Below, in pieces: positions 1 to 64,000 of a DNA stretch of 64,000 nucleotides. The notes beneath the pieces are model-generated. The model did no database searches and was not told where the DNA came from. It worked only from the letters and a program-made list of their open reading frames with translations. The DNA comes from Planotetraspora phitsanulokensis (GTDB lineage: Bacteria; Actinomycetota; Actinomycetes; Streptosporangiales; Streptosporangiaceae): NCBI RefSeq assembly GCF_016863295.1, contig NZ_BOOP01000031.1:62001-126000 (forward strand). Direction: 5' to 3'. Position 1 is the stretch's first letter. Every line of letters begins with the position of its first letter. The position numbers and the translations under genes are program-made.

Positions 1-1238
1 AGGACGGCGACCCCGACGACGCCCCCGAGCTGCCGCATCATGCTGTAGACGCCGGAGGCGATGCCGACGGCCTCGCGGGGCAGCGCTCCGATGCTGGCGC
101 TCTGCGTCGCCGGCATCGCCATCGAGACGCCGCAACCGGCGACGATGAGCGGTGGCACCAGTTCGGAGTAGTGGACGGCGCCGCCGCTGATCCGGCTGAT
201 CCAGAACATGCCGGCCGCCTGCAGGGCCAGCCCGGTCACCACCAGCGGACGTTCACCGATCCGGTCCACAAGACGGCCGGCGACGGGCGCGATCACGAAC
301 AGCGTGGCCGTCCATGGCAGGAGCTGCAGCCCGGCCTGCAACGGGCCGGAGCCGAACGCGGCCTGCATGAACTGGGCGAGGAAGAAGACGGCGCCGAAGA
401 GCGCCGCGGTCAGGAAGAAGCCTGCCGCGTTGCCGGCGGAGAACGCCCTCAACCGGAAGAACGCCAGCGGCACCATCGGCTGCGGCGTGCGCCTCTCCCA
501 GGCCAGGAACCCCAGCAGCAGGAGGCCGCCGAGCACGAACGACCCGATCACCTCCGGGCTGTTCCATCCCACAGCGGCCCCGCGGACGACGCCCCAGACG
601 ACGCCGAGGACGGCGAGGGTGATCAGCGTCGCTCCGCCCGGATCGAGCCGGCGAGCCGCTCCCGTGCTCTCGGGGATCCACCGCAGGACGAGGACGATCG
701 CCAGGGCACCCACCGGCACGTTGATCCAGAAGATCCACTGCCAGGCGAGCCCCTCGGTGACGGCGCCGCCGATCATCGGACCGCCCAGCACCGCCAGACC
801 GGTCAGGCCGCTGAAGACGCCGATCGCCCGGCCGCGGCTTTCTGGCGGGAAGGCCGCACCGAGCAGGCTCATCGCCAGCGGCATCACGATGGCCGCGCCG
901 ACTCCCTGGACGGTCCGGGCGGCTATCAGCATCGGCACCGAGGTCGCCAGCGCGCAGACGCCCGACGCGACGGAGAAGAGGGAGAGTCCGGCCGCGAACG
1001 TCCGGCGCCGGCCCCACCGGTCGCCGACCGCCGCGGCGGTCACCAGCAACATCGCGAGGCTGAGGCTGTAGGCGTTCACCGTCCATTCCAGCTGTTCGAT
1101 CGAGGCGCCGAGATCCCGCCTGATGGTGGTCAGCGCCGACGCCACCACCAGGACGTCGAGCGCCACCATCACCGAGCCGAGCGAGGTCAGGCCCAGCACC
1201 CGGCGTTGCTCGACAGTCGTCCGTTCCTTGCCACTCAC
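1..1238 (-). CDS. MFS drug exporter, DHA2 (14-TM) type, 3' end outside the window
   Basis: The gene runs off the left edge, so about 412 N-terminal residues are visible. It reads as a proton-driven multidrug exporter of the major facilitator superfamily: an N-terminal hydrophobic segment with an LDVLVVASALTTIRRDL stretch, then GDRWGRRRTF, the classic loop 2-3 motif A, then repeated membrane helices. The GTG start at 1238 is preceded at good spacing by GGAGG. In-frame extension beyond 1238 is not needed. The gene is divergent from the small ABM-like gene at 1366, with about 125 bp between them. Substrate cannot be told; DHA2 proteins export antibiotics, dyes or bile-salt-like molecules. Assignment to MFS is secure, DHA2 is likely. 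Confidence 0.9.
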   Translation of the reverse strand, partial: MSGKERTTVEQRRVLGLTSLGSVMVALDVLVVASALTTIRRDLGASIEQLEWTVNAYSLSLAMLLVTAAAVGDRWGRRRTFAAGLSLFSVASGVCALATSVPMLIAARTVQGVGAAIVMPLAMSLLGAAFPPESRGRAIGVFSGLTGLAVLGGPMIGGAVTEGLAWQWIFWINVPVGALAIVLVLRWIPESTGAARRLDPGGATLITLAVLGVVWGVVRGAAVGWNSPEVIGSFVLGGLLLLGFLAWERRTPQPMVPLAFFRLRAFSAGNAAGFFLTAALFGAVFFLAQFMQAAFGSGPLQAGLQLLPWTATLFVIAPVAGRLVDRIGERPLVVTGLALQAAGMFWISRISGGAVHYSELVPPLIVAGCGVSMAMPATQSASIGALPREAVGIASGVYSMMRQLGGVVGVAV

Positions 1239-1365
1239 TGAGGTCCTCCAGAAGTTCGCCGTCACCGGTACTGACAGCGACGGGGGAGCGAATTCATCGC
1301 GGCGATGAGTTCGGAGTGCCGGCGTTGTCAGAAGGAGTGACAGTCGACGACCGAGGAGAACCGTG

Positions 1366-1668
1366 ATGACCACAGCAGTGATCCGCTACCAGACCAGGCC
1401 CGAGGCCGCCGACGAGAACCAGCGCCTGATCGAGAACGTCTTCGCTGAGCTGGCGAGCACGGCGCCGCCCGGCCTGCACTACAGCTCCTTCCGGCTGGCC
1501 GACGGCGTCACCTTCGTCCACGTGGTCGATGGTGAGGGCCTGCCCGGACTGGCCGCCTTCCAGGAGTTCCAGCGCGGCCTCGGTGACCGGCTCGCCGTCG
1601 GTCCCGTCCGCGACGACGCCACCCTGGTCGGCTCGTACTCCTCCGCTGTGGTGCGAGTGAACGGGTAG
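1366..1668 (+). CDS. Small ABM-like (dimeric alpha/beta barrel) protein
   Basis: A 100-residue soluble protein. The pattern (strand with TAVIRYQTRPE, helix rich in E and N, strand LHYSSFRLADGVTFVHVV, then a helix and a last strand) fits the ferredoxin-like antibiotic-biosynthesis-monooxygenase/dimeric barrel fold, but no catalytic residue can be named. ATG at 1366 is chosen because GAGGAG lies 7 nt upstream; an in-frame GTG directly precedes it at 1363. The gene is divergent from the MFS exporter and might share its regulation. A stem-loop follows the stop. Function unknown; family guess moderate. Confidence 0.7.
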   Translation: MTTAVIRYQTRPEAADENQRLIENVFAELASTAPPGLHYSSFRLADGVTFVHVVDGEGLPGLAAFQEFQRGLGDRLAVGPVRDDATLVGSYSSAVVRVNG

Positions 1669-1678
1669 CGCGAAGGCC

Positions 1679-1720
1679 CGGCGAGTCGGCCCGTCCCACG
1701 GGACGTCGCCCGGCTCGCCG
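1679..1720 (+). terminator. Hairpin after the ABM-like gene
   Basis: Outer arms CGGCGAG/CTCGCCG (1679-1685 and 1714-1720) enclose an inner stem CCCGT/ACGGG (1690-1694 and 1698-1702). It starts 10 nt after the stop codon and has no U-tract, as is usual in high-GC actinomycetes. Confidence 0.5.
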
Positions 1721-1855
1721 AGCCGCTTCCGGCGCTCGCGTCACCTTGGTCTTGCGCAACCGGCAATTCGGGCGTCGGTTTGCCGTCGCTCTCGGGCAAG
1801 GTCGTGGGGCCACGATCTTCGGGCACGTCTTTTCGTTTTCGGAGGTCTTGAGTCA

Positions 1856-4027
1856 ATGTCCAACTTGTCCCGGAGAAACTTCCTCGGCACGGCCGCCGCC
1901 GTCACCGGAGCGGCCGCCGTCGGCGCCGCGTTGCCCGTGAGCGCTGCCGAAGCCTCCACGCAGAGCAAGCCCGGCAACCAGCACAAGCCGCACGGCGACA
2001 TCCGTGACATCAAGCACGTCGTCGTGATCATGCAGGAGAACCGCAGCTTCGACCACTACTTCGGCGCACTCAAGGGAGTGCGCGGTTTCGGTGACCGCTC
2101 GACCATCCTGCTCCCGGGTGGCAAGACCGTTTGGGAGCAGCCGAAGACGCTGACGGCCGGGGCCGACACGCAGTACCCGTGGCGGCTCAGCGGAGCGAAG
2201 ACCTGGAGCGGGGCGACGCCGCCGAGCGCCGAGCTCGGCGCCGCCAACTACGGCGGCACCAGCCACGGCTGGACCGACCAGCACGGCGCCTGGTACGGCG
2301 GGCTCATGAACGGCTGGTACTACGCCAAGGGCGGGCCGACCACCCTGGGTTACATGGACCGCCGCGACCTGCCGTTCCACTACGCCCTCGCCGACGCCTA
2401 CACGGTCGGCGACGCCTACCACTGCTCCGTGCTCAGCGCGACCGGGCCCAACCGCACCTACCTGTGGGGCGGCACCATCAACGCCGACCACAAGCACGGC
2501 ACCTTCACCGCATACGACGGTGGCGACGAGCGCGGCAAGTTCCTGCCGTGGAAGTCCTACGCCGAGACGCTCCAGGAGGCGGGCGTCAGCTGGCGGGTCT
2601 ACCAGTGCGCCGACGACTACGGCGACAACGGCCTGGAGTACTTCGACACCTTCGCCAAGCTCGACCCCACGCAGGGCGGGAAGGCCGCTCCGGGCAACGT
2701 CTACTACGACAACGGCGTGAAGAACGTCCCCGAGCCGATCACCGGGCTGTCGGGCAACGCCGACAACCTCATCGCCGCGATCCGCGCCGACGTGGTCAAC
2801 GGCACGCTGCCGCAGGTGAACTGGGTCGTGAACAACCAGTTCTTCTCCGAGCACCCGGTCACGGCGCCGAGCAACGGCGCGTACTTCCTCCGCGGTGTCC
2901 TCGAGGCGCTCAACGCCGACCCGGACGTGTTCAACTCGACCCTGGTGATCATCAACTACGACGAGAACGACGGCCAGTTCGACCACGTCCCGCCGCCCAT
3001 GCCGGCGCCGGGCGAGGCGGACGAGTTCGTCTCCGGCACCATGGCCGCCTACGGTGTCAAGGAACCGCTCCCGGTGGGGCTCGGTTTCCGCGTGCCGCTC
3101 CTCCTCATCTCGCCCTGGACCCGCGGCGGCTGGGTGACCTCGGAGGTCTCCGACCACACCTCGGTCATCCAGCTCCTCGAGAAGTGGACCACCGCGCTCG
3201 GCAAGCCCGCCGTCTCGCCCAACATCAGCGACTGGCGGCGCAAGGTCTGCGGCGACCTGACGGGCGCCTTCGACTTCGACAAGCCGGTGTACGGCATGCC
3301 CGACCTGCCGGCCACCGGGGCACTCGTCCCGGAGACCCGGTACACCCCGCTGCCCGGCGACAACACGATGCCGACCCAGGAGGCGGGGACCAGGCGGGCG
3401 CGCCCGCTGCCGTACCAGCCGAACGCCAACCTGGCCGGGTTCACCAGCGGAACCTCCGGTGTCGTCGCGAATCTGACGTTCAGCAACGAGGCCGAGTTCG
3501 TGACCAAGGCGAGTCACTTCGCCGTGTACAACAACCGGGGCGGAATCCCGACGCTGGCGCAGTACCCGGCCGCGTTCCCCGGTCAGTACACCGTCGACGC
3601 CCACGCGACGGCGTCCGGAACCGGCGCCGTGGGCGCCTCCGCGGGCGACACCGCGTACGACATCACCGTCACCGGGCCGAACCGGTTCCTGCGCCGGTTC
3701 GTCGGTGACGTCGCCGCCGCCGGCAAGGACCTCGTCGTCGAGGCGGACTACTACGACGGCAAGTTGACCAAGCACCCGAAGCTGAAGCTCTGGCTGCGCA
3801 ACCACGGGGACTCGCGCGTGACGTTCACGATCACGCACAACAACTACATCTCCGGCCAGTCGCACACCGTGAAGGTCGACGCGCACGGCAAGGAGGCGTG
3901 GACGGTGAACCCGCTGAAGGAAAGCGACGGCTGGTACGACGTGACCGTCACGGCCGACTGCGACGAAGCCTGGTCGCAGCGGTTCGTCGGCCACCTCGAG
4001 ACCGGTGAGGTCAGCGTCACCGGCTGA
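1856..4027 (+). CDS. plcC: Phosphocholine-type phospholipase C, Tat-secreted
   Basis: A 723-residue exported phosphoesterase of the acid-phosphatase/phospholipase C superfamily that should hydrolyse phosphatidylcholine or sphingomyelin outside the cell. The N-terminus SRRNFLGTAAAVTGAAAVGA is a twin-arginine signal peptide. The mature part starts with HVVVIMQENRSFDHYFG, the diagnostic metal/nucleophile motif of non-hemolytic PLCs, and contains NYDENDGQFDHVPPP and SPWTRGGWV further on. The last ~200 residues are two beta-rich C-terminal domains usual for bacterial PLCs. Length matches the family (about 690-730). It stands alone, with a hairpin after it. Symbol follows the family rather than any proven orthology. 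Confidence 0.93.
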   Translation: MSNLSRRNFLGTAAAVTGAAAVGAALPVSAAEASTQSKPGNQHKPHGDIRDIKHVVVIMQENRSFDHYFGALKGVRGFGDRSTILLPGGKTVWEQPKTLTAGADTQYPWRLSGAKTWSGATPPSAELGAANYGGTSHGWTDQHGAWYGGLMNGWYYAKGGPTTLGYMDRRDLPFHYALADAYTVGDAYHCSVLSATGPNRTYLWGGTINADHKHGTFTAYDGGDERGKFLPWKSYAETLQEAGVSWRVYQCADDYGDNGLEYFDTFAKLDPTQGGKAAPGNVYYDNGVKNVPEPITGLSGNADNLIAAIRADVVNGTLPQVNWVVNNQFFSEHPVTAPSNGAYFLRGVLEALNADPDVFNSTLVIINYDENDGQFDHVPPPMPAPGEADEFVSGTMAAYGVKEPLPVGLGFRVPLLLISPWTRGGWVTSEVSDHTSVIQLLEKWTTALGKPAVSPNISDWRRKVCGDLTGAFDFDKPVYGMPDLPATGALVPETRYTPLPGDNTMPTQEAGTRRARPLPYQPNANLAGFTSGTSGVVANLTFSNEAEFVTKASHFAVYNNRGGIPTLAQYPAAFPGQYTVDAHATASGTGAVGASAGDTAYDITVTGPNRFLRRFVGDVAAAGKDLVVEADYYDGKLTKHPKLKLWLRNHGDSRVTFTITHNNYISGQSHTVKVDAHGKEAWTVNPLKESDGWYDVTVTADCDEAWSQRFVGHLETGEVSVTG

Positions 4028-4039
4028 CCCATCGCACCG

Positions 4040-4103
4040 GGGCCGGCCCTTCCCGCCGTGTTCGGGCGCATCGCGACCGAGCCCGCAGGGGAGGGCCCGG
4101 CCC
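4040..4103 (+). terminator. Imperfect GC-rich hairpin after phospholipase C
   Basis: Arms at 4040-4054 (GGGCCGGCCCTTCCC) and 4088-4103 pair with one bulge and one mismatch. It lies 13 nt after the phospholipase stop. Confidence 0.45.
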
Positions 4104-4246
4104 TGTCCGGGCCACCGGTTCGGTCACTTCGCCGGGGCGAGTCGCGGCGGCGAGTTCGTCGTGCGGTATCAACAGGGCAATATCAAAACGGAACGCGCCC
4201 TGGCGAAACCCCTGGCGATCGTCCCTTCCCCCGGAGGCCGACTGAC

Positions 4247-5350
4247 GTGAGACCACCCGAGTCGCCCGCGACACCGACCGACCCGCCCGGCTCTACGGAG
4301 GCCTTCGGCACCGCGAGGGGCGGGCCGTTCACCGGAGAGGTGGTCACGTCGTGGTCGCCACCGCCCGGCCATCCGGAACCGGTCGTGCTCGAGACCACCC
4401 GGGAGACCGCGATCTGGGGTCACTTTCCCACCGACCGGGCGCCGGTGCTGACAGTGGACTCCGGCACGGTGGTCAGGATCGACGCGGTGAACCAGGCCGG
4501 GGTGTCCGCCGCCGAGGGGCCGGTCGCCTACTTCGAGAAGCTGGGCGTGCCCGCCGACCAGGTGCTGCCCGAACTGGTGGAGGTCGCGGCCAACCCCCGC
4601 CCGGCCGGCTCCAGCGGCCACATTCTCACCGGGCCGATCCACGTGAGGGGCGCCGAACCCGGAGACGTGCTGGAGATCCGCATCCTGGACGTCTCCCCGC
4701 GCGTCCCGTACGGCGTGAACAGCACCGGCCCGGGCGCGGGAGTCTGCGGAGATCTGCTGGACACGGCCTCGACCCGCCTGCTCCGGCTGGACGATTCGGG
4801 CCGTCATTACTCGTTCGGCCACGGCATCAAGGTCCCGTTCAGGCCCTTCGCGGGGATCATGGGGGTCGCGCCGCCCACGTCTGCCGGCTTCGTCTCCGCC
4901 AACCCGCCGGACCGGTGGGGCGGCAACCTGGACTTCCGCGACCTTGTCGCCGGTACGACGCTGTACCTGCCGGTCTTCCAGCCGGGCGGCATGTTCTACA
5001 CGGGCGACACGCACGGCGCACAGGGCCACGGTGAGGTCGACCAGACCGCCGTCGAGCACTCGATGGCGCTCACCGTGCGGTTCGTCGTCCGCAAGGGCGG
5101 GGGTCTGGAGTGGCCGCGGGCGGAGAGCGACGAGTATTTCTGGTGCATGGGCATCGACGCCGACCTCGACGTCGCACTGCGGATCGCGGTCAAAGAGGCC
5201 GTCGCCCATCTCGTCCAGGTCACCGGAGGCGAGCTGACGATCGCCGACGCCTACGCCCTGTGCAGCATCGCCGTGGACTTCGTCGTCGCCGAGGCGGTCG
5301 ACGGCAACAAGGTCGTCGTCGCCTACATCGCCAAGTCCCTGCTGCCCTGA
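4247..5350 (+). CDS. Acetamidase/formamidase family protein
   Basis: A 367-residue protein of the FmdA/AmdA family, which hydrolyses formamide or short amides to ammonia and the acid. Visible family blocks are AIWGHFPTDRAPVLTVDSG near the N-terminus, GPIHVRGAEPGDVLEIRI, GNLDFRDLVAGTTLYLPVF and GDTHGAQGHGEVDQTAVEHS, the last two being the conserved core. GTG at 4247 is chosen because GGAGG sits 9 nt upstream; the open frame extends further upstream without another good ribosome site. No signal peptide. No urease or amide-transport genes flank it, so the natural substrate is unclear. Confidence 0.88.
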   Translation: MRPPESPATPTDPPGSTEAFGTARGGPFTGEVVTSWSPPPGHPEPVVLETTRETAIWGHFPTDRAPVLTVDSGTVVRIDAVNQAGVSAAEGPVAYFEKLGVPADQVLPELVEVAANPRPAGSSGHILTGPIHVRGAEPGDVLEIRILDVSPRVPYGVNSTGPGAGVCGDLLDTASTRLLRLDDSGRHYSFGHGIKVPFRPFAGIMGVAPPTSAGFVSANPPDRWGGNLDFRDLVAGTTLYLPVFQPGGMFYTGDTHGAQGHGEVDQTAVEHSMALTVRFVVRKGGGLEWPRAESDEYFWCMGIDADLDVALRIAVKEAVAHLVQVTGGELTIADAYALCSIAVDFVVAEAVDGNKVVVAYIAKSLLP

Positions 5351-5503
5351 CACAGGCCTTCCCGCCGGTCCAGGGGACGTACGGCCGGGCTCCCGATCAC
5401 GGGCGCCCGGCAGGACCCCGGTGCCATGTCACCCGTCACCCTCGCCAAGAATGTCTTCGCGGCCTCATGACAACCAGCACCAGAGAGAAGGAAACCGATC
5501 ACC

Positions 5504-6337
5504 ATGTCCACCTGGCTGATCACCGGATGCTCGACCGGCCTCGGCAGAGCCCTCGCCGAAGCCGTGCTCGCCCGCGGCGACAACGCCGTCGTCACCGCCC
5601 GCGACGCGTCGAGCGTGCTGGACCTCGCGGCCGCCCACCCCGGAACCGCGCTCGCCCTCGCTCTCGACGTGACCGAGCAGGCCCAGGTCGAGGAAGCGGT
5701 GCGCCGCGCCGAGGAGCGCTTCGGCGCGGTCGACGTGCTCGTGAACAACGCCGGCTACGGATACCGCGCCGCCGTCGAGGAAGGGGACGACGCGGACGTG
5801 CGGCGCCTGTTCGCGACCAACTTCTTCGGCGCCGTGGCCATGATCAAGGCCGTTCTGCCCGGGATGCGTGCCCGGCGCTCCGGCGCCATCGTGAACGTCT
5901 CCTCCATCGGCGCCCGGATGACACCCGCGGGCTCCGGGTACTACGCGGCGACGAAGGCGGCGCTCGAGGGCATGACAGGCTCGCTGCGCAAGGAACTGAT
6001 GCCGCTGGGTGTCACCGCCTTCGCCGTCGAACCCGGCGCGTTCCGCACCGACTTCGCCGGCCGTTCGCTCACCCAGTCCGCCGAGGCCATCCCGGACTAC
6101 GCCGAGACCGCCGGAAGGCGCCGCAAGGAGCACGACACCGTTCACGGCACCCAGCCGGGCGACCCGGGCAAGGCGGCGCAGGCGATCATCACCGCTGTCA
6201 GCTCACCGGAACCGCCGGCTCTTCTCCTGCTCGGCACGGACGCGGTCGACGCGTTCCGCGGTGTCCTCGACGCCGATCAGGCCTCCCTGGACGCGTGGGC
6301 CGAGCTCAGCACCGGCACCGACATCGACGAGCGATGA
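5504..6337 (+). CDS. Short-chain dehydrogenase/reductase (classical SDR)
   Basis: A 277-residue NAD(P)-dependent oxidoreductase. The Rossmann glycine motif TGCSTGLGRALA is at residues 7-18, the NNAG motif follows at about 81, and the catalytic Tyr/Lys are in YYAATK with the Ser in VNVSSIGAR. A KELMPLGVTAFAVEPGAFRTDFAGRS segment and the C-terminal extension resemble the ketoreductase-like subgroup often annotated 'SDR family oxidoreductase'. It converges on the XRE regulator gene at 6372. No Shine-Dalgarno is perfectly placed; AGAAGG lies about 13 nt upstream. Substrate unknown. Confidence 0.9.
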   Translation: MSTWLITGCSTGLGRALAEAVLARGDNAVVTARDASSVLDLAAAHPGTALALALDVTEQAQVEEAVRRAEERFGAVDVLVNNAGYGYRAAVEEGDDADVRRLFATNFFGAVAMIKAVLPGMRARRSGAIVNVSSIGARMTPAGSGYYAATKAALEGMTGSLRKELMPLGVTAFAVEPGAFRTDFAGRSLTQSAEAIPDYAETAGRRRKEHDTVHGTQPGDPGKAAQAIITAVSSPEPPALLLLGTDAVDAFRGVLDADQASLDAWAELSTGTDIDER

Positions 6338-6371
6338 CCACCTGAGCGCCGGGAAGTCGAGGTCCGCCCCG

Positions 6372-7208
6372 TCAGTGCCGATCGGCGGGACTTCCGGCGA
6401 GCCTGCCCAGCCTGCGGAACGCGCGTTCGGAGGAGGTGTACGGCTCGGCCTGGCCGACGACGAGCTGCTGGGCGGTGGGGCTGCCGACGCGGAACATCTC
6501 GTAGTGGAGGGTGATTTCACCGACCACGCCATGGCGATAGGAAATGGACCAGTGCGTCCTGGTGCGGACCTCGTGGCGGGCCCATATCTGCTGAAAGTCC
6601 TCGCTCCCGTGCGAGAGTTCCTCGACGAGATCCTGGACGAACGGGTCGTCTCCGCCTGTTCCCAGTGCGGCCCGGAAGTGGCCCGTCACGTCCTCGGCCT
6701 GCTGTCTCCAGTCCAGGTAGAACTCGCGCGCGACGGGGTTGAGGAAGATCAACCGCAGCAGGTTGTCGCAGTCGTCCAGCCCGTGGTACAGAGCTGAGGC
6801 CAGCGGGTTCTTGACCAGGATGTCAAGACGGCGGTTAAGCGCGAACGCGACCGCGTGATCGCAGCCCTCGATGAACTGCAGCACGTACGGGCGCAGCCAG
6901 TCGTAAGGGCCGACCGGACCGTGCCGGGACGCCCGGTGGCGCGCAAGATCATGAAGGTGCTGGGTCGCCTCGGCATCGAGCCGGAAGACCCGTGCCAAGG
7001 CGTCGAGCACCTGATCCGACGGATTGCGTTCCCGCCCCTGTTCCAGCCGGATGTAGTAGTCGGCACTGACGCCGGCCAGCAGCGCGACCTCGTCCCGGCG
7101 TAATCCAGGCGTCCGGCGGCTGCCGATGTTCGGCAGCCCCACCTGATCAACGGTCGTGACCTGGCGTCGGGCGCGAAGAAACGCTCCAAGAGGGCTCTTG
7201 CCGTCCAT
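6372..7208 (-). CDS. XRE-family regulator with MmyB-like ligand domain
   Basis: A 278-residue DNA-binding protein. Residues ~8-75 form an XRE helix-turn-helix including RRTPGLRRDEVALLAGVSAD and YYIRLEQGRERNPSDQVL, the hallmark of the MmyB subgroup. The remaining ~200 residues are the PAS-like MmyB domain that is thought to bind a small ligand, with GPYDWLRPYVLQFI, NRRLDILVKNPLASAL and FYLDWRQQAEDVTGHFR. Such regulators commonly control a neighbouring SDR gene; here the SDR at 5504 is convergent. A perfect 14-bp palindrome just upstream of its start is a likely autoregulatory operator. Confidence 0.92.
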   Translation of the reverse strand: MDGKSPLGAFLRARRQVTTVDQVGLPNIGSRRTPGLRRDEVALLAGVSADYYIRLEQGRERNPSDQVLDALARVFRLDAEATQHLHDLARHRASRHGPVGPYDWLRPYVLQFIEGCDHAVAFALNRRLDILVKNPLASALYHGLDDCDNLLRLIFLNPVAREFYLDWRQQAEDVTGHFRAALGTGGDDPFVQDLVEELSHGSEDFQQIWARHEVRTRTHWSISYRHGVVGEITLHYEMFRVGSPTAQQLVVGQAEPYTSSERAFRRLGRLAGSPADRH

Positions 7209-7221
7209 ATTGACAACCTAC

Positions 7222-7235
7222 GACCCGGCCGGGTC
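7222..7235. promoter_or_regulatory. 14-bp palindrome in front of the XRE regulator
   Basis: GACCCGGCCGGGTC is a perfect inverted repeat 13 nt upstream of the regulator start. Read on the minus strand it is embedded in TTGACC...GTCAAT, so it would overlap the -35 region of the regulator promoter. Operator role is inferred. Confidence 0.4.
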
Positions 7236-7274
7236 AAGGAGTTTGCCAGGTCTGGGGGCCGGTTGAGTCGGCTC

Positions 7275-7727
7275 CTATGGCAGGCCCGCCTGTGCGGTGA
7301 GGACGGCGAGCGCCTGTCCGAGTGCCGCGGCCTGATCGGGGGTGAGGGCGGCGGTGAACTCTTCGTCGAGGGCGCGGGCCTCGGCCGCGCACTTCTCCAG
7401 CAGTTCCCGGCCGTGCGCGGTGAGGGTGAGCACCTGGCGCCGCCGGTCCTGCGGATCGCGCACGCGCTGGACCGCTCCGAGCGTTTCGAGATGGTCGGCC
7501 AGTGAGACCACGAGGCTGGGGGCGACGCCCATCTTCGCGGCCAGATCCTGCTGCGAGACGGCGGGACCGAGGCTGAGCACCGTCATCAGCCCCGCGTGCT
7601 TGACCTTGAGGTCGTAGGCCTCGATCTTCTCCGCGAACCGGTCACCGGCCAGCGTGCCCAGCGTGCCCAGCCGGAACACCACCGTCGCAGGCAGCCCGGC
7701 CGCCCCCTTGACGTCGTCCATGCCCAC
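7275..7727 (-). CDS. MarR-family transcriptional regulator
   Basis: A 150-residue winged-helix regulator (148 if the ATG at 7721 is used instead of GTG at 7727). Visible MarR features are VSQQDLAAKMGVAPSLVVSL (recognition helix), DHLETLGAVQRVRDPQDRRR (the wing, with the DxRR hallmark) and TAHGRELLEK. It is divergent from the small membrane protein gene at 7781 with only about 53 bp between the two genes, so it most likely represses that gene and itself. A short inverted repeat lies in the gap. Confidence 0.9.
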   Translation of the reverse strand: MGMDDVKGAAGLPATVVFRLGTLGTLAGDRFAEKIEAYDLKVKHAGLMTVLSLGPAVSQQDLAAKMGVAPSLVVSLADHLETLGAVQRVRDPQDRRRQVLTLTAHGRELLEKCAAEARALDEEFTAALTPDQAAALGQALAVLTAQAGLP

Positions 7728-7747
7728 AATGATAGCGTCCCAGCATC

Positions 7748-7762
7748 ATTCAGAGTGTGAAT
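7748..7762. promoter_or_regulatory. Inverted repeat between MarR gene and divergent membrane protein genes
   Basis: ATTCA-GAGTG-TGAAT, 5-bp arms with a 5-nt spacer, sits between the two divergent starts. The surrounding AATGAT/ATCATT words add further dyad character. It is a plausible MarR site. Confidence 0.35.
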
Positions 7763-7780
7763 CATTCATGGAGAGATCGA

Positions 7781-8155
7781 ATGAGTGCAATCGTCAGTGC
7801 CGACCATGTGATCGCTGTCGCCAACGGCGCGGTGGCGCTTCTTTCAGGGGTCTCCTCCGTGGCGGGCGTCATCAATCCGGGCCTGGGGCTGCCCAAGGGC
7901 GCTCCGATCACCGCGGGGGTCGACTTCTACGCCAGGGCGTACGCGGTGCGCGCCGTCCCGCTCAGCGCGGTCGCCCTGGTGATGCTCGCGGCCGGAGGCT
8001 CGGCCGGACTCGCCGCCCTGCTGACCGTTCTGGGCCTGGCTCAGGTCGGCGATTCCGTGCTCGGCGTCATGCGACGCCACCTCGGCATGTCCGTCGGCGC
8101 GGGGGTGTGCGCCCTCGTCCACCTGGTCTCGGCCTGGTGGATCGCCTCCCACTGA
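7781..8155 (+). CDS. Small four-helix membrane protein, DUF4267-like
   Basis: A 124-residue hydrophobic protein with about four membrane segments: SADHVIAVANGAVALLSGV, YAVRAVPLSAVALVMLA, GLAALLTVLGLAQVGDSVLG and GAGVCALVHLVSAWWI. Length and the ARAYAVRAVPL motif resemble the DUF4267 family of unknown function. ATG at 7781 is preferred over an upstream in-frame GTG (7757) because GGAGAG precedes it at 5 nt. It is divergent from the MarR gene and 28 nt ahead of another small membrane protein gene, probably one transcript. Family call is from memory of pattern only. Confidence 0.7.
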   Translation: MSAIVSADHVIAVANGAVALLSGVSSVAGVINPGLGLPKGAPITAGVDFYARAYAVRAVPLSAVALVMLAAGGSAGLAALLTVLGLAQVGDSVLGVMRRHLGMSVGAGVCALVHLVSAWWIASH

Positions 8156-8183
8156 TCTGTCTCACCGACCCCAGGAGCTCGCG

Positions 8184-8519
8184 ATGTCGTGGACCGCTGT
8201 CAAAGACGCCGACCTGTTACTGGCCCTACTGCTCGAACTGGCGGTCTACGCCTCGGCCTGCTACTGGGGGTTCACCCGTGGCTCGACGAGGCTGATCAAA
8301 GTACTGGCCGGGCTCGGGGCGCCGGCCGTCTTCATCGTCGTGTGGGGCGGGTTCGGCGCCCCCACGGCGAGCCACCCGCTGCACGGCCTGGCCCGGGTTG
8401 CGCTGGAGATCTGCTGGTACGGGGGAGGGGCCGCCGCTCTGGCCGCCTCCCGGGGCCGCCGCGCGGCATCCGTCTTCGTGGCCCTCTATCTGCTCAGCAC
8501 GGCCGTCCAGCACCTCTGA
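8184..8519 (+). CDS. YrdB-family (DUF2568) membrane protein
   Basis: A 111-residue protein with four predicted helices. The pattern LALLLELAVYASACYWGF, GAPAVFIVVWGGFGAPTA, then LHGLARVALEICWYGGGAAAL is typical of the DUF2568/YrdB family, whose function is unknown. AGGAG precedes the ATG. It follows the DUF4267-like gene and is likely co-regulated with it by the divergent MarR protein. The 3' end converges with the GNAT gene 31 nt away. Confidence 0.75.
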   Translation: MSWTAVKDADLLLALLLELAVYASACYWGFTRGSTRLIKVLAGLGAPAVFIVVWGGFGAPTASHPLHGLARVALEICWYGGGAAALAASRGRRAASVFVALYLLSTAVQHL

Positions 8520-8550
8520 CCCGCCTGGCGGGCGGCTCCGGCGGCGCGGG

Positions 8551-9333
8551 TCAGCTCTTGGGCTGATACACGTACGGGGTGGTGGTGCTCAACTGCGCGA
8601 ACCCCAGGCGGGCGAGGATCGGAGCGCTCTGGTCGGACGCGTCGACCTGCAGGTAGCGGTAGCCGCGTTCGAGGGCGATGCGGGCGCGGTAGGCGATCAG
8701 GGCGCGGTAGATGCCACGACCGCGCCAGGCCTCGACGGTGCCGCCGCCCCACAGTCCGGCGAAGTCGGTGCCCGGAATGAACTCCGACCGCGCCGAGCTG
8801 ACCGGCACGTCGCCGGCCATGGCCACGACGGCGACGACCGTGTCGGGAGCCTCGGTGAGCTGCTCGAGGAGTTGCCGCCTGATCCTCGAGCCGTCGGTGT
8901 CGAAAGCCTGATCGTGCACGATCGCCATGAGGTCGACCCCGGCCTCGTCGGTCACCTCGCGCAGCGTGATCCCCTCGGGAGGCGCGACGGCGGTGGACAG
9001 CTCACCGGCCTCGGCGACCATCACGGCCTCCTGCGGCTCGGCGGTGAACCCGGCCGCGAGGAGCCGCTCGGGCAGGTCGTGGGGGAGGTCATGGCTGTAG
9101 AGCTTCCATTCGAATTCCAGCCCCAGCCCGGCGAAGTGTTCCACCTGTTCGGCGATCGCCGCGTCCGCGGACTCCGCGTCGAGGGCGGACCACAGGACGC
9201 CGTTCCACCCGCTCTCGCCGCCGGTCTGCCGCGTCGTCGTCTCCGTCCTGTCGACCCGGGCTCCGGGGCTGTCGGGCCGGGCGTTCCTTCGCATCTGGGT
9301 GTCGAACGTCGCCAGTACATCGTCGTTATTCAT
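8551..9333 (-). CDS. GNAT-family N-acetyltransferase
   Basis: A 260-residue protein whose C-terminal half is a GNAT acetyltransferase: GTVEAWRGRGIYRALIAYRA gives the acetyl-CoA pyrophosphate-binding motif (R/Q-x-x-G-x-G/A), followed by LQVDASDQSAPILARLGF. The N-terminal ~110 residues are a less conserved lid or degenerate first GNAT domain, including FEWKLYSHDLPHDLPERLLAAGF. ATG at 9333 is chosen over an upstream in-frame TTG (9369). Its promoter region is shared with the cupin gene on the other strand and contains one copy of the 91-bp repeat. Acceptor substrate unknown. Confidence 0.85.
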   Translation of the reverse strand: MNNDDVLATFDTQMRRNARPDSPGARVDRTETTTRQTGGESGWNGVLWSALDAESADAAIAEQVEHFAGLGLEFEWKLYSHDLPHDLPERLLAAGFTAEPQEAVMVAEAGELSTAVAPPEGITLREVTDEAGVDLMAIVHDQAFDTDGSRIRRQLLEQLTEAPDTVVAVVAMAGDVPVSSARSEFIPGTDFAGLWGGGTVEAWRGRGIYRALIAYRARIALERGYRYLQVDASDQSAPILARLGFAQLSTTTPYVYQPKS

Positions 9334-9444
9334 CCGTACATCCGAGCAGTGATGGGATGAACGGCGCAATCGGGTTTCCGAGGACGTCGTGCCGCCAAGC
9401 GGCCGTCGGTCACCTGCCGTGTGCCGCGTGGTTCATCGCTGATC

Positions 9445-9535
9445 GCGATTGCCGGTAGCGCATCTGTTCATCTCCCGAGATTTCCCTTCACGGCAGCATC
9501 TAGGCCGAAACATCCCACTCGCGGTCATGAGGCGG
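9445..9535. repeat. 91-bp regulatory element, copy A (upstream of cupin and GNAT genes)
   Basis: This stretch aligns without gaps to 11306-11396. About 56 of the first 71 positions are identical, including a 15-bp identical core, CATCTGTTCATCTCC. The rest is diverged except for a final AGGCGG. It contains the palindrome ATCTC-CC-GAGAT (9470-9481). It lies in the 336-bp gap between the GNAT gene and the cupin gene, which has no convincing gene of its own. Confidence 0.75.
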
Positions 9536-9669
9536 TCCGCAACGCCCACGCGGCCGGACCCGAGATCGCTCGGCCGGCACCCGCTCGTCTCTTCGTCGAC
9601 GAGATCTCGCCGCGCCCGCTCGAAGCGTACGGACGACCTCAGCGAATCCTCACAGGCAAGGAGAATCCC

Positions 9670-10191
9670 ATGAGTCTTCCCTTCCAGGTCCCGGGCGGGA
9701 CCGACACCCAGCACGTCAACGGCGCCATCCACGTGCCCGCGGGCGAGGGCATCACCAAGTGGGTGGTCGGCGACGTGTACACGCTCAAGATCCTCGCGGA
9801 GGAGAGCAACGGCTCGCTCGGATTCATCGAGGGCTCGATCCCGGCGGGCGCCGGGCCCGTGGCGCACATCCACACCGACGTCGACGAGGCGTTCTACCTG
9901 CTCTCCGGGGAGCTGGAGTTCCTCGACGGCGACCGCACCTTCATCGGCAGGCCGGGTGACTTCGTCTTCATTCCCCGGGGACACCGGCACCGGTTCAAAA
10001 ACGTCGGCGTGCACCCCGCCCGGATGCTCTTCCTGTTCACCCCGGGAGGCCCGGAGGGAGCCTTCGTCGAGGGCGGAGACGACCCGCGGCCCGGTGAGCA
10101 GCCGACTCTCTGGGGGCCCGAGCGGTACGCGCCGATGATGGAGCTGGCCGCACGTTACGGCTCCGTCCTCCTCCCGGAGGAGAACCTGTAG
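9670..10191 (+). CDS. Cupin-domain protein
   Basis: A 173-residue single cupin beta-barrel. The two cupin metal motifs are clear: GPVAHIHTDVDEAFYLLSGE (G-x5-H-x-H-x-E type) and PGDFVFIPRGHRHRFKN (P-G-x5-P-x-G-x2-H). So the His/His/Glu/His metal set is complete, which allows an enzymatic role (dioxygenase, isomerase) or ligand sensing. ATG at 9670 is selected for AAGGAG 6 nt upstream; an in-frame open stretch upstream is not coding-like. The upstream region carries the same 91-bp element as the LysR gene, so control by that regulator is likely. Confidence 0.88.
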   Translation: MSLPFQVPGGTDTQHVNGAIHVPAGEGITKWVVGDVYTLKILAEESNGSLGFIEGSIPAGAGPVAHIHTDVDEAFYLLSGELEFLDGDRTFIGRPGDFVFIPRGHRHRFKNVGVHPARMLFLFTPGGPEGAFVEGGDDPRPGEQPTLWGPERYAPMMELAARYGSVLLPEENL

Positions 10192-10227
10192 CGGCCGCCC
10201 CCGTTCGAGCCGTTCGACAGGACGGTT

Positions 10228-10257
10228 GCCCGGGCGCCATGAGGCGGCCGCCCGGGC
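10228..10257. terminator. Hairpin between cupin and LysR genes
   Basis: GCCCGGGCG (10228-10236) pairs perfectly with CGCCCGGGC (10249-10257) across a 12-nt loop. It lies between two convergent genes and may serve both. Confidence 0.5.
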
Positions 10258-10265
10258 CGCCGCCG

Positions 10266-11300
10266 TCACACCTGGTGCGACCGCGAGTCCACCGGCCGGC
10301 CAGATGAGCCGGCCGGCTCGTGGGCGCGTCCGGGATGGACGTGGTCCGGGTGGCCGCCGCCCGGCGCGGACGGGAGGAGAGCCCGGTCGCGGCGCTCGGC
10401 GGCGGCCGTCGTCCGGATGGCCTCGAACAGGGCGAGTGCCGCCGGGGTGAGCTCACGGTCGGCGGGGGCGGCGATCGAGGTGGCGAACACCGGCGCGTGC
10501 TCGCTGATCGAGACGAGGCACACGTCGGCAGCCTCGTCGACGACCGATGGCGGCAGGACGGCGACCGCGAGCCCGTAGTGAACGAAGTCGACGATGCTCG
10601 ACATGTCGCCGACCTCGTAGTGCACCTTGCGCTCGACGCCCGCCGCCTCGAAGGCGCGGTCGACGACGATCCTGCTGCCCCAGTTGACGGGAGAGTCGGC
10701 GAACGCCTCGTCGGCCAGCTCGTGCAGTTCGACGTCGTCGCGACCGGCGGCCCAGTGCTCACGAGGGCAGACCAGCCGCATGACCTGACTCGCGATCGGG
10801 GTGAGGGTGAGGGTGCGCGCCGCCCCGGCCGGGAGCGCGACGAAGGCCAGATCCAGGCGGCCCTCCCGCAGGTCCCGCGCATGTTCGGCGCTGGCGCCGC
10901 AGCGCAGTTCCACGTTCACGCCCGGGTATTCCTCGCGGAAGCCGGCCAGCAGCCTGGGGACGCTGACCCAGGGCGGGCGCTGGGACTGCATGACGCCGAG
11001 CCGCACCGTACCCCGCAGGCCGCCGCTCAGCTGGTCGACGACACCGCGCATGGCCTCGGCGGCGCTCAGCGTGCGCCGTGCCTCGGCGAGCAGCAGCCTG
11101 CCCGTGTCGGTCAGCTCGACCATGTGCGTGGTCCGCTCGAACAGCGTGACGCCCAGTTCGCGCTCCAGGTTGCGCACGGCGGCGGAGACCGCCGACTGGA
11201 CCAGGTGCAGCCGTTCGCCCGCGCGGGTGAAGCCGCCCTCCTCCGCCACGGCGATGAAGGCGGCCAGATGTCGTAACTCCACCCTTCCAGGGTCTATCAC
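10266..11300 (-). CDS. LysR-family transcriptional regulator
   Basis: A 344-residue LTTR. The N-terminal winged helix-turn-helix is canonical (VELRHLAAFIAVAEEGGFTR, LHLVQSAVSAAVRNLERELG, LFERTTHMVELTDTG). The periplasmic-binding-like effector domain follows from about residue 95. The C-terminal 40 residues are a low-complexity Gly/His/Pro tail. GTG at 11300 is the open-frame start; GTG at 11282 (giving the usual M-E-L-R-H-L start) is an alternative, and neither has a clear Shine-Dalgarno. The second copy of the 91-bp element begins 6 nt upstream of 11300, so autoregulation and control of the divergent 11450 operon are expected. Confidence 0.92.
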   Translation of the reverse strand: MIDPGRVELRHLAAFIAVAEEGGFTRAGERLHLVQSAVSAAVRNLERELGVTLFERTTHMVELTDTGRLLLAEARRTLSAAEAMRGVVDQLSGGLRGTVRLGVMQSQRPPWVSVPRLLAGFREEYPGVNVELRCGASAEHARDLREGRLDLAFVALPAGAARTLTLTPIASQVMRLVCPREHWAAGRDDVELHELADEAFADSPVNWGSRIVVDRAFEAAGVERKVHYEVGDMSSIVDFVHYGLAVAVLPPSVVDEAADVCLVSISEHAPVFATSIAAPADRELTPAALALFEAIRTTAAAERRDRALLPSAPGGGHPDHVHPGRAHEPAGSSGRPVDSRSHQV

Positions 11301-11305
11301 GGTCT

Positions 11306-11396
11306 GCGATTACCGATAGCTCATCTGTTCATCTCCTGAGATCTCCATCTACGACAGCATTTGAACCGAAATGTCCGAACTAGTCAGTAAAGGCGG
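11306..11396. repeat. 91-bp regulatory element, copy B (LysR / thioesterase divergent promoter)
   Basis: Ungapped partner of 9445-9535. The palindrome ATCTC-CT-GAGAT (11331-11342) and the shared CATCTGTTCATCTCC core are retained. It fills most of the gap between the LysR start and the thioesterase start, the classic place for LysR recognition and activation sites. Confidence 0.75.
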
Positions 11397-11449
11397 ATTC
11401 GATCTGACGACCGGGACGACGTGAACCTCGCATTGAACGACGAACGGGG

Positions 11450-12283
11450 ATGCATATGGGCACATTTCGGGAAGCCGTATCGGTCGTCCGGCGCGGCGAC
11501 GTCTACGAGGCCGACCTGGACCCGCAGTGGAGCGTGGGCGGGAAGCTGCACGGCGGATACCTGCTCGCGGTGATGGGCCGCGCGGTCTGCGACGGCGCGG
11601 GCGACGGTCATCCGCATCCGAGCGTGGTCAGCGGGGTATTCGCCGCCGCGCCCGTCCCGGGCCCGGCCGAGATCCACGTCGAGCCGCTGCGGACCGGGAG
11701 GAGCGCCACCCAGGTGCGGGCCCGCCTGACCCAGGACGGCTCCGTCCGGGTCGAGGCCTTGATCACGCTGGAGCGGCTGGAGGAGGCCGGCCCGTGGTGG
11801 TCGGGACTGGAGCCGGTGGACCTCCCCGAGGAGCGGTACTGCCCGCGGACCCCGCCCGTGGCGCCGGGCGGAGCCTTCCCGGTGCCGCTGATGGAGGTGG
11901 TCGAGCAGCGGCTGGACCCCGGCCGCCTCGGATTCCTGTCCGGCTCGCCGTCCCGCCGCGGCGTCATCGCGGGCTGGCACCGCCTCGCCGACGGTTCCGA
12001 CTGGGATCCGCTCTCGCTGCTCGTCGCCCTCGATCCCGTCCCGTCGGTCGGCTTCGACCTCGATCTGCCGGGCTGGGCTCCCACCATCCAGATGAGCGCC
12101 TACATCCGGCGCGTCCCCGCGCCCGGTCCGCTCCGCGTCCGCACGCAGGCCGCGGACGTCACGAACGGGCGGTTGGACGAGACCGTGTACGCCTGGGACG
12201 GTGAGGACCGCCTGGTCGGCCAGGCCACCCAGTTGGCGGCGGTCCGCATGCCGGCCTCCACTCCGGCCGCCCGAAGCCGATGA
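11450..12283 (+). CDS. Acyl-CoA thioesterase-like protein (double hot-dog)
   Basis: A 277-residue protein with the thioesterase hot-dog signature GKLHGGYLLAVMGRAV near residue 30, a second half with WDPLSLLVALDPVPSVGFDL, and PTIQMSAYIRRVPAPGPLRV near the end, as in TesB-like double hot-dog thioesterases. It would release free acids from acyl-CoA. Start uncertain: ATG 11450 or ATG 11456, both behind a weak CGGGGA. First gene of a three-gene operon (thioesterase, SDR, esterase): its stop overlaps the SDR start by ATGA. Divergent from the LysR gene, so likely its target. Confidence 0.82.
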   Translation: MHMGTFREAVSVVRRGDVYEADLDPQWSVGGKLHGGYLLAVMGRAVCDGAGDGHPHPSVVSGVFAAAPVPGPAEIHVEPLRTGRSATQVRARLTQDGSVRVEALITLERLEEAGPWWSGLEPVDLPEERYCPRTPPVAPGGAFPVPLMEVVEQRLDPGRLGFLSGSPSRRGVIAGWHRLADGSDWDPLSLLVALDPVPSVGFDLDLPGWAPTIQMSAYIRRVPAPGPLRVRTQAADVTNGRLDETVYAWDGEDRLVGQATQLAAVRMPASTPAARSR

Positions 12284-13026
12284 CCGCCATCGAGGGAGCC
12301 GCGGTGCTGGTCACCGGGGGACAGCGGGGGCTGGGCGAGGCGTTCGCCGCCGAATTCCTGAACTTCGGCGCCGCGAAGGTGTACGCCACCGCGCGCGTGC
12401 CCGCACCGGCGGGCGACGCCCGGATCGAGCCGGTCGCCCTCGACGTCACGGACGAGGCGGCGGTCGCCGCGCTGGCCCGGTGCGCACGCGACGTCTCGAT
12501 CGTGGTCAACAACGCCGGACTGCCCGCCCGGGGATCGATCATGGCCGAGCCCGTCGCGAACGTCCAGGCCGTGTTCGACACCAACGTCTTCGGCCCGTTG
12601 CGCGTCGCCCGTCACTTCGCACCGGTCCTGGCCGCCAACGGCGGCGGCGCGATGGTGAACATCCACTCCGCCCTGTCCTGGGCCGCGGGCGCGGGAGCGT
12701 ACGGCGCGTCGAAGGCGGCGCTGTGGTCGGTGACCAACGCGCTGCGCGTCGAACTGGCCAGGCACGGCACCCAGGTCCTGGGCGTCCACCTCGGCTACAC
12801 CGACACCGACATGACGAGCAGCCTCGCGGTGGTCAAGAACGACCCCCGCCAGGTCGCCCGGGACGTCCTGGTCGCCCTGAGCGAGGGGCGGACCGAGGTC
12901 CTGGCCGACGACGTGAGCCGGCGGTTCAAGGCCGCACTCTCCGGCCCCGTCGAGGGACTGTCCTGGGCAGTCGTCGACGGCGAGGTCGTCGTCGGCGACT
13001 TCCGCGCGAACCGCCGTGACACGTAG
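12280..13026 (+). CDS. Short-chain dehydrogenase/reductase
   Basis: A 248-residue classical SDR: TGGQRGLGEAFA cofactor motif, VVNNAGLPARG, and the catalytic Ser-Tyr-Lys in NIHSALSWAAGAGAYGASKA. A DTDM element after the PG-like position suits substrates with an acyl chain or a small cyclic ring. It is translationally coupled to the thioesterase through an ATGA overlap. The esterase-like pseudogene follows 54 nt later, after a short GC hairpin (13037-13052). Together with thioesterase and alpha/beta hydrolase it suggests a small catabolic or detoxification route for an ester or acyl compound. Confidence 0.9.
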   Translation: MTAIEGAAVLVTGGQRGLGEAFAAEFLNFGAAKVYATARVPAPAGDARIEPVALDVTDEAAVAALARCARDVSIVVNNAGLPARGSIMAEPVANVQAVFDTNVFGPLRVARHFAPVLAANGGGAMVNIHSALSWAAGAGAYGASKAALWSVTNALRVELARHGTQVLGVHLGYTDTDMTSSLAVVKNDPRQVARDVLVALSEGRTEVLADDVSRRFKAALSGPVEGLSWAVVDGEVVVGDFRANRRDT

Positions 13027-13080
13027 GGGCCGTCCGGCCCGCCACGGCGGGCGCATCACACCACAAGCAAGGGGCACATC

Positions 13081-14035
13081 GTGAACACCAGACACCTCGT
13101 CGACCCGCAGATGATCGCCTTCGTGGACGCCTTCCCTCCGATCGTCCTGAATCAGGAGACCCTGCCGCAGGTGCGCGTCATGGGACCGCGGCTGTTCCCT
13201 CCGGCGGCCGCCCAGGACGACCTGGTCATCCGCGAACGGCACGTGCCCGGCCCGGACGGCGCGCCGGACGTCCGCGTGATCGTCACCTCTCCGGCCGGAC
13301 GGACCGGTGCGTCCCTGCCCGCACTGGTGTGGATCCACGGCGGCGGCATGGTGTCCGGGGCCGCCGAGCAGAGCCAGGCGCTGATCAACGAGTTCGCCGG
13401 CGAACTCGGTTGCCCTGTGGTCTCCGTCGACTACCGGCTCGCCCCCGAGACCCGGCACCCGGCACCCGGGACCGCTGGAGGACTGCTACGCCGCCCTGCG
13501 ATGGCTGTACGCCGCCGCCGGCGAACTCGGCGTCGACCCGGGCCGCATCGCGGTCGTCGGTGAGAGCGCCGGCGGCGGGCTCGCCGCCTCCCTCGCCCAG
13601 CTCGTCCGGGACCGGGCGGAGATCCCGCTCCGGGCCCAGCTCCTCATCTACCCGATGCTCGACGACCGCACCGCCGCCGAGACCGACCCCAACCCCTGTA
13701 CCGGCGAGTTCGTCTGGACCCGCGAGAGCAACCACTTCGGCTGGGCGTCCCTGCTCGGCCACGAGAACGGCGGCGAGCGGATCGCCGCGTACGCGTCTCC
13801 GGCTCGCGCCGACGACGTCGGCGGCCTGGCTCCCGCCTTCATCGCCGTCGGCTCGCTCGATCTGTTCCTCGATGAGGGCGTTCGCTACGCCTACCGCCTG
13901 ATGCGCGCCGGAGTCCCGGTCGAACTCCACGTCCAGCCCGGAGCCGTGCACGGCTACATGTCCCTCGACGTCGAGGCGGGCAGGCGGCTGCGGCGTGACG
14001 CGGTCGACGCCCTTCGCGCCGCCTTCGCCGGATGA
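13081..14035 (+). pseudogene. Alpha/beta hydrolase (HSL/esterase type) broken by a frameshift
   Basis: Both halves of a ~317-residue hormone-sensitive-lipase-type esterase are present but in different frames. Frame one (from GTG 13081, AAGGGG 6 nt upstream) encodes the oxyanion-hole motif HGGGM and VVSVDYRLAPETRHPAPG. Frame two carries PLEDCYAALRWLYAAAGELG, the nucleophile elbow GESAGGG, the acid region SLDLFLDEG and the His in VHGYMS, ending at 14035. The switch happens at the GGG of 13468-13470: removing one G restores PAPGPLEDC. So the catalytic triad is intact but split. Either a recent inactivating insertion or a sequencing error; every other codon looks healthy. Confidence 0.85.
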
Positions 14036-14044
14036 CCGTCGTCT

Positions 14045-14082
14045 CTGCCCGAAGGGGACGAGGTGCTCGCCCCGAAGGGCAG
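14045..14082 (+). terminator. Long hairpin after the esterase gene
   Basis: CTGCCC-GAA-GGGG-A-CGAG (14045-14062) pairs with CTCG-CCCC-GAA-GGGCAG (14066-14082), interrupted by one symmetric internal loop and one bulge. It starts 10 nt after the stop. Confidence 0.55.
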
Positions 14083-14124
14083 GTCTGTTGACGCGCCTGA
14101 CGCGATGGCGAACGTTCGTGGGTG

Positions 14125-16320
14125 ATGGAGTTCTCTCAGGAACGACCCGTACGGCGACCGGAATCGGAGCGGCCGGTCGTTCCCCCGCGCATGGCCGTAC
14201 CCGGCCTTCTCGGTGTGCAGCGGGAGGCGGGCAACCGGGCCGCGGGTGTGCTGGTGTCCCGGCAGACGGCGGCGGAGATCTCGAAGGAGATGGACACCTT
14301 CGCCTGCGAATACCTCGGGATGACGGGCGACCTCGAGGATCTGTGGAACAAGAAGGGCAGGGATCTGCCTGCTGCGGTGAACGACCCCGTCTTCCGCGAT
14401 CTGTGGTTCAAATCCGTAAATAGCCGGAAGATGGACATCGACAACGCGTCACGCTCCTTGCGTGGCGTCTTCGAGGCCGACACGAAGAACGCCACCCGGG
14501 ACCTGGCCTCGGCCAAGAAGCGCTCGCTCGAGGATCTGGCACGCGGGCTTGCCGCGGCAGCCAAGGAGAACCGGTCACGGCCCCCAGAGCCGACGGGCGT
14601 CGAGGACCATGACAAGGCGATGAGCCGGGTGGCCGGTGAGCGCAGGCTCAACGTGCGAGATCTGATCGACACCGCCACCCTCGTGGATTTTCTGCGCAAT
14701 TGGGATGAGTTGCTGCGGTCCGTTCCGGTGGGAAGCAGGAAGCCGGACACCTTCCAGCCGTTCGGGCAGCAGCCCACCCCGCCACCGGCCGCCGGCGACC
14801 CGTTCGGCCTGATGGCGGGGCCGCGCGGCCCGGGCCCGATCCTGTTCGACCCGAGGGAGTCGCGCGAGAAGTTGCTGCAGCGCGGCGGAGAGGTGGTGAT
14901 CGACGAGACCCGCCTCGCCGTGATCGGCAAGGTCTACGCCGAATGCGCCGCGAACGAGCGGGACTTCCGGCAGCTGGCCGACGCGCTCATCAACGAGGAC
15001 GCCAACCTCGCCGCGCTGGCGCAGGCGCCGGACCCGACGCTGCTGCGTCGCGTGAGCGGCCTGAGAGGCTCGAGCGACGCCGAGGCCGGCAGCGTCATCA
15101 CCCGGGTGACCAGGGAGAACATCAAGCATCTCGACGACCTGCTGGGGAAACTGCCGACCCTGGACTGGAAGGCGCTGCGGGTCACGCACGACCTGCTGCT
15201 CAGCGGGGCGTACTCCGGCCCCTCCGGGGTGTCCTGGCAGAACCTCACCGAGAAGACCTTCATCGAGGGGTACTTCAAACGGAAGGCCGAGGCGGAACGC
15301 GCCGCCGCCGAGCGCAGGATGTACGGCGAACTCGTGCTGGGCGGGCTGTCACTGATCGCGCTGCTCAGCCCGGCCGCTCCGCTCGCGGCCGCCGTCCTGG
15401 CCACGGCCGACGTCTACGGCGCGGCGACGGCGGTCGGCGCGATCGGCGAGTCCCGCAGAGCCGACAAGCGAGCCGACGACCTGGGCGCCGCGGCCGGGGC
15501 GGGATTCGGGGACCCGGAGGAGGCCAAACGGGCGCGTAAGGAGGCCGACGATCGCAAGGCGGGTCTGGCCATGGACCTGCTCATGGCGGCGCTGCCGTTC
15601 GTGCCGGGGGCGGCCAAGGGCGTGAAGACGCTGCACTCGGAAGGCAGGTTCACCGCCTTCGCCGACGAGGCCATGGCCATGGCCCGGGCGTTGCACAAGG
15701 ATCAGCGTGGGGCCGTCCGGATCGACGTGCTGCTGACCGGCGGACTGTCGGCCGCCGTCGGCGTCCCCGCACGCAGGGAACAGGTGCTGGACCACATGGT
15801 CGGCATGATCAAGGCCGAGACCCGCCGGACGAGACCGGTCCTGGTCGCCCCGGCGCTCGCGGCCCGTCCCGGCGCCGAGCGCCTGCTCCACGCCGGCAGC
15901 TACTACGGCCTGCCCGACTATCAGCGTTGCCACCTCATCGGCCCAGGAGTGGGGTTCGACGAGTATCCGATCCTCCTCGGGCCCGGTACGGCCAACGCGT
16001 TCACCAACAACCACATCGAAGGGTTCATGCGCGGCCATCGGAAGTCGGGGAGCATCGTCGACTACACGGTCCTGTACTCCGGTTACACGGGCGAGGAGTT
16101 GCGGCCCTGGCTTCGGAGCCTCCTGGGGAAGGCCGACCCGGAGATCATCGCCCGCCTGCAGCACGACAACCTCCGCATCGAGCCCTTCCTCAAGGTGGCG
16201 ACCTACGACATCAACATCACCGACGTCGCCGGCCGGACTCGGCTGTACCGGGCGAACATCACCATCGGACTGCCCGGATCCGGCCAGGTCACCCTTCTCA
16301 AGCCGACCCTGGTCCCCTGA
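14125..16320 (+). CDS. Large toxin-like protein with possible eCIS-effector N-terminus
   Basis: A 731-residue protein I cannot assign to one named family. The first 45 residues are basic/Pro-rich and then read LLGVQREAGNRAAGVLVSRQ. The QR-x-AGN-x-A motif recurs at the N-terminus of actinobacterial proteins linked to extracellular contractile injection systems, often with DUF4157. Residues ~50-390 are largely helical and charged. Residues ~401-442 form a hydrophobic hairpin (ELVLGGLSLIALLSPAAPLA...), as in the translocation part of polymorphic toxins. The last ~135 residues start with a compact module carrying YQRCHLIGPGVGFDEYPILL (Cys602, His603) and NNHIEGFMRGH, a candidate toxin domain. No immunity gene follows. 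GTG 14122 is an alternative start. Confidence 0.6.
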   Translation: MEFSQERPVRRPESERPVVPPRMAVPGLLGVQREAGNRAAGVLVSRQTAAEISKEMDTFACEYLGMTGDLEDLWNKKGRDLPAAVNDPVFRDLWFKSVNSRKMDIDNASRSLRGVFEADTKNATRDLASAKKRSLEDLARGLAAAAKENRSRPPEPTGVEDHDKAMSRVAGERRLNVRDLIDTATLVDFLRNWDELLRSVPVGSRKPDTFQPFGQQPTPPPAAGDPFGLMAGPRGPGPILFDPRESREKLLQRGGEVVIDETRLAVIGKVYAECAANERDFRQLADALINEDANLAALAQAPDPTLLRRVSGLRGSSDAEAGSVITRVTRENIKHLDDLLGKLPTLDWKALRVTHDLLLSGAYSGPSGVSWQNLTEKTFIEGYFKRKAEAERAAAERRMYGELVLGGLSLIALLSPAAPLAAAVLATADVYGAATAVGAIGESRRADKRADDLGAAAGAGFGDPEEAKRARKEADDRKAGLAMDLLMAALPFVPGAAKGVKTLHSEGRFTAFADEAMAMARALHKDQRGAVRIDVLLTGGLSAAVGVPARREQVLDHMVGMIKAETRRTRPVLVAPALAARPGAERLLHAGSYYGLPDYQRCHLIGPGVGFDEYPILLGPGTANAFTNNHIEGFMRGHRKSGSIVDYTVLYSGYTGEELRPWLRSLLGKADPEIIARLQHDNLRIEPFLKVATYDINITDVAGRTRLYRANITIGLPGSGQVTLLKPTLVP

Positions 16321-16370
16321 CGTGCGGGGCTCTCACGGGCTCGCTGCGCCGCCATGTCCCAGACAGGCGA

Positions 16371-16398
16371 GGGCGGGCCGCCGGGTGGCGGCCCGCCC
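16371..16398. terminator. Bidirectional terminator hairpin
   Basis: GGGCGGGCCGCC (16371-16382), loop GGGT, GGCGGCCCGCCC (16387-16398): a perfect 12-bp stem between the convergent toxin-like and X-Pro peptidase genes. Confidence 0.75.
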
Positions 16399-16415
16399 TG
16401 TCGTCGGGATCGGGA

Positions 16416-18362
16416 TCAGCCGTTCGCCGAGGTGAACTCGCCCGCTCCGCCCACGAGCGGCAGCATGACGGTGCTCTTCGTCGTGTCGAGGTGCAGCGTC
16501 GCGCCGGGGGTGGGCCGGATGGTGTACTCGTAGTCGCTCGACAGCAGGACGACGCCGATGCTGTGGCCCGCAGGGAACACGTAGTCATGCGGCTGCATGT
16601 CGAAGTCGAGGCGGTACTTGCTGCCCGGCTTGACCGGGGTGGTCTTCCAGATCGACGTGCGGTTCTGCGGATCCGTCCAGCCCCGCGTGATGATCTTGGC
16701 CTTGCCGTTCTGGTCGTAATCCACGAGCAGCGCCGTGACGTTCGCGGCCGGCTGGCCGAACGACATCCGCAGCGACACCAGCGGCGTGCCGCTGAGCCTG
16801 ACCGCACCGGACAGCGTCCCCGACTTGTAGGCCAGACGGTTGGGAGACGTCGCCGCGTCGGCGAGAGTCTGCGCCGTCTTCGTCGCGTCGTCGACGATCG
16901 TCTCGGTCACGGGCTTGCCCTGGCGGGTCTTGTCGTCGGTGAGGACGCCGGCGGCCCCGCTCGTGCCGGGCGCCAGGTTGAGCTCGGTGTCCTTCGCGGT
17001 CGGGTCAGGCCACTCGGGGTATTCCACCAGCGTCCTGTCCTCGCGCTGGATCAGGGCTCGGGGGTCGTTCTCCACGCCGTTCTTGTAATCCCACAGGTAG
17101 CGGGTGAACCAGCGGTTGAGCACGTCGACACTGGGGGAGCCGCCATGCCCACCCTGGTGCAGGTAGATCTTGTGCGGCACCCCGCGCGCCTTGAGCGCTT
17201 CGTACCACTGCGCGGCGTGCTTGGTCTTGACGTTCCAGTCGTTGAGCCCGTGCGCGACCAGCACCGCGGCGTGGACCTTGTCGACGTCGTTCATGTAGTT
17301 GCGCTCGTCCCAGAAGGCGTTGTAGTCGCCGGTCACCCGGTCCTGCGCCTTCGCGAGCTCCTCGATGACGCTTCGGCAGATCTGCTTGTCCGCGCGGGTG
17401 TAGACGTACTCCGCGAGCACATCGGTGTCCTCGCCCTGGTAGCCGCCGGCGGCGACGACGGCGCCGTTCGCGCGGTAGTAGTCGTACCAGCTCGAGATCG
17501 CCGAGATCGGCACGATGGCCTCGAGCCCCTCGACGCCGGTGCTCGCGACCGCGTTGGGCAGGGTGCCGTTGTACGAGGTGCCGATCATGCCGACCTTGCC
17601 GGTCGTCCAGGTCGCCTTGACCTCCGCGCCGGTCGCGTCGTAGGCCTTCGCGCGGCCGTTCAGCCAGTCGACGACGGACTTCGCACCGATGGTCTCGTTA
17701 CGCCCGCCGGTGGTCGGGCAGCCGTCGGACTTGCCGCTGCCCAGCGACTCGGCGTGGACCACGGCGAAACCACGGGGCAGCCAGTTGGACTCGTGGCTGG
17801 TGCTGATGGCGGGCTGCGGGCCGGTGGCCGCGGCGCTCGCGGCGGCGCCGTCCCCTTCCGCGGTCGCGGCGGCCAGCCGCTCGTCGGCCGCCGGGTCCAG
17901 CACCGAACCGCCGCGGTTCTGCCAGCCCTTGCCCGGGCGCAGAGCCTCGTAGAGCTCGTGGTCGACGTCGTGGTTCGTGATCGGGTTGCCACCTGCGTAG
18001 TAGGGGCTGACCTCGTAGACGACAGGCGACTTCAGGCCGTCCGTCTCGGTCTCCCGGAGCCGGGTGACCTCGGCGTGCACTCGGTCGTTCCGTCCGTCGC
18101 CGTCGCTGTCGATCGGGGTCTGGACCCATACTTCCTGGCGGATCCAGTCGTTTCTGTTCGATGAGAACACCGGCTGGGCCATGCCGTTCTGGAAGACCGG
18201 CCCGACGGGGGCGTTCGCCGCGGCGGGTGCCGGGTTCGCGGCGATCCCCGTGAGGGTCGCGGTGACGGCGAGACCCAGCGCCGCGGCGGCGCCACGTGCT
18301 GATCGAAGACTCCGGAGGACGGTCGGTGCCACAAGGCCTGTCGTTCGGCGCGGTATGGACAT
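16416..18362 (-). CDS. Secreted X-Pro dipeptidyl-peptidase (S15)
   Basis: A 648-residue exported serine peptidase that removes X-Pro dipeptides from peptide N-termini. A signal peptide covers residues ~1-48 (RSARGAAAALGLAVTATLTG, then AAANA). The S15 nucleophile motif is GMIGTSYNG; an Asp in HGLNDWNV and a His in HQGGHGG complete the triad. The C-terminal jelly roll (RLSGTPLVSLRMSFG, FPAGHSIGVVLLSSDYEYT) is the PepX_C domain. ATG 18362 is preferred, since AGGGA lies upstream; a TTG two codons earlier is possible. Likely a nutrient-acquisition enzyme used with the secreted proteases elsewhere in the window. Confidence 0.93.
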   Translation of the reverse strand: MSIPRRTTGLVAPTVLRSLRSARGAAAALGLAVTATLTGIAANPAPAAANAPVGPVFQNGMAQPVFSSNRNDWIRQEVWVQTPIDSDGDGRNDRVHAEVTRLRETETDGLKSPVVYEVSPYYAGGNPITNHDVDHELYEALRPGKGWQNRGGSVLDPAADERLAAATAEGDGAAASAAATGPQPAISTSHESNWLPRGFAVVHAESLGSGKSDGCPTTGGRNETIGAKSVVDWLNGRAKAYDATGAEVKATWTTGKVGMIGTSYNGTLPNAVASTGVEGLEAIVPISAISSWYDYYRANGAVVAAGGYQGEDTDVLAEYVYTRADKQICRSVIEELAKAQDRVTGDYNAFWDERNYMNDVDKVHAAVLVAHGLNDWNVKTKHAAQWYEALKARGVPHKIYLHQGGHGGSPSVDVLNRWFTRYLWDYKNGVENDPRALIQREDRTLVEYPEWPDPTAKDTELNLAPGTSGAAGVLTDDKTRQGKPVTETIVDDATKTAQTLADAATSPNRLAYKSGTLSGAVRLSGTPLVSLRMSFGQPAANVTALLVDYDQNGKAKIITRGWTDPQNRTSIWKTTPVKPGSKYRLDFDMQPHDYVFPAGHSIGVVLLSSDYEYTIRPTPGATLHLDTTKSTVMLPLVGGAGEFTSANG

Positions 18363-18638
18363 CGGCAAGCTTTTCCCTAGCGATCAGGCGCCCGGGACCG
18401 GGGGGACCGGCCACGTGCGGAGTTAAAGGGACCGTAAAGTCGGCCCGTTTGACGCTATGGGTTGAAGGCACCGAATGTCTTTGGACGGCCGTTCTCTCTT
18501 GATTGCGGCGTTTCCTACAAATGTCGAGATCGGCGCGAGGTGACGTCACCGTGGCCCGGCACCGCGCGGCGCCCTGGGAGCCGCGGTTTTCCGGTGAGGC
18601 CCCCGGGTACGGCCTCGGGGAGGGAACAGGGGGAGATC

Positions 18639-19379
18639 ATGAATCACTCCACGCCCCGGACCCGGCGGCCCTCGGACGGCGAGTGGGCCGGCGGGGAGCC
18701 GGCGGTGCTCGTGTTCGACGTCAACGAGACACTGATCGACTTCGAGTCGATGAGCCCGCTCTTCGAGAAGATCTTCGGAGACCGGCGCGTCATGCGCGAG
18801 TGGCTCGGCCACCTGTTCATGTACTCGATGACCGTCACCCTGTCGGGTCTGTACGAGGGGTTCTTCACCCTGGGCCAGGGCCTGCTCAAGATGGTGGGCG
18901 ACGTCCACGGCGTGGAGGTCGCCGACGCCGACGTCGAGGAGATCAGGCAGGCGATGCTGACCATGCCCGCCCACCCCGATGTGGAGGAGGGCCTGACCAG
19001 GCTCGGGGACGCCGGATTCCGCATGGTGACGCTGACGAACTCGCCGCCGAACCCGCAGGGGCGGAGTCCGCTGGAGCACGCCGGTCTCGCGCGGTTCTTC
19101 GAGCGGCAGTTCTCCGTCGAGACCACGCGCGCCTTCAAGCCCGCCCCGCAGTGCTACCACATGGTGGCCCAGGAGCTGGACGTGCCGCCGTCCTCGTGCT
19201 GCATGATCGCGGCGCACGTCTGGGACACCATGGGAGCGCAGAGCGCCGGCTTCACCGCGGGGCTGATCACCCGGCCGGGCAACGCGCCGCTGCCCGTGGC
19301 CTCCCTGCCCCAGCCCGACCTCGTCGCGCCGGATCTGCCCGCCCTGGCGGGCCTGCTGATCTCCCGCCGGCGTCCCTGA
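18639..19379 (+). CDS. Haloacid dehalogenase type II (HAD hydrolase)
   Basis: A 246-residue HAD-superfamily enzyme. Motif I is VFDVNETLIDF with the nucleophile Asp27; motif II is TLTNSPP, motif III is FKPAPQCYH (Lys), motif IV is MIAAHVWDTMGA. The V-N-E-T-L form of motif I and AAHVWD are typical of L-2-haloacid dehalogenases, which turn L-2-haloacids into D-2-hydroxyacids by an ester intermediate. ATG 18639 follows GGGGAG. The 276-bp region upstream, divergent from the peptidase gene, has no other gene. A LysR regulator gene follows 93 nt downstream in the same direction. Confidence 0.88.
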   Translation: MNHSTPRTRRPSDGEWAGGEPAVLVFDVNETLIDFESMSPLFEKIFGDRRVMREWLGHLFMYSMTVTLSGLYEGFFTLGQGLLKMVGDVHGVEVADADVEEIRQAMLTMPAHPDVEEGLTRLGDAGFRMVTLTNSPPNPQGRSPLEHAGLARFFERQFSVETTRAFKPAPQCYHMVAQELDVPPSSCCMIAAHVWDTMGAQSAGFTAGLITRPGNAPLPVASLPQPDLVAPDLPALAGLLISRRRP

Positions 19380-19472
19380 CCCGCACCCGGTGACCTGAGC
19401 TCCGGAGCGCGCGCGGCCTGCCGGAGGCCGCCTGCCTGCGGACTCCTCGCGGACGTGTGGTGCCATGGGCGG

Positions 19473-20372
19473 ATGGAGTTGCGGGAACTACGTGCCTTCG
19501 TCGCCGTGGTCGAGGACGGGGGACTGTCGGCGGCGGCCCGTCGGCTGCATCTCAGCCAGCCGGCGCTCTCACAGACCATCGCGACATTGGAACGCCAGCT
19601 GGGCGTGAAGCTGCTGGTGCGCAGCAGCACGGGGGTGTCGCCCACGGAGGCGGGGACGACCCTGGTCGCCGAGGCGCGTGCCGTCCTGGCGCGGCATGAT
19701 CAGGCGCTCCGGACGATGGCGGCGTACTCGACCGAGGGGGCGGGGGTCCTGCGGCTGGGGATTCCGCTGGAACTGCCCTCGGATCTGCTCGGCCCAGCGT
19801 TGGACCGGCTGGCCGCCGTCTGCCCGGAGACCCGGGTCCAGGCCCGGCACCTGCCCACGGCCGCGCAGCTCGCCGCGCTGAGGGCCGGTGAACTCGACGT
19901 GGGCCTGCTCCGCGAGCGGCCCGGAGGGCCGGAGTTCGACGCGATGCCGGTGGTCAGGGAGAGCCTGGGCGTGCTGCTGTCCGCCGAGCAGGCCGCGGAG
20001 ATCTCCGGTCCTGACGGCATCCGTCTGGAGGCGCTCGGCGGTCTGGAGTGGCTGAGTTTCCCCCGATCCGGCAGTCCCGCGTGGTACGACGAGGTGGTGG
20101 CGATCCTCCGCAGCCATGGTGTGGACATCGGCCCGCCCGCCCCCGAGGGCCAGGCGCTGATCGCGGAGGTCAAGCTGGCCGCCGTCGCCGCGGGCAAGGC
20201 CTTCGCGCTGGCGCCGCCGAACTGGGCGCAGGCGCTTCCCGACTCCGTCTCCTGGTCCGCTCTGATCGGCTCCCCCCTGGTGCGGCGCACCTGGGCGGTC
20301 TGGCCGGCCGCCTCACGCCGCCGCGACCTGGCCAACTTCATCGCGGGCCTCGAGGAGCCCGGCGTCTCCTGA
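19473..20372 (+). CDS. LysR-family transcriptional regulator
   Basis: A 299-residue LTTR starting M-E-L-R-E-L at 19473. The helix-turn-helix is LSAAARRLHLSQPALSQTIA with TLERQLGVKLLVRSSTGVSP; the effector-binding domain follows. The open frame extends six codons upstream, but the M-E-L-R start is the family standard. It lies between the dehalogenase and an SDR gene, all on the same strand with gaps of 93 and 159 bp. It may regulate the SDR gene downstream, although LysR targets are usually divergent. Confidence 0.9.
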   Translation: MELRELRAFVAVVEDGGLSAAARRLHLSQPALSQTIATLERQLGVKLLVRSSTGVSPTEAGTTLVAEARAVLARHDQALRTMAAYSTEGAGVLRLGIPLELPSDLLGPALDRLAAVCPETRVQARHLPTAAQLAALRAGELDVGLLRERPGGPEFDAMPVVRESLGVLLSAEQAAEISGPDGIRLEALGGLEWLSFPRSGSPAWYDEVVAILRSHGVDIGPPAPEGQALIAEVKLAAVAAGKAFALAPPNWAQALPDSVSWSALIGSPLVRRTWAVWPAASRRRDLANFIAGLEEPGVS

Positions 20373-20531
20373 GCGCGGCGGGGACCGCTCGAAGCCCGGC
20401 CGATGGCGGCCATAAGCCGTCGCGATGAAAGTTTCGGAAGCTCACGGGCGGCTTCGGGCTTACACCCCGCGAGGCCGTCGGCGAAGGCATGGCGACGGCC
20501 GGACACGAATCAGTGATCAGGGGTGAAAGGC

Positions 20532-21293
20532 ATGACCGGACGAGTGATGACCGCGGAGCTGTCGGGCACGGGGGCGCTGGTGACCGGAGCCACCAGCGGC
20601 ATCGGACGGGAGGCGGCCAGGGCACTGGCCGGGCTGGGCGCCGAGGTGGTCCTGTCGGGCCGTGACGAGCTGCGGGGCAAGCAGGCGGTCGAGGACATCC
20701 GGGCGCTCGGGGGCCGGGCGCACTTCGTGGCGGCCGACCTGCGTGACGAGGAGTCCGCTCGTTCGCTGGCGCAGAGCGCGACCGCACTGCTCGGCCATGT
20801 GGACGTGCTGGTGAACAACGCCGGCGTCTACCCGTTCGGTCCCACGACCGAGACGAGTGAGCAGGACTTCGAGGCGGTCTACGGGGTGAACGTCAAGGCC
20901 CCGTACTTCCTGGTGGCCGAGCTCGCTCCGGCCATGGCCGGGCGCGGCCGGGGCTCGATCGTCAACGTGACCACGATGGTCGCGGAGTACGGCCACGCCG
21001 GTTACGCCCTCTACGGGTCGAGCAAGGCGGCGGTCGTGTTGCTGACGAAGTCCTGGGCGGCGGAGTTCGGCCCGAAGGGAGTGCGGGTCAACGCGGTGAG
21101 CCCCGGGCCGACACGCACCGAGGGCACCGCATCCATGGGCGACGCTCTGGACTCGCTCGCGCAGACTCTGCCCGCGGGGCGGCCCGGGACGCCGGAGGAG
21201 ATCGTGGAGGCGATCACGTTCCTGGCCTCGCCGCGGTCGAGCTTCATCCATGGGACGACCCTCCACGTGGACGGCGGCCGCTGGGCCGTCTGA
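20532..21293 (+). CDS. Short-chain dehydrogenase/reductase (FabG-like)
   Basis: A 253-residue classical SDR: TGATSGIGREAA, VNNAGVYPFG, Ser-Tyr-Lys in TTMVAEYGHAGYALYGSSKA, and VNAVSPGPTRTEG after it. The C-terminal PGTPEEIVEAITFLASPRSS and DGG are typical of FabG-like 3-oxoacyl reductases and of many xenobiotic SDRs. ATG 20532 is used because AGGGG lies 8 nt upstream. The gene ends in a perfect hairpin and converges on the CHAT gene. Substrate unknown. Confidence 0.9.
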   Translation: MTGRVMTAELSGTGALVTGATSGIGREAARALAGLGAEVVLSGRDELRGKQAVEDIRALGGRAHFVAADLRDEESARSLAQSATALLGHVDVLVNNAGVYPFGPTTETSEQDFEAVYGVNVKAPYFLVAELAPAMAGRGRGSIVNVTTMVAEYGHAGYALYGSSKAAVVLLTKSWAAEFGPKGVRVNAVSPGPTRTEGTASMGDALDSLAQTLPAGRPGTPEEIVEAITFLASPRSSFIHGTTLHVDGGRWAV

Positions 21294-21310
21294 CCCGCGC
21301 CCGCCGCTCG

Positions 21311-21340
21311 GCGGCCGGCCGGTTCCCACCGGCCGGCCGC
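21311..21340. terminator. Bidirectional terminator hairpin
   Basis: GCGGCCGGCCGG (21311-21322), loop TTCCCA, CCGGCCGGCCGC (21329-21340). Perfect 12-bp stem between the convergent SDR and CHAT genes. Confidence 0.75.
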
Positions 21341-21451
21341 TGCCCGGCCTCCGGACGCGGGCACGGAAGGCGCGGGAGGCGGATCCCCGCCGCGTCGGCG
21401 ATGTCGCCGGTGGACAGCGCCTCCTACCCGCGGCGGGGTTCGACGAGGCGT

Positions 21452-24094
21452 TCACGAGGCGTCCGGCAACGCCGTGTCGGCTCCCATGCAGACGAAGCCG
21501 GCGGACGCCGCCATGGCGTCCCTGCCGCCGGCCTGCTGAGTCCGGGCCAGGGCCTCGGCCGCCGAATGCCCCTCCCGCAGCAGCCGGTGCACGCCGACCA
21601 TGACCGGCGCGGTCTCGGCGTCGGGGACGGACACCACCGGCGCGATGATCGTCTGTGCGCCCAGCCCCAGGAACGTGGCGCTCAGGCCGAGCAACTCGTC
21701 TCCGGCGCGCACGACCGACCGGCCGCTGTCGCAGGCCGCCAGGACGACCATGTGCGGCGCCCGGTGAAGCCGCTCCAGGTCGTAGATGGTCAGCGGGCCG
21801 TCGGCCAGCAGGAGCGAGGAGAACAGGGGGTTGGTGGCGTGGAGGCGGCCGTGCGCCGCCAGGTGCGCCAGGCGGGATCCGTCGAGGGCGTCCAGGACCC
21901 GCTCCGCCGTCGCCCCCGCGCCGACCAGCAGAGCGGGCGCCCCGTGCAGGGACGCGACCGTCTCCGCCTCGGCCCGCGCACCGGGCAGCCCCGGACCCGC
22001 GGCCGCCATGATGTGCCCGCCCGCGTCCCGGACCTGGGCGGCCGCATGCCACAACGTCGCCGACGGGGAGACGGTCACGGCCCGCCCGGAACAGGACGGC
22101 AGGACCGACCACGCGAGGGACTGCAGCGGCCCGCTGGGAACCACGACCAGCGGACGGTCGGCGACGGCGTCCATGAAGGGCCCGAGCAGCATCGCGTCGA
22201 GCTGGGCGGCGGCGTCGCGCAACATCGCCTCGGCCGCGGCCCTGCTCGCGGCCGGGACACGGCCGGTCAGACGGCGCAGCGCGAACGGAATCCGGTCGAT
22301 CAGGTCGCGAACCGGCATGAGGGGCGCGAGTGACTCCACCCGGAGGCGCCCGGCGATGACGCTGACCGCGTGCAGCCGGTCGGCCAGCTGGAAGAACTCG
22401 ATGAGCGCGCTCTCCCCGATCCGCTCGCGCAGGAGGGCGACGGGCACGGGGCGGATCGCCGGCGTCCTCACCGGCGGCCGGCGGCGGCAGTGGTCGCGGA
22501 TCCGGCGCTCCAGCGAGATCTGGTCCCGGACGAGGTGGGCGCTGTCGCGGCCCGCTTCGCGCGCGTCCTGGATCTCGTGCACGGTCGCGCGCAGTTCGGT
22601 GAGGGTCGCGGCCAGCACGGGGTCGTCGGGAGGGCGCGCTGGGCGCGTCAGCAGTCGGCTCACCCGCGCCTGTTCCGCCCAGGTGAGGACCTTTTCCGGT
22701 CTGCCGTCACGCAGCGCCATGCGCAGGCCGACGGCGGCCAGCTCGGCCCGGAACTGTGAGCCGTAGGCGCGCAGGTCGGTGGCGCCCAGGGTGGCACGGT
22801 GCTCGTCGAGCACGCGCAGACCGGCCCGGACGGCGGTCGCCGCGCCGCGGACGTCGCCCTTCTCCATGCGGAGGAGTGCTTCCGCCTGCCACGCGCGGCC
22901 GCGAAGGAGGGCCGGCCCGTGCAGGCGTCCCTTGGCCGCCTCCTCGAGCGAGCGGCGGCCCCGGGCGACCGCCCCGCGGTCGAAGGCCGCCTGAGCCGCG
23001 AGCAGCCGGGCTTCGACCGAGCTCGCGGGCCAGTGCGCGGCGGCGAGCGCGGTCGCGGAACGTTCGAGCGCGCCGACGAGAGCCGGGTCGCCCGGCGCCC
23101 TCAGCGCCTCGGACCGCAGGACCACGAATCTCGCCAGGACGGACCATTCGCGCCTGCGCTGCCGGCCGAACTCGACGACGGACCGCCGGGCCTCCTGGAG
23201 GGAACGCTCGTGGTCACCTTGCAGGATCGCCGCCCGCGCGAGCAGCAGCCGCACCTCCGGCAGACCGATCACGCGGTTGCGACGCTGGAGTTCCTCGACG
23301 GCCTCCTCCGCCGCGGCCCGCGCCTCGGCGACCAGACCGGCCGACAGCAGCAGTTCGCTGCGGTCGATGAGCAGCCAGCCGAGTTGATGCGTGCCGAGCG
23401 CGCGGAACCGTTCCTCGGCCACGTCGAGGTGGCTCAGCGCGGTGGGGATGTCACCGTGCACGGCGGACACCCAGCCCAGATTGAGCCGGACGATCGCCAG
23501 CGACAGGTCGAGGCCGAGCTCCTGGCACAGTTCCTGGGCCTCGCGCAGGTCGGCTTCGGCCGCCGAGAACTCGTGCCGGTACCCGTGCACGATCGCCCGG
23601 TTCGACAACACCCGCTGCAGCCACAGGTGGTCGCCCGCTCGCCTGAGGGCGGGGACCGCCGCCCGGTAACACGCGAGCGCGTCGCCGAGGCGGCCGAGAT
23701 GGTTGAAGACCGCGGCGCGCTGGGCGTCCGCCCGCGCGCGTGCCACGCCCTGCAGATCGGGCAGCGCGGTGTCGATCTCGCGCAGCGCCTGGTGGGGGCG
23801 GCCGCTCAGGCTGAGCACGAACGCCAGCCGGATCCTCGCCTCCGCGGCGACCGCCGACGACCGGGCGCGCCTGCCGAGCCTGATCGCGGCACGCAGATGT
23901 CCCGTCGCGGTCCTGAGGTCGTACAGATGCACGGCGGCGATGCCCAGCGCGCGCTCGGCGACCGACTCCAGGAGGAGGTCGCCTCTCGTACGCGCCTCGG
24001 CGGTGACGTCGGCGGCCCACGCCGTCAGCCGCGCGGGGTCGGCCTCGGCCAACCGCAGCATCTCCTTGGCGGGATCGGCCTCCGTCGTGTTCAC
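21452..24094 (-). CDS. TPR-CHAT caspase-like protease
   Basis: An 880-residue cytosolic protein. Residues ~1-450 are tandem tetratricopeptide-type helical repeats (e.g. AVFNHLGRLGDALACYRAAV, LGWLLIDRSELLLSAGLVAE). The C-terminal ~250 residues are a CHAT domain, a clan CD cysteine peptidase: His748 in HLAAHGRLHATN and Cys788 in VVLAACDSG form the dyad, and GDELLGLSATFLGLGAQTII follows as in the family. CHAT proteases are activated by partner signals sensed through the TPRs and cleave specific proteins, for example Csx29 with type III-E CRISPR. Here it is divergent from a subtilisin-like protease/sigma factor operon. GTG 24094 starts inside a CACTTC-CC-GAAGTG palindrome. Confidence 0.92.
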   Translation of the reverse strand: MNTTEADPAKEMLRLAEADPARLTAWAADVTAEARTRGDLLLESVAERALGIAAVHLYDLRTATGHLRAAIRLGRRARSSAVAAEARIRLAFVLSLSGRPHQALREIDTALPDLQGVARARADAQRAAVFNHLGRLGDALACYRAAVPALRRAGDHLWLQRVLSNRAIVHGYRHEFSAAEADLREAQELCQELGLDLSLAIVRLNLGWVSAVHGDIPTALSHLDVAEERFRALGTHQLGWLLIDRSELLLSAGLVAEARAAAEEAVEELQRRNRVIGLPEVRLLLARAAILQGDHERSLQEARRSVVEFGRQRRREWSVLARFVVLRSEALRAPGDPALVGALERSATALAAAHWPASSVEARLLAAQAAFDRGAVARGRRSLEEAAKGRLHGPALLRGRAWQAEALLRMEKGDVRGAATAVRAGLRVLDEHRATLGATDLRAYGSQFRAELAAVGLRMALRDGRPEKVLTWAEQARVSRLLTRPARPPDDPVLAATLTELRATVHEIQDAREAGRDSAHLVRDQISLERRIRDHCRRRPPVRTPAIRPVPVALLRERIGESALIEFFQLADRLHAVSVIAGRLRVESLAPLMPVRDLIDRIPFALRRLTGRVPAASRAAAEAMLRDAAAQLDAMLLGPFMDAVADRPLVVVPSGPLQSLAWSVLPSCSGRAVTVSPSATLWHAAAQVRDAGGHIMAAAGPGLPGARAEAETVASLHGAPALLVGAGATAERVLDALDGSRLAHLAAHGRLHATNPLFSSLLLADGPLTIYDLERLHRAPHMVVLAACDSGRSVVRAGDELLGLSATFLGLGAQTIIAPVVSVPDAETAPVMVGVHRLLREGHSAAEALARTQQAGGRDAMAASAGFVCMGADTALPDAS

Positions 24095-24105
24095 TTCCCG
24101 AAGTG
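24092..24105. promoter_or_regulatory. Palindrome across the CHAT start codon
   Basis: CACTTC-CC-GAAGTG is a perfect inverted repeat that includes the CHAT GTG start. It could be an operator or a translation-control hairpin; its small loop makes a DNA site more likely. Confidence 0.3.
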
Positions 24106-24127
24106 TGCCGGATAGTTCTTCGGCCGT

Positions 24128-24164
24128 GATGTATCAAACCGGAGATAACACTCCTCTGTATGAG
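24128..24164 (+). promoter_or_regulatory. Two-block promoter element, copy 1 (subtilisin/sigma operon)
   Basis: GATGTATCA, then 17 nt, then CTCTGTATGAG. The same arrangement with the same spacer occurs on the minus strand at 32093-32129 (CTCTGGATAGG), 30-33 nt ahead of the start codon in both cases. The first block is embedded in the palindrome TGATGTATCA. It is likely a promoter for a dedicated sigma factor or a binding site; the sigma factor encoded at 25532 is the obvious candidate. Confidence 0.6.
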
Positions 24165-24197
24165 TGCGGTATTCCGTCTCATGGAAGGGGACGTCAC

Positions 24198-25511
24198 GTG
24201 GACATCGAGCGGCAGATACGAACGGGATGCGAGGCCTACGCGGACGACCAGCTCGTCGTGGAACTGGCGCACCGGCGGATGGTCACGGACATGATCGAGG
24301 AGTGGGCGGGTCGCGGGGGTGATCCGGCCCCGGACAAGGCCTGGGCGGAGCACGACAGAAGCGAAGCGCTCGGCCTGGCCCTGCTGGACCTGCCGGGCCT
24401 CCCGGCGGTGGACTCCGTCCTCCGCGGGGACGCCGAGATCCTGGCGGCGGCGCAGGCGGCGCAGGACAGGGCCTACCCGGGGGAGGCGGTGCCCGCGGTC
24501 GACCTGTTGCTTTTCGCCCTGCGGAAGCGGGCCCGCGACCAGTACGGCGGGTGGAACGTCACCGTCGGCAAACACCGGCTGCTGGACGGGGTCGAAGGGT
24601 CGCCGTACACGGGGGGCGCGGGAACCGAGGTTCCCGAGGCCGCCGAGGCGTTCGCCCTGCCCCGCACGCCGGACTCGGGTGAGCGGCCCGTGCGGGTCGC
24701 GATCCTGGACAGCAGGATCGCCGCCCATCCGGCGCTGGCGGGCAGATATCTCGCGTCGAGCGACGCGCTGCTGCCGGCCGGCGCGCAGGAGCCGCTGTCG
24801 TCTCTGGCCGGGCACTGCACGTTCGTGGCCGGGCTGATCCTCCAGCGGGCGCCGGACGCCGAACTGCTGATCAGGTCCGTGCTGGGCGACGACGGTGTCA
24901 GCGTCAGCTCATGGGACGTCGCCAAGAGGATGGCCGGTTTCCTCAACGAGGACGTGGACCTCCTGAACCTCTCCTTCGGCTGCACCACCGTCGACCACGC
25001 CGTCCCGCTCGTGCTCGCGCGGGCAGTCGAGCGGCTCGCCCCCCGCATGCTGCTCGTCGCCGCCGCGGGGAACCACGGAGCCGCCCCGCCCTCGCGGGAC
25101 GGGCAGGTCACGGCCGCGACGCCGGTCTGGCCCGCAGCGTGCGACGAGGTCGTGGCCGTCGGCTCCTTCGCCGCCGGCTCGCTGGAGGAGCGGGCGGCCT
25201 TCAGCCCGAACCTGCCGTGGGTCGACCTCATCGCGCCGGGTGAGAAGGTCCGCAGCCTCTACCTGGACGGTGACGTCCGCCTCCGCGTGCGACAGGGGGA
25301 CGAGCTCACCGATTCGGGGCTGACCTGCTTCGCCGGGTTCGCGACCTGGAGCGGGACCTCGTTCGCCGCGGCCGCCGCCAGCGGGGAGATCGCCCGGCTG
25401 GCTCAGGAGAAGCGGATCGGCGTTCACGAGGCACTCCGGCTCGTCCGCGAGCCCGGCGCGACCTCCCTGCTGTCTCACGAGGACGTCCGGCCGTTCGCCG
25501 TCGATCACTGA
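24198..25511 (+). CDS. Intracellular subtilisin-like serine protease (S8)
   Basis: A 437-residue S8 protease without signal peptide. The first ~150 residues are a helical, charged N-domain (MVTDMIEEWAG, LLLFALRKRARDQYGGWNVT) that is not a standard I9 propeptide. The catalytic triad is complete: Asp171 in VAILDSR, His206 in GHCTFVAGLI and Ser388 in SGTSFAAA, with AAAGNHG supplying the oxyanion Asn. GTG 24198 is chosen for GGAAGGGG just upstream; the in-frame stretch before it contains the promoter element. First gene of an operon with the sigma factor (20-nt gap) and a 160-residue partner; divergent from TPR-CHAT. A regulatory rather than nutritional protease is inferred. Confidence 0.9.
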   Translation: MDIERQIRTGCEAYADDQLVVELAHRRMVTDMIEEWAGRGGDPAPDKAWAEHDRSEALGLALLDLPGLPAVDSVLRGDAEILAAAQAAQDRAYPGEAVPAVDLLLFALRKRARDQYGGWNVTVGKHRLLDGVEGSPYTGGAGTEVPEAAEAFALPRTPDSGERPVRVAILDSRIAAHPALAGRYLASSDALLPAGAQEPLSSLAGHCTFVAGLILQRAPDAELLIRSVLGDDGVSVSSWDVAKRMAGFLNEDVDLLNLSFGCTTVDHAVPLVLARAVERLAPRMLLVAAAGNHGAAPPSRDGQVTAATPVWPAACDEVVAVGSFAAGSLEERAAFSPNLPWVDLIAPGEKVRSLYLDGDVRLRVRQGDELTDSGLTCFAGFATWSGTSFAAAAASGEIARLAQEKRIGVHEALRLVREPGATSLLSHEDVRPFAVDH

Positions 25512-25531
25512 CTTTCCGCCTAGGAGGTCCC

Positions 25532-26134
25532 ATGGCAGAGGATTCCACCCTCGCCGACCTCGTCGTGCGAGCGCAGAAGGGCGATCAGGACGCCTGGGGC
25601 CGCCTCGTGGAGCGCTATGCGCCCTTCGTGTGGGCGATCTGCAATCGTTACCGGCTGAACCTGCAGGACAGGGATGACGTCGCTCAGATGGTGTGGCTGC
25701 GCACGGTCGAGAAACTGGGATCGCTTCAGCAGCCGGAAGCGTTCGCGGGCTGGCTGGCGACCGTCACCCAGCGGGAATGCCTTCACGCTTCGCGGGCAGT
25801 ACGCAGGCGCGAGAGCAACGAACACGCTCTCGACCTCGAGAGGGAGATGGGCGACGAGTCGGTGATGATCGGCCAGGAACTGGAGAGGTGCGAGCGCCGG
25901 GCCGCACTCCGCGCGGCCTTCGCGCAGTTGCCTCCGCACTGCCGGCAGCTGCTGCTCCTGCTCGCGCAGGAACAGCAGCTGTCCTACCGCGAGATCGCCG
26001 AACGGCTGTGCCTGTCCATCGGCGGGATCGGACCCACCCGGGGCAGATGCCTCGCCAGACTCCGCCGGAGCCCCCATCTGAAGGGTTTTCTCGGCCCCGC
26101 GGCCGGGAGCGCGGGAGGCGGCGGCGATGTCTGA
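25532..26134 (+). CDS. Sigma-70 family (ECF-like) RNA polymerase sigma factor
   Basis: A 200-residue sigma factor. Region 2 spans ~10-75 (GDQDAWGRLVERYAPFVWAI, RDDVAQMVWLRTVEKLGSL) and region 4 ~128-178 (LPPHCRQLLLLLAQEQQLSY, REIAERLCLSIGGIG, RCLARLRR). Regions 1 and 3 are absent, the ECF layout. A near-perfect AGGAGG lies 7 nt before the ATG. It is co-transcribed with the S8 protease and overlaps the next gene by 8 nt. The two-block element shared by this operon and the operon at 32061 is a candidate recognition sequence. No zinc-finger anti-sigma gene is present; the 160-residue partner may take that role. Confidence 0.9.
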   Translation: MAEDSTLADLVVRAQKGDQDAWGRLVERYAPFVWAICNRYRLNLQDRDDVAQMVWLRTVEKLGSLQQPEAFAGWLATVTQRECLHASRAVRRRESNEHALDLEREMGDESVMIGQELERCERRAALRAAFAQLPPHCRQLLLLLAQEQQLSYREIAERLCLSIGGIGPTRGRCLARLRRSPHLKGFLGPAAGSAGGGGDV

Positions 26135-26609
26135 TCGGATGCCTGAACCGATGCCTGAGCAGTGGAGAGACGACGAACTGCTGGCCGAGCTCGCCATGGC
26201 CCTTCGGGACGCGGACGAGGTGCCGCCCGAGTTCGTCGAGCTGGGCAAGGCCATGTTCGCCTGGCGGGACATCGACGGCGAACTCGCCGCGCTCATGTAC
26301 GACTCCGAGTACGACGGCGACCGTGCCGGGGCTCTCCGGAGGGACGAGTCCGCGCCGCTGAGGGCGCTGACCTTCTCTTCGGCGGAGCTGACGTTCGAAC
26401 TCGAGATCATCCCCGACGCCGTGCTCGGCCAGGTGGTGCCGTGCCAGGTGCTCAACGTCCACGTGAGGGTGCTTTCCGGCGAGGACGTCGTCGTGACCAC
26501 GGACGACGTCGGCTGCTTCACGATCCGTCCCATCCCGGCGGGCCCGTTCTCACTGCACTGCCGTACGGAGACGGGAACCAGGATCGCCACCAACTGGATC
26601 AACATCTGA
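26127..26609 (+). CDS. 160-residue partner of the sigma factor, candidate anti-sigma or protease target
   Basis: No named family recognised. Residues ~12-60 are acidic helices (DDELLAELAMALRDADEVPP, FVELGKAMFAWRDIDGELA). Residues ~85-160 are beta-rich (LTFELEIIPDAVLGQVVP, VVVTTDDVGCFTIRPIPAGP), like a small carboxypeptidase-regulatory or transthyretin-like fold. It overlaps the sigma factor gene by 8 nt behind GGGAGG, so the two proteins are made together. That arrangement is typical for a sigma factor and its antagonist. With two proteases encoded next door, cleavage of this protein to free the sigma factor is an attractive but untested idea. A 14-bp hairpin ends the operon. Confidence 0.75.
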   Translation: MSDRMPEPMPEQWRDDELLAELAMALRDADEVPPEFVELGKAMFAWRDIDGELAALMYDSEYDGDRAGALRRDESAPLRALTFSSAELTFELEIIPDAVLGQVVPCQVLNVHVRVLSGEDVVVTTDDVGCFTIRPIPAGPFSLHCRTETGTRIATNWINI

Positions 26610-26620
26610 GGAGAAAGAGA

Positions 26621-26654
26621 CCGCGGGCCCGCGCGGAGACGCGCGGGCCCGCGG
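26621..26654. terminator. Bidirectional terminator hairpin
   Basis: CCGCGGGCCCGCGC (26621-26634), loop GGAGAC, GCGCGGGCCCGCGG (26641-26654). Perfect 14-bp stem between the two convergent operons. Confidence 0.8.
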
Positions 26655-26668
26655 CCATCGTGCCGGGG

Positions 26669-27388
26669 TCACCGATCGGTGACCAGCGTCACCTCCCCGT
26701 CCTCGTCGATCAGGCGCTGCAGGATCTCGTACGGCAGCCACACCAGCGGGTACGAGGTTCCCCAGGAGTTGACCAGCCGTACCGCCTGGCGGCTGTCCGA
26801 GGCCCGGTAGACGCAGATGGCGTGCCCGCCGCGGACGGCGCCGAGGTCGCCCTTCCCGATCCAGCCGCCGTCATCGGGACGATCGAAGTTCGAATACCAG
26901 TTGCAGCCCAGCACGACAGGCGTGCCGTACGCGATGCAGGTGCGGACCTCGTCGACCGTGGTCGCCCAGCGGTTGGCCGCGATGCCGTCCGTGAGCGAGA
27001 CCGCCTGGCGGCGGCCGCGGAAGAGCCGGCAGTGGCCCTCGTCGCGCAGGACGTCCATGGCGGCCCTGACCGAGGTGCCCTGGTCGTCACCGGGGTTGGT
27101 CGACGGCCATTCGTCGACTTCCTTGGCGCGGGACCACAACCAGCGCGCGTCGTACAGCGGCCGGTTGAGCACGGACATCATCCAGGACGAGGAGAAGCCG
27201 ACGCATGCTCCCTCCCGCTGCTGGTCGTAGAGGCGGCGGAAGGCCGGGAGCGGCAGGGCGCGCTCGACCACCGGCACGGTCTGCGGGGCGATGGCGGAGT
27301 AGGGGTAGCGCTCGACGTGCCGCCAGTCGGCGGGTGCGCGCCTGCCGAGTGGCGGGGCGCCGGTCGCGTCACCGTTCGTGATGCTCAT
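26669..27388 (-). CDS. Papain-like cysteine protease (C1 family)
   Basis: A 239-residue protein with all papain active-site elements: Gln57/Cys62 in DQQREGACVGFSSSW, His189 in RGGHAICVYRA and Asn207 in VNSWG. It has no signal peptide or propeptide and is about the size of the catalytic domain only. Last gene of the five-gene minus-strand operon; it overlaps the upstream multidomain gene by 20 nt. The C1 fold can act as a protease or, as in polymorphic-toxin and phage-like systems, as a peptidoglycan or processing peptidase. I infer a processing or effector role within the operon product. Confidence 0.88.
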   Translation of the reverse strand: MSITNGDATGAPPLGRRAPADWRHVERYPYSAIAPQTVPVVERALPLPAFRRLYDQQREGACVGFSSSWMMSVLNRPLYDARWLWSRAKEVDEWPSTNPGDDQGTSVRAAMDVLRDEGHCRLFRGRRQAVSLTDGIAANRWATTVDEVRTCIAYGTPVVLGCNWYSNFDRPDDGGWIGKGDLGAVRGGHAICVYRASDSRQAVRLVNSWGTSYPLVWLPYEILQRLIDEDGEVTLVTDR

Positions 27389-29504
27389 CGATGGTCTCTT
27401 CCGTGATCGAGGGGAGTGGGATGGCCAGCCCGTCGCGGACGAGGCGTGCCCAGGTGGTCACCGCGTCCACACCGATGTCCTGGCCGAGCCGGACGCTGAG
27501 TGCGGCGGCGAGCGCCGCCGGGTCCGGATGATCGGCGAAGGCGCGCGGGCTCGAGACGCCGAGCAGGATGAGGGCCTCCCTCACCGGTCTCGGCAGGACG
27601 GTCAGGGACAGCAGCGCCACCTTGTCGAGCAGCGCGGCGAGGTCGACTCCGAGGTTCAGGCCGGCGAGTGCCGCCGATCCCGCCGGGGCGGAGGCGAGCC
27701 GGGCGAGGTCCTCCACCGAGTAGACCCGAAGGGCGTTGAGCCGTGCGACGGCGTCCGCGCTCAGCTCGGTGAGCACGGACAACGGCTGGTCGAGCTGGTC
27801 CGCGTACGGCAGCCGCGCGCCGAGGACGGGCCGTACGCGCATCCGGATCTGCCCGAGCTGCTCGTCGACGGGCGCCCGGTCGACGACCTTCGCCCGCACC
27901 TGGCCGAGCCGGTCGAGCTGCACCGCGACCGGAACGCTGAGGTCGAGCTCGTCCACCACGTACGCGCCCACCGTGCTCGGATACCGGGCGAGCTCGCTCT
28001 GCATCCGGTTGACGGCGGTGGCGATGGTCTCGCCGAGCTCGTGCAGGACGACCTCTCCGTCGGGACGGGGAACGCCGGCGATCTCCAGGAGCACCGTGCC
28101 GGTGCCGGCGGCGTCCCAGCCGACCTCGTCGTCGAGGGTGGCCACGAGGGCGTCCGCCGCGTAGAGCCGGAAGAACAGGGCGGGAGGGACGTCGGCGGGC
28201 AGAGCCAGGTCGAAGGTGCCGTCCTGAGCGGTGTACGTGGCGGCGCCGAGCAGGCCGCCCGGTCTGGGGACCTTGTCCCACGCCTCGACGCGCAGCCCGG
28301 CCACCCCGGACCGGGTGACCTGGTCGACCAGCCGCCCGGCGACGCGGAAGACGGCCGGCGCAGCAGGGGGCAGGTCCACCTCGCAGAACACCGAGGCGGC
28401 GTCCGCGTGCCACGCCGCGGTGGTGACCCGCTGCTCGCCCACGCGGACACCGTCCCGATAGAGACGCAGCCCGAGATCCGGCCGGCCTCCGTCGGGGGAG
28501 GGCGGCACGCTCACGGAGAACCGCCCGTCGCCGTCGGTGGAGGTCTGCTTCAGCAGCACGTCGAAGCCGACGCCGTACACCTCGACCAGCAGACCTGGCA
28601 CGGGGGTGCGGGCGGCGCGGTCCAGGGCCTGGCCGCCGAGCCGGTAGGCGGGCGGCCGGTCAGGCGGCACGTCCAGCACCAGGCGGACGTCGCGCAGCCG
28701 GAGGTCCGCCCATGCGGCGGGCCAGTCGACGGTCGCGACCCGCTCGTCCCGCGACCAGACGGCGAAGGTCGGCACCGGCGGGGTGTCGAGCACCTGGGCG
28801 AAGCCGAGCGTGAAGTCGCCGGAATCGCCGGTCGTGGCGTCGCCGACCGGGTTGGCCCACTGGCCCGACCGGTCCAGCAACTCGACCCGCAGGCCGCCCA
28901 GTCCCGATCCGTCGGCCTTCCGCGCCACCTTCCCCGTGACCTCGAAGTTCCCGGGCGGGGAGAAGACGACGTCCGCTTCGGAGTCCTTCTCGGTGACGGA
29001 CCAGGAGCCGACGAGGGGCCGGTCGCCCTCCAAGGAGAGCCGCAGCTCGGTGGGGACGCCCGGGTCGGAGAGCCGCAGGGCGAACCATCCTCCCCGTCCG
29101 GTCGCGGCCTTCTGCCGTACGCCGGCGAGTGTGGACGCCGTGACGGTCAGACGCTCCGGGGCCGGGTCCTCGCCGATCAGGGCCCGCCCGAAGAGCGGCC
29201 GTGACCGGCCGTCCCGGTCGTCAAGCCAGATGACGGGCTGCCCGCCCCGCCTGTCCTCGACCGGGACCTGGACGACGGCGACGAGCGCCCTCGGGTCGAG
29301 GTCGGCTGCCCCCTTGCCGTGGTGCACCCGCAGCACGACGTCCCCGCGCGACGCGGGAACGTCGAGCGCGAACCGGCCGTCCGCGTCGGTCTGGGCGGCC
29401 GCCACCGGTAGGTGACGGCCCGGGCGGTCGCCGACCTCCCAGGCGCTCACCGTGGCGTCGGCGACCCCGGCCCGGTCGCCCCGGTTCAGCAACGTGCCCT
29501 TCAT
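27369..29504 (-). CDS. Multidomain beta-sandwich (carboxypeptidase-regulatory/Cna-B-like) protein with helical tail
   Basis: A 711-residue protein. Five or six consecutive ~90-residue modules share the pattern V-x-G-L-x-V-E-[VA]-[WY]-D ... D-G-x-F-x-[LV]-x-[VL]-P, for example GLRVELLDRSGQ...SGDFTLGF, GLLVEVYGVGFD...DGRFSVSVP and GLRVEAWDKVPR...DGTFDLALP. This is typical of Cna-B/CarboxypepD_reg beta-sandwich stalks. Residues ~540-711 are helical with HhH-like repeats (VYSVEDLARLAS, LGVSSPRAFADHPDPAALA). No signal peptide. ATG 29504 follows GGGAG and overlaps the preceding stop by ATGA. It probably is a structural or scaffold protein; an interaction stalk is inferred. Confidence 0.8.
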   Translation of the reverse strand: MKGTLLNRGDRAGVADATVSAWEVGDRPGRHLPVAAAQTDADGRFALDVPASRGDVVLRVHHGKGAADLDPRALVAVVQVPVEDRRGGQPVIWLDDRDGRSRPLFGRALIGEDPAPERLTVTASTLAGVRQKAATGRGGWFALRLSDPGVPTELRLSLEGDRPLVGSWSVTEKDSEADVVFSPPGNFEVTGKVARKADGSGLGGLRVELLDRSGQWANPVGDATTGDSGDFTLGFAQVLDTPPVPTFAVWSRDERVATVDWPAAWADLRLRDVRLVLDVPPDRPPAYRLGGQALDRAARTPVPGLLVEVYGVGFDVLLKQTSTDGDGRFSVSVPPSPDGGRPDLGLRLYRDGVRVGEQRVTTAAWHADAASVFCEVDLPPAAPAVFRVAGRLVDQVTRSGVAGLRVEAWDKVPRPGGLLGAATYTAQDGTFDLALPADVPPALFFRLYAADALVATLDDEVGWDAAGTGTVLLEIAGVPRPDGEVVLHELGETIATAVNRMQSELARYPSTVGAYVVDELDLSVPVAVQLDRLGQVRAKVVDRAPVDEQLGQIRMRVRPVLGARLPYADQLDQPLSVLTELSADAVARLNALRVYSVEDLARLASAPAGSAALAGLNLGVDLAALLDKVALLSLTVLPRPVREALILLGVSSPRAFADHPDPAALAAALSVRLGQDIGVDAVTTWARLVRDGLAIPLPSITEETIDEHHER

Positions 29505-29800
29505 CCGTCTCCCTCTCCCTGTTCGGCGGGCAGGTACCGCACGCCCACGATCAGGTGGCCGCCGGCGCCGGACGGCAGGCCGACCAGCGAGGCCGTGGCC
29601 TGACCCGGTTCGCGCTTCGGGAGCAGCCGCATCGCGACCGGGATCCTGAGACGGACGGCCGACCACGTCAGCACGGTGGGCGTGATCCCGGTCTCCCCGA
29701 AGGCGTCCAGGCTGTCCAGTCCGCGCTCGTCGAGCGCGAGTTGCGCGTCCACGAGCCCGTCGCCCGTGGCCGCGAGCAGATCGGTCAGCGCGACTTCCAT
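29501..29800 (-). CDS. 99-residue protein related to part of the 359-residue operon protein
   Basis: No named family. Short soluble protein: MEVALTDLLAATGDGLVDAQ, LDERGLDSLDAF, then ITPTVLTWSAVRLRIPVAM and a polar tail. The order A-Q-x-x-L-D ... P-T-x-x-x-W-x-x-V-R/x-L-x-x-x-V also occurs in the 359-residue protein at the head of this operon, suggesting that both share a small domain. Its stop overlaps the next start (ATGA) and its start lies 4 nt after the transglycosylase stop, so it is translationally coupled on both sides. Confidence 0.7.
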   Translation of the reverse strand: MEVALTDLLAATGDGLVDAQLALDERGLDSLDAFGETGITPTVLTWSAVRLRIPVAMRLLPKREPGQATASLVGLPSGAGGHLIVGVRYLPAEQGEGDG

Positions 29801-29804
29801 GCCG

Positions 29805-30971
29805 TCACCTCGGGACCGGGATCTCGAGGTGGTACGCGGGGTCGGTCGGAGGTTGCAGGAAGCGCCTGACCCGGCCCTCGGCTTTGACCGCGCGTTCGAA
29901 GGCGGCCTGGTCGCGCACCGAGCTGGGGGCGACGTCGATGACCGTGAGCACCCGCGGATCCGCCGTGTGCCGCGACACGTTCTGCGCCCCGATGGCGACG
30001 ATCTTGCCTTCCATGTCGGCCTTGATCGCGGCAGGATCCCGGCCGGCGGCCTTCGACGAGACGTACACGTCGATGACCTGGTCGCCGTACGAGCCGTAGA
30101 GCTTCTTCTGCGCCGCCGGGCCGTACCGCTCGCAGTTGTCGTACATCACCCGCGCCTGGTCCCGGGGTGAGCGCTGGGTGCTGGTGACCAGCGCGTCGGA
30201 CAGCCCGGCCGCGCGCAGCACGTCGGTCAGCACCCCGAGCGCGTAAGGCGGGACCGCCTCCCTGCTCGCGGACTCCGCCCAGCGGACGGTCGGCTGCGGG
30301 GCGGCGACCGCTCTCGGAGGCGGGGAGGGGGACGAGCCGCCGAGCAGCACGTCCAGGCCTACCGCCGGCTTGGTGGGATGCTCGCGGAGGACGGCGACCG
30401 CGTCGTTGAGGAAACGGACGAAGCGGTCGACGTGCGCCCCCGTGCCGATCGGGTACTGCCGCAGCTTCCATCGGTTGCCGGTGCCTCCCTGGTAGTGCAG
30501 CCGCCCCGCGTTGTAGGCGGCCGCCACCAGCGGCGGGTCGAGCGAGGTCTCGCGGGCCTGCTTCGCGATGTACGCCGTCCCCGCCGTGATCGAGTTGCCC
30601 GGCACGAGCAGCCACGCGCGGTCGAGGCTGAGCTGGAGCGTCTCGCGGGCGGTGGAGATGAGCGTCTGCGTGAGCCCGGCGCTGACCCGGTGCGGAGTGG
30701 CCTCGTCGGAGGTGTAGCCGGGCTCCTCCCTGACCGCGTCGGCGTTGCCGCCGGACTCGGTGCAGATGGTCGCGATGATCAGCTCGGCCGGGACCCGGTA
30801 CGTCCTGGCCGCGATGTTGATCTGCCGGGAGTACGCGTCCCAGACCCGGGTGACCGTGCGCGGGCTGCCCTGCGTCCGTTCGACGCCGGTGCCGCTGATC
30901 TCCACGCCGGCGGGGACCAGGCGCCAGGTGACGCTGTCCTGGTAACCGTGGAAGTCGGTGAGCCCGGCCAT
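29805..30971 (-). CDS. Lytic transglycosylase fused to an M15-like peptidase domain
   Basis: A 388-residue protein. Residues ~45-200 form a lysozyme-like SLT domain: catalytic Glu72 in ICTESGG, VSAGLTQTLIS and AAYNAGRL (the AYNAG hallmark), so it should cleave glycan strands of peptidoglycan. A Pro-rich linker (~212-225) leads to a second domain with STQRSPRDQARVMYDN and candidate zinc ligands His335 (SRHTADP), Asp346 (VIDVAP) and His381 (AYHLEIP), the order seen in M15 D-Ala-D-Ala peptidases. No signal peptide is visible, so export by a dedicated device would be needed. It is 10 nt behind the 359-residue gene and 4 nt before the 99-residue gene. Confidence 0.82.
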   Translation of the reverse strand: MAGLTDFHGYQDSVTWRLVPAGVEISGTGVERTQGSPRTVTRVWDAYSRQINIAARTYRVPAELIIATICTESGGNADAVREEPGYTSDEATPHRVSAGLTQTLISTARETLQLSLDRAWLLVPGNSITAGTAYIAKQARETSLDPPLVAAAYNAGRLHYQGGTGNRWKLRQYPIGTGAHVDRFVRFLNDAVAVLREHPTKPAVGLDVLLGGSSPSPPPRAVAAPQPTVRWAESASREAVPPYALGVLTDVLRAAGLSDALVTSTQRSPRDQARVMYDNCERYGPAAQKKLYGSYGDQVIDVYVSSKAAGRDPAAIKADMEGKIVAIGAQNVSRHTADPRVLTVIDVAPSSVRDQAAFERAVKAEGRVRRFLQPPTDPAYHLEIPVPR

Positions 30972-30981
30972 CCCCGTCCCC

Positions 30982-32061
30982 TCAGACCGAGATGGCCGCG
31001 GACTGGCTGACCAGGCCGAAGCTGACCCTGACCAGGGCCTGTACCGGCTGGTCCTGGTCGGGCGCCGCCACCTTCCTGCTGATGTCGATCGACATCTCAC
31101 CCTGGGCGTTCGTCTTGCCCGGGCTGGTGAAGTTGAGCGTGGGCTCGCTGATGGTGATCGACAGGTTCTTGTCGTCGTTCGGGCTGCCGTCGGTCTTCTT
31201 GAGCACGGCGGTGATCGCGACCTTGTGGGCGGTCACCGGCTTGGTCTCGTCGTTGTCCTGGTGGACGTCGGTCCGCGCGCCGACCTGGAGTTCGAGCCTG
31301 GGCCCCTTCTGCAGCACGAACGGCTGGGGGAGTTGCACGTCGGAGCGGGGCTCGAGGGTCGCCTCCATGTGCAGCTTGCCCGCGGCGAGGTCCTGGCTGA
31401 GGGACGCGTCGACACCGGTGGCGGTGTTGCTGTAGGAGGTGCTCGCGGACGCGCTCATTCCGCCGCCGAAGATTCCGAATCCGCCTCTGACGCTCGCGCC
31501 CGCGGAGAACGCGCGCTGCTGGACGTTGAAGCCGCTGCGGGAGTTGAACTCCTGCACGTTGGCGTCGGCCTCGAGGTAGACCCGCCTCCACTGGTAGGCG
31601 GTCGGCATCAGGTAGTTGATCAAGGGCAGTTTCTGCATGTGGACCTCGCCCTTGTCCATCGTGCCGTCGTCGTCCTTGATCTGCTGCTCGAAGACCGCGA
31701 TGACGTCGATCTGCGTCTCGGAGAGCGCCTTCGCCGTCTCCCTGAGGTTCTTGTCCAGCTCCGACTGCGCGGCGGCCACGGCCAGCCCGACGCTCTTCAC
31801 GAGCTCGCCGAACGCGACGCCGTTCCCGGTCATCTCGTCGGCCACGTTCGAGTCCGCCGCCGTCTCGCCGACGGTGAGCGGTTCCGCCCTGGCCGTCGCC
31901 ACGCCCATCTCGCGGATGGCCTCCATGGTCGCGGAGACGTCGCCGGGAACGGCTTCCGCGCCGGGTACGGCCAGGGCCGCTTCCGCGGCTTCGGCGCCCG
32001 TGGGCTCGGCCTGCTTGCCGGCTGCCGTCCTGGCGGGGCGGGGCGTTGGCTTGTCGGTCAT
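30982..32061 (-). CDS. 359-residue protein of unknown family, first gene of the operon
   Basis: I do not recognise the family. The first ~35 residues are Pro/Ala/Thr-rich. Residues ~75-180 are helical with FGELVKSVGLAVAAAQSELD and LPLINYLMPTAYQWRRVYLE. Then comes a Gly/Ser-rich flexible loop, SVRGGFGIFGGGMSASASTS, at about 199-218, which is like membrane-inserting or hairpin segments of some secreted proteins. The C-terminal third is a beta-sandwich (LSITISEPTLNFTSPGKTNA, PVQALVRVSFGLVSQSAAIS). ATG 32061 follows GGAGG at 7 nt. The two-block promoter element lies 31 nt upstream. It is probably the main structural or carrier protein of the operon; that is inference from position only. Confidence 0.75.
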   Translation of the reverse strand: MTDKPTPRPARTAAGKQAEPTGAEAAEAALAVPGAEAVPGDVSATMEAIREMGVATARAEPLTVGETAADSNVADEMTGNGVAFGELVKSVGLAVAAAQSELDKNLRETAKALSETQIDVIAVFEQQIKDDDGTMDKGEVHMQKLPLINYLMPTAYQWRRVYLEADANVQEFNSRSGFNVQQRAFSAGASVRGGFGIFGGGMSASASTSYSNTATGVDASLSQDLAAGKLHMEATLEPRSDVQLPQPFVLQKGPRLELQVGARTDVHQDNDETKPVTAHKVAITAVLKKTDGSPNDDKNLSITISEPTLNFTSPGKTNAQGEMSIDISRKVAAPDQDQPVQALVRVSFGLVSQSAAISV

Positions 32062-32092
32062 GATCCAGCCTCCATCTGCTGAGTTCCTCTGA

Positions 32093-32129
32093 CCTATCCA
32101 GAGGGGGCGGGAAGACCGGCTGATACATC
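32093..32129 (-). promoter_or_regulatory. Two-block promoter element, copy 2 (five-gene operon)
   Basis: On the minus strand: GATGTATCA (32129-32121), 17 nt, CTCTGGATAGG (32103-32093). Identical first block, identical spacer and 8 of 11 identical positions in the second block compared with 24128-24164. The spacers themselves are dissimilar, so the match is not general homology. Confidence 0.6.
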
Positions 32130-32178
32130 GAATCGAGGAAAAGTCGCCATTCGGGCCGCATCCGCGCACACGGGCGCC

Positions 32179-32234
32179 CGGTCCGCCGTCAGCGGACCGT
32201 GCGGCACGTCACGCGCTGCGCAGTGACGTGCCGC
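32179..32234 (-). terminator. Two hairpins at the end of the ABC transporter gene
   Basis: GCGGCACGTCAC/GTGACGTGCCGC (32201-32212 and 32223-32234, 12 bp perfect) spans the stop codon. It is followed by CGGTCCGC/GCGGACCG (32179-32186 and 32192-32199) downstream. They insulate the exporter from the five-gene operon promoter. Confidence 0.65.
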
Positions 32235-34035
32235 GCGACCGGGACAGCCGGAGCCGGATCCGCCCGGAGTCCCGGACGGCTTCGAGCACCACCTTCTCGG
32301 CCGCCTCCGGCACGAGGCGCAGGTCATGGGTGATGAGGATGGTGGTGCGCCCGGACATCAGCCTGCGGAGCGGTTCCATGATCCGCGCCGCCGTGGGCTC
32401 GTCGAGTCCGGTCATCGGCTCGTCCAGGACCAGCACCGGTGTGTCCCGCAGGATCGCCCGGGCGATGGCGATCCGCTGCCGCTGGCCGCCGGACAGCAGA
32501 CGTCCCCGCTGGCCGATGGGCGTGTTGTAGCCCTGGGGGAGCCCGCGGATGAAGTCGTGCGCGCCGGCCGTGACCGCGGCCTCCACGATCTCGGCCTGGG
32601 TCGAATCCGGGCGGCCGTAGGCGATGTTGTCGCGCACCGTCCCGGAGAAGACGAGGTTCTCCTGCTGGAGGAGGGTGACGCGGTCGCGCAGGACGTCGCG
32701 CGGCAGGTCACGCAGGTCCGTCCCGTCGAGCAGGATCCGTCCCCTGGTGGGGTCGTAGAACCGCAGGAGCAGCTTGGCCACGGTCGACTTGCCCGCGCCG
32801 CTCGGCCCCGTGCACACGACGAGCTCCCCGGGCAGCGCGCTGAACGACAGGCCGCTCAGCGTCGGCCGGGACCGGCGGGGATAGGTGAAGCCGACGTCGA
32901 GGAACTCGATGTGGCCGAGGCTCGAAGAGCTCGGGGCGAGGGCGGCGGGCCGGTCGGTGACGGCGGGGCGGGCGCGAAGCACCTCCATGATGCGGTCCGA
33001 GCCCGCGCCGGCCTCCGAGACGGTGAGCGCGATCTCCCCGAGCCCCTGGACCGCCGGATACAGATAGGCCAGATAGGCGGCGAACGCCAGCAGCCCGCCG
33101 AGGGTGAGCCGGCCCGCCGCGATCTCCCACGCCCCGAACCCGATGATCACGAGCAGGCAGACGGTCTCGATGACCTGTACGGCGGGGCCGTACAGGGCGG
33201 ACAGCCGGGCCTGCGAGATGTTGGCGGCCATCCAGCCGCGGCCCGCCTCGTGCAGCCGCCCCGACTCGGCGGCCTGGCGGTTGTAGGCCTGGACGACCGG
33301 CTGGTTCGACAGGGCCTCCTCGATGGCGCTGTTCATGACCCCGTTGCTGAAGCGCTCACGCGCCGCCGCCCGCCTGAAGCGCGATGCGAAGGCCTTGGAC
33401 ACCAGGAGGAACGCCGGGACCATCGTGAAGGTCACCAGGGCGAGGTCCCATCTGATGAAGAAGGCGGCCGTGGCGAACAGGACCGCGCTGATCACCGCGG
33501 TGATCAGCCGGATCAGTCCGGAGCCCACGAGTTCCTCGATGGCCTCGATGTCGTCGGTCAGCCGGGCCATCAGATCGCCCAGCCTGCGGTTCTCGAAGAA
33601 GTCGGGGGTCAGCGTCTGGAGATGGTCGAACACGTTGTCGCGCAGGCGCAGCAGGAAGCGCTCCCCGCCCACGGCCGCGCTGAACGCGCTGACGAAGGAG
33701 GCCACGGCCGCGACCGCGGCAAGACCGATCCAGGCGAACGCGGGTGCCCAGAAGGCGGTCAGGTCCTGGGTGCTGAGGACCTCGTCCGTGATGAGCCCGA
33801 ACAGCCGGATCGCGATGATCTCGCAGACGGTGGCCAGGATCGCCATGAGGACACCTACGACGAGCAGCCAGCGCAGCCCCCGGGTGTAGGGCCAGAACCG
33901 CCGGAAGCTCTTCCGGATGGAGACGATGGGCGCCACCGAGGGGGCGTCCTGCGCCGCGCCCGTCGCGAAGCCCATGAAGGAGGGGAGCCGACGGGTGACC
34001 CGCCGGCTCCGCTCTGGTCCTCCAGATGTGGTCAC
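32209..34035 (-). CDS. ABC exporter (fused membrane and ATPase domains)
   Basis: A 608-residue half-transporter of the type IV (MsbA/LmrA) exporter class. Six membrane helices occupy residues ~45-330 (LLVVGVLMAILATVCEIIAI, FAWIGLAAVAAVASFVSAF and others). The ATPase has Walker A GPSGAGKST, the Q-loop LLQQENLVFSGTVRDNIAYG, the signature LSGGQRQRIAIARAI and Walker B VLVLDEP. No C39 leader-peptidase domain is present. GTG 34035 overlaps the stop of the upstream 41-codon peptide gene in a GTGA, so translation is coupled. An ATG at 33975 is a less likely start. Export of that peptide is the simplest reading; self-resistance to it is an alternative. Confidence 0.88.
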   Translation of the reverse strand: MTTSGGPERSRRVTRRLPSFMGFATGAAQDAPSVAPIVSIRKSFRRFWPYTRGLRWLLVVGVLMAILATVCEIIAIRLFGLITDEVLSTQDLTAFWAPAFAWIGLAAVAAVASFVSAFSAAVGGERFLLRLRDNVFDHLQTLTPDFFENRRLGDLMARLTDDIEAIEELVGSGLIRLITAVISAVLFATAAFFIRWDLALVTFTMVPAFLLVSKAFASRFRRAAARERFSNGVMNSAIEEALSNQPVVQAYNRQAAESGRLHEAGRGWMAANISQARLSALYGPAVQVIETVCLLVIIGFGAWEIAAGRLTLGGLLAFAAYLAYLYPAVQGLGEIALTVSEAGAGSDRIMEVLRARPAVTDRPAALAPSSSSLGHIEFLDVGFTYPRRSRPTLSGLSFSALPGELVVCTGPSGAGKSTVAKLLLRFYDPTRGRILLDGTDLRDLPRDVLRDRVTLLQQENLVFSGTVRDNIAYGRPDSTQAEIVEAAVTAGAHDFIRGLPQGYNTPIGQRGRLLSGGQRQRIAIARAILRDTPVLVLDEPMTGLDEPTAARIMEPLRRLMSGRTTILITHDLRLVPEAAEKVVLEAVRDSGRIRLRLSRSRGTSLRSA

Positions 34036-34157
34036 CACCACCAGCGCCTACGCCAGCGGCGCCAGCGACGGAAGCGCCTGCGCCTGCGTCGCCTGCAACA
34101 GCCCCAGCTGTCCTCGGACATGCTGAGGTTCGTCGGGAAGATCTTGTTCAAACTCAT
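34032..34157 (-). CDS. 41-residue Arg/Trp-rich peptide, candidate exported cationic peptide
   Basis: A tiny gene missed by length filters. It starts at ATG 34157 behind the strong ribosome site AGGGAGGG (about 5 nt spacing). The first 18 residues are ordinary (MSLNKIFPTNLSMSEDSW); then Gly-Cys-Cys; then a 20-residue tail of 14 Arg, 5 Trp and 1 Phe: seven Arg, Phe, Arg-Arg-Trp twice, three Arg, three Trp. Arg is written with AGG, CGA, CGC and CGT codons, so the run is not a simple DNA repeat and looks selected for the amino acid. The stop overlaps the ABC exporter start (GTGA). It resembles Arg/Trp antimicrobial peptides or an unmodified/RiPP precursor. A translation-attenuating leader peptide is the main alternative. 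Confidence 0.65.
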   Translation of the reverse strand: MSLNKIFPTNLSMSEDSWGCCRRRRRRRFRRWRRWRRRWWW

Positions 34158-34188
34158 CGATCCCTCCCTTTGCTCGATTCCCCCGGGT

Positions 34189-34207
34189 ATGTCTAATTCC
34201 GACATTA
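34189..34207. promoter_or_regulatory. Interleaved inverted repeats upstream of the Arg/Trp peptide gene
   Basis: ATGTC...GACAT (34189-34193, 34201-34205) interlocks with TAAT...ATTA (34194-34197, 34204-34207), 32 nt upstream of the peptide start. It lies in the 318-bp divergent gap to the M1 peptidase gene, which otherwise contains no gene that I can support. An operator for the peptide/exporter pair is inferred. Confidence 0.35.
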
Positions 34208-34475
34208 GCCCCAGAAAGGGCGAAATCGCCACGCGGGGGGCGGGTGAGGCGGCTCACTTTTGCGGATGGGCCTGAACTGCGGGGATGGCGAGCGCGTTGA
34301 GGCGATTTCCCGCGGCGTATGCCGGCCGCCCGCGCCCTGGTGAGGATCCGCCGTACAAGGCGGGCTTCGGTGCCCGGTCAGGGGGCGCAGGTGCGGCGTA
34401 CTTCTTGGGGGGGCATTTCCTGCTCGGACATTTAACGCGTATCAAACTTTTATAGTTGCCTATACGGTTTCGTCC

Positions 34476-35972
34476 GTGAATCGCCCCATCCTTTACGTCG
34501 CGCTCGTGCCGGCATTACTGATAACCGGCTGCACGGCGGAGCCCTCTCGAGTCCCTCAATCCGCCGCCACCGTGCCCGCGACAGGACCCGCCGCCGCGTC
34601 GCCGACCCCGGCCGAGGACGCGTACGCGGCCTGGCAGGCCGGGCGCTCGACGCCCGTCGCCGACCCGATCTACCCGAAGCGGGGGACCGACGCCCTCGAC
34701 GTGCTCCACTACGACCTGGCGCTCGACTGGTCGCCGTCCAAGCGCGTGTTGACCGGCACGGCGACCCTGCAGGTCCGGCCGACGAAGGACGCCGAGTCGT
34801 TCAGCCTCGACTTCGAGCCCTACGACATCGACTCGCTGACGGTCGACGGCGCCTCCGCGACCGGCGAGGTGACCAAGGAGAAGCTCACCGTCGCCACCCC
34901 CGTCACCGCGGACAAGCCGTTCACTCTCGTCGTGGCCTATCACGGCAAGCCGAAGACCGTCCCGATGCCGTCGAAGCGCGGTGACACCCATCCGCTCGGG
35001 CTCACCGTCGACAAGGACGGCGGCCTGTGGACGATGCAGGAGCCGTACGGGGCTCTCACCTGGTATCCGGCGAACGACCAGCCGTCGGACGAGGCGCTCT
35101 ACGACATCGCCGTGACGGTGCCGAAGGGCTGGTCCGGCATCGCGAGCGGCACCCCCAAGGGGCAGGACGGAAACACCTTCCGCTACCAGAGCACCGACCC
35201 CGTGGCGTCCTACCTGACGACGCTCGCCGTCGGGAAGTACAAGAAGGTCACCGCGAAGGGCCCGCACGGGCTGCCGCTGACCTACTGGTACCGGCCGACC
35301 GACAAGCGTGCCCTCCCCGTCTTGAAGAAGTCCCCGAAGTACCTGACCTGGCTGGAGAAGAAGTTCGGCCCCTATCCCTTCCCCAGCGGCGGCGTCGTCA
35401 TGGTGGACTCCGACTCGGGGATGGAGACCCAGCAGATGGTCACCCTGGGGTCCGCCGTGTTCTCTTTCGGCGCGGACCAGTTCGAGCTGGACGTCGTGCA
35501 CGAGTACGCCCACCAGTGGTTCGGCGACGCCGTCACACCGACCAATTGGCAGGACCTGTGGCTCAACGAGGGCTGGGCACAGTACGCCCAGTTGGTCTAC
35601 GAGAAGGAAACGGCCCACCTGACGAACGCCGACTTCGACGCCTGGTTCCGGCAGGCCGACGCGGCCCTGCGCAAGAAGTACGGCCCGCCCGGTCACCCCA
35701 GGCCGTCGGAGTTCGCCATGAGCAACGTCTACATCTGCGGGGCGGCGATGCTCCGCCAGCTGCAGAGCACGATCGGCGACAAGAAGTTCTTCGCGCTCGC
35801 CCACGCCTGGGCGCAGGACCACCGGAACACCCAGCAGACCCGGAAGTCCTTCACCGCCTTCGTCAACGAGCAGACCGGCAAGGACTTCACCGCGTTCATC
35901 GACGCCTGGCTGGACTCGCGGACCACCCCGCCGAAGTCGCTGAAAGACCGCAAGGGAACGAATCAAACCTGA
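34476..35972 (+). CDS. M1-family zinc metallopeptidase, lipoprotein
   Basis: A 498-residue surface-anchored aminopeptidase-like enzyme. Residues 1-19 are a lipoprotein signal with lipobox I-T-G-Cys19. The M1 domain has the zinc motif HEYAH (His342, Glu343, His346), third ligand Glu365 in LNEGWAQY, and an exopeptidase-type motif GxMEN replaced by DSGMETQQM, so substrate end-recognition may be unusual. GTG 34476 has no Shine-Dalgarno; TATAGT and TATACG hexamers lie 10-25 nt upstream, suggesting a leaderless mRNA. It is divergent from the Arg/Trp peptide/ABC operon and could process or degrade that peptide outside the cell. Confidence 0.9.
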   Translation: MNRPILYVALVPALLITGCTAEPSRVPQSAATVPATGPAAASPTPAEDAYAAWQAGRSTPVADPIYPKRGTDALDVLHYDLALDWSPSKRVLTGTATLQVRPTKDAESFSLDFEPYDIDSLTVDGASATGEVTKEKLTVATPVTADKPFTLVVAYHGKPKTVPMPSKRGDTHPLGLTVDKDGGLWTMQEPYGALTWYPANDQPSDEALYDIAVTVPKGWSGIASGTPKGQDGNTFRYQSTDPVASYLTTLAVGKYKKVTAKGPHGLPLTYWYRPTDKRALPVLKKSPKYLTWLEKKFGPYPFPSGGVVMVDSDSGMETQQMVTLGSAVFSFGADQFELDVVHEYAHQWFGDAVTPTNWQDLWLNEGWAQYAQLVYEKETAHLTNADFDAWFRQADAALRKKYGPPGHPRPSEFAMSNVYICGAAMLRQLQSTIGDKKFFALAHAWAQDHRNTQQTRKSFTAFVNEQTGKDFTAFIDAWLDSRTTPPKSLKDRKGTNQT

Positions 35973-36069
35973 CAGGTGAGAGGCGAGGGAACTCCCGGGC
36001 GATCGGGAGTTCCGCCCGCTTCCGTCTGCCGGGTTCGCGTCGCGGGCGACCGGAACGTACGCCGGCGCC

Positions 36070-36708
36070 TCAATCGACCAGGCGGCGTTCCCACGCCCAC
36101 GCCGCGATCTCCACCCGGTTGCGGGCGCCGAGTTTCATGTGCACGCTGCCCAGATGCGTCTTGACGGTGCCGACGGCGATGAACAGGCGCTCGGCGATCT
36201 CCGCGTTGGTCAGGCCGCGGGCGGCCAGCCTCACCACGTCGAGCTCCCGCGGCGACAGGCCCGCGTCGTCGCGCGCCGGGGCCGGGGGACTGAGGTGCTC
36301 CAGCAGCCGCACCGTGATCGAAGGGCTGATCAGGGCGTCGCCCGACACCGCCGCGCGGACCGCCTCCACCAGCAACGCCGGCCCCGAGTCCTTGAGCAGG
36401 AACCCGCACGCGCCGGTGCTCAGCGCCGTGTGCACGTATTCGTCGAGATCGAAGGTGGTCACCACGACCACCTTGATCGGGTCGGCGACGCCTTTGCCCG
36501 CCAGCAGCCGGAGCGCCTCCAGGCCGTCCATCCTGGGCATCCGGATGTCCAGCAGCGCCACATCGGGCCGGAGCCGCCGGGCCAGGTCGACCGCGGCCAC
36601 GCCGTCCGCCGCCTCGCCGACCACCTCCATGTCCGGCTGGCTGTCGATGATCATGCCGAACCCGGTACGGACCATGGCCTGATCGTCGGCGACCATCACC
36701 CGAATCAC
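36070..36708 (-). CDS. NarL/LuxR-type response regulator
   Basis: A 212-residue response regulator. The receiver domain has the acidic pair in VMVADDQ, phosphoacceptor Asp54 in VALLDIRMPRMDG, Thr in VVVTTFDLDEYV and Lys in GFLLKDSGP. The C-terminal LuxR helix-turn-helix is LSPRELDVVRLAARGLTNAE, IAERLFIAVGTVKTHLGSVH. The GTG start overlaps the kinase stop (GTGA), so both partners are made together. Target genes cannot be told from sequence. Confidence 0.95.
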   Translation of the reverse strand: MIRVMVADDQAMVRTGFGMIIDSQPDMEVVGEAADGVAAVDLARRLRPDVALLDIRMPRMDGLEALRLLAGKGVADPIKVVVVTTFDLDEYVHTALSTGACGFLLKDSGPALLVEAVRAAVSGDALISPSITVRLLEHLSPPAPARDDAGLSPRELDVVRLAARGLTNAEIAERLFIAVGTVKTHLGSVHMKLGARNRVEIAAWAWERRLVD

Positions 36709-37898
36709 CGCGCCGCCTCCTGATTGAGCGGCAGCGCCGCGTCGACCACCCAGCCGCCGACGGCACCGGGCCCGGCGGAGAACCGCCCTCCGAGGGCACG
36801 GACCCGCTCGGTGAGGCCCATGAGACCGTACCGGTGTTGTCCCCGGGGCGCGACGGCGCGCGGGGTGACGCCGTCGTCGGTCACCCGGACGAAGAGCCAC
36901 TCCGGGCCGCGGAAGACCTGCACGTCCACCGACCGGGCGCCTGCCGCGTGCCGGCGGGTGTTCGTCAACGCCTCCATCACCACCCGATAGGCCGTGGTGG
37001 AGACCTCGACGGGGATCCCGTCCAGCTCTCCGTCGACGTGCAGCCGGGTCACCGGCGCACCCGAACCGTTGAAGCCCGCCAGCAACGGGTCGAGATCCGT
37101 CAGCCCGGCCAGCGGCGTCAACGGCGCGTCCGGTCCGGCGTCCGGGTCGCGCAGCACGCCCACCATCCGACGCATCGAGTTCATCGTCTCCGCACCGGCC
37201 TGCTCGATCTGTTCCAGGGCGAGGATCACCCGCTGAGGATCCTGCTCGGCGATGAACCGCGCGCCCTGTGCCTGGACCACGATCCCCGTGACGTGGTGGG
37301 CGATGAAGTCGTGCAGTTCCCGGGCGAACTCGGCGCGCTGCTCGGCCCGGACCGTGGCGAGAGCCTGCTCCCGTCCGCGGTCCAGGAACCGCATGTAGGC
37401 CCCACCGGCGGTCGCGCCGGCCGCGCCGAGGGTGAGGAGGAGCGCGGCTATGACGTACGCGTCGTCGGTGACACCGCGCAACGGCAGCAGGATGAGGGCC
37501 AGCCCGAGGGCCAGAACCGCGGCCACCGCCGACCGGGGCGCTCCCCGGCGTGCCACCACGTAGAGGCTCGCGAGCAGGCCGCAGGTCTCGGCGAAGCCCC
37601 ATACGCCCGTCGCGGCCAACCCGGCGGCCAGCGTGGCGCCGGTGACGACGATCGACACCGCGGCGAGCAGCAGAGCCAGCGTCGGCAGGCGCCGGGAGCT
37701 CGGCGGGTGCGCGGGCAGCCAGACCCTCACGGTGGCCACCGCCAGCCCCACCCGTACCAGGGACAACACAAGGGCGCCGTCGCCGTAGAGGTGGAGCATG
37801 CCGAAGCGGAGGTCGATGATCCCGAGCACCGCCATCACCGTGAGCCCGGCCAGCTGGCCCAGGCGGAACCCCCAGTGTCGGATCTGCGGCGTCGTCAT
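36705..37898 (-). CDS. Sensor histidine kinase (HisKA_3 type)
   Basis: A 397-residue membrane kinase. Five or six membrane helices occupy residues ~12-165 without a large extracellular domain, which fits envelope or intramembrane sensing. The dimerisation/phosphoacceptor helix is RAEFARELHDFIAHHVTGI with His196. The ATPase has VVMEALTNTRRHAAGA (N box) and YGLMGLTERVRALGG (G box). Cognate regulator overlaps by 4 nt. Expected to phosphorylate Asp54 of that regulator. Confidence 0.95.
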   Translation of the reverse strand: MTTPQIRHWGFRLGQLAGLTVMAVLGIIDLRFGMLHLYGDGALVLSLVRVGLAVATVRVWLPAHPPSSRRLPTLALLLAAVSIVVTGATLAAGLAATGVWGFAETCGLLASLYVVARRGAPRSAVAAVLALGLALILLPLRGVTDDAYVIAALLLTLGAAGATAGGAYMRFLDRGREQALATVRAEQRAEFARELHDFIAHHVTGIVVQAQGARFIAEQDPQRVILALEQIEQAGAETMNSMRRMVGVLRDPDAGPDAPLTPLAGLTDLDPLLAGFNGSGAPVTRLHVDGELDGIPVEVSTTAYRVVMEALTNTRRHAAGARSVDVQVFRGPEWLFVRVTDDGVTPRAVAPRGQHRYGLMGLTERVRALGGRFSAGPGAVGGWVVDAALPLNQEAAR

Positions 37899-38196
37899 CG
37901 CGACCAGCGTAGTCAGAGCGCAGGGGTGCCGATATCGGCCGAAAGGCAGAGCCGGTGCCGTGAAGATCCCTGCCCTGGGGCCGATGTGCCGCCCCGGGCC
38001 CGGCGGCGAGGCTTCTCCAGAGCCGACGGCCGTCTTCCGGAGGCTCGCTCCGGTCCGCTCCAGCAGAGCGTCCCGCCCCCGCCTGCCCTGGCCCTGAGGG
38101 GTCCGTGCACCGCCTGAAGCGGTGAACCCGGCCGGAAACCGAATCAGCCGTCCGGGGCGCGAGCGCGCCCTTACTCACGCATGGCCAAGGAGAATC
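37899..38196. other. Intergenic region between kinase and acyltransferase genes
   Basis: About 300 bp between divergent genes. Open frames here are shadows with no codon or homology support. AAGGAG at 38187 belongs to the acyltransferase start. No clear operator was seen. Confidence 0.5.
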
Positions 38197-39300
38197 GTGA
38201 CGACCGTTCGGATTCACGCCGGGAACGCCCGGACCGCGCCCGGCGCCGATGCGCCCAGGCGACGGGCGCAGTGGGCGGACGTCGCCAAGGGCGCGTGCAT
38301 CATCCTCGTGGTGTTGTGGCACGTCATCGTCAAGGACTATCTGCAGATCAGCTGGCATGTCGGCCTGCCCGTCCCCAGTGCCTGGGGAACGCTGGGCGAG
38401 CAACTCCTGCCGCTCCGGATGCCGCTGTTCTTCACCATCTCAGGGGTCTTCGCGGCGAACGCCGTAAACCGTCCGTGGCGGGTGCTGGGCAGGTCCCGGA
38501 TCGCCAAATTCCTGTACTTATACGCCGTCTGGCTGCTCATCCACACCGCGATCCTGGCCGCGGTCCCGAACTTCCCCACCGCCCACGCCGATTCCGTGCT
38601 CGGGCTGGTGGAACAGCTCACCATCACCCCGTCCAACCTCTGGTACCTGTACGCCCTCGCGCTCTATTTCGCGTTCGCCAAGGCCGTACGACGGGCGCCG
38701 CGGCCGGTGATCCTCGCCGCCGCCGCGGCCCTGTCCGTCATCACGGCCGCCGGCGTGCTCGCCACCCCGGGCGACCGCGGTGGCTTCTACCAGAACCTGG
38801 TGTTCTTCCTCGGCGGTCTGTACTTCAAGCCCTATGTCGAACGGTGGGCGGCGACCGCCACGAACCGCCGCCTGGCTCTGACCTTCGTCGTGTACGCCGC
38901 GGCGCTGGCGATCATGGCCGTGGCCGGCGCCCAGCACTGGGTGGGGGTGTGGCCGGTGGTGTCCATCGCGGCGGTGGCCTTCGGCGTCACCGCCGCCGAG
39001 CGAGTGAGCAGGTGGCGGCAGGTGGGTGACGCGCTCGCCGCCCTTGGACGCCGAACGCTGCCGATCTATGTCATCCACATGCCGCTGCTCGCCCTGCTGC
39101 ACCGGTTTCTCGTGGGCCCGATGTCCAGGCTGGGCGGCGACGGCCAGGCACTCGCGGTGGCGGGTTACCCGATTCTGCTGACCACCGTGGTGATCGGCCT
39201 GAGCCTGGCGATCCACCGCGGGCTCCTGGCGGCGCGCGCGACGTGGTTGTTCGAACTCCCCGGGTCGCGGCGGCGGCCGGCCGCGCCGGGGCCGACCTGA
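38197..39300 (+). CDS. Acyltransferase-3 family membrane protein
   Basis: A 367-residue integral membrane protein with about ten helices. The N-terminal block WADVAKGACIILVVLWHVIV is the family hallmark (R/K-x10-H), followed by PLRMPLFFTISGVFAANAV. Such OafA/YrhL-like proteins O-acylate sugars, glycans or lipids at the membrane. GTG 38197 is selected for AAGGAG 4 nt upstream. The degenerate recombinase gene ends 8 nt beyond the stop on the opposite strand. The acyl acceptor is unknown; no glycan genes adjoin. Confidence 0.88.
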   Translation: MTTVRIHAGNARTAPGADAPRRRAQWADVAKGACIILVVLWHVIVKDYLQISWHVGLPVPSAWGTLGEQLLPLRMPLFFTISGVFAANAVNRPWRVLGRSRIAKFLYLYAVWLLIHTAILAAVPNFPTAHADSVLGLVEQLTITPSNLWYLYALALYFAFAKAVRRAPRPVILAAAAALSVITAAGVLATPGDRGGFYQNLVFFLGGLYFKPYVERWAATATNRRLALTFVVYAAALAIMAVAGAQHWVGVWPVVSIAAVAFGVTAAERVSRWRQVGDALAALGRRTLPIYVIHMPLLALLHRFLVGPMSRLGGDGQALAVAGYPILLTTVVIGLSLAIHRGLLAARATWLFELPGSRRRPAAPGPT

Positions 39301-39308
39301 GCGCGCGT

Positions 39309-40118
39309 CTACGCCGACGCGCCGGCCGCCCTGAGCCGCCGCAGGGTCCAGCCGCGTCCCGCCGGGTCGAGATGCCTGGTGGCCGCCGCGAAGAGCTCGG
39401 CCGCCTGGCGGTAGGACAGCCGCCCCCGCCCGGTGACGGGGCAGCGGTCGCGGGCCGCCGTGCTCGCCGCCGCCCGCCGGCTCGCCAGGAACACTGGCCC
39501 CGTCGTACGGCCGGCCAGCAGCAGGGGCAGCAGGCGGCCCGAACCGGCTCGCCAGCGGATGCCCGGCTCTCCGCGCACCCGTCGTCTGATCAGGTCGAGG
39601 TCGTCGGCGTTCAGCGCGAGCACACGCTCGATGGGGGCCGTCGTCTCGTACAGCAGGCGCCAGCAGGTCTGCTCGCGGAGCGGCGCGGGGAGGGCGAAGA
39701 CCTCCGTCACCTGCCCCGGCGTCAGCGTGGAGGGCGCGGACGACGGCGTGGCGGGCGGGCGTAGCCCGTCAAGCGGGTCCGCGTCGATCCAGCCCCGCAT
39801 CCGCCACCAGGAGATCGCCCCGCGGAGGATGGACAACTCCCTGCTGACGGTGCGCGGGTCGGCCGTTGCGGCCCGCCGTGCGAGGGCGTCCTCCAGCCGC
39901 TCCGCGGCGCCGGAGGCGTCGAGCAGGGCCATCGGCACGATCGGCGCGGCGGCGCCCCGGCGTCCCTTCCCGTCCGGCGGCGTCCTCGCGACGAGCGCCC
40001 ACGCCCACGTGGCCAGGGCGATGCGATAGACGCGGCGGGACGCCTCGCTCAGGCGTAGGGCCGCGAGGTAGTGCTCGACCGCCACCGCGTATTCGACGGG
40101 AGCCGGGGGCGACGTCAT
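39309..40118 (-). pseudogene. Degenerate tyrosine recombinase/integrase
   Basis: A 269-residue remnant of an actinobacterial tyrosine-recombinase subgroup. The N-terminal SAM-like core-binding domain is recognisable (LAALRLSEASRRVYRIALAT, SRELSILRGAISWWRMRGWI), and so is the catalytic fold (WRLLYETTAPIERVLALNAD, GRLLPLLLAGRTTGPVFLAS, LSYRQAAELFAAATR). The catalytic Arg expected in the T-G-A-R-x-x-E element is replaced (T-T-A-P-I-E-R), the H-x-L-R-H box is reduced to WTLRRLRAAG, and the protein stops right there, so the Tyr nucleophile is absent. It cannot recombine DNA. No att-like direct repeats were found nearby. Confidence 0.75.
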
Positions 40119-40227
40119 GCGTGGCTCTTTCCGCAGTAAATGACCGGATCGGGAGTGCGCATGGGGAGTCTAACCCGGCAGCTCCAAGCGGCTGCCCGGC
40201 CGTTCTCGGCCCTATGCAGTAAAGGGA

Positions 40228-40242
40228 CTCAACCTTGTTGAG
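40228..40242. promoter_or_regulatory. Palindrome upstream of the MFS exporter
   Basis: CTCAA-CCTTG-TTGAG, perfect 5-bp arms, 46 nt before the MFS start. The CTCAA/TTGAG dyad resembles sites of MerR-class regulators. No such regulator gene lies in the window. Confidence 0.4.
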
Positions 40243-40287
40243 CCGCAATCTTGAAGGATCGCCCGTGACCCCGCAGGGTGAGGAGGC

Positions 40288-41517
40288 ATGGCGAGGACAC
40301 GGCTGCCGGCCGCACTGGCGCATCACGACCTGAGGCTGTTCTTCATCGGGGAGTCGGCGTCGTTGCTGGGCTCGTCGATGGCGACGGTCGCGGTGACCTT
40401 CGCCGTGCTCGACGGAGGAGGGATCGAGGCCGACCTCGGCTTCGTGATGGCGGCGCGGATCGTCCCCATGGTGGTCCTGATGCTCGTGGGCGGCGCGGTC
40501 GCCGACCGGTTCGGGCCCCGCCGGGTCATGGTCGTCTCCGACGTGCTGCGCTGCGCCGTGCAGGCCGTGCTGGCCGTCTTGCTGCTGACAGGACGGCCCG
40601 CCGTCTGGACGTTCGTGGTGCTGCTTGCGATGTGGGGAGCGGGCGAGTCGTTCTACGCCCCCGCGCGGGGTGCGCTCATCCCGGAGATCGCGGCCTCGGG
40701 CGAGCCGTACGAAGACAAGCTGCGTGACGCCAACGCGCTGGCCGGTATGGCCGGGTCACTGGCGTCCGTCGCGGGGCCGGCGCTCGCCGGGCTCGCCGTG
40801 GCGACGGCCGGCTCCGGCGTGGTCGTCGCGGTCGACGCGCTCACGTATGTGGTCAGCGCCGTGGCTCTCCTCACCCTGCGCGTCCAGGAGCGACCCTCGC
40901 GGGCGGCGGGCCCCGGGGGAGGGGCCGCGGCGTTGCTCGAAGGCTGGGCGCAGTTCCGGTCGAGGACCTGGCTGTGGGTGACGACGTTGCAGTTCACGCT
41001 GTTCAACCTGCTCGTATGGGCGCCGTTCCTCGTGCTCGGACCGGTCGTGGCGCACGAGCGTCTCGGCGGTGCCCGCGACTGGGGGGTGATCATGGCGTTC
41101 TACGGCTCGGGCGCGGTCGTGGGCGGCCTGGCGTCGCTGGGCGGCCGCACCCCGCGCCGGCCGCTCGTCGTCGCGACGGTCGCCACGGCGGGCTGGGCCC
41201 TACCCTCGGGCGCCATCGCCGCGGGCCTCCCGGTGCTGCCCGTGGCCGGGGCCGCGTTCGTGGCCGGGATCGGCTCGGCGGTCTGCGGGATGCTCTACGC
41301 GACCACCAACCAGCGGCACGTGCCGGCCGAGGTCATGGCCCGGATCACCTCCCTCACCACCGTGGGGGCGTTCGCCCTCGGGCCGCTCGGCCTGGCCCTG
41401 GCCGGTCCGGTGGCCGCCCTGGCCGGGACCACGGCCGTGCTGGGATTCGGGGCGATCTGGCAGATCACCACCGGCCTGGCCGTGCTCGCCGTACCGGACG
41501 TGCGGAGGCTCGGGTGA
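40288..41517 (+). CDS. MFS exporter (12-TM, enterobactin/macrolide-efflux type)
   Basis: A 409-residue permease. HDLRLFFIGESASLLGSSMA at the N-terminus, GGAVADRFGPRRVMVVSDVL (motif A) and ESFYAPARGALIPEI are typical of the MFS_3 subfamily, which includes macrolide and siderophore exporters. Twelve helices can be counted. The palindrome at 40228 probably controls it. Neighbours give no hint about substrate. Confidence 0.9.
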   Translation: MARTRLPAALAHHDLRLFFIGESASLLGSSMATVAVTFAVLDGGGIEADLGFVMAARIVPMVVLMLVGGAVADRFGPRRVMVVSDVLRCAVQAVLAVLLLTGRPAVWTFVVLLAMWGAGESFYAPARGALIPEIAASGEPYEDKLRDANALAGMAGSLASVAGPALAGLAVATAGSGVVVAVDALTYVVSAVALLTLRVQERPSRAAGPGGGAAALLEGWAQFRSRTWLWVTTLQFTLFNLLVWAPFLVLGPVVAHERLGGARDWGVIMAFYGSGAVVGGLASLGGRTPRRPLVVATVATAGWALPSGAIAAGLPVLPVAGAAFVAGIGSAVCGMLYATTNQRHVPAEVMARITSLTTVGAFALGPLGLALAGPVAALAGTTAVLGFGAIWQITTGLAVLAVPDVRRLG

Positions 41518-41547
41518 GCGCGCGCCCACACCCGTCGTCCCGGACCG

Positions 41548-42525
41548 TCAGAAGCCCTCCGGCGCGTGGGGCACGTAGTGCTCCCCGAGCCGCTCGAGTT
41601 CGCCGGCGTCGAGCCGCAGGTCGACCGAGGCGATCGCGTCGGTGAGATGCTCGATCTTCGTCACGCCGACGATCGGCGCGGTGACCGCCGGCTGATGGTG
41701 CAGCCAGGCGAGGGCGACCTGGGCGCGGGTGACTCCCCGCTCCGCGGCGATTGCGCCGACGGTCTCGGCGATCCTCCGGTCGGACTCCTCCGCCTGCTGG
41801 TAGAGCCTGCTGCCGAACGCGTCGGTCTCGCTCCGCCGGGTGGTGGCGTCCCAGTCGCGGGTGAGGCGCCCGCGCGCCAGCGGGCTCCACGGCAGCACCC
41901 CGACGCCCTGGTCGAGGCAGAACGGAAGCATCTCCCGCTCCTCCTCCCGCATGAGCAGGTTGTACTGGTCCTGCATCGACACGAAGCGGGTCCAGCCGTT
42001 GAGATCGGCGGTGTACTGCGCCTGGGCGAACTGCCAGGCCCACATGGACGAGGCGCCGATGTAGCGGACCTTTCCCGCCCGGACGAGATCGTGGAGCGCC
42101 TCCATCGTCTCCTCGATCGGCACGTTCGGGTCGTGCCGGTGGATCTGGTAGAGGTCGATGTAGTCCGTGTTCAGCCGCCGCAGGCTCTCATCGGCCTGGG
42201 TGAGGATCGCGGCGCGCGACAGGCCGCCTCCGTTCGGCCCGGGACCCATCCGGCCGTGGACCTTCGTGGCGATGACCACCTCGTCGCGCTTGGCGAACTC
42301 GCCCACGAGCCTCCCGGTGATCTCCTCGCTGGTTCCGGCCGAGTAGACGTTGGCGGTGTCGAAGGTGGTGATGCCGGCCTCGACCGCCTGCCGGATGAGC
42401 GGCCTGGCCTGGTCGAGGTCGAGCGACCAGGCATGGGTGCCCCGATTCGGGTCGCCGAAGCTCATGCACCCCAGCACCACCTTCGAGACCTCGAGCCCGG
42501 AGGTGCCCAGACGCGCGTATTCCAC
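41548..42525 (-). CDS. Aldo/keto reductase
   Basis: A 325-residue (beta/alpha)8 NADPH-dependent oxidoreductase: YARLGTSGLEVSKVVLGCMS start, catalytic Asp/Tyr in TTFDTANVYSAGTSEEITG, Lys in VVIATKVHGRMG and His in DLYQIHRHDP. LPFCLDQGVGVLPWSPLARG is the conserved later block. GTG 42525 is preferred because GGGAG lies 5 nt upstream; ATG 42537 is possible. It converges on the MFS gene 30 nt away. Belongs to the YajO/PhdYeFN-like group acting on aldehydes; substrate unknown. Confidence 0.92.
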   Translation of the reverse strand: MEYARLGTSGLEVSKVVLGCMSFGDPNRGTHAWSLDLDQARPLIRQAVEAGITTFDTANVYSAGTSEEITGRLVGEFAKRDEVVIATKVHGRMGPGPNGGGLSRAAILTQADESLRRLNTDYIDLYQIHRHDPNVPIEETMEALHDLVRAGKVRYIGASSMWAWQFAQAQYTADLNGWTRFVSMQDQYNLLMREEEREMLPFCLDQGVGVLPWSPLARGRLTRDWDATTRRSETDAFGSRLYQQAEESDRRIAETVGAIAAERGVTRAQVALAWLHHQPAVTAPIVGVTKIEHLTDAIASVDLRLDAGELERLGEHYVPHAPEGF

Positions 42526-42537
42526 AAGTGCTCCCAT

Positions 42538-42871
42538 CTCGATGCCCTACTCGATCAGAATAGGCAGGCGTAGAACGGTGGAACGGGGTGGCTGTCGACT
42601 GGGCGGCCGGACGCTCGTTCGTCCTGGTCGACGATGAGACCGGTACCGATCCCGTGTTCTGGGGGATGCGGCCGAAGGGGGCATGCCGATCACGTCGCCG
42701 CCGTGCCGACTCCTCCGGAGGGCTACGTGCCGGAACCGCACACCGGCGGGCCCGAGGTCGTCCAGCCACGCGCCGACTATGACGACGACGAATGAGGAGT
42801 GGGATCGCCTCGGTATGCGGTGCCCAGGTTCGCCGCGCTCGACGAGCAAAGGCTCAGCGACGATCTGAGCG
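42538..42871 (+). other. Region without a secure gene; possible decayed small gene
   Basis: One plus-strand frame from GTG 42588 reads AVDWAAGRSFVLVDDETGTD then PVFWGM. About 95 nt on, the next frame reads ADHVAAVPTPPEGYVPEP and ends PRADYDDDE at the TGA of 42793-42795. Both stretches have protein-like composition and could be one small gene with a frameshift near 42675-42684. Nothing else is supported here. Confidence 0.3.
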
Positions 42872-43252
42872 TCATCGTGTCTGGCCGCTCGTCGAGGTGA
42901 CGGGTGTGGCTCGGCCGGGTTCCCGGTGCGCGCCCCACGCCAGGATGCCCGCGGCCAACAGCGCCAGGAGGAGCAGGAGCGTCCCGAGTCGCAGGCAGAT
43001 TGTGGCACGCCTGCCCCGATCGGGGGCGAATGCCCGGTAACTGTCGAGCCGCGACTGCACCCCTGCCCACAGAAGCACGATTCCTGTGACCAGCATCGCA
43101 CCGGTGGTGGTGACCGCGACGGCGTCTGGGCCGGTGCCACCCGCCGTGAGCAGCACTGAGACCACGGCGTTCCCCAGCCCGAGGAGTACTGAGATCACCT
43201 GGAGAAGATCGGCGGACCGCCCGGTCGCCTCCCAGAAGGAGCGTTGCGCCAT
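42872..43252 (-). CDS. Three-helix membrane protein, third gene of the GTPase operon
   Basis: A 126-residue protein of unknown family with three membrane segments: LLQVISVLLGLGNAVVSVLL, TTTGAMLVTGIVLLWAGVQS and LGTLLLLLALLAAGILAWGA, and a soluble C-terminal tail. A longer open frame extends upstream but is not needed: ATG 43252 lies 8 nt after the stop of the preceding gene. Co-transcribed with another small membrane protein and a GTPase. Confidence 0.65.
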   Translation of the reverse strand: MAQRSFWEATGRSADLLQVISVLLGLGNAVVSVLLTAGGTGPDAVAVTTTGAMLVTGIVLLWAGVQSRLDSYRAFAPDRGRRATICLRLGTLLLLLALLAAGILAWGAHREPGRATPVTSTSGQTR

Positions 43253-43260
43253 TGGGCCGC

Positions 43261-43713
43261 TCACCGGTCCAGGGGAAGCCGGCCGAAGCGCATCTCCACC
43301 ATCTGCGCCATCTCCCGGCTCCACCGCTCGGTCTCCACCAGTGCCCCGATTCGGGGCCGGAGCATCTCCGTGGCCTCCGCGAACCGCCGCCGGTCTCGGT
43401 CCAGCCGCCGCCGCGCCGGGCGCAGCAGCCAGCGCCACGCGGCCAGGGCCCAGGCGCACGCGAACGCCACGACAGTCAGGAGCCAGGCGAAGACCGTCTG
43501 GCCGTGAGCCGCGACGGTCGCGTCGCCGGAGATGTACAGGCCCAGCCCGCCGAGGACGGCGATCGCCAGCAGCAGGGGTATCCAGGACAGGAATTTCGCG
43601 ACGTCGTGCCGGAACGTGTGCGTGTCGATTTGAGCGCGCAGGCTCTCCAGCCATTCCAGGTCGCGTATGAACGCCTCTGTGCCCGGTCCGGGCGCCCGCC
43701 CTCCGCCGGTCAC
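43261..43713 (-). CDS. Membrane protein with two helices, second gene of the GTPase operon
   Basis: A 150-residue protein of unknown family. Two central membrane helices (FLSWIPLLLAIAVLGGLGLY and QTVFAWLLTVVAFACAWALA) are flanked by a charged N-terminal helix (FIRDLEWLESLRAQIDTHTF) and a long basic/acidic C-terminal coil (RRRLDRDRRRFAEATEMLRP). The GTG start overlaps the GTPase stop by GTGA, so it is translationally coupled to it, which suggests a physical complex between the GTPase and this membrane protein. Confidence 0.7.
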   Translation of the reverse strand: MTGGGRAPGPGTEAFIRDLEWLESLRAQIDTHTFRHDVAKFLSWIPLLLAIAVLGGLGLYISGDATVAAHGQTVFAWLLTVVAFACAWALAAWRWLLRPARRRLDRDRRRFAEATEMLRPRIGALVETERWSREMAQMVEMRFGRLPLDR

Positions 43714-44600
43714 AGCCGCTCACCCAGCACGGACAGGAAGTGGCGGGACAGCGACCGGGAATCCGCCTGGTCCATCTTCGGCCGCGCGGTCAGCTCGGTT
43801 CCGAAGGCGTAGTTCTCCAGCATGCAGGAGAAGGGAACGACGTCGACCCGCAACTTCTGCTTCCCGACCTGGCTGGTCAGCGCCTCGAGTATGTCGGTGA
43901 ACTGGTGCGACAACTTGGCGATGTCCGCGTCGGAGGACTCGGCGCCGCCGGGAATGTAGTGGTCGCGGGCTTCGCCGATCCGGTCCCAGTACAGGTCGGT
44001 CTTGGTCACCGCCAGGATCAGCCAGACCGGCCCGTCCGACCGGTGCCACGCGTTGCCGAGCAGCCGGCAGACGCGGGCGAACGTCCGGTTCTCGTCGCCC
44101 AACTTGCGGCGGCGCAACGCGGCGAGGTCTATCCGGCCGCCCGCCTCCCGGGTCTGGGCGGCGAATTCGATCGCCTCCTTCTCCCAGAACCTGTCGTAGC
44201 CGAAGGCGACCGTGTAGACGACCCCGGACGGGTAGAACCCGTCGCTGAGCAGCCGGTCCAGTTCGACGTCCCGCTCGTAGCTGGCCTGGCCGGGCGGGAC
44301 GTGCAGATGGATCCTCCGGGTGCCCCGGGGCGTGGTGACGTCCAGCCGATGCAACTCGGCCTCCTCGCTGCGCCTGGGCGGGTCGGCGCCGCTCGGGTCA
44401 TGGCGGGTCAGCGCCTTGACCATGCAGGACTTTCCGGATCCGCCCGCGCCCGCCAGCATCACGGCCGCGTCAGGCGCACGCAGCCGGGACATGAGGGGCG
44501 CGGAGCGGACGGTCACCGAGTCGGGCGGTTGCTGTACCACAGCGTCGACCGCCCGGTCCCATCCGGCGCGGACGTCATCCCAGGACCGCAATCTGCTCAT
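43710..44600 (-). CDS. Ras-like P-loop GTPase of unassigned family
   Basis: A 296-residue P-loop protein. Walker A/G1 is GAGGSGKS at 51-58; a G3-like segment HLHVPPGQASYERD (P-x-G-Q instead of D-x-x-G) follows; G4 is TKTD in LILAVTKTDLYWDR, so guanine specificity is likely. About 50 residues precede the G domain. The D-to-P change in G3 hints at altered hydrolysis, as in some regulatory small GTPases. GGAGAG lies 6 nt before ATG 44600. It heads an operon with two small membrane proteins; a GTP-switched membrane process, possibly a conflict system, is inferred. No named family is claimed. Confidence 0.75.
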   Translation of the reverse strand: MSRLRSWDDVRAGWDRAVDAVVQQPPDSVTVRSAPLMSRLRAPDAAVMLAGAGGSGKSCMVKALTRHDPSGADPPRRSEEAELHRLDVTTPRGTRRIHLHVPPGQASYERDVELDRLLSDGFYPSGVVYTVAFGYDRFWEKEAIEFAAQTREAGGRIDLAALRRRKLGDENRTFARVCRLLGNAWHRSDGPVWLILAVTKTDLYWDRIGEARDHYIPGGAESSDADIAKLSHQFTDILEALTSQVGKQKLRVDVVPFSCMLENYAFGTELTARPKMDQADSRSLSRHFLSVLGERL

Positions 44601-44668
44601 GCGTTCTCTCCGCCCCGCAAGCTCTGCTCAGCAAAGCAGACCGCATACGGACGGACACGGCATTCCTT

Positions 44669-44687
44669 CAACTTCGGGATCAAGTTG
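44669..44687. promoter_or_regulatory. Inverted repeat upstream of the GTPase operon
   Basis: CAACTT-CGGGATC-AAGTTG, perfect 6-bp arms, 68 nt upstream of the GTPase start in a 238-bp gap that has no gene. Confidence 0.35.
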
Positions 44688-44838
44688 TTAAGGTGCGGGC
44701 GCGCCCGAAGATTTCCGGGCAAGCGCGTTCACCCAGTCCCACCGCCGGCGAGCCCGTCAGCACCAGGACGGCGGCGACAGCCACCCACCGCCACACCCAT
44801 GCCCGGGATGCCGGCCGAGCCTGAAGATCGATATCCGA

Positions 44839-45810
44839 TCATGCGCCTCGCGCGTGCTCCACGCGTTCGAGGCGGGCGAGCCGGGCCGGCGTCGGCCACC
44901 GCACGTCGTGGACGAGATCGAGCTTCTCGAAGATCCAGATGAGCCGGGCCGAAATGTCGATCTGGCCGGGCCGTACACCGTGCCGGGCACACGTCGGGTC
45001 GGCGTGGTGCAGGTTGTGCCATGACTCGCCCATGCTCAGGATCGCCAGTGGCCAGAAGTTCGCCGACTTGTCCCGCGTGGTGAACGGCCGGTCGCCGATC
45101 ATGTGGCAGATCGAGTTGACCGACCAGGTGACGTGGTGGAGCAACGCGATCCGGACCAGGCCGGCCCAGAAGAAGGCGGTCACCGCCCCCCACCACGACC
45201 AGGTGAGCAGGCCACCGAGGACGGCCGGAAGGATCATCGTGGCGGCGGTCAACGGACCGAACAGCCGGTGGACCAGGCGAATGTCCCGGTCGGAGAGCAG
45301 GTCGGGGATGAACCGCCGCTGGTTGGTCAGGTCACGGTCGAGTACCCAGCCCAGGTGGGCGTGCCAGAAGCCGCGCGCCAACGCTGCCGGAGAGGTGCCG
45401 AACAGCCATGGTGAGTGCGGGTCGCCCTCCTTGTCGGAGAAGGCGTGGTGACGGCGGTGGTCGGCGACCCAGTGCAGGATCGGGCCCTGAACCGCCATGC
45501 TGCCGACCACCGCCAGCGCGACCCGGAGGCTGCGGCGGGACTTGAAGGCGCCATGGGTGAAATAGCGGTGGAAGCCGACCGTCACGCCGAGGCACGTCAC
45601 CGTGTAGAAGAACGCGGCGAGGATGACGTCGACCCAGCCGAGCCCCCATCCCCAGGCGACCGGCACGGCCACCAGCACCGCCAGCAGCGGCACCGCGACG
45701 AAGAGGTAGACCGCCACATGTGCTGGAAGCGGACGCCTGCCGTCGAGGATCGGTTTCGGACCGGGCACGGTCCCCTCTGCCGACATTGGCTGGGCAACGA
45801 CATCGGCCAT
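44839..45810 (-). CDS. Acyl-CoA/acyl-lipid delta-9-type fatty acid desaturase
   Basis: A 323-residue integral membrane di-iron enzyme. The three histidine boxes are complete: HRYFTH at 81-86, HRRHH at 118-122 and HNLHH at 262-266. About four to five membrane helices surround them (HVAVYLFVAVPLLAVLVAVP, AATMILPAVLGGLLTWSWWG). The H-x4-H, H-x2-H-H, H-x2-H-H order is that of the stearoyl-CoA desaturase class, so it should introduce a double bond into saturated acyl chains, as in membrane fluidity adaptation. No ferredoxin or reductase gene is adjacent. Confidence 0.93.
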   Translation of the reverse strand: MADVVAQPMSAEGTVPGPKPILDGRRPLPAHVAVYLFVAVPLLAVLVAVPVAWGWGLGWVDVILAAFFYTVTCLGVTVGFHRYFTHGAFKSRRSLRVALAVVGSMAVQGPILHWVADHRRHHAFSDKEGDPHSPWLFGTSPAALARGFWHAHLGWVLDRDLTNQRRFIPDLLSDRDIRLVHRLFGPLTAATMILPAVLGGLLTWSWWGAVTAFFWAGLVRIALLHHVTWSVNSICHMIGDRPFTTRDKSANFWPLAILSMGESWHNLHHADPTCARHGVRPGQIDISARLIWIFEKLDLVHDVRWPTPARLARLERVEHARGA

Positions 45811-46064
45811 CAGGTCACCTTTGCTCCGCAGTGTTAGGCAGACCTTAGCCCGCCGGAGCGTCCGGGACTCCGCTGTCTGGCGAACCGTGGTGGGTCAGCA
45901 CATGAACGCGCCGTACGGCGAGATCTCTGGACGGAGGCTGCGAACCTGCGCACGCCCGGAGGAAGCCGTCGTCACCACTCAGCGAGCAGTGTCGACGAGA
46001 GCCGGGGACGCCGCCAGAAACCGGCCCCCTCGCTCGAAGAGGAAGACCGGTTTCGGCGGGGAGA

Positions 46065-46093
46065 GCGCGGTCCGGCTCGGGGCCGGACCGCGC
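46065..46093. terminator. Terminator hairpin after the large subtilase gene
   Basis: GCGCGGTCCGGC (46065-46076), loop TCGGG, GCCGGACCGCGC (46082-46093): perfect 12-bp stem 12 nt beyond the stop codon. The rest of the gap up to the desaturase (45811-46064) shows no gene. Confidence 0.75.
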
Positions 46094-46105
46094 CGCCGTG
46101 AGACG

Positions 46106-49100
46106 TCAGCCGGCGCGGTACGCCCGGATGATCGTCTGATCGATGCCGCTGCCACCGCCGGCGGCGGCCTTCACCCGCAGTGAGACCGCCTGCCCGGACG
46201 CGGCCGCCGGCAGATCGGCCTGGTAGACGTCCCCGTCGGCGTGGACCCGGGCCGGGCGCCAGGTGGCCCCGTCGTCGGTCGAGCTCCACACCTGGAACGA
46301 GGTGATCCGCTGGGCCGGCACACCCGCCGCCTGCCTGACGCTGAACGCCGCCTGCGCGCCTGTCGGGTGGTTGGCGGGGTCCAGCGGCAGCGCGTAGTCG
46401 ACGGACAGCAGGGGCAGCGGGACGCTCCCCGTGCCGCTCGGGCCGGCCGAACGGAACGTCCACGAGGTGGTGACCCGGGTGGAGACCGGCAGCACCAGGC
46501 CGGTCGCGACGTCCAAGGTCAGCCGGTAGTCCGCCGCCTTCTCCGGCACGGCGAAGTCGGCGCGTGTGGCGGCCTGTTCGCCGACGAGTTTCCCGTCCCG
46601 ATGGAGCGACAGCGTGCGGGTGACCCCGATGGTGCCGCCCGCGAGACAGTCGGCCCGCTGGTGCCGGTCGGTGAGCATGACCAGGTCGACGTGCAGGTTG
46701 CCACGGGTCCTGGCCGGCGGCGAGGCGCAGCCGTACTCCGCCCCGGCCGGGTCGTCGTACCAGTCGGAGTGCAGCGGTTGCCGCGCCCAGACCTTGGCCT
46801 GCCGGCTGCCGGGCGGGTAGCTGCGCGCGCCCTCCTGGGCGAGGAGGCTGCCGTAGATCCCCTCGTCCTGCCACAGGAACCCGGGGGAGACGTAGTCGGT
46901 GCGAGCCGCCGGCAGGTCGTAGGTGCGGTTCTGGGTCAGGTACCACCCGTCGGGGGTGTACCCGTACCGCCGGAGCGAGGTGACCATCCCGGGCGAGTCC
47001 ATCTGGCTGAACCGCTGGTCGATCCGCGCGAGCCCGGCCTGCTCGGCCTTGGTCACCCGGTACGCCGGATCGGCGGGGACGCCGTCGCCGAACTGCCGGA
47101 TCAGGTCGTAATGGTACGGGGCGGCCGTGTTCTCCGGCGATTCCAGGCCGAACGCCGTGTAGGCGCGGATGCTCCCGATCCCGGGGCGCCGCAACTGCCC
47201 AATGGACAGACTCGCCTTCTCGCCCCAGCCGGAGACGACGTCGTACCAGGTCAGGCCGCCCCGCGAGGTCTGCATGTAGGTGAAATCGGCAGTGGTGGTC
47301 CTGGTGGGGACGCCGTCGACCGACGCCGTCACCCGCTTGGCCTGTGCGGGGTCCAGCTTCATTGTCCGGTCGGCGCCGACGGTGACGTCGGTGTCGCCGA
47401 CGAAGGTCCCCCACTGCTCGCTGGTCTCGGGGTCGTACGCGGAGTAGGCGCCGGTCACGGCGTACCGGCCGGCCGGTACGCGCAGCGTGGCGGTCTCCCC
47501 GGGGGAGAGGAACGCGCCGCCCCCGTACATCAGCGGGTCGTCGAGGTTGGTCACCAGCACGTTGACCCAGTCCGACGCGGTAGGTGACATGTCCGGCATG
47601 TCGACTGTGTTGATGGTCAGGTCGTAGCTGGGCGGCTCGACGTAGAAGGTCACCGGGGTGCTCGCGACGAGCTTCCCGCCAGTGGTGCGGGCGGTGACGG
47701 TGGCGGTGTACAGGCCGGGCTCGCCGGTGAACGCCGAGCGGGCGATCCGCAGGGTCGTGCCGCCGGGCATGCCGCGGCTGAGCCGCACCCGGTTCGCCGA
47801 CAAGGACGCGGCGCCGCGTGGCCCGGCCCTACCGACGTGGTCGGCGACCGTGACGCCGAGGTCGAGGGTGACGGCCGCCGGGGACGGGTCGCCGGTCCAG
47901 CCGAGCTCCGCCTCGGCGGTTCCCGACTGGGGGTGACGGAACGTGCCGAGGGCGACCACCGGCTGGTCGCTGACCGGACCGGACAGCGCCCGTGCCGCGT
48001 TGAGCCGGCCCGCTCCGACGGCGTACGGGTCCGCGCCGGGCAGTGGGTCTGCGGCGCCGACGAGCGCGGCCTTGAGCCGGTCCGCCTTCCATTCGGGGTG
48101 CCGCTGGGCGAGGAGCGCCGCGGCGCCCGCGACGTGCGGGGTGGCCATCGAGGTGCCGGACGAGGAGACGTAGTACGCGTCGACGGGCGGGCCCAGCGTG
48201 GTGCCCGCGGCCCGGGCCGCGACGATGTCGACGCCAGGCGCGACCAGTTCCGGCTTTGCCGCCCGCGTGTTCATCAGCGGTCCGCGGCTGGAGAAGTCCG
48301 CCAGCCGGTCGGAGCCGTCGACGGCGCCGACGGTCAACGCGCCCGCGGCGGCTCCGGGTGAGGTGACCGCGCCGCCGGTGTTGCCCGCCGCGATGACGAA
48401 CAGCGCGCCGGTCTGTTCGGTCAGTGCGTCGACGGCGAGCGAGAGCGGGTCGGTTCCGTCGCTCGGATCCGTGCCGCCGAGGCTCATGTTGACCACGTCG
48501 GCCCGGGAGGCGGCCCACTCCATGCCGGCGATGATCTGCGAGTCCGTGCCGAAGCCGTCGTCGCCGAGGACCTTGCCGACGAGCAGGCGGGCGTCCGGCG
48601 CGACGCCGCGGCGCTCGCCGTGAGAGGCGGCTCCGGTGCCGGCGATGGTCGCCGCGACGTGGGTGCCGTGGCCCTTGTGGTCCACGGCGTCGCCGCCGTC
48701 GACGGTGAAGTCGGCCCGGTCGACGACCCGGCCGGCCAGGTCCGGATGGGTGAAGTCGGCGCCGGTGTCGAGGACGGCGACGCGGGCGCCCTTGCCGGTG
48801 TAGCCGGATTTCCAGGCCTGTGGCGCGGCGACCTGGCTCAGGTTGCGGTCGAGCCCGGTGGCGCCGAACCCGGTGGTGCCGAGGGCGGTGGCGCCGAGGG
48901 CGGTGCTGGCGAGTGCAGTGGCACCGAGCGCGGTGGTGCCGAGCCCCGAGGTGTCGAGCGCGGTGGCCTCGACCTTGCGGTCGAGCCAGACCTTCGTGGC
49001 CCCGGCGAGGAGGGGGCTCGCGGCCAGCTTGGCGGTGGCCGCTCCCTTCTTCGGGATGTGCCCGGCGACGGCGCCGATGCTCGGCAGCGGCCGTACGCCG

Positions 49101-49516
49101 CCGAGAGCCGCGACTCGCGCGCTCGCCGTGGGCCGCACGATCACCGGAAGCTCCGCGGTGGTGGCGTCGTCGTAGCCGTCGTGGATCAGCGTGGTGACGT
49201 CGAAGAGCGCCGGGTCGAGGACCGAGCCGACCTGCGCCGCCACGCGCGCGGGGACGACCCGCACGTGCCCGTCGGGGCCGCAGCTCTTCCGGATCACCCC
49301 GCTGGGGTCGGCGGGCCGCACGGTGACCTTGGGACAGCCGGAACCGGTGGTCACGACGGTGACCTCGTCACCCGTCAGGAGGGTGACGGTGTACGTCTTC
49401 CCGCCGTCGGGGGCTCCGGCGGCGGGGTGGGCCGCCGCCGGGTGGCCTGGCACAGAGTTCAGCACCGTGGCCGTGACGGTGAGCGCCAGTAGCGCCCACC
49501 GCGTTTTCTTGAGCAT
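46106..49516 (-). CDS. Large secreted subtilisin-family protease (S8)
   Basis: A 1136-residue exported protease. Signal peptide at residues 1-30 (WALLALTVTATVLNSVPGHP). Propeptide to ~180. A pentapeptide-like segment (T-A-L-G-A repeated, ~185-222) then precedes the S8 domain, with Asp250 in VAVLDTG, His283 in GHGTHVA, Asn in AAGNTGG and the Ser in SSGTSMATPHVAGAA. The C-terminal ~600 residues are beta-rich adhesion-like domains. ATG 49516 lies 5 nt behind GGGAG. Expected to digest extracellular proteins or process secreted proteins; it stands alone. Confidence 0.93.
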   Translation of the reverse strand: MLKKTRWALLALTVTATVLNSVPGHPAAAHPAAGAPDGGKTYTVTLLTGDEVTVVTTGSGCPKVTVRPADPSGVIRKSCGPDGHVRVVPARVAAQVGSVLDPALFDVTTLIHDGYDDATTAELPVIVRPTASARVAALGGVRPLPSIGAVAGHIPKKGAATAKLAASPLLAGATKVWLDRKVEATALDTSGLGTTALGATALASTALGATALGTTGFGATGLDRNLSQVAAPQAWKSGYTGKGARVAVLDTGADFTHPDLAGRVVDRADFTVDGGDAVDHKGHGTHVAATIAGTGAASHGERRGVAPDARLLVGKVLGDDGFGTDSQIIAGMEWAASRADVVNMSLGGTDPSDGTDPLSLAVDALTEQTGALFVIAAGNTGGAVTSPGAAAGALTVGAVDGSDRLADFSSRGPLMNTRAAKPELVAPGVDIVAARAAGTTLGPPVDAYYVSSSGTSMATPHVAGAAALLAQRHPEWKADRLKAALVGAADPLPGADPYAVGAGRLNAARALSGPVSDQPVVALGTFRHPQSGTAEAELGWTGDPSPAAVTLDLGVTVADHVGRAGPRGAASLSANRVRLSRGMPGGTTLRIARSAFTGEPGLYTATVTARTTGGKLVASTPVTFYVEPPSYDLTINTVDMPDMSPTASDWVNVLVTNLDDPLMYGGGAFLSPGETATLRVPAGRYAVTGAYSAYDPETSEQWGTFVGDTDVTVGADRTMKLDPAQAKRVTASVDGVPTRTTTADFTYMQTSRGGLTWYDVVSGWGEKASLSIGQLRRPGIGSIRAYTAFGLESPENTAAPYHYDLIRQFGDGVPADPAYRVTKAEQAGLARIDQRFSQMDSPGMVTSLRRYGYTPDGWYLTQNRTYDLPAARTDYVSPGFLWQDEGIYGSLLAQEGARSYPPGSRQAKVWARQPLHSDWYDDPAGAEYGCASPPARTRGNLHVDLVMLTDRHQRADCLAGGTIGVTRTLSLHRDGKLVGEQAATRADFAVPEKAADYRLTLDVATGLVLPVSTRVTTSWTFRSAGPSGTGSVPLPLLSVDYALPLDPANHPTGAQAAFSVRQAAGVPAQRITSFQVWSSTDDGATWRPARVHADGDVYQADLPAAASGQAVSLRVKAAAGGGSGIDQTIIRAYRAG
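48851..48964. repeat. Imperfect 15-bp tandem repeat inside the subtilase gene
   Basis: Seven to eight copies of a 15-bp unit encode T-A-L-G-A-type pentapeptides between propeptide and catalytic domain. Copies differ by single bases. The reading frame is preserved, so copy number could vary without breaking the gene. Confidence 0.7.
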
Positions 49517-49755
49517 CTCGCTCCCTACTTCGGTTACTTGACCGCGTGTACGCGGCCGGGAGCAAGATATTTGTAATGTCCATTTACTCCTATATCAGGC
49601 TGGTTTCGGCTAGGAAACAGTGTCGATCAGAGCCGCCGGATCGCCTTGGGGGACGGGCATGAGGCTCCGGACGGCGGACCTTCGGTGTGGCCGTCGGGAG
49701 GCGACCGGGAGGACGTATGGGTATTTTGTCGAGAAAAAGGCGTAAAGGAGCAGTT

Positions 49756-50973
49756 ATGGGTTTCAGTCACTTGTCTAACCTCGAATGTGGGCGCTGCGGG
49801 GCCGAACACGACAGCGAGCGCCCGCAGAACCTGTGCACGAGGTGCGGGTCGCCGCTGCTCGCCCGCTACGACCTGACGGCCGTCCGCGCCTCTGTGAGAC
49901 CTGAGGAGTTCGCACGCCGTTCTCCCGACCTGTGGCGTTACCACGAACTGCTTCCTGTCAGGAGCCCGCAGACGGTGACCACCCTCGGCGAGGGGATGAC
50001 GCCGCTGTCGCCGATGACGCGGTACGGCGAGCGGATCGGCCTGCCGCGGCTTCTGATGAAGGACGAGGGACTGATCCCCACCGGGTCGTTCAAGGCCCGC
50101 GGCGCCGCGGTCGGGGTGTCCCGGGCGGCCGAGCTGGGGGTCGAGCGGCTCGCCATACCGACCAACGGCAACGCCGGCGCGGCCTGGGCCCTCTACGGCG
50201 CCCGGGCCGGACTGACGACCACCATCGTCATGCCTGTGGACGCACCGGAGATCACCCGCCGGGAGTGCGTGGCCTCCGGGGCGGACCTGCACCTGGTGGA
50301 CGGCCTGATCAGCGACGCCGGACGGATCGTCGGCGAGGTGGTGGCGGCCTCGGAGGGCCGGGTCTTCGACGCCTCGACGCTCAAGGAGCCCTATCGGATC
50401 GAGGGCAAAAAAACCATGATGCTCGAGATCGCCGAGCAGCTCGGCTGGCGGACGCCCGACGTGATCCTCTACCCGACGGGCGGCGGGGTGGGCCTGATCG
50501 GCATCCACAAGGCTCTGGGGGAGTTGCGGGAACTGGGCTGGATCTCGGGTCCGCCGCCCAGACTGGTCGCCGTCCAGGCCGAGGGGTGCGCGCCGATCGT
50601 CCGGGCGTTCGAGCAGGGGGAGCGGGAGAGCCGCTACTGGGAGGGCGCCCGGACGGTGGCGTTCGGCATCAACGTGCCCAAGCCCCTCGGCGACTTCCTC
50701 ATCCTGGACGCGCTGGCGGAGACGTCGGGGACCGCGGTCACGGTCACCGACGACGAGTTGCTCGCGGAGTTGCGTGAGGTCGCGGCGGCGGAAGGAGCGT
50801 TCGTCTGCCCGGAGGGGGCCGCGGCCTTCGCGGCGGCCCGGAAACTGCGCCGGTCGGGCTGGATCGACCCCACTGAGCAGGTGGTGGTGCTGAACACCGG
50901 AGCCGGGATCAAGTATCCGGGGACGGTCCCGGTGGACGCGCCGGTCCTGGCCGCGGACGGCCGTCTCGTCTGA
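49756..50973 (+). CDS. thrC: Threonine synthase
   Basis: A 405-residue PLP enzyme converting O-phospho-L-homoserine to threonine. N-terminal zinc-ribbon-like Cys pairs (CGRCGAEH and CTRCGSP) precede the fold-II core. The PLP lysine is in TGSFKARG; the phosphate-binding loop is TNGNAGAAW and TGGGVGLIG. These, with LGEGMTPL at the start, mark the actinobacterial class I/II-like threonine synthase subgroup. ATG 49756 is 5 nt behind AAAGGAG; a longer open frame upstream lacks a ribosome site. A strong terminator follows. Not next to hom or thrB, so it may be a second copy or serve secondary metabolism. Confidence 0.85.
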   Translation: MGFSHLSNLECGRCGAEHDSERPQNLCTRCGSPLLARYDLTAVRASVRPEEFARRSPDLWRYHELLPVRSPQTVTTLGEGMTPLSPMTRYGERIGLPRLLMKDEGLIPTGSFKARGAAVGVSRAAELGVERLAIPTNGNAGAAWALYGARAGLTTTIVMPVDAPEITRRECVASGADLHLVDGLISDAGRIVGEVVAASEGRVFDASTLKEPYRIEGKKTMMLEIAEQLGWRTPDVILYPTGGGVGLIGIHKALGELRELGWISGPPPRLVAVQAEGCAPIVRAFEQGERESRYWEGARTVAFGINVPKPLGDFLILDALAETSGTAVTVTDDELLAELREVAAAEGAFVCPEGAAAFAAARKLRRSGWIDPTEQVVVLNTGAGIKYPGTVPVDAPVLAADGRLV

Positions 50974-51009
50974 CGAGCGGACGCCCATCTCGCCTGACGA
51001 GAAGGGCAT

Positions 51010-51055
51010 GCGCCCGCCCTGGTCACCGAGTGCGCCGACCAGGGCGGGCGCTTTT
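51010..51055 (+). terminator. Strong rho-independent terminator after thrC
   Basis: GCGCCCGCCCTGGTC (51010-51024), 12-nt loop, GACCAGGGCGGGCGC (51037-51051), then TTTT. A perfect 15-bp stem with a U-tract, the clearest terminator in the window. Confidence 0.9.
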
Positions 51056-51140
51056 GTCGGTATGACGACCAGATTCCCGAATTGAAACGTTTGTGTGTCG
51101 TGGGTCTTTACATCGGCTCGCCGAATGGATTAGAACGAGA

Positions 51141-51225
51141 TTCATCCGATGTTAGCCAGACCATCACGGGCTGCGAAGCCACGCTTACGGTGAACCATGC
51201 CCAGGATGCAATGCATTCATCGGAT
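51141..51225. promoter_or_regulatory. Pair of direct repeats upstream of the glycoside-hydrolase-like gene
   Basis: TTCATCCGAT (51141-51150) and TTCATCGGAT (51216-51225) differ only at one central base and are 75 bp apart. The second is 36 nt before the start codon, a suitable place for repressor binding. Confidence 0.35.
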
Positions 51226-51260
51226 CACTGCTTCATAGTGCGTCAGCCCTGGAGGGCACT

Positions 51261-54200
51261 GTGCAGATCACCCCCCGTCGCCGGGTCCCCATCCGGCGCA
51301 CTCTCTCGCTCTGGTCGGCGCTGCTCGCCGCGCTGGCCGGGCTCGTCGTCGTCGACTCCAGTACGGCCGAGGCCGCCGCGGCGGCGACGACGGCCTGGCT
51401 GGACGGAGCGTTCCACCTTGATTCGGACGGAGTCGTCAGCCGTTCCGACCTCGTCCTCGGACAGCCGAACGTGGACCCCATCGCTTCCATGCCGCTCGGC
51501 AACGGGTCGCTGGGCGTGTCGGCGTGGGCGGCGGGCGGTTTCACCGCGCAGCTCAACCGCTCCGACACCATGCCGGACCGCAAGTCGCCCGGTCAGCTCA
51601 ACATCCCGGGCCTGTCTGTGATCACGCACGCCGCCGACTTCAGCGGGCGGCTGGACCTGACGGACGGCGTGCTGCGGGAGTCCGGCGGCGGCATGTCGCT
51701 GAAGGCGTGGGTGTCGGCGGAGAAGGACGAGCTGATCGTCGACGTCTCCGGCGCGAACCCCGACATCGCGCAGACGGCCACGATCAACCTGTGGCAGGGC
51801 CGCAAGCCGGCCGCCGCGGTGTCCGGCGCGATCGGCACGCTCGCCGAGACCTGGGTGGACGGAAATCCCTCGATCGGCAGCGGGAAGACGTTCGGCTCGC
51901 TGGCCGCCATCACCGCGGGCGGCCGGGACGTGACGGCCACCGTCGCGAGTCCCACGCAGGTGAAGGTCGCCTTCAAGCCGCACGCCGACGGCACGTTCCG
52001 CGTCGTCGTGGCGTCCCCCGGGTGGACCGGGGGCGACGCCGCCGAGACCGCGTCCACGGTGATCGGCGAGGACGCGACCGTGCGCGTGGAGAAGCTGATG
52101 CGCGCGCAGGACCGCTGGTGGAACCGCTTCTGGTCGCACACCGGCCTGGTCAGGATGGACTCGGCGGACGGCAGGGCCGCGTACATCGAGAACCTGCGCA
52201 CGCTCTACCTCTACGAGGAAGCGGCCTCCATGAAGGAGGGCATCTACCCCGGCAGCCAGGCCGGCGAGGCGGACATGTTCGCCTGGAACAAGGACACCCA
52301 GACCTGGACGCCGTCGGCGTACTGGCTGTGGAACCTGCGCACGCAGATCGCGGCGAACATGAGCTCGGGCAACTACCACCTGAACAAGCCGATCTTCGAC
52401 ATGTACTCCGACGACCTGGCCGACATCGAGGCCTGGACCAAGCTCGCGATGGGCGGCCTGCCCGGCGCCTGTGTGTCGGAGACCATGCGCTTCAACGGCA
52501 ACGGCATCGAGATCAACGGCAACGGCAGCTGCAGCCAGGCGAGCGCTCCCAACTGGAACGCGCTGAACATCACCAGCGGCCCCGAGGTCGCCATGTACAT
52601 GTGGCAGCAGTACCAGGCCACCGGCGACCGCAAGATGCTGAAGAAGTACTGGCCGTTCATCAAGTCCACCGCGGTGTTCCTGCTCGCGTACCAGAAGGTG
52701 GGCGCGGACGGCCTGCTGCACGCCAACGCGAACGCGCACGAGACCCAGTGGTCGGTCAACGACCCGACCACCGACATCGCCGCCGACCTCGTGCTCTTCC
52801 CGATCATCGAGCAGGCCGCGAAGGAGCTCGGCACCGACAAGAAGGCCGACGCCGACCTGGTCCAGCAGGCCAGGAAGGCCCTGACGCAGATCCCGCCGTA
52901 CCCGCGGACCGACCAGGCCACCCGTACGCAGCTGCTGAACCCGCACTACACCGCGGCCGAGACGGAGGCCGCCGACGCGACCGGCACCGACATGATCGCC
53001 ATCTCCTACGAGCCCGCCGCGGCGCGCAGGAACGGCGAGAACATCGAGCTCGAGCCGCTCTGGCCGTGGAACACGGTGAGCGACCAGGACGCGAACCTGT
53101 TCGCCCTCGAGCAGCGCAGCTACGCCCACCGGCCCAACAAGGGCGGCAACGACTGGACGATGGACGCGATCCACGCGGCGAGGCTGCAGAACGCCGCCGA
53201 GGTGCGTGACAACCTGATCTCGATCACCCAGGGGCACCAGGTGTACCCGAACGGGTTCGCCGACCTCGGCAACACCGTCGGCTACCAGCCCTACATCGAG
53301 CAGGCTTCCGGCGTCGCGACCGCGGTGAACGAGGCGCTCGCGCAGGACTACGACGGCATCATCCGCTTCGCGCCCGCGTGGCCGTCCGACTGGGACGTCA
53401 GCGGCAGCGTCTACATCCGGGACAAGGGCAAGGTCGACGTCCAGGTGCAGGGCGGCCGCCTCGTCACCGCCGCGATCGAGGCCGGGGCCACCGGCACGCT
53501 GCGGGTCAAGAACCCGTGGCCGGGGCAGCAGGTCGAGGTCGTCGACGGCAAGCACGGCCGCAAGGTGGTGGCGTCCGGCAGCCAGGACATCCTGAACGTC
53601 CCGGTGAAGTCGGGCAAGACCTACCTCGTGCAGCAGGTCTCCGCGCCCACGACCGAGCTTCCGTACGCGGAGGTCACCGGCAGCGCGGCGACCGCGGCGA
53701 AGCACCTGGGCAAGGTGCAACTCGGCCTCGACGCGACCGCGCAGTCCGGCACCGCCACGGTCGGCACGGTCCTCGGCGGCGCCAACCGCGGGTACGGCCT
53801 GACCCAGGTCGACTACAGCGGCTCGGCCGGCGCCACCACGACGGCCGGGGACGTGAGCGGCCTGACGGCGCGCACCACCGGCGCCGGCGACGACGGCAGC
53901 GACATGTACTTCGATGTCGGCGACGACGTGGCCGCGACCGGCGCGTACGACGGCAAGGTGACGGTGTCCTACTTCGACACCGGCACGGGCGACGTCTCCG
54001 TGCAGGTGGACGCGGGACCCCAGGACCGCTACCACGTCGCCGGCGTCATCACGCTGACCGGCAGCGGCACCTGGAAGACCGCCGAGGTGCCCTTCACCGG
54101 CGCCTACTTCGGCGGGCTGCAGAACGCGGGAGCCGACCTGCGGCTGCACGCCGGCCACCCGATCACCGTGCACAGCGCGGGCGTGACCGTGACCGGGCCC

Positions 54201-55241
54201 TGGGTGCCGAACAGGCGCGCGTTCCCGCCGGCGCCGGCGATCACCACCCCGCGTGGCGGTGAGACGGTCAAGCTCGCCTCGTCCATCGCGGGCACCACGA
54301 TCCCGAATGGTGCCGTGACCGTCCGCGAGGGGCAGACCGCGCTGTGCACCGGCACGGCGGACGGCAACGGCGCCTGGAGCTGCGCTCCGAGCGGCGGGCT
54401 GACGGCCACCCGGCACACCGTGACCGCGGCGGTCGCCGACACGACCGGGCTCGCCGGTGACTCCTCGGCGGCCGTCGCCTTCGAGGCCTCCGACCTCCCG
54501 CCCGGCACGGCCCTGGTCGGCTCGGTCGTCGGACCGACCAACTACGCGTACGGGATGAGCGAGGACGAGCGGCCCTCCGGCGGCTTCGACGGGCCGACGA
54601 CCGCCTCGGTGATCGACGGTCTCACCGCGCGCACCAGCACGCAGAGCAACATCTACTTCGACATCGACGACTCGATCGCCCACGCCGGGTTCTACTCGGC
54701 GACGTTCACCATCTCCTACTACGACCAGGGCTCGGGCTCGTTCGCCGTGCACTACGACAACGGCAGCTCCGACCCGTACAAGTCGACGGCGAGCATCCCG
54801 CTGACCGGGACCAACACCTGGAAGACGGCGACGGTCAGCGCCTCCGACGCCTACTTCGGCGGCAAGCAGCACTCCGCCGCGGACTTCCGGCTCCGCAACG
54901 GGGGCGGCCAGGTGACGGTGCACAGCGTCGTCGTGAAGATCAGCGGCAACGGCGTGCCCAACGTCACCCACTTCGCCCCGCCGGTGAAGATCACCTCGCC
55001 GGAGCCGGGCGCGACCGTCACGGGCCCTGCGGCCGTCTCGGGAACGAGCGAGCCGGACGCGAAGGTGACCGTGACGGCGGAGGGGGCGCCGGTCTGCACG
55101 GCCACCGCCTCTGACGACGGCACCTGGACCTGCACAGCGTCCACCGCCCTGGCCGCAGGGCAGCACACGCTCACCGCGACGGCCGAGGACGTGACCCGCA
55201 CGCCCGCGGCGGCGGCGACCGTGGCGGTCACCGTGCAGTAG
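51261..55241 (+). CDS. Large secreted glycoside-hydrolase-like protein with repeated C-terminal modules
   Basis: A 1326-residue exported protein. Signal peptide at residues 1-40 (SLWSALLAALAGLVVVDSST). Residues ~45-300 carry VDPIASMPLGNGSLGVSAWA, typical of DUF5703/GH95-like N-terminal beta domains; ~300-800 are an (alpha/alpha)6-like region (EAASMKEGIYPGSQAGEADM, ETQWSVNDPTTDIAADLVLF). Then two copies of a ~150-residue carbohydrate-binding-like module (GSVVGPTNYAYGM... and GTVLGGANRGYGL..., each with a WKTA... YFGG motif), each followed by a bacterial Ig-like domain. GTG 51261 is behind GGAGGG. Likely cleaves a fucosylated or similar polysaccharide; substrate unproven. Confidence 0.75.
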   Translation: MQITPRRRVPIRRTLSLWSALLAALAGLVVVDSSTAEAAAAATTAWLDGAFHLDSDGVVSRSDLVLGQPNVDPIASMPLGNGSLGVSAWAAGGFTAQLNRSDTMPDRKSPGQLNIPGLSVITHAADFSGRLDLTDGVLRESGGGMSLKAWVSAEKDELIVDVSGANPDIAQTATINLWQGRKPAAAVSGAIGTLAETWVDGNPSIGSGKTFGSLAAITAGGRDVTATVASPTQVKVAFKPHADGTFRVVVASPGWTGGDAAETASTVIGEDATVRVEKLMRAQDRWWNRFWSHTGLVRMDSADGRAAYIENLRTLYLYEEAASMKEGIYPGSQAGEADMFAWNKDTQTWTPSAYWLWNLRTQIAANMSSGNYHLNKPIFDMYSDDLADIEAWTKLAMGGLPGACVSETMRFNGNGIEINGNGSCSQASAPNWNALNITSGPEVAMYMWQQYQATGDRKMLKKYWPFIKSTAVFLLAYQKVGADGLLHANANAHETQWSVNDPTTDIAADLVLFPIIEQAAKELGTDKKADADLVQQARKALTQIPPYPRTDQATRTQLLNPHYTAAETEAADATGTDMIAISYEPAAARRNGENIELEPLWPWNTVSDQDANLFALEQRSYAHRPNKGGNDWTMDAIHAARLQNAAEVRDNLISITQGHQVYPNGFADLGNTVGYQPYIEQASGVATAVNEALAQDYDGIIRFAPAWPSDWDVSGSVYIRDKGKVDVQVQGGRLVTAAIEAGATGTLRVKNPWPGQQVEVVDGKHGRKVVASGSQDILNVPVKSGKTYLVQQVSAPTTELPYAEVTGSAATAAKHLGKVQLGLDATAQSGTATVGTVLGGANRGYGLTQVDYSGSAGATTTAGDVSGLTARTTGAGDDGSDMYFDVGDDVAATGAYDGKVTVSYFDTGTGDVSVQVDAGPQDRYHVAGVITLTGSGTWKTAEVPFTGAYFGGLQNAGADLRLHAGHPITVHSAGVTVTGPWVPNRRAFPPAPAITTPRGGETVKLASSIAGTTIPNGAVTVREGQTALCTGTADGNGAWSCAPSGGLTATRHTVTAAVADTTGLAGDSSAAVAFEASDLPPGTALVGSVVGPTNYAYGMSEDERPSGGFDGPTTASVIDGLTARTSTQSNIYFDIDDSIAHAGFYSATFTISYYDQGSGSFAVHYDNGSSDPYKSTASIPLTGTNTWKTATVSASDAYFGGKQHSAADFRLRNGGGQVTVHSVVVKISGNGVPNVTHFAPPVKITSPEPGATVTGPAAVSGTSEPDAKVTVTAEGAPVCTATASDDGTWTCTASTALAAGQHTLTATAEDVTRTPAAAATVAVTVQ

Positions 55242-55252
55242 CAGTACAAGGC

Positions 55253-55334
55253 CCGTCCGGCGACCGCGGCCGCGGTCGCCGGACGGCCACAGCGTCTTCA
55301 GGCCGATGCCCCCGGAGCCCCGGGGGCATCGGCC
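55253..55334. terminator. Two large perfect hairpins between convergent genes
   Basis: 55253-55286 is a 34-bp perfect palindrome centred on GGCC. 55301-55315 and 55320-55334 form a second 15-bp stem (GGCCGATGCCCCCGG / CCGGGGGCATCGGCC, loop AGCC) that lies inside the last codons of the LuxR-type gene. Confidence 0.75.
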
Positions 55335-57982
55335 CTTGTCGTGTCTCCCCAGCGGGCGACCGGACCGTGGGCCGGCGAAGGGCCGGGGCCGGCCCCGCGG
55401 TTCATGACACGGAGGATCGCGCCCAGTTCCTCGCGCCGGTTGACGCCGATCCGCTCGTAGACGTGGACCAGAGTGTTGGCCACGGTCCGGATGGAGAGCG
55501 TGAGCCGTTCGGCGATGTCCCGGTTGCTCAGGCCGGACGCCGCCAGATGGGCGATCTCCCGCTGCCTGGCGGTCAGCTCGGGGACGGCCAGGCCGGCCAG
55601 TGCGGGAGTGCGGGCGCCGTCGCAACGACCCGCGAGCGCCCACGCCCGGGTCTCCGCGGCGCGCTCGGCCCTGACCACGCCCATGAGGCGATATCCCCGC
55701 GCCGCCTGAGCGGACGCCTCCGCCGCGTGCAGCAGCAGTCCCAGGCGCTCGAACGCCTCAGAGACCGCGTCGAGCTCCCGTGGGACGGGTCCGCCGTCGC
55801 CCATGGCCCGGGCGTGGCGGGCGAAGACCGGCGCCAGCGCGCCGCCGATCCGGCCGGCCAACCGGTCGAGCCGATCGGAGACGAGCTCGGCCGCCCCCAG
55901 CCTGACCAGGTCGTGCAGGGCGAACAACGCGTACGCGGGCAGGTCGCGCGCCGCCTCGGCGGTGCCGTGCGCCGCCGCCACCGCCCCCGTGACGTCGCCG
56001 CGTGCGGCCAGCACCCACGGTTCGGCGAGCCGGAAGGCGAACTCCGCCTGATGGCCGACCTTGAGGGCGAGCTCGTTGGAGAGGTCCATGGTCGCCTGGA
56101 CGGCGGCCACGTCACCCGTCAGCGCGTAGGCGTGCGCCAGCTCCGCCAGGCACGGCCCGGCGTGCAGGGTCCGGCCCCGCAACCCTCCCAGCCCCTGCCT
56201 GCACCACCGGATCGCCTCGGCCGGCTGCCCGCGGAGCCTGCAGACCTGCGCCCGCAGGGCGCCCGCGCCGACGACGGCACGGCTCCAACCGCCGTGGTCC
56301 TCGCCGATCCGGTATCCGATCTCGGCGTACCGCCAGGCCGCCGCGAGATCCCCGGTCATCACCGCCGCGACGGCGCCCGGGACGACGAGGGCCATCGTGA
56401 TCGTGGGCAGCGCCTCCGGAAGTCCGCCGATCGTCGCGAGAGTCCTGTCGACGAGCGCCAGGGCCTGCTCGCCCCGGCCCTCGTGGGGCAGGACGTTGGC
56501 CTCCATCGCCGCCAGTCCGATGGCCACCGCCGGGCTGGGCGGCCCCATCCGGAGGACCTGCTCGATCGTCCGCCTGGTCTGGGAGAACCTCCCCATGAAG
56601 TGCTCGATCGCGGTTCTGATGATCAGGGCGCCCTGGCGCGGCTCCGGTTCGGTCATCGCCGCGGCCGCGGACTCCAGGACCTCGCACGCCTCCTCCCCGC
56701 GGCCGTACCCCCACACGAGGTTGAGGGCGTGCACTCGCGCGAAGTCCGCGCGCGTCATGTCGTCCATCGGCTCGGCGGCGAGGCCGAGCAGCACCGCCTC
56801 GGTCTCGTCGTACCGGTCCGAGTAGGTGAGCACGCTCGCCAGCAGGACGCCCGCCGGGACCCCGCCCCCGGCCGCCAGCGCGGCGCGGCCGAGGCGGACG
56901 GCCAGTTCGAGGTCGCGGCGCGACCTCGCGGTGCGGCAGGCACGCATGAGCGGCGCGGGATCGTCCGCCGTCGCACTGTCCAGCCGCCAGACCGCGACCC
57001 GCAGCGCGTCCTCGCCGCTGTCCGATCCGGCCGCCTCGACCGCGTCCGCCAGGCGGCTCAGCACCTCGCGCGTGCGCAGCTCCCCGCATCCGGCCCGGAT
57101 CACCTCGCCGTAGAGCGGGTGCGCGAGCCGTACGGACAGGTCCTCGGGGGACACCGTGACCAGCTGCCGGTCCTCCAGCCCGCGCACCGTCTCCATCGGG
57201 GCGAGCCCGGCAAGCAGCCCGGCCGCGAGGGGCTCGCCGTAGGCGACGAATTCCAGGGCCTCGCGTTCGGCGGGGGTGATCTCACCGATGCGGCCCTCCA
57301 CCAGTTCGCGCAGCCGCGTCGTCACCGAGATCTCACCCTGCCAGCGCCACACGCCGTGCCGCTCGGCCAGCGCCGAGCTCGATTCACCGGCGAGCACGAG
57401 TTCACGCAGGAACAGCACGTTGCCGCCGCCGGCCCGCCACAACCGCCGGACCGTGGGGCCTTCCACCTCGCCGCCGAGCGCACCGGTCAGGACGCGTCCC
57501 GCCTCCTCGAGCTCGAGCGGACCGAGCTCGATCCGCTGGAGCAGGTCGTCCTTCCACAGCGCCGTCACGGCGTCGGGCGCGCGCTCACCGCTGCGTACGG
57601 TCGCCAGCACCCGGGCCCGCCCGCTGACCACCAGATGCAGCACCAGCGCGGCGGAGGCCGAATCGAGGAGGTGGGCGTCGTCCACCAGCAGCAGGGGCCT
57701 TCTCCCGGGGAGGGCGTCGGCCGCCCATCGGATCATGTTGCCCTCGGGCGGGTGCGGCGGCAGGAGATGCGCCATCGCGCCCAGGGGGATGCCGGACGCG
57801 GCGGCGGTGGCGAGGACCCGGACGAGATCGCCGGCCTCGCCCACGGCCTCGGCCGCCAGGCGGCTCTTGCCCACGCCCGCCGGCCCGGCGAGGACGGCGC
57901 CTCCGGTGCTCAGCGCCGACCGGATAGCGGCGAGCTGGGCCGCCCGGCCATGGAAAGGCCAGAGGGTTCGCACAGCGAGCAT
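55298..57982 (-). CDS. LAL-type LuxR regulator (large ATP-binding regulator)
   Basis: An 894-residue transcription factor. Residues 33-40 are Walker A (GPAGVGKS), followed by Walker B PLLLVDDAHLLD; the middle ~500 residues are helical TPR-like sensor repeats (e.g. AVGAGALRAQVCRLRGQPAE). The C-terminal LuxR helix-turn-helix is ELTARQREIAHLAASGLSNR, DIAERLTLSIRTVANTLVHV. LAL proteins bind ATP and an inducer and activate catabolic or secondary-metabolism genes. It is divergent from the APH-like kinase/amidohydrolase pair with only 73 bp between starts, so those genes are the likely target. No clear Shine-Dalgarno for ATG 57982. Confidence 0.93.
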   Translation of the reverse strand: MLAVRTLWPFHGRAAQLAAIRSALSTGGAVLAGPAGVGKSRLAAEAVGEAGDLVRVLATAAASGIPLGAMAHLLPPHPPEGNMIRWAADALPGRRPLLLVDDAHLLDSASAALVLHLVVSGRARVLATVRSGERAPDAVTALWKDDLLQRIELGPLELEEAGRVLTGALGGEVEGPTVRRLWRAGGGNVLFLRELVLAGESSSALAERHGVWRWQGEISVTTRLRELVEGRIGEITPAEREALEFVAYGEPLAAGLLAGLAPMETVRGLEDRQLVTVSPEDLSVRLAHPLYGEVIRAGCGELRTREVLSRLADAVEAAGSDSGEDALRVAVWRLDSATADDPAPLMRACRTARSRRDLELAVRLGRAALAAGGGVPAGVLLASVLTYSDRYDETEAVLLGLAAEPMDDMTRADFARVHALNLVWGYGRGEEACEVLESAAAAMTEPEPRQGALIIRTAIEHFMGRFSQTRRTIEQVLRMGPPSPAVAIGLAAMEANVLPHEGRGEQALALVDRTLATIGGLPEALPTITMALVVPGAVAAVMTGDLAAAWRYAEIGYRIGEDHGGWSRAVVGAGALRAQVCRLRGQPAEAIRWCRQGLGGLRGRTLHAGPCLAELAHAYALTGDVAAVQATMDLSNELALKVGHQAEFAFRLAEPWVLAARGDVTGAVAAAHGTAEAARDLPAYALFALHDLVRLGAAELVSDRLDRLAGRIGGALAPVFARHARAMGDGGPVPRELDAVSEAFERLGLLLHAAEASAQAARGYRLMGVVRAERAAETRAWALAGRCDGARTPALAGLAVPELTARQREIAHLAASGLSNRDIAERLTLSIRTVANTLVHVYERIGVNRREELGAILRVMNRGAGPGPSPAHGPVARWGDTTRADAPGAPGASA

Positions 57983-58055
57983 GGTAAGCCGGAGCCCGAA
58001 TCTTGAGTAGGGCCGTACTCATGCGGAACGGGGCTCGTGCCGCGACAGTCGACGC

Positions 58056-59135
58056 ATGACCACGCTCTCGCCGAATGTCGATCTGACCGATCTGGTACGC
58101 ACCTGTCTCGACGAAAAGGACGCCGAGGTCGAGTCCGTCCACGTCGAGGTCATCGACCGTGTTTCCGGCACGCCCTCCACGGGAGGTCTGCGCCGGGTGT
58201 CGGGGACGACGGCCTGCGGTCCGCGCTGGTCGTTCTTCGTGAAGTCCATCCACGCGGCACGGCACTGGCCGGACATCGGAATCGTCCCCGAGGCCTACCG
58301 GGCGACGTTCGACGCCGAGTTCCCCTGGCGCGCGGAGGCCGACGTCTACGACTCCGGCCTGCCGCTCCCCGAAGGCCTGCGGCTGCCGCGCCTGTACTTC
58401 GTCGACGACCTGGGCGACGACCGGCTCGACCTGTGGATGGAGGACGTCCGGATCGCGCCCGGCGAATGGGATCTGACCCGCTACACGGCGGCGGCCCGAG
58501 CGCTGGGCGGACTGGCCGCGCTGCGGCCCGCGGACGGTCCCGGCACCACGCCCGGCTTCCGGACGTACGTGCGGAACAGAGTCGTCCAGGGGGCGCTGCC
58601 CGCCTTGCGCGAGCCTTCGCTCTGGCGGCACCCGCTCGTCGCGCCTTACGCCGACGGCCTGCTGCGGATGGACCTCGACATCCTGGGCCACCGGATCCCC
58701 GATCTGCTCGACGCGGCCGACCGGCTGCCGCACACCATGGCGCACGGTGACGCGAGCCCGGAGAACCTGCTCGTGCCCGCCGACGCTCCCGGAGAGTTCG
58801 TCGCCATCGACTGGGGCTGGCAGACGCCCGTCCCCGTCGGGTTCGACCTCGGGCAACTGCTCGTCGGCCGCGCCCACCAGGGAATGATCGAGCCCGGCGA
58901 ACTGCCCGCCGTCCATCGGGCGATCCAGACCGGCTACGCGCAGGGCCTCGCGGACGGAGGCATGGCGGACGACCACCTGGCGGCCGGCCACGTCACCACC
59001 ATGGTGCTCCGCAGCGCCTTCACCGCCATCCCCGTCGAACGGCTGGGCGACCCGGTCACGCCGCAGACGCACGAGCTCTTCCGCAAGAGGGTCGGACTGG
59101 CCCGGTTCCTCGCCGACCTCGGCCTCGCGCTGTGA
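58056..59135 (+). CDS. Aminoglycoside phosphotransferase-like kinase
   Basis: A 359-residue small-molecule kinase with the APH fold: catalytic loop TMAHGDASPENLLVP (H-G-D-x5-N), metal-binding Asp in VAIDWGWQ, and an N-terminal ATP-binding lobe with WSFFVKSIH supplying the Lys. It is closest in feel to the phosphotransferase group acting on small metabolites or macrolides rather than to known resistance kinases. The first gene of a pair with an amidohydrolase 46 nt downstream and divergent from the LAL regulator. Substrate unknown; resistance is possible but not shown. Confidence 0.85.
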   Translation: MTTLSPNVDLTDLVRTCLDEKDAEVESVHVEVIDRVSGTPSTGGLRRVSGTTACGPRWSFFVKSIHAARHWPDIGIVPEAYRATFDAEFPWRAEADVYDSGLPLPEGLRLPRLYFVDDLGDDRLDLWMEDVRIAPGEWDLTRYTAAARALGGLAALRPADGPGTTPGFRTYVRNRVVQGALPALREPSLWRHPLVAPYADGLLRMDLDILGHRIPDLLDAADRLPHTMAHGDASPENLLVPADAPGEFVAIDWGWQTPVPVGFDLGQLLVGRAHQGMIEPGELPAVHRAIQTGYAQGLADGGMADDHLAAGHVTTMVLRSAFTAIPVERLGDPVTPQTHELFRKRVGLARFLADLGLAL

Positions 59136-59181
59136 CCCGGTGCGGGTCGAGGACCGGCACACCACCCGAGGAGGACGGCCG

Positions 59182-60351
59182 ATGCAGGCCATTCGAGCGG
59201 CTCGCCTGTTCGACGGCGACCAGACGGTTCTCACCGGCGATCCCACGGTGATCGTCGACGCGGGCCGCATCGTGTCCGTACGGCACGGCGCCGCCGTACC
59301 GGCCGAGGCGGATCTGGTCGATCTCGGCGACGCGACACTGCTGCCCGGGCTGATCGACGCCCATGTGCATCTCGCGTTCGACGCCGGCGCGGACCCGGTC
59401 GGCGGCCTCGCCGCCCGCGACGACGCCGAGGTGCTCGAGGGGATGAGGGCCGCGGCCCGCACCGCTCTGGCCGCGGGCGTCACCACCATCCGTGACCTGG
59501 GCGACCGCGGTTACCTCGCGCTGGTGTTGCGCGAGGAGTTCGCCCGAGCTCCGGCGGTAGGCCCGCACGTGCTGGCTGCGGGACCGCCCATCACCACGCC
59601 GCTCGGTCACTGCTGGTACCTCGGCGGCGAGGCCGAAGGGGTCGAAGGCGTACGGGCGGAGGTCCGCGCCCACGCCGAACGCGGGGTGGACGTCATCAAG
59701 ATCATGGCGAGCGGCGGCGAACTCACGCCGGGCACGCGTTCCCACCGGTCCCAGTACGGGCTCGACGAGTTGCGGGCGGCGGTCGCCGAGGCCCACCGGC
59801 TGGGGCTGCCGATAACCGCGCACGCCCACGCGGGCCAGGCGATCGCCGACGCCGTGGAGGCCGGCGTCGACTCGATCGAGCACTGCACGTTCCTCACCGA
59901 GGACGGCGTCGAGCCCCTGCCCGAGGTGATCGAGGCGATCGCCCGCGCGGGCGTCGTGGTGTCCCTGACGCTCGGGACGCGGCCGGGAAGCACGCCGCCA
60001 CCCCGCATCGCCGCCCGGATGGCCGCGATGATCGACCTGTTCGCGCTGCTCAGGAAGGCCGGGGTCCCCATCGTGTGCGGCACCGACGCCGGGATCGGCC
60101 CGCCGAAGCCGCACGACGTCCTGCCGCACGCGGTCGGCGCGCTGGTGAGCATGCTCGGCTGGTCTCCGGCGGAGGCGCTGCGCACGGTCACGTCGCTCGC
60201 GGCCGGGGTGTGCCGGCTCGAGCATCGCAAGGGGCGCCTCGCGCCCGGGATGGACGCCGACATCCTCGCGGTGGCCGGAGACCCGTTCGCCGACCCGGCG
60301 GCGCTGCTCGACGTGCGGGCGGTCTTCCGGCAGGGGCACCGGGTCCGGTGA
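59182..60351 (+). CDS. Amidohydrolase family protein
   Basis: A 389-residue TIM-barrel metal hydrolase of the imidazolonepropionase/prolidase-like group. Metal ligands: His-x-His in IDAHVHL, Lys in VIKIMASGG, His in ITAHAHAG, IEHCTFL, and Asp in CGTDAGIG. C-terminal GRLAPGMDADILAV is typical. ATG 59182 is 7 nt behind GAGGAGG. Follows the APH-like kinase and is probably co-transcribed; both may degrade or modify one compound sensed by the LAL regulator. It converges closely on the phosphatase gene (11-nt gap). Confidence 0.9.
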   Translation: MQAIRAARLFDGDQTVLTGDPTVIVDAGRIVSVRHGAAVPAEADLVDLGDATLLPGLIDAHVHLAFDAGADPVGGLAARDDAEVLEGMRAAARTALAAGVTTIRDLGDRGYLALVLREEFARAPAVGPHVLAAGPPITTPLGHCWYLGGEAEGVEGVRAEVRAHAERGVDVIKIMASGGELTPGTRSHRSQYGLDELRAAVAEAHRLGLPITAHAHAGQAIADAVEAGVDSIEHCTFLTEDGVEPLPEVIEAIARAGVVVSLTLGTRPGSTPPPRIAARMAAMIDLFALLRKAGVPIVCGTDAGIGPPKPHDVLPHAVGALVSMLGWSPAEALRTVTSLAAGVCRLEHRKGRLAPGMDADILAVAGDPFADPAALLDVRAVFRQGHRVR

Positions 60352-60362
60352 ACCGCCGGCGG

Positions 60363-61352
60363 CTATCGGCGCAGGAGCAGCATGGCCGCGTCGTCCTCGA
60401 GAGGGCCCCCGACGTGCTGCAGCAGATCGGCACGCAGGCACTCCAGAGCCGCCTGCGGATCCTCGGACCGCAGCAGGCCCGTCCGCTCGCCGAGCGGATA
60501 GAACGCGCCGCCGCCGTCCCGGGCCTCGATCACCCCGTCGGTGTAGAAGAGGATCTGGTCGCCGTCGGCGAAGGGGACCTCGTACGGCTTGGGCCTGGTC
60601 TGCTCGAACGTGGTCAGCCCGATCGGCACGGCTTCCTCGGGGGGCTCCGCCACGTGGACCGTGCCGTCGCGGCGCAGGACGAGAGGGGCGGGGTGACCCC
60701 AGTTGATGAGGGAGACCGTGTCGTGGCGGACCTCGGCGAGTATGGCGGTGACGAACTTCTCCCCGGACAGGTGACGGATGATGCTGGTCTCCATCTGGTC
60801 GGCGACGGCGGGTAACTCCTCCTTGTCGTAGGCGGCCTCCCGGAAGGCGCCGAGAACCCACGCCGCCGTCTCGACCGCGTCGAGCCCCTTGCCCTGTACG
60901 TCGCCGATCAGCAGCCGGACCCCCTGAGGCGTGGTGGCCACCTCGTACAGGTCGCCGCCGATCTGCGCCTCCGCGGCGGCGGAGGTGTAGGACAGGGCGA
61001 TGCGCATGTTCCCGGCCTGGCGGGGGACCGGGCGGAGCAGCACGCGCTGGGCGGCCTCGGCGACGAGGCGGACGTTGGCGAGCTCCCGTTCACGCTCGAT
61101 TCGCAGGCGGCTCGCGAGCATGCTCGCGCCGGTGATTGCGACGATCGTGGTGAGGATGACGTAGTTCTGCGTTCGGCCCAGCATGTGGTTGTAGGCGGCC
61201 AGCGGGACCGAGAGCGCGAGCGCGATCCCGCCGACCAGGGCGGTGCGCCGTACGCTTCCGGAGACCGAGGCGAACGTCGGGCCCAGGGTGAGCAGCGACA
61301 GGAAGCCGAGAGTGGGACCGTTGAGCAGATCGATGAACGCGACCGCCGCCAT
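60363..61352 (-). CDS. Membrane-bound SpoIIE-type PP2C phosphatase
   Basis: A 329-residue protein with three membrane segments in the first ~80 residues (LLNGPTLGFLSLLTLGPTFA, TALVGGIALALSVPLAAYNH, NYVILTTIVAITGASMLASR) and a cytosolic SpoIIE/RsbU phosphatase domain: IGGDLYEV, LLIGDVQGKGLDA and LFYTDGVIEAR carry the metal-binding aspartates. Such enzymes dephosphorylate anti-anti-sigma factors to activate a stress sigma factor. No anti-sigma partner is next to it. The open frame continues upstream without a start codon, so ATG 61352 may not be the true start. Confidence 0.9.
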   Translation of the reverse strand: MAAVAFIDLLNGPTLGFLSLLTLGPTFASVSGSVRRTALVGGIALALSVPLAAYNHMLGRTQNYVILTTIVAITGASMLASRLRIERERELANVRLVAEAAQRVLLRPVPRQAGNMRIALSYTSAAAEAQIGGDLYEVATTPQGVRLLIGDVQGKGLDAVETAAWVLGAFREAAYDKEELPAVADQMETSIIRHLSGEKFVTAILAEVRHDTVSLINWGHPAPLVLRRDGTVHVAEPPEEAVPIGLTTFEQTRPKPYEVPFADGDQILFYTDGVIEARDGGGAFYPLGERTGLLRSEDPQAALECLRADLLQHVGGPLEDDAAMLLLRR

Positions 61353-61647
61353 GACGGCGAACGGCAGCGACCTGAGTAGTTTCTGCGAATGCGTCTGCAG
61401 TGGCGCCAGAGCCCCTTTCCGCGTCGTCCGACCGGACCCCCTGGCGCCACTAAAGCACAGCGAACGGTGACGCAGCAGCCACTTCGGGTCATGACCGCCG
61501 CCTCAGTGGCCTGCATTTATATCGTCGGTGCCGCTCGATGCGACTTTGTCGGCATTAGTACCTTTCGACTCCTGGGCGCGGCCGAGGGACGTTCTCGCGG
61601 CGGAAGACCGGCATCATGCGCGGGGCCACGCCGGACTGGTCACGGCA
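61353..61647. other. Intergenic region
   Basis: No gene supported. Several open frames on both strands overlap but none has a ribosome site with coding-like content. It probably holds the phosphatase promoter. Confidence 0.5.
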
Positions 61648-61836
61648 CTAGATTCTGACCGCCCCGGGCCGGCGGTCCTCGATCACGAACGAGGCGAACG
61701 TCGTCGCGGTCGCATCGGCCCGGCTGACCGTCGGGACCATCCGCAGGTAGGTCCGCCACTCATGCGCGTTCAGCTCGCAGGTCACGTAGCTGCGTCGGTC
61801 GCCGTCGAAGAACCTGATGTGCTTTGGGAACGGGCT
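61648..61836 (-). pseudogene. C-terminal remnant of a PhoD-like alkaline phosphatase
   Basis: The minus strand reads 62 codons similar to the end of PhoD-type phosphatases: SPFPKHIRFFDGDRRSYV, then CELNAHEWRTYLRMVPTVSR and TFASFVIEDRRPGA before the stop. In intact genes this follows several hundred residues of metallophosphatase domain, which are absent. It directly abuts the end of the frameshifted methyltransferase reading frame, so a deletion probably joined the two. Recognised from memory of the family C-terminus. Confidence 0.55.
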
Positions 61837-62781
61837 ACCCGATGGCGGCGTTCCACCGGCCGCGCCGGAGGTGGATCACCCCGTCCGGTGTGACGCTCAC
61901 CAGCGCGCCGTACAGCGGCAGTGACCCGTGCTGGAGCGGAGCTCCCACGCGTCCTCGACGATGTCGAGCACCGGGAAGCGGCCGCGGGCGACCGTGTCGC
62001 CATCGGCGGTGGCCGCCGTCTCCACGAGGTCGGCCATGCCGGGCGGGTAGTCCGCGCCCGCCCGGGTCCGCATGAACATCGCCCAGTCGCGTTCGACCTG
62101 GCCTACCGCGCCGCCGTCGTCGGTCTTGGTCGCGGTGATGATGAGCGAGGTGTTCGAGATGGTCGTCGCGAGGCGGCCTCCGGTGTTGAGCGCGGCCAGC
62201 CACGACGCCGGAATCGGGCACACGGACACCGTGGCCACGATCCTGTCGAAGCGGCCCGGCAGGTCACCGGTCGCGTCGACGGTCACGACCCACGGCTTGA
62301 GGTCGAGTTCGGCGAGCCGGTCGCCGGCGGCCGCGACGAGATAGGGGTCGACGTCGACGGACGTGACCCTGTCGGCGCCGACTCGGGAGGCGAGGACGGC
62401 CGTGCCGTACCCGGTTCCGGTGCCGACATCCAGGACCGTGTCGTTGTCCCCGATGCGGGCGTGCCGGTACATCTGCAGCAGCAGGCCGGGCAGCGTCGAC
62501 GACGACGTCGGAACCCCGCCCGGGTGGTCGTCCGGCTGCGCGTGGTCGGCGTGCAGGGAGGCGACCCGGGTGACGAGCGTTCGGTCCTGGTAGGCGGCCG
62601 ACAGCCACGCCTGCGGGGCGGCAGGACCGTGGCGGAGCTCCCACTGGTCGTTGGCCCACGCCCACCAGGCGGGCACGAACAGGTGGCGGGGCGTGCTGGC
62701 GATGGCAGCCCGCCACCGCGAACCCCGGTGGGTGACGCGGTCGGCGAGCTGCTGCGCGTGAGGGTGCCAGTCCATCTTCAC
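61835..62781 (-). pseudogene. PIMT-like methyltransferase (ATP-grasp peptide maturase type), C-terminal frameshift
   Basis: A protein-L-isoaspartate-methyltransferase-like enzyme: HAQQLADRVTHRGSRWRAAI, then TPRHLFVPAWWAW; SAM-binding VLDVGTGTGYGTAVLASR; VTSVDVDPYLVAAAGDRL; DRIVATVSVCPIPASWLAAL. The layout resembles methyltransferases of ATP-grasp (graspetide) maturase loci. The main frame runs 62781-61897 (294 aa) and ends a few residues after DIVEDAWELRS. The adjacent frame continues sensibly (SLPLYGALVSVTPDGVIHLR, RGRWNAAIG) to 61835. One base lost near 61945 would explain it. The catalytic core is intact, so a shortened protein might still work. GTG 62781 or ATG 62775 start. Confidence 0.7.
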
Positions 62782-63080
62782 GAGTCTGAGGCAGCCGCAC
62801 CCATACCGGGAGCCAAGCCCTCCGCGCGGTGGGCGGGCGGCGGCGGAACCACCCGCGCAACCTCGAACGCGACCTGAACGTCACGACCGCTGGCGTGCCG
62901 GCGGCGGTCTACGTCTACGAGACGGACGGCTCGACCAGGCTCCTGGCGGGTGCCTTCGATGTGTCCCTTGTTGGTAGCGCGGTATCGTGCCATTTCGCTT
63001 TTCGGGCATCTCCACGTGCGGTCGTGGACGCGAGATGCGGTCACCGCTTTCAGCGATCCCGGAGACTCTGCGATTATCAC
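62778..63080 (-). CDS. Hypothetical ORF coupled to the methyltransferase
   Basis: Open frame of 100 residues (or 71 from ATG 62993) ending in a GTGA overlap with the methyltransferase start. Middle part reads RYRATNKGHIEGTRQEPGRA and RLVDVDRRRHASGRDVQVAF; the end is Pro/Ala-rich. No recognised family and no good ribosome site. The overlap is the only real support; the remaining bases up to 63110 show no other gene. Confidence 0.3.
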   Translation of the reverse strand: MIIAESPGSLKAVTASRVHDRTWRCPKSEMARYRATNKGHIEGTRQEPGRAVRLVDVDRRRHASGRDVQVAFEVARVVPPPPAHRAEGLAPGMGAAASDS

Positions 63081-63110
63081 CGCAGGGGATCAGCAACAGG
63101 AGGAGCACGG

Positions 63111-64000
63111 ATGTCTCTCATGCCGAGCGCGGAAGGCGGCGGAGCACTGCGTCGGGTGAGTGTCACGGCAGGTCGGCTGCTCCTGGTGCTCGCGCTCGTC
63201 GCGGTGATCCTCTGGCTGCTCTACGTGGTCCGCACGGTGGCCATTTCCGTGGTGTTCGCGGTGTTCATCTCCGCGCTGCTGCTCCCTCCGGCGCGCTGGC
63301 TCAGGGCGCGCGGCCTCAACCGCGCACTGTCGACCGCGACCGTGTTCTTCGGCGGCCTCGTGTTCGTGGCCGGTCTGGTCGCGCTGCTCGTGCCGCCCAC
63401 GGTGAGCGGCCTGTCCGAGCTCAGCACGAGCGTCGACAAGGCCACCGCCAACCTGCAGTCCCTCGCCGCATCCTTCGGCCTGAACGAGGCCAAGCTCGCC
63501 GACCTCGTCACGCAGTTCCGCGAGTACATCAGCCATCAGGGCGGGCAGATCGCCTCCGGAGCCCTCGCCGGGGCGCGGACGGTCGGTGAGATCGTCGTCG
63601 GTGCGGTGCTGGCTTTCATCCTGGCCATCTACATGGTCCACGGGGCCGACCGGCTGGCCACCTGGATCACCGACCTGGCGCCGCGGCATCGGGCGCCCAT
63701 CCTCACCACGGGCCGGGTGGTGTTCGACGTCGTCGGCCGTTATGTCCGCGGTGTGGCGATCGTGGGCTTCGTCGACGCGTTCTTCATCGGCAGCGCCCTG
63801 TGGATCCTGGGTGTGCCGATCGCGCTGCCGCTGGCCGTGCTCACCTTCGTCGGGGCCTTCCTCCCCGTCATCGGCGCGTTCCTGGCCGGGCTGCTCGCGG
63901 CGGTGGTCGCGTTCGTGGCCAAGGGCTGGCTGGTGGCCGTGATCGTGGTCGCGGTCACCATCCTGGTCCAGCAGCTCGAAGGGCACGTGCTGGCCCCCCA
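63111..64000 (+). CDS. AI-2E family transporter, 3' end outside the window
   Basis: About 296 residues of a multi-helix membrane protein of the AI-2E transporter/permease (PerM-like) family. ATG 63111 is 5 nt behind AGGAGGAG. Visible parts: a first helix RLLLVLALVAVILWLLYVVR, VVFAVFISALLLPPARWL, the long extracellular amphipathic stretch VDKATANLQSLAASFG, then GRYVRGVAIVGFVDAFFIGS and ILGVPIALPLAVLTFVGAFL with PVIG, the family hallmark. It has no stop before the window edge. Real substrate in actinomycetes is unknown; members include sodium/proton antiporters and putative signal exporters. Confidence 0.92.
   Translation, partial: MSLMPSAEGGGALRRVSVTAGRLLLVLALVAVILWLLYVVRTVAISVVFAVFISALLLPPARWLRARGLNRALSTATVFFGGLVFVAGLVALLVPPTVSGLSELSTSVDKATANLQSLAASFGLNEAKLADLVTQFREYISHQGGQIASGALAGARTVGEIVVGAVLAFILAIYMVHGADRLATWITDLAPRHRAPILTTGRVVFDVVGRYVRGVAIVGFVDAFFIGSALWILGVPIALPLAVLTFVGAFLPVIGAFLAGLLAAVVAFVAKGWLVAVIVVAVTILVQQLEGHVLAP

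Follow-up and report, generated by a model that had tools for sequence, protein, structure and literature searches.

Our analysis confirmed that the 41-residue open reading frame (ORF) next to an ABC exporter gene in the window, by which we mean the whole 64-kb stretch of DNA analysed, is a real and conserved gene. A peptide ORF of this kind accompanies every close homologue of the exporter that was found in the family Streptosporangiaceae, and its frame is under selection at the protein level. The peptide of the window is probably secreted, without modification, as the substrate of the adjoining ABC exporter, and its N-terminus would act as an address segment.

The peptide gene and the exporter in the window

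Direct reading of the minus-strand ORF gave the product MSLNKIFPTNLSMSEDSWGCCRRRRRRRFRRWRRWRRRWWW (Table 1). The peptide begins with MSLNKIFPT and continues through Gly-Cys-Cys to an Arg/Trp tail with a WWW end; the last 20 residues, preceded by the Gly-Cys-Cys, comprise 14 Arg and 5 Trp. These counts and the coordinates of the gene agreed with the first-pass annotation, as did its statement that Arg is encoded by four different codons, which in the tail are AGG (4), CGA (1), CGC (7), and CGT (2). The net charge of the peptide is +13, and it possesses neither a long hydrophobic segment nor a GG motif. The nearest named relatives of the locus belong to four Planotetraspora species, and the Shine-Dalgarno (SD) sequence is retained in four congeneric orthologues (L045–L048). 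A second copy of the peptide and exporter pair, with MSISNVFPTGARTPSSWGSWGGGWRRCGCRRRWRCRRRRCWW, is present in the same genome on contig C1.

Table 1. Positions of the peptide gene, the exporter gene, and the associated elements in the 64-kb window.
Feature	Position	Strand	Remark
-10-like hexamer TAATGT	34202..34207	-	Upstream of the peptide gene
Shine-Dalgarno AGGGAGGG	34162..34169	-	4 nt ahead of the peptide ATG
Peptide gene, 41 aa	34032..34157	-	126 nt; read directly; selection test in frame
GC-rich hairpin GGAGCCGGCGGGTCACCCGTCGGCTCC	33984..34010	-	Just 3′ of the peptide stop; terminator- or stabiliser-like
ABC exporter half-transporter, TMD + NBD, ABCB/MsbA type	32209..34041	-	Called from the GTG overlapping the peptide stop

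The exporter consists of one TMD and one NBD and is similar in sequence to MsbA, Sav1866, and P-gp. In Pfam, ABC_membrane and ABC_tran were its significant matches and a C39 peptidase domain was absent, as had been noted before; none of the 25 NCBIfam models listed for it attained its cut-off. An overlap of the two genes at GTGA had also been described. The GTG at the peptide stop is indeed in frame with the exporter ORF and is a candidate start of it. The conserved core of the exporter spans 33933 to 32212, and the stretch between the peptide stop and this core carries no coding signature in the spacing class to which the window belongs (8 loci), which leaves the true start in this class unsure. 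In the 26 Nonomuraea-type loci, the coding signature before the core is limited to the last 24 nt. Several K/P-type loci (L152–L154) have an exporter with its own SD and start, located behind a terminator with a T run. The TMD charge, taken by a crude count as a sign of a possible acidic substrate cavity, differs little from that of control exporters (+0.89 versus +2.05 per 100 aa; 16 controls), a point against the peptide being the substrate.

Conservation of the pair within Streptosporangiaceae

Search of 341 Streptosporangiaceae genomes with a 325-residue membrane-domain query (E ≤ 1e-45) revealed close exporter homologues at 105 places, distributed over 100 genomes and 17 of the 68 genera; these places correspond to 106 entries, since L044 and L066 denote one locus. 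Peptide genes were sought within 1 kb upstream of each exporter and on the same strand, as ORFs of 30–59 residues with an SD and an ATG, in which basic and W/Y/F/G/C/P residues together made up a large fraction. A peptide ORF rich in R/W/G/C or in K/P/H was found upstream of all 105 exporters, which bears out the consistent pairing of peptide and exporter. The first composition rule gave no candidate in 12 of the 106 entries and was widened after these regions had been read; their peptides, as read, are K/P/H-rich, R-rich, or G/F/H-rich, and the control figures that follow rest on the widened rule.

With a score of at least 0.5, a peptide was obtained in 105 of the 106 entries; among the controls, this score was attained in about 1% of the Markov-shuffled upstream regions (n = 530), 2% of the antisense stretches (n = 106), and none of 79 downstream stretches or 19 other exporters. 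When the cut was relaxed to the 0.38 with which ORFs had been picked, the corresponding values were 23% of the shuffles, 4% of the antisense stretches, 8% of the downstream stretches, and 0/19 for the other exporters. Neither loss of the frame, nor random composition, nor frame-disrupting indels, the outcomes that the first-pass annotation had set as reasons to abandon the gene, were seen in the homologous loci.

The family was found to be far wider than the first-pass annotation saw, with tail chemistry that varies between exporter groups. Nonomuraea, Streptosporangium, Microtetraspora, Sinosporangium, Thermocatellispora, Thermoactinospora, Actinoallomurus, and Actinomadura are among the named genera represented in the best 80 of 132 related loci, as are Actinoplanes and Paractinoplanes, which are outside the family Streptosporangiaceae. 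A peptide HMM was too weak a probe, with matches in 13 of the 341 genomes; its match in L165 was judged spurious on reading.

Selection on the peptide, its N-terminal pattern, and its tail classes

Selection at the protein level, proposed earlier for the window peptide, was supported by pN/pS values of 0.41 in the called frame versus 0.96 and 1.64 in the other two (381 pairs, exporter identity ≥ 85%). The 381 pairs share ancestry, so only a set of 38 disjoint pairs is near independent, and it gave a pN/pS of 0.33. A dN/dS of 0.19 over 109 pairs picked by peptide identity is biased and was set aside in favour of the pairs chosen by exporter identity. Between the window peptide and that of the nearest congener there are seven synonymous and two non-synonymous changes and an in-frame length change of two residues.

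The N-terminal pattern M-x-h-x-x-h-x(0-2)-P is present in 47 of the 105 family peptides (0.27 expected from shuffled residues) and in 42 of 67 peptides outside the family (0.5 expected). It is missing in 58 of the family peptides, notably those of the Nonomuraea MANTQL type.

Classification of the tails by composition at 175 loci gave 95 RWGC, 50 KPH, 13 R, 12 HGD, two other, and three with none; the classes are coarse, with L255 and L295 placed in RWGC and L144 in HGD despite the RWGC class of its sister L052. When mapped on a FastTree tree of the exporters, tail class required 16 changes, against at least 60 in 200 shuffles (172 rows), and outside the family 11, against at least 21 (67 rows). 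Relatedness alone can yield such clustering, and the tree, which has no other ABC exporters as rows, does not show that these exporters form a clade. In genomes with several paralogous exporters, each is flanked by the peptide type of its own exporter group, for example in G762 (L280, L307, and L309) and G778 (L288, L308, L312, and L313). A net positive charge was found in 161 of the 171 peptides counted. The 12 loci of the H/G/D class have a median net charge of −1, and therefore cationic membrane activity cannot hold as a general rule across the family; by its charge, this class would fit metal binding better than antimicrobial action.

Relatives beyond the family

A nine-row exporter profile (E ≤ 1e-60) matched in 26 of 394 genomes of the class, three of them Streptosporangiaceae, in 30 of 121 genomes of genus g52, and in seven of 35 genomes of another family, the last being the same seven loci as in the class search. 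Genus g52 is probably Streptomyces, to judge from a named relative on the Streptomyces nigrescens plasmid SNP1, where the upstream ORF is of the same kind. Two named Actinoplanes/Paractinoplanes loci included and duplicates (L244 and L318–L320) dropped, there were 70 distinct distant loci. By reading, which gives a generous count, a small K/P-, H/G/D-, or R-rich ORF lies upstream of 67 of the 70 exporters; no such ORF was found upstream of the other three (L256, L265, and L269). Eight of the loci were fixed by hand: L243, L245, L257, and L266 as listed by the script, and L285, L303, L310, and L311 once they had been read. Of the 70 loci, 55 passed a fixed rule (SD, ATG, 25–80 residues, score ≥ 0.45), versus 11 of 350 shuffles and five of 70 antisense stretches, and an ORF with the N-terminal pattern was present at 42 of the 70 versus five of 350 shuffles and one of 70 antisense stretches. 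Examples of distant tails are KPAPAPKKPAPKKPAPKRP (L307), PPPPKPKRPRRPHPRP (L258), HGHGHG runs (L300), and an RGG/Tyr tail (L255).

Hairpin and promoter-like elements

The hairpin of the window would fall inside the exporter ORF if the overlapping GTG were the start. A stem score of at least 27 was found after the peptide stop in 102 of the 105 family loci (the exceptions being L052, L099, and L144), compared with 24 of 423 control windows taken from within exporters; the mean best local energies were −37.8 and −24.9 kcal/mol, respectively. The hairpin core, GAGCCGGCGG(N3-8)CCGNCGGCTC, occurs at two sites in the 9.17 Mb genome, both of which are peptide loci, and the backwards control pattern has one match. 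Compensatory changes in the arms were seen by eye. Search against Rfam gave no credible match, the single weak one having an E value of 0.84 and 17.3 bits against a gathering score of 42.5.

The -10-like pattern TAN[TCG]GT, which was picked after the sequences had been viewed, lies within 130 nt upstream at 96 of the 105 loci, with 22.7 expected from shuffles. L281, L285, L289, and L307 have in common a stretch like GTAATGTTTTCCATGTCGAAAGCGAACG upstream of the first peptide gene, which is likely a promoter and 5′ leader.

Tandem copies and copies apart from a full exporter

Tandem peptide genes precede a single exporter at seven loci: five genes at L307, three at L289, and two each at L160, L249, L281, L283, and L308. 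Second ORFs at L291 and L296 look unrelated and were left out of this count. By eye, the hairpin follows the last tandem copy alone at L307, L289, and L281, and an upstream peptide copy also has a hairpin at L160 and L052.

At L164, an extra peptide copy (2545-2664; MTFTKLFPTNHDWGWGGGCGWRRRWGGCGGGCGWRRRWWW) with a hairpin is followed by just a short exporter-like start, and no full exporter was found in the 5.5-kb stretch covered. At L163, the exporter runs from 4001 and its similarity ends after about 183 residues, with the upstream K/P/H peptide intact; the truncation could be either a deletion or an assembly fault. The intact peptide beside the truncated exporter indicates that the pair can come apart. 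The Sinosporangium-type loci L052 and L144 have a second small peptide of the Lys/Tyr/Cys or Lys/His type (KPKKKKKKCKKYCCKY; KKKKGKKHYKKHYKKRCH), located upstream of the WDDDDW..CGCHRRRHH peptide and about 0.7–1.25 kb before the exporter core; that of L052 has the same kind of hairpin 3′ of it.

Proposed function and alternatives

For transport, N-terminal recognition, transcript ratio, and activity, we infer the following. MSLNKIFPT would be the address segment of the window peptide, and a low-complexity cationic-aromatic tail follows it. A promoter ahead of the peptide gene and the hairpin 3′ of the peptide stop would together make the peptide abundant and keep the exporter, expressed by read-through, scarce. 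Recognition by the exporter would rest on the N-terminal segment, and the intact peptide would be pumped out of the cell, which would protect the producer too. Outside the cell, the Arg/Trp/Cys tail would most likely bind anionic envelopes. An antimicrobial, bacteriocin-like role is our tentative first choice for the activity, and by their make-up the R/W and K/P classes would fit it.

A structural or surface-binding role is our second choice and seems unlikely. The peptides would then be low-complexity polymers of the spore, hypha, or matrix, or binders of metal or phosphate, exported by the ABC protein and not used as weapons. Their low complexity, the in-frame length change between close relatives, and the presence of H/G/D-rich, RGG/Y-rich, and K/P-rich relatives beside related exporters are consistent with such polymers, and the tandem copies suggest a need for dose. 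However, the make-up of the Arg/Trp class resembles that of known membrane-active peptides, and the patchy presence of the system (100/341 family genomes and 30/121 in g52) is unlike that of a core envelope part.

The first-pass annotation had also offered a leader peptide that tunes exporter translation, which our results disfavoured and which we consider improbable. Pausing on Arg/Trp (or Lys/Pro) codons would switch the hairpin and so control transcription or translation of the exporter, while the peptide itself would be useless. Arg-, Pro-, and Trp-rich stretches are difficult to translate, and the hairpin 3′ of the stop in 102/105 family loci, together with the overlap of the peptide stop and the candidate exporter start in the window, is what such a leader would have. 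At 12 loci the exporter core lies 156–613 nt off; the exporter frame there often continues open in the direction of the hairpin, and the geometry of peptide, hairpin, and start may be kept at many of them. We had argued that the hairpin remains beside the peptide even where the exporter is distant, but dropped this point, since the long distance is measured to the conserved core and the open exporter frame often extends to within about 25 nt behind the hairpin. The hairpin is close to the peptide stop and the exporter starts are uncertain, so that the leader geometry may be kept at many loci, though not at L051, L052, and L144, and does not decide between the two readings; at L051, an exporter start is impossible before +116, which counts against a leader. 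So do the presence of up to five peptide genes for one exporter, the retention of peptide and hairpin at L164, and the recurrence of the N-terminal residues together with tails whose chemistry shifts between exporter groups. The tandem genes, L164, L163, and the recurrent N-terminus point to a product rather than to an attenuator leader.

That the peptide is a small regulatory subunit, retained in the cell and bound to the exporter, is very improbable: the tail class does pair with the exporter group, but the window peptide has no long hydrophobic segment, up to five copies are found per exporter, and the groups are far apart in tail chemistry. The reading of the ORF as chance or mistranslated DNA of low complexity and high GC content deserves hardly any credence, for although CGN-rich triplet runs can yield Arg runs in such DNA and 23% of the shuffles pass the loosest cut, the stricter cut and its controls, the frame-specific selection, and the retained SD, promoter-like, and hairpin elements speak against it.

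Comparison with known systems

No Pfam or NCBIfam family was found for the window peptide and 10 relatives; the L156 peptide has one weak Pfam match below the cut-off (LCE, E 0.089). Among the open-licence PMC papers covered by our search terms, no description of this peptide family was found. Pairs of a peptide and an ABC exporter are of a known kind, and the family itself is apparently undescribed. The present pair differs in that its low-complexity tails vary with the exporter group, the N-terminal segment recurs, a hairpin directly follows the peptide, and a modification enzyme is not evident.

Leaderless bacteriocins of the aureocin A53 and lacticin Q type have an ABC exporter. As likened by description, they share with the present system small cationic Trp peptides, an exporter without C39, the lack of a GG leader (as in the window peptide), and no evident modification enzyme; the pairing at 105/105 loci marks the exporter here as a dedicated one. 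The present peptides differ in their recurrent N-terminal segment, their extreme low complexity, the Cys in many tails, the dependence of tail chemistry on exporter group, and the hairpin directly 3′ of the peptide. The exporter has the domain order and sequence of the ABCB/MsbA/Sav1866 exporters and differs from these in having a peptide gene as its partner. Leader peptides of the attenuator or drug-sensing kind, such as trpL and ermCL, likewise are short ORFs of unusual codons followed by a hairpin, as is found here before a transporter gene. A leader of that type is a single ORF tied to the gene it regulates, whereas here there are tandem copies at seven loci, one copy kept without a full exporter, and a recurrent N-terminus.

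Antimicrobial peptides of animals include the Trp/Arg-rich indolicidin and tritrpticin, the Pro/Arg-rich Bac7 and drosocin, and the His-rich histatin. The R/W, K/P, and some H-rich tails are like them in residue make-up only; those peptides come from animal genes and are secreted by a signal peptide, whereas several of the peptides here carry Asp or Gly/Cys repeats. It is possible, though we hold it as doubtful, that related actinobacterial ABC exporters deliver composition-coded peptides with a shared N-terminal address and lineage-swapped tails (Arg/Trp/Cys, Lys/Pro, His/Gly/Asp, and RGG/Tyr), an unmodified bacterial counterpart of innate antimicrobial peptides. The tails would then match the residue classes of the animal peptides without homology, and the family may have been missed because ORFs of this sort are easily passed over by gene finders.

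Should the peptides be secreted, a gene-encoded, enzyme-free peptide class would be present in many antibiotic-producing actinobacteria and would escape RiPP mining that relies on modification enzymes; each peptide can be directly synthesised and tested. The family is also a system for asking how one exporter type takes a recurrent N-terminus with freely changing tails, and a case for how low-complexity tails evolve under frame-specific selection.

Neighbouring genes

Sixteen neighbourhoods of 10–16 kb from one family were examined by comparing the neighbours with each other, and five genes of the window were annotated individually by Pfam. In the 16 neighbourhoods, the exporter and a doubtful cluster made up of three low-quality ORFs were all that was common across genera, and no shared gene that could be a modification enzyme was found among them, in line with the earlier remark that no such enzyme is adjacent. 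RiPP precursors and C39/GG-leader bacteriocins also have a short precursor beside an ABC exporter; the present system differs from them in the absence of a cross-genus neighbour save the doubtful one, of a C39 domain on the exporter, and of GG in the window peptide.

A divergent M1 peptidase with a lipoprotein-like start (34476-35972) had been suggested to act on the peptide. It was rejected as a partner, being present in four of the 16 neighbourhoods, all of Planotetraspora, and on either side of the exporter. Downstream of the exporter, the minus-strand region 27369-32169 encodes a 395-aa protein without a Pfam match, one with an SLT domain, and one with carboxypeptidase-regulatory-like domains. 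Among the neighbourhoods compared, the first and the last of these three have counterparts at the corresponding position in one congener (L046).
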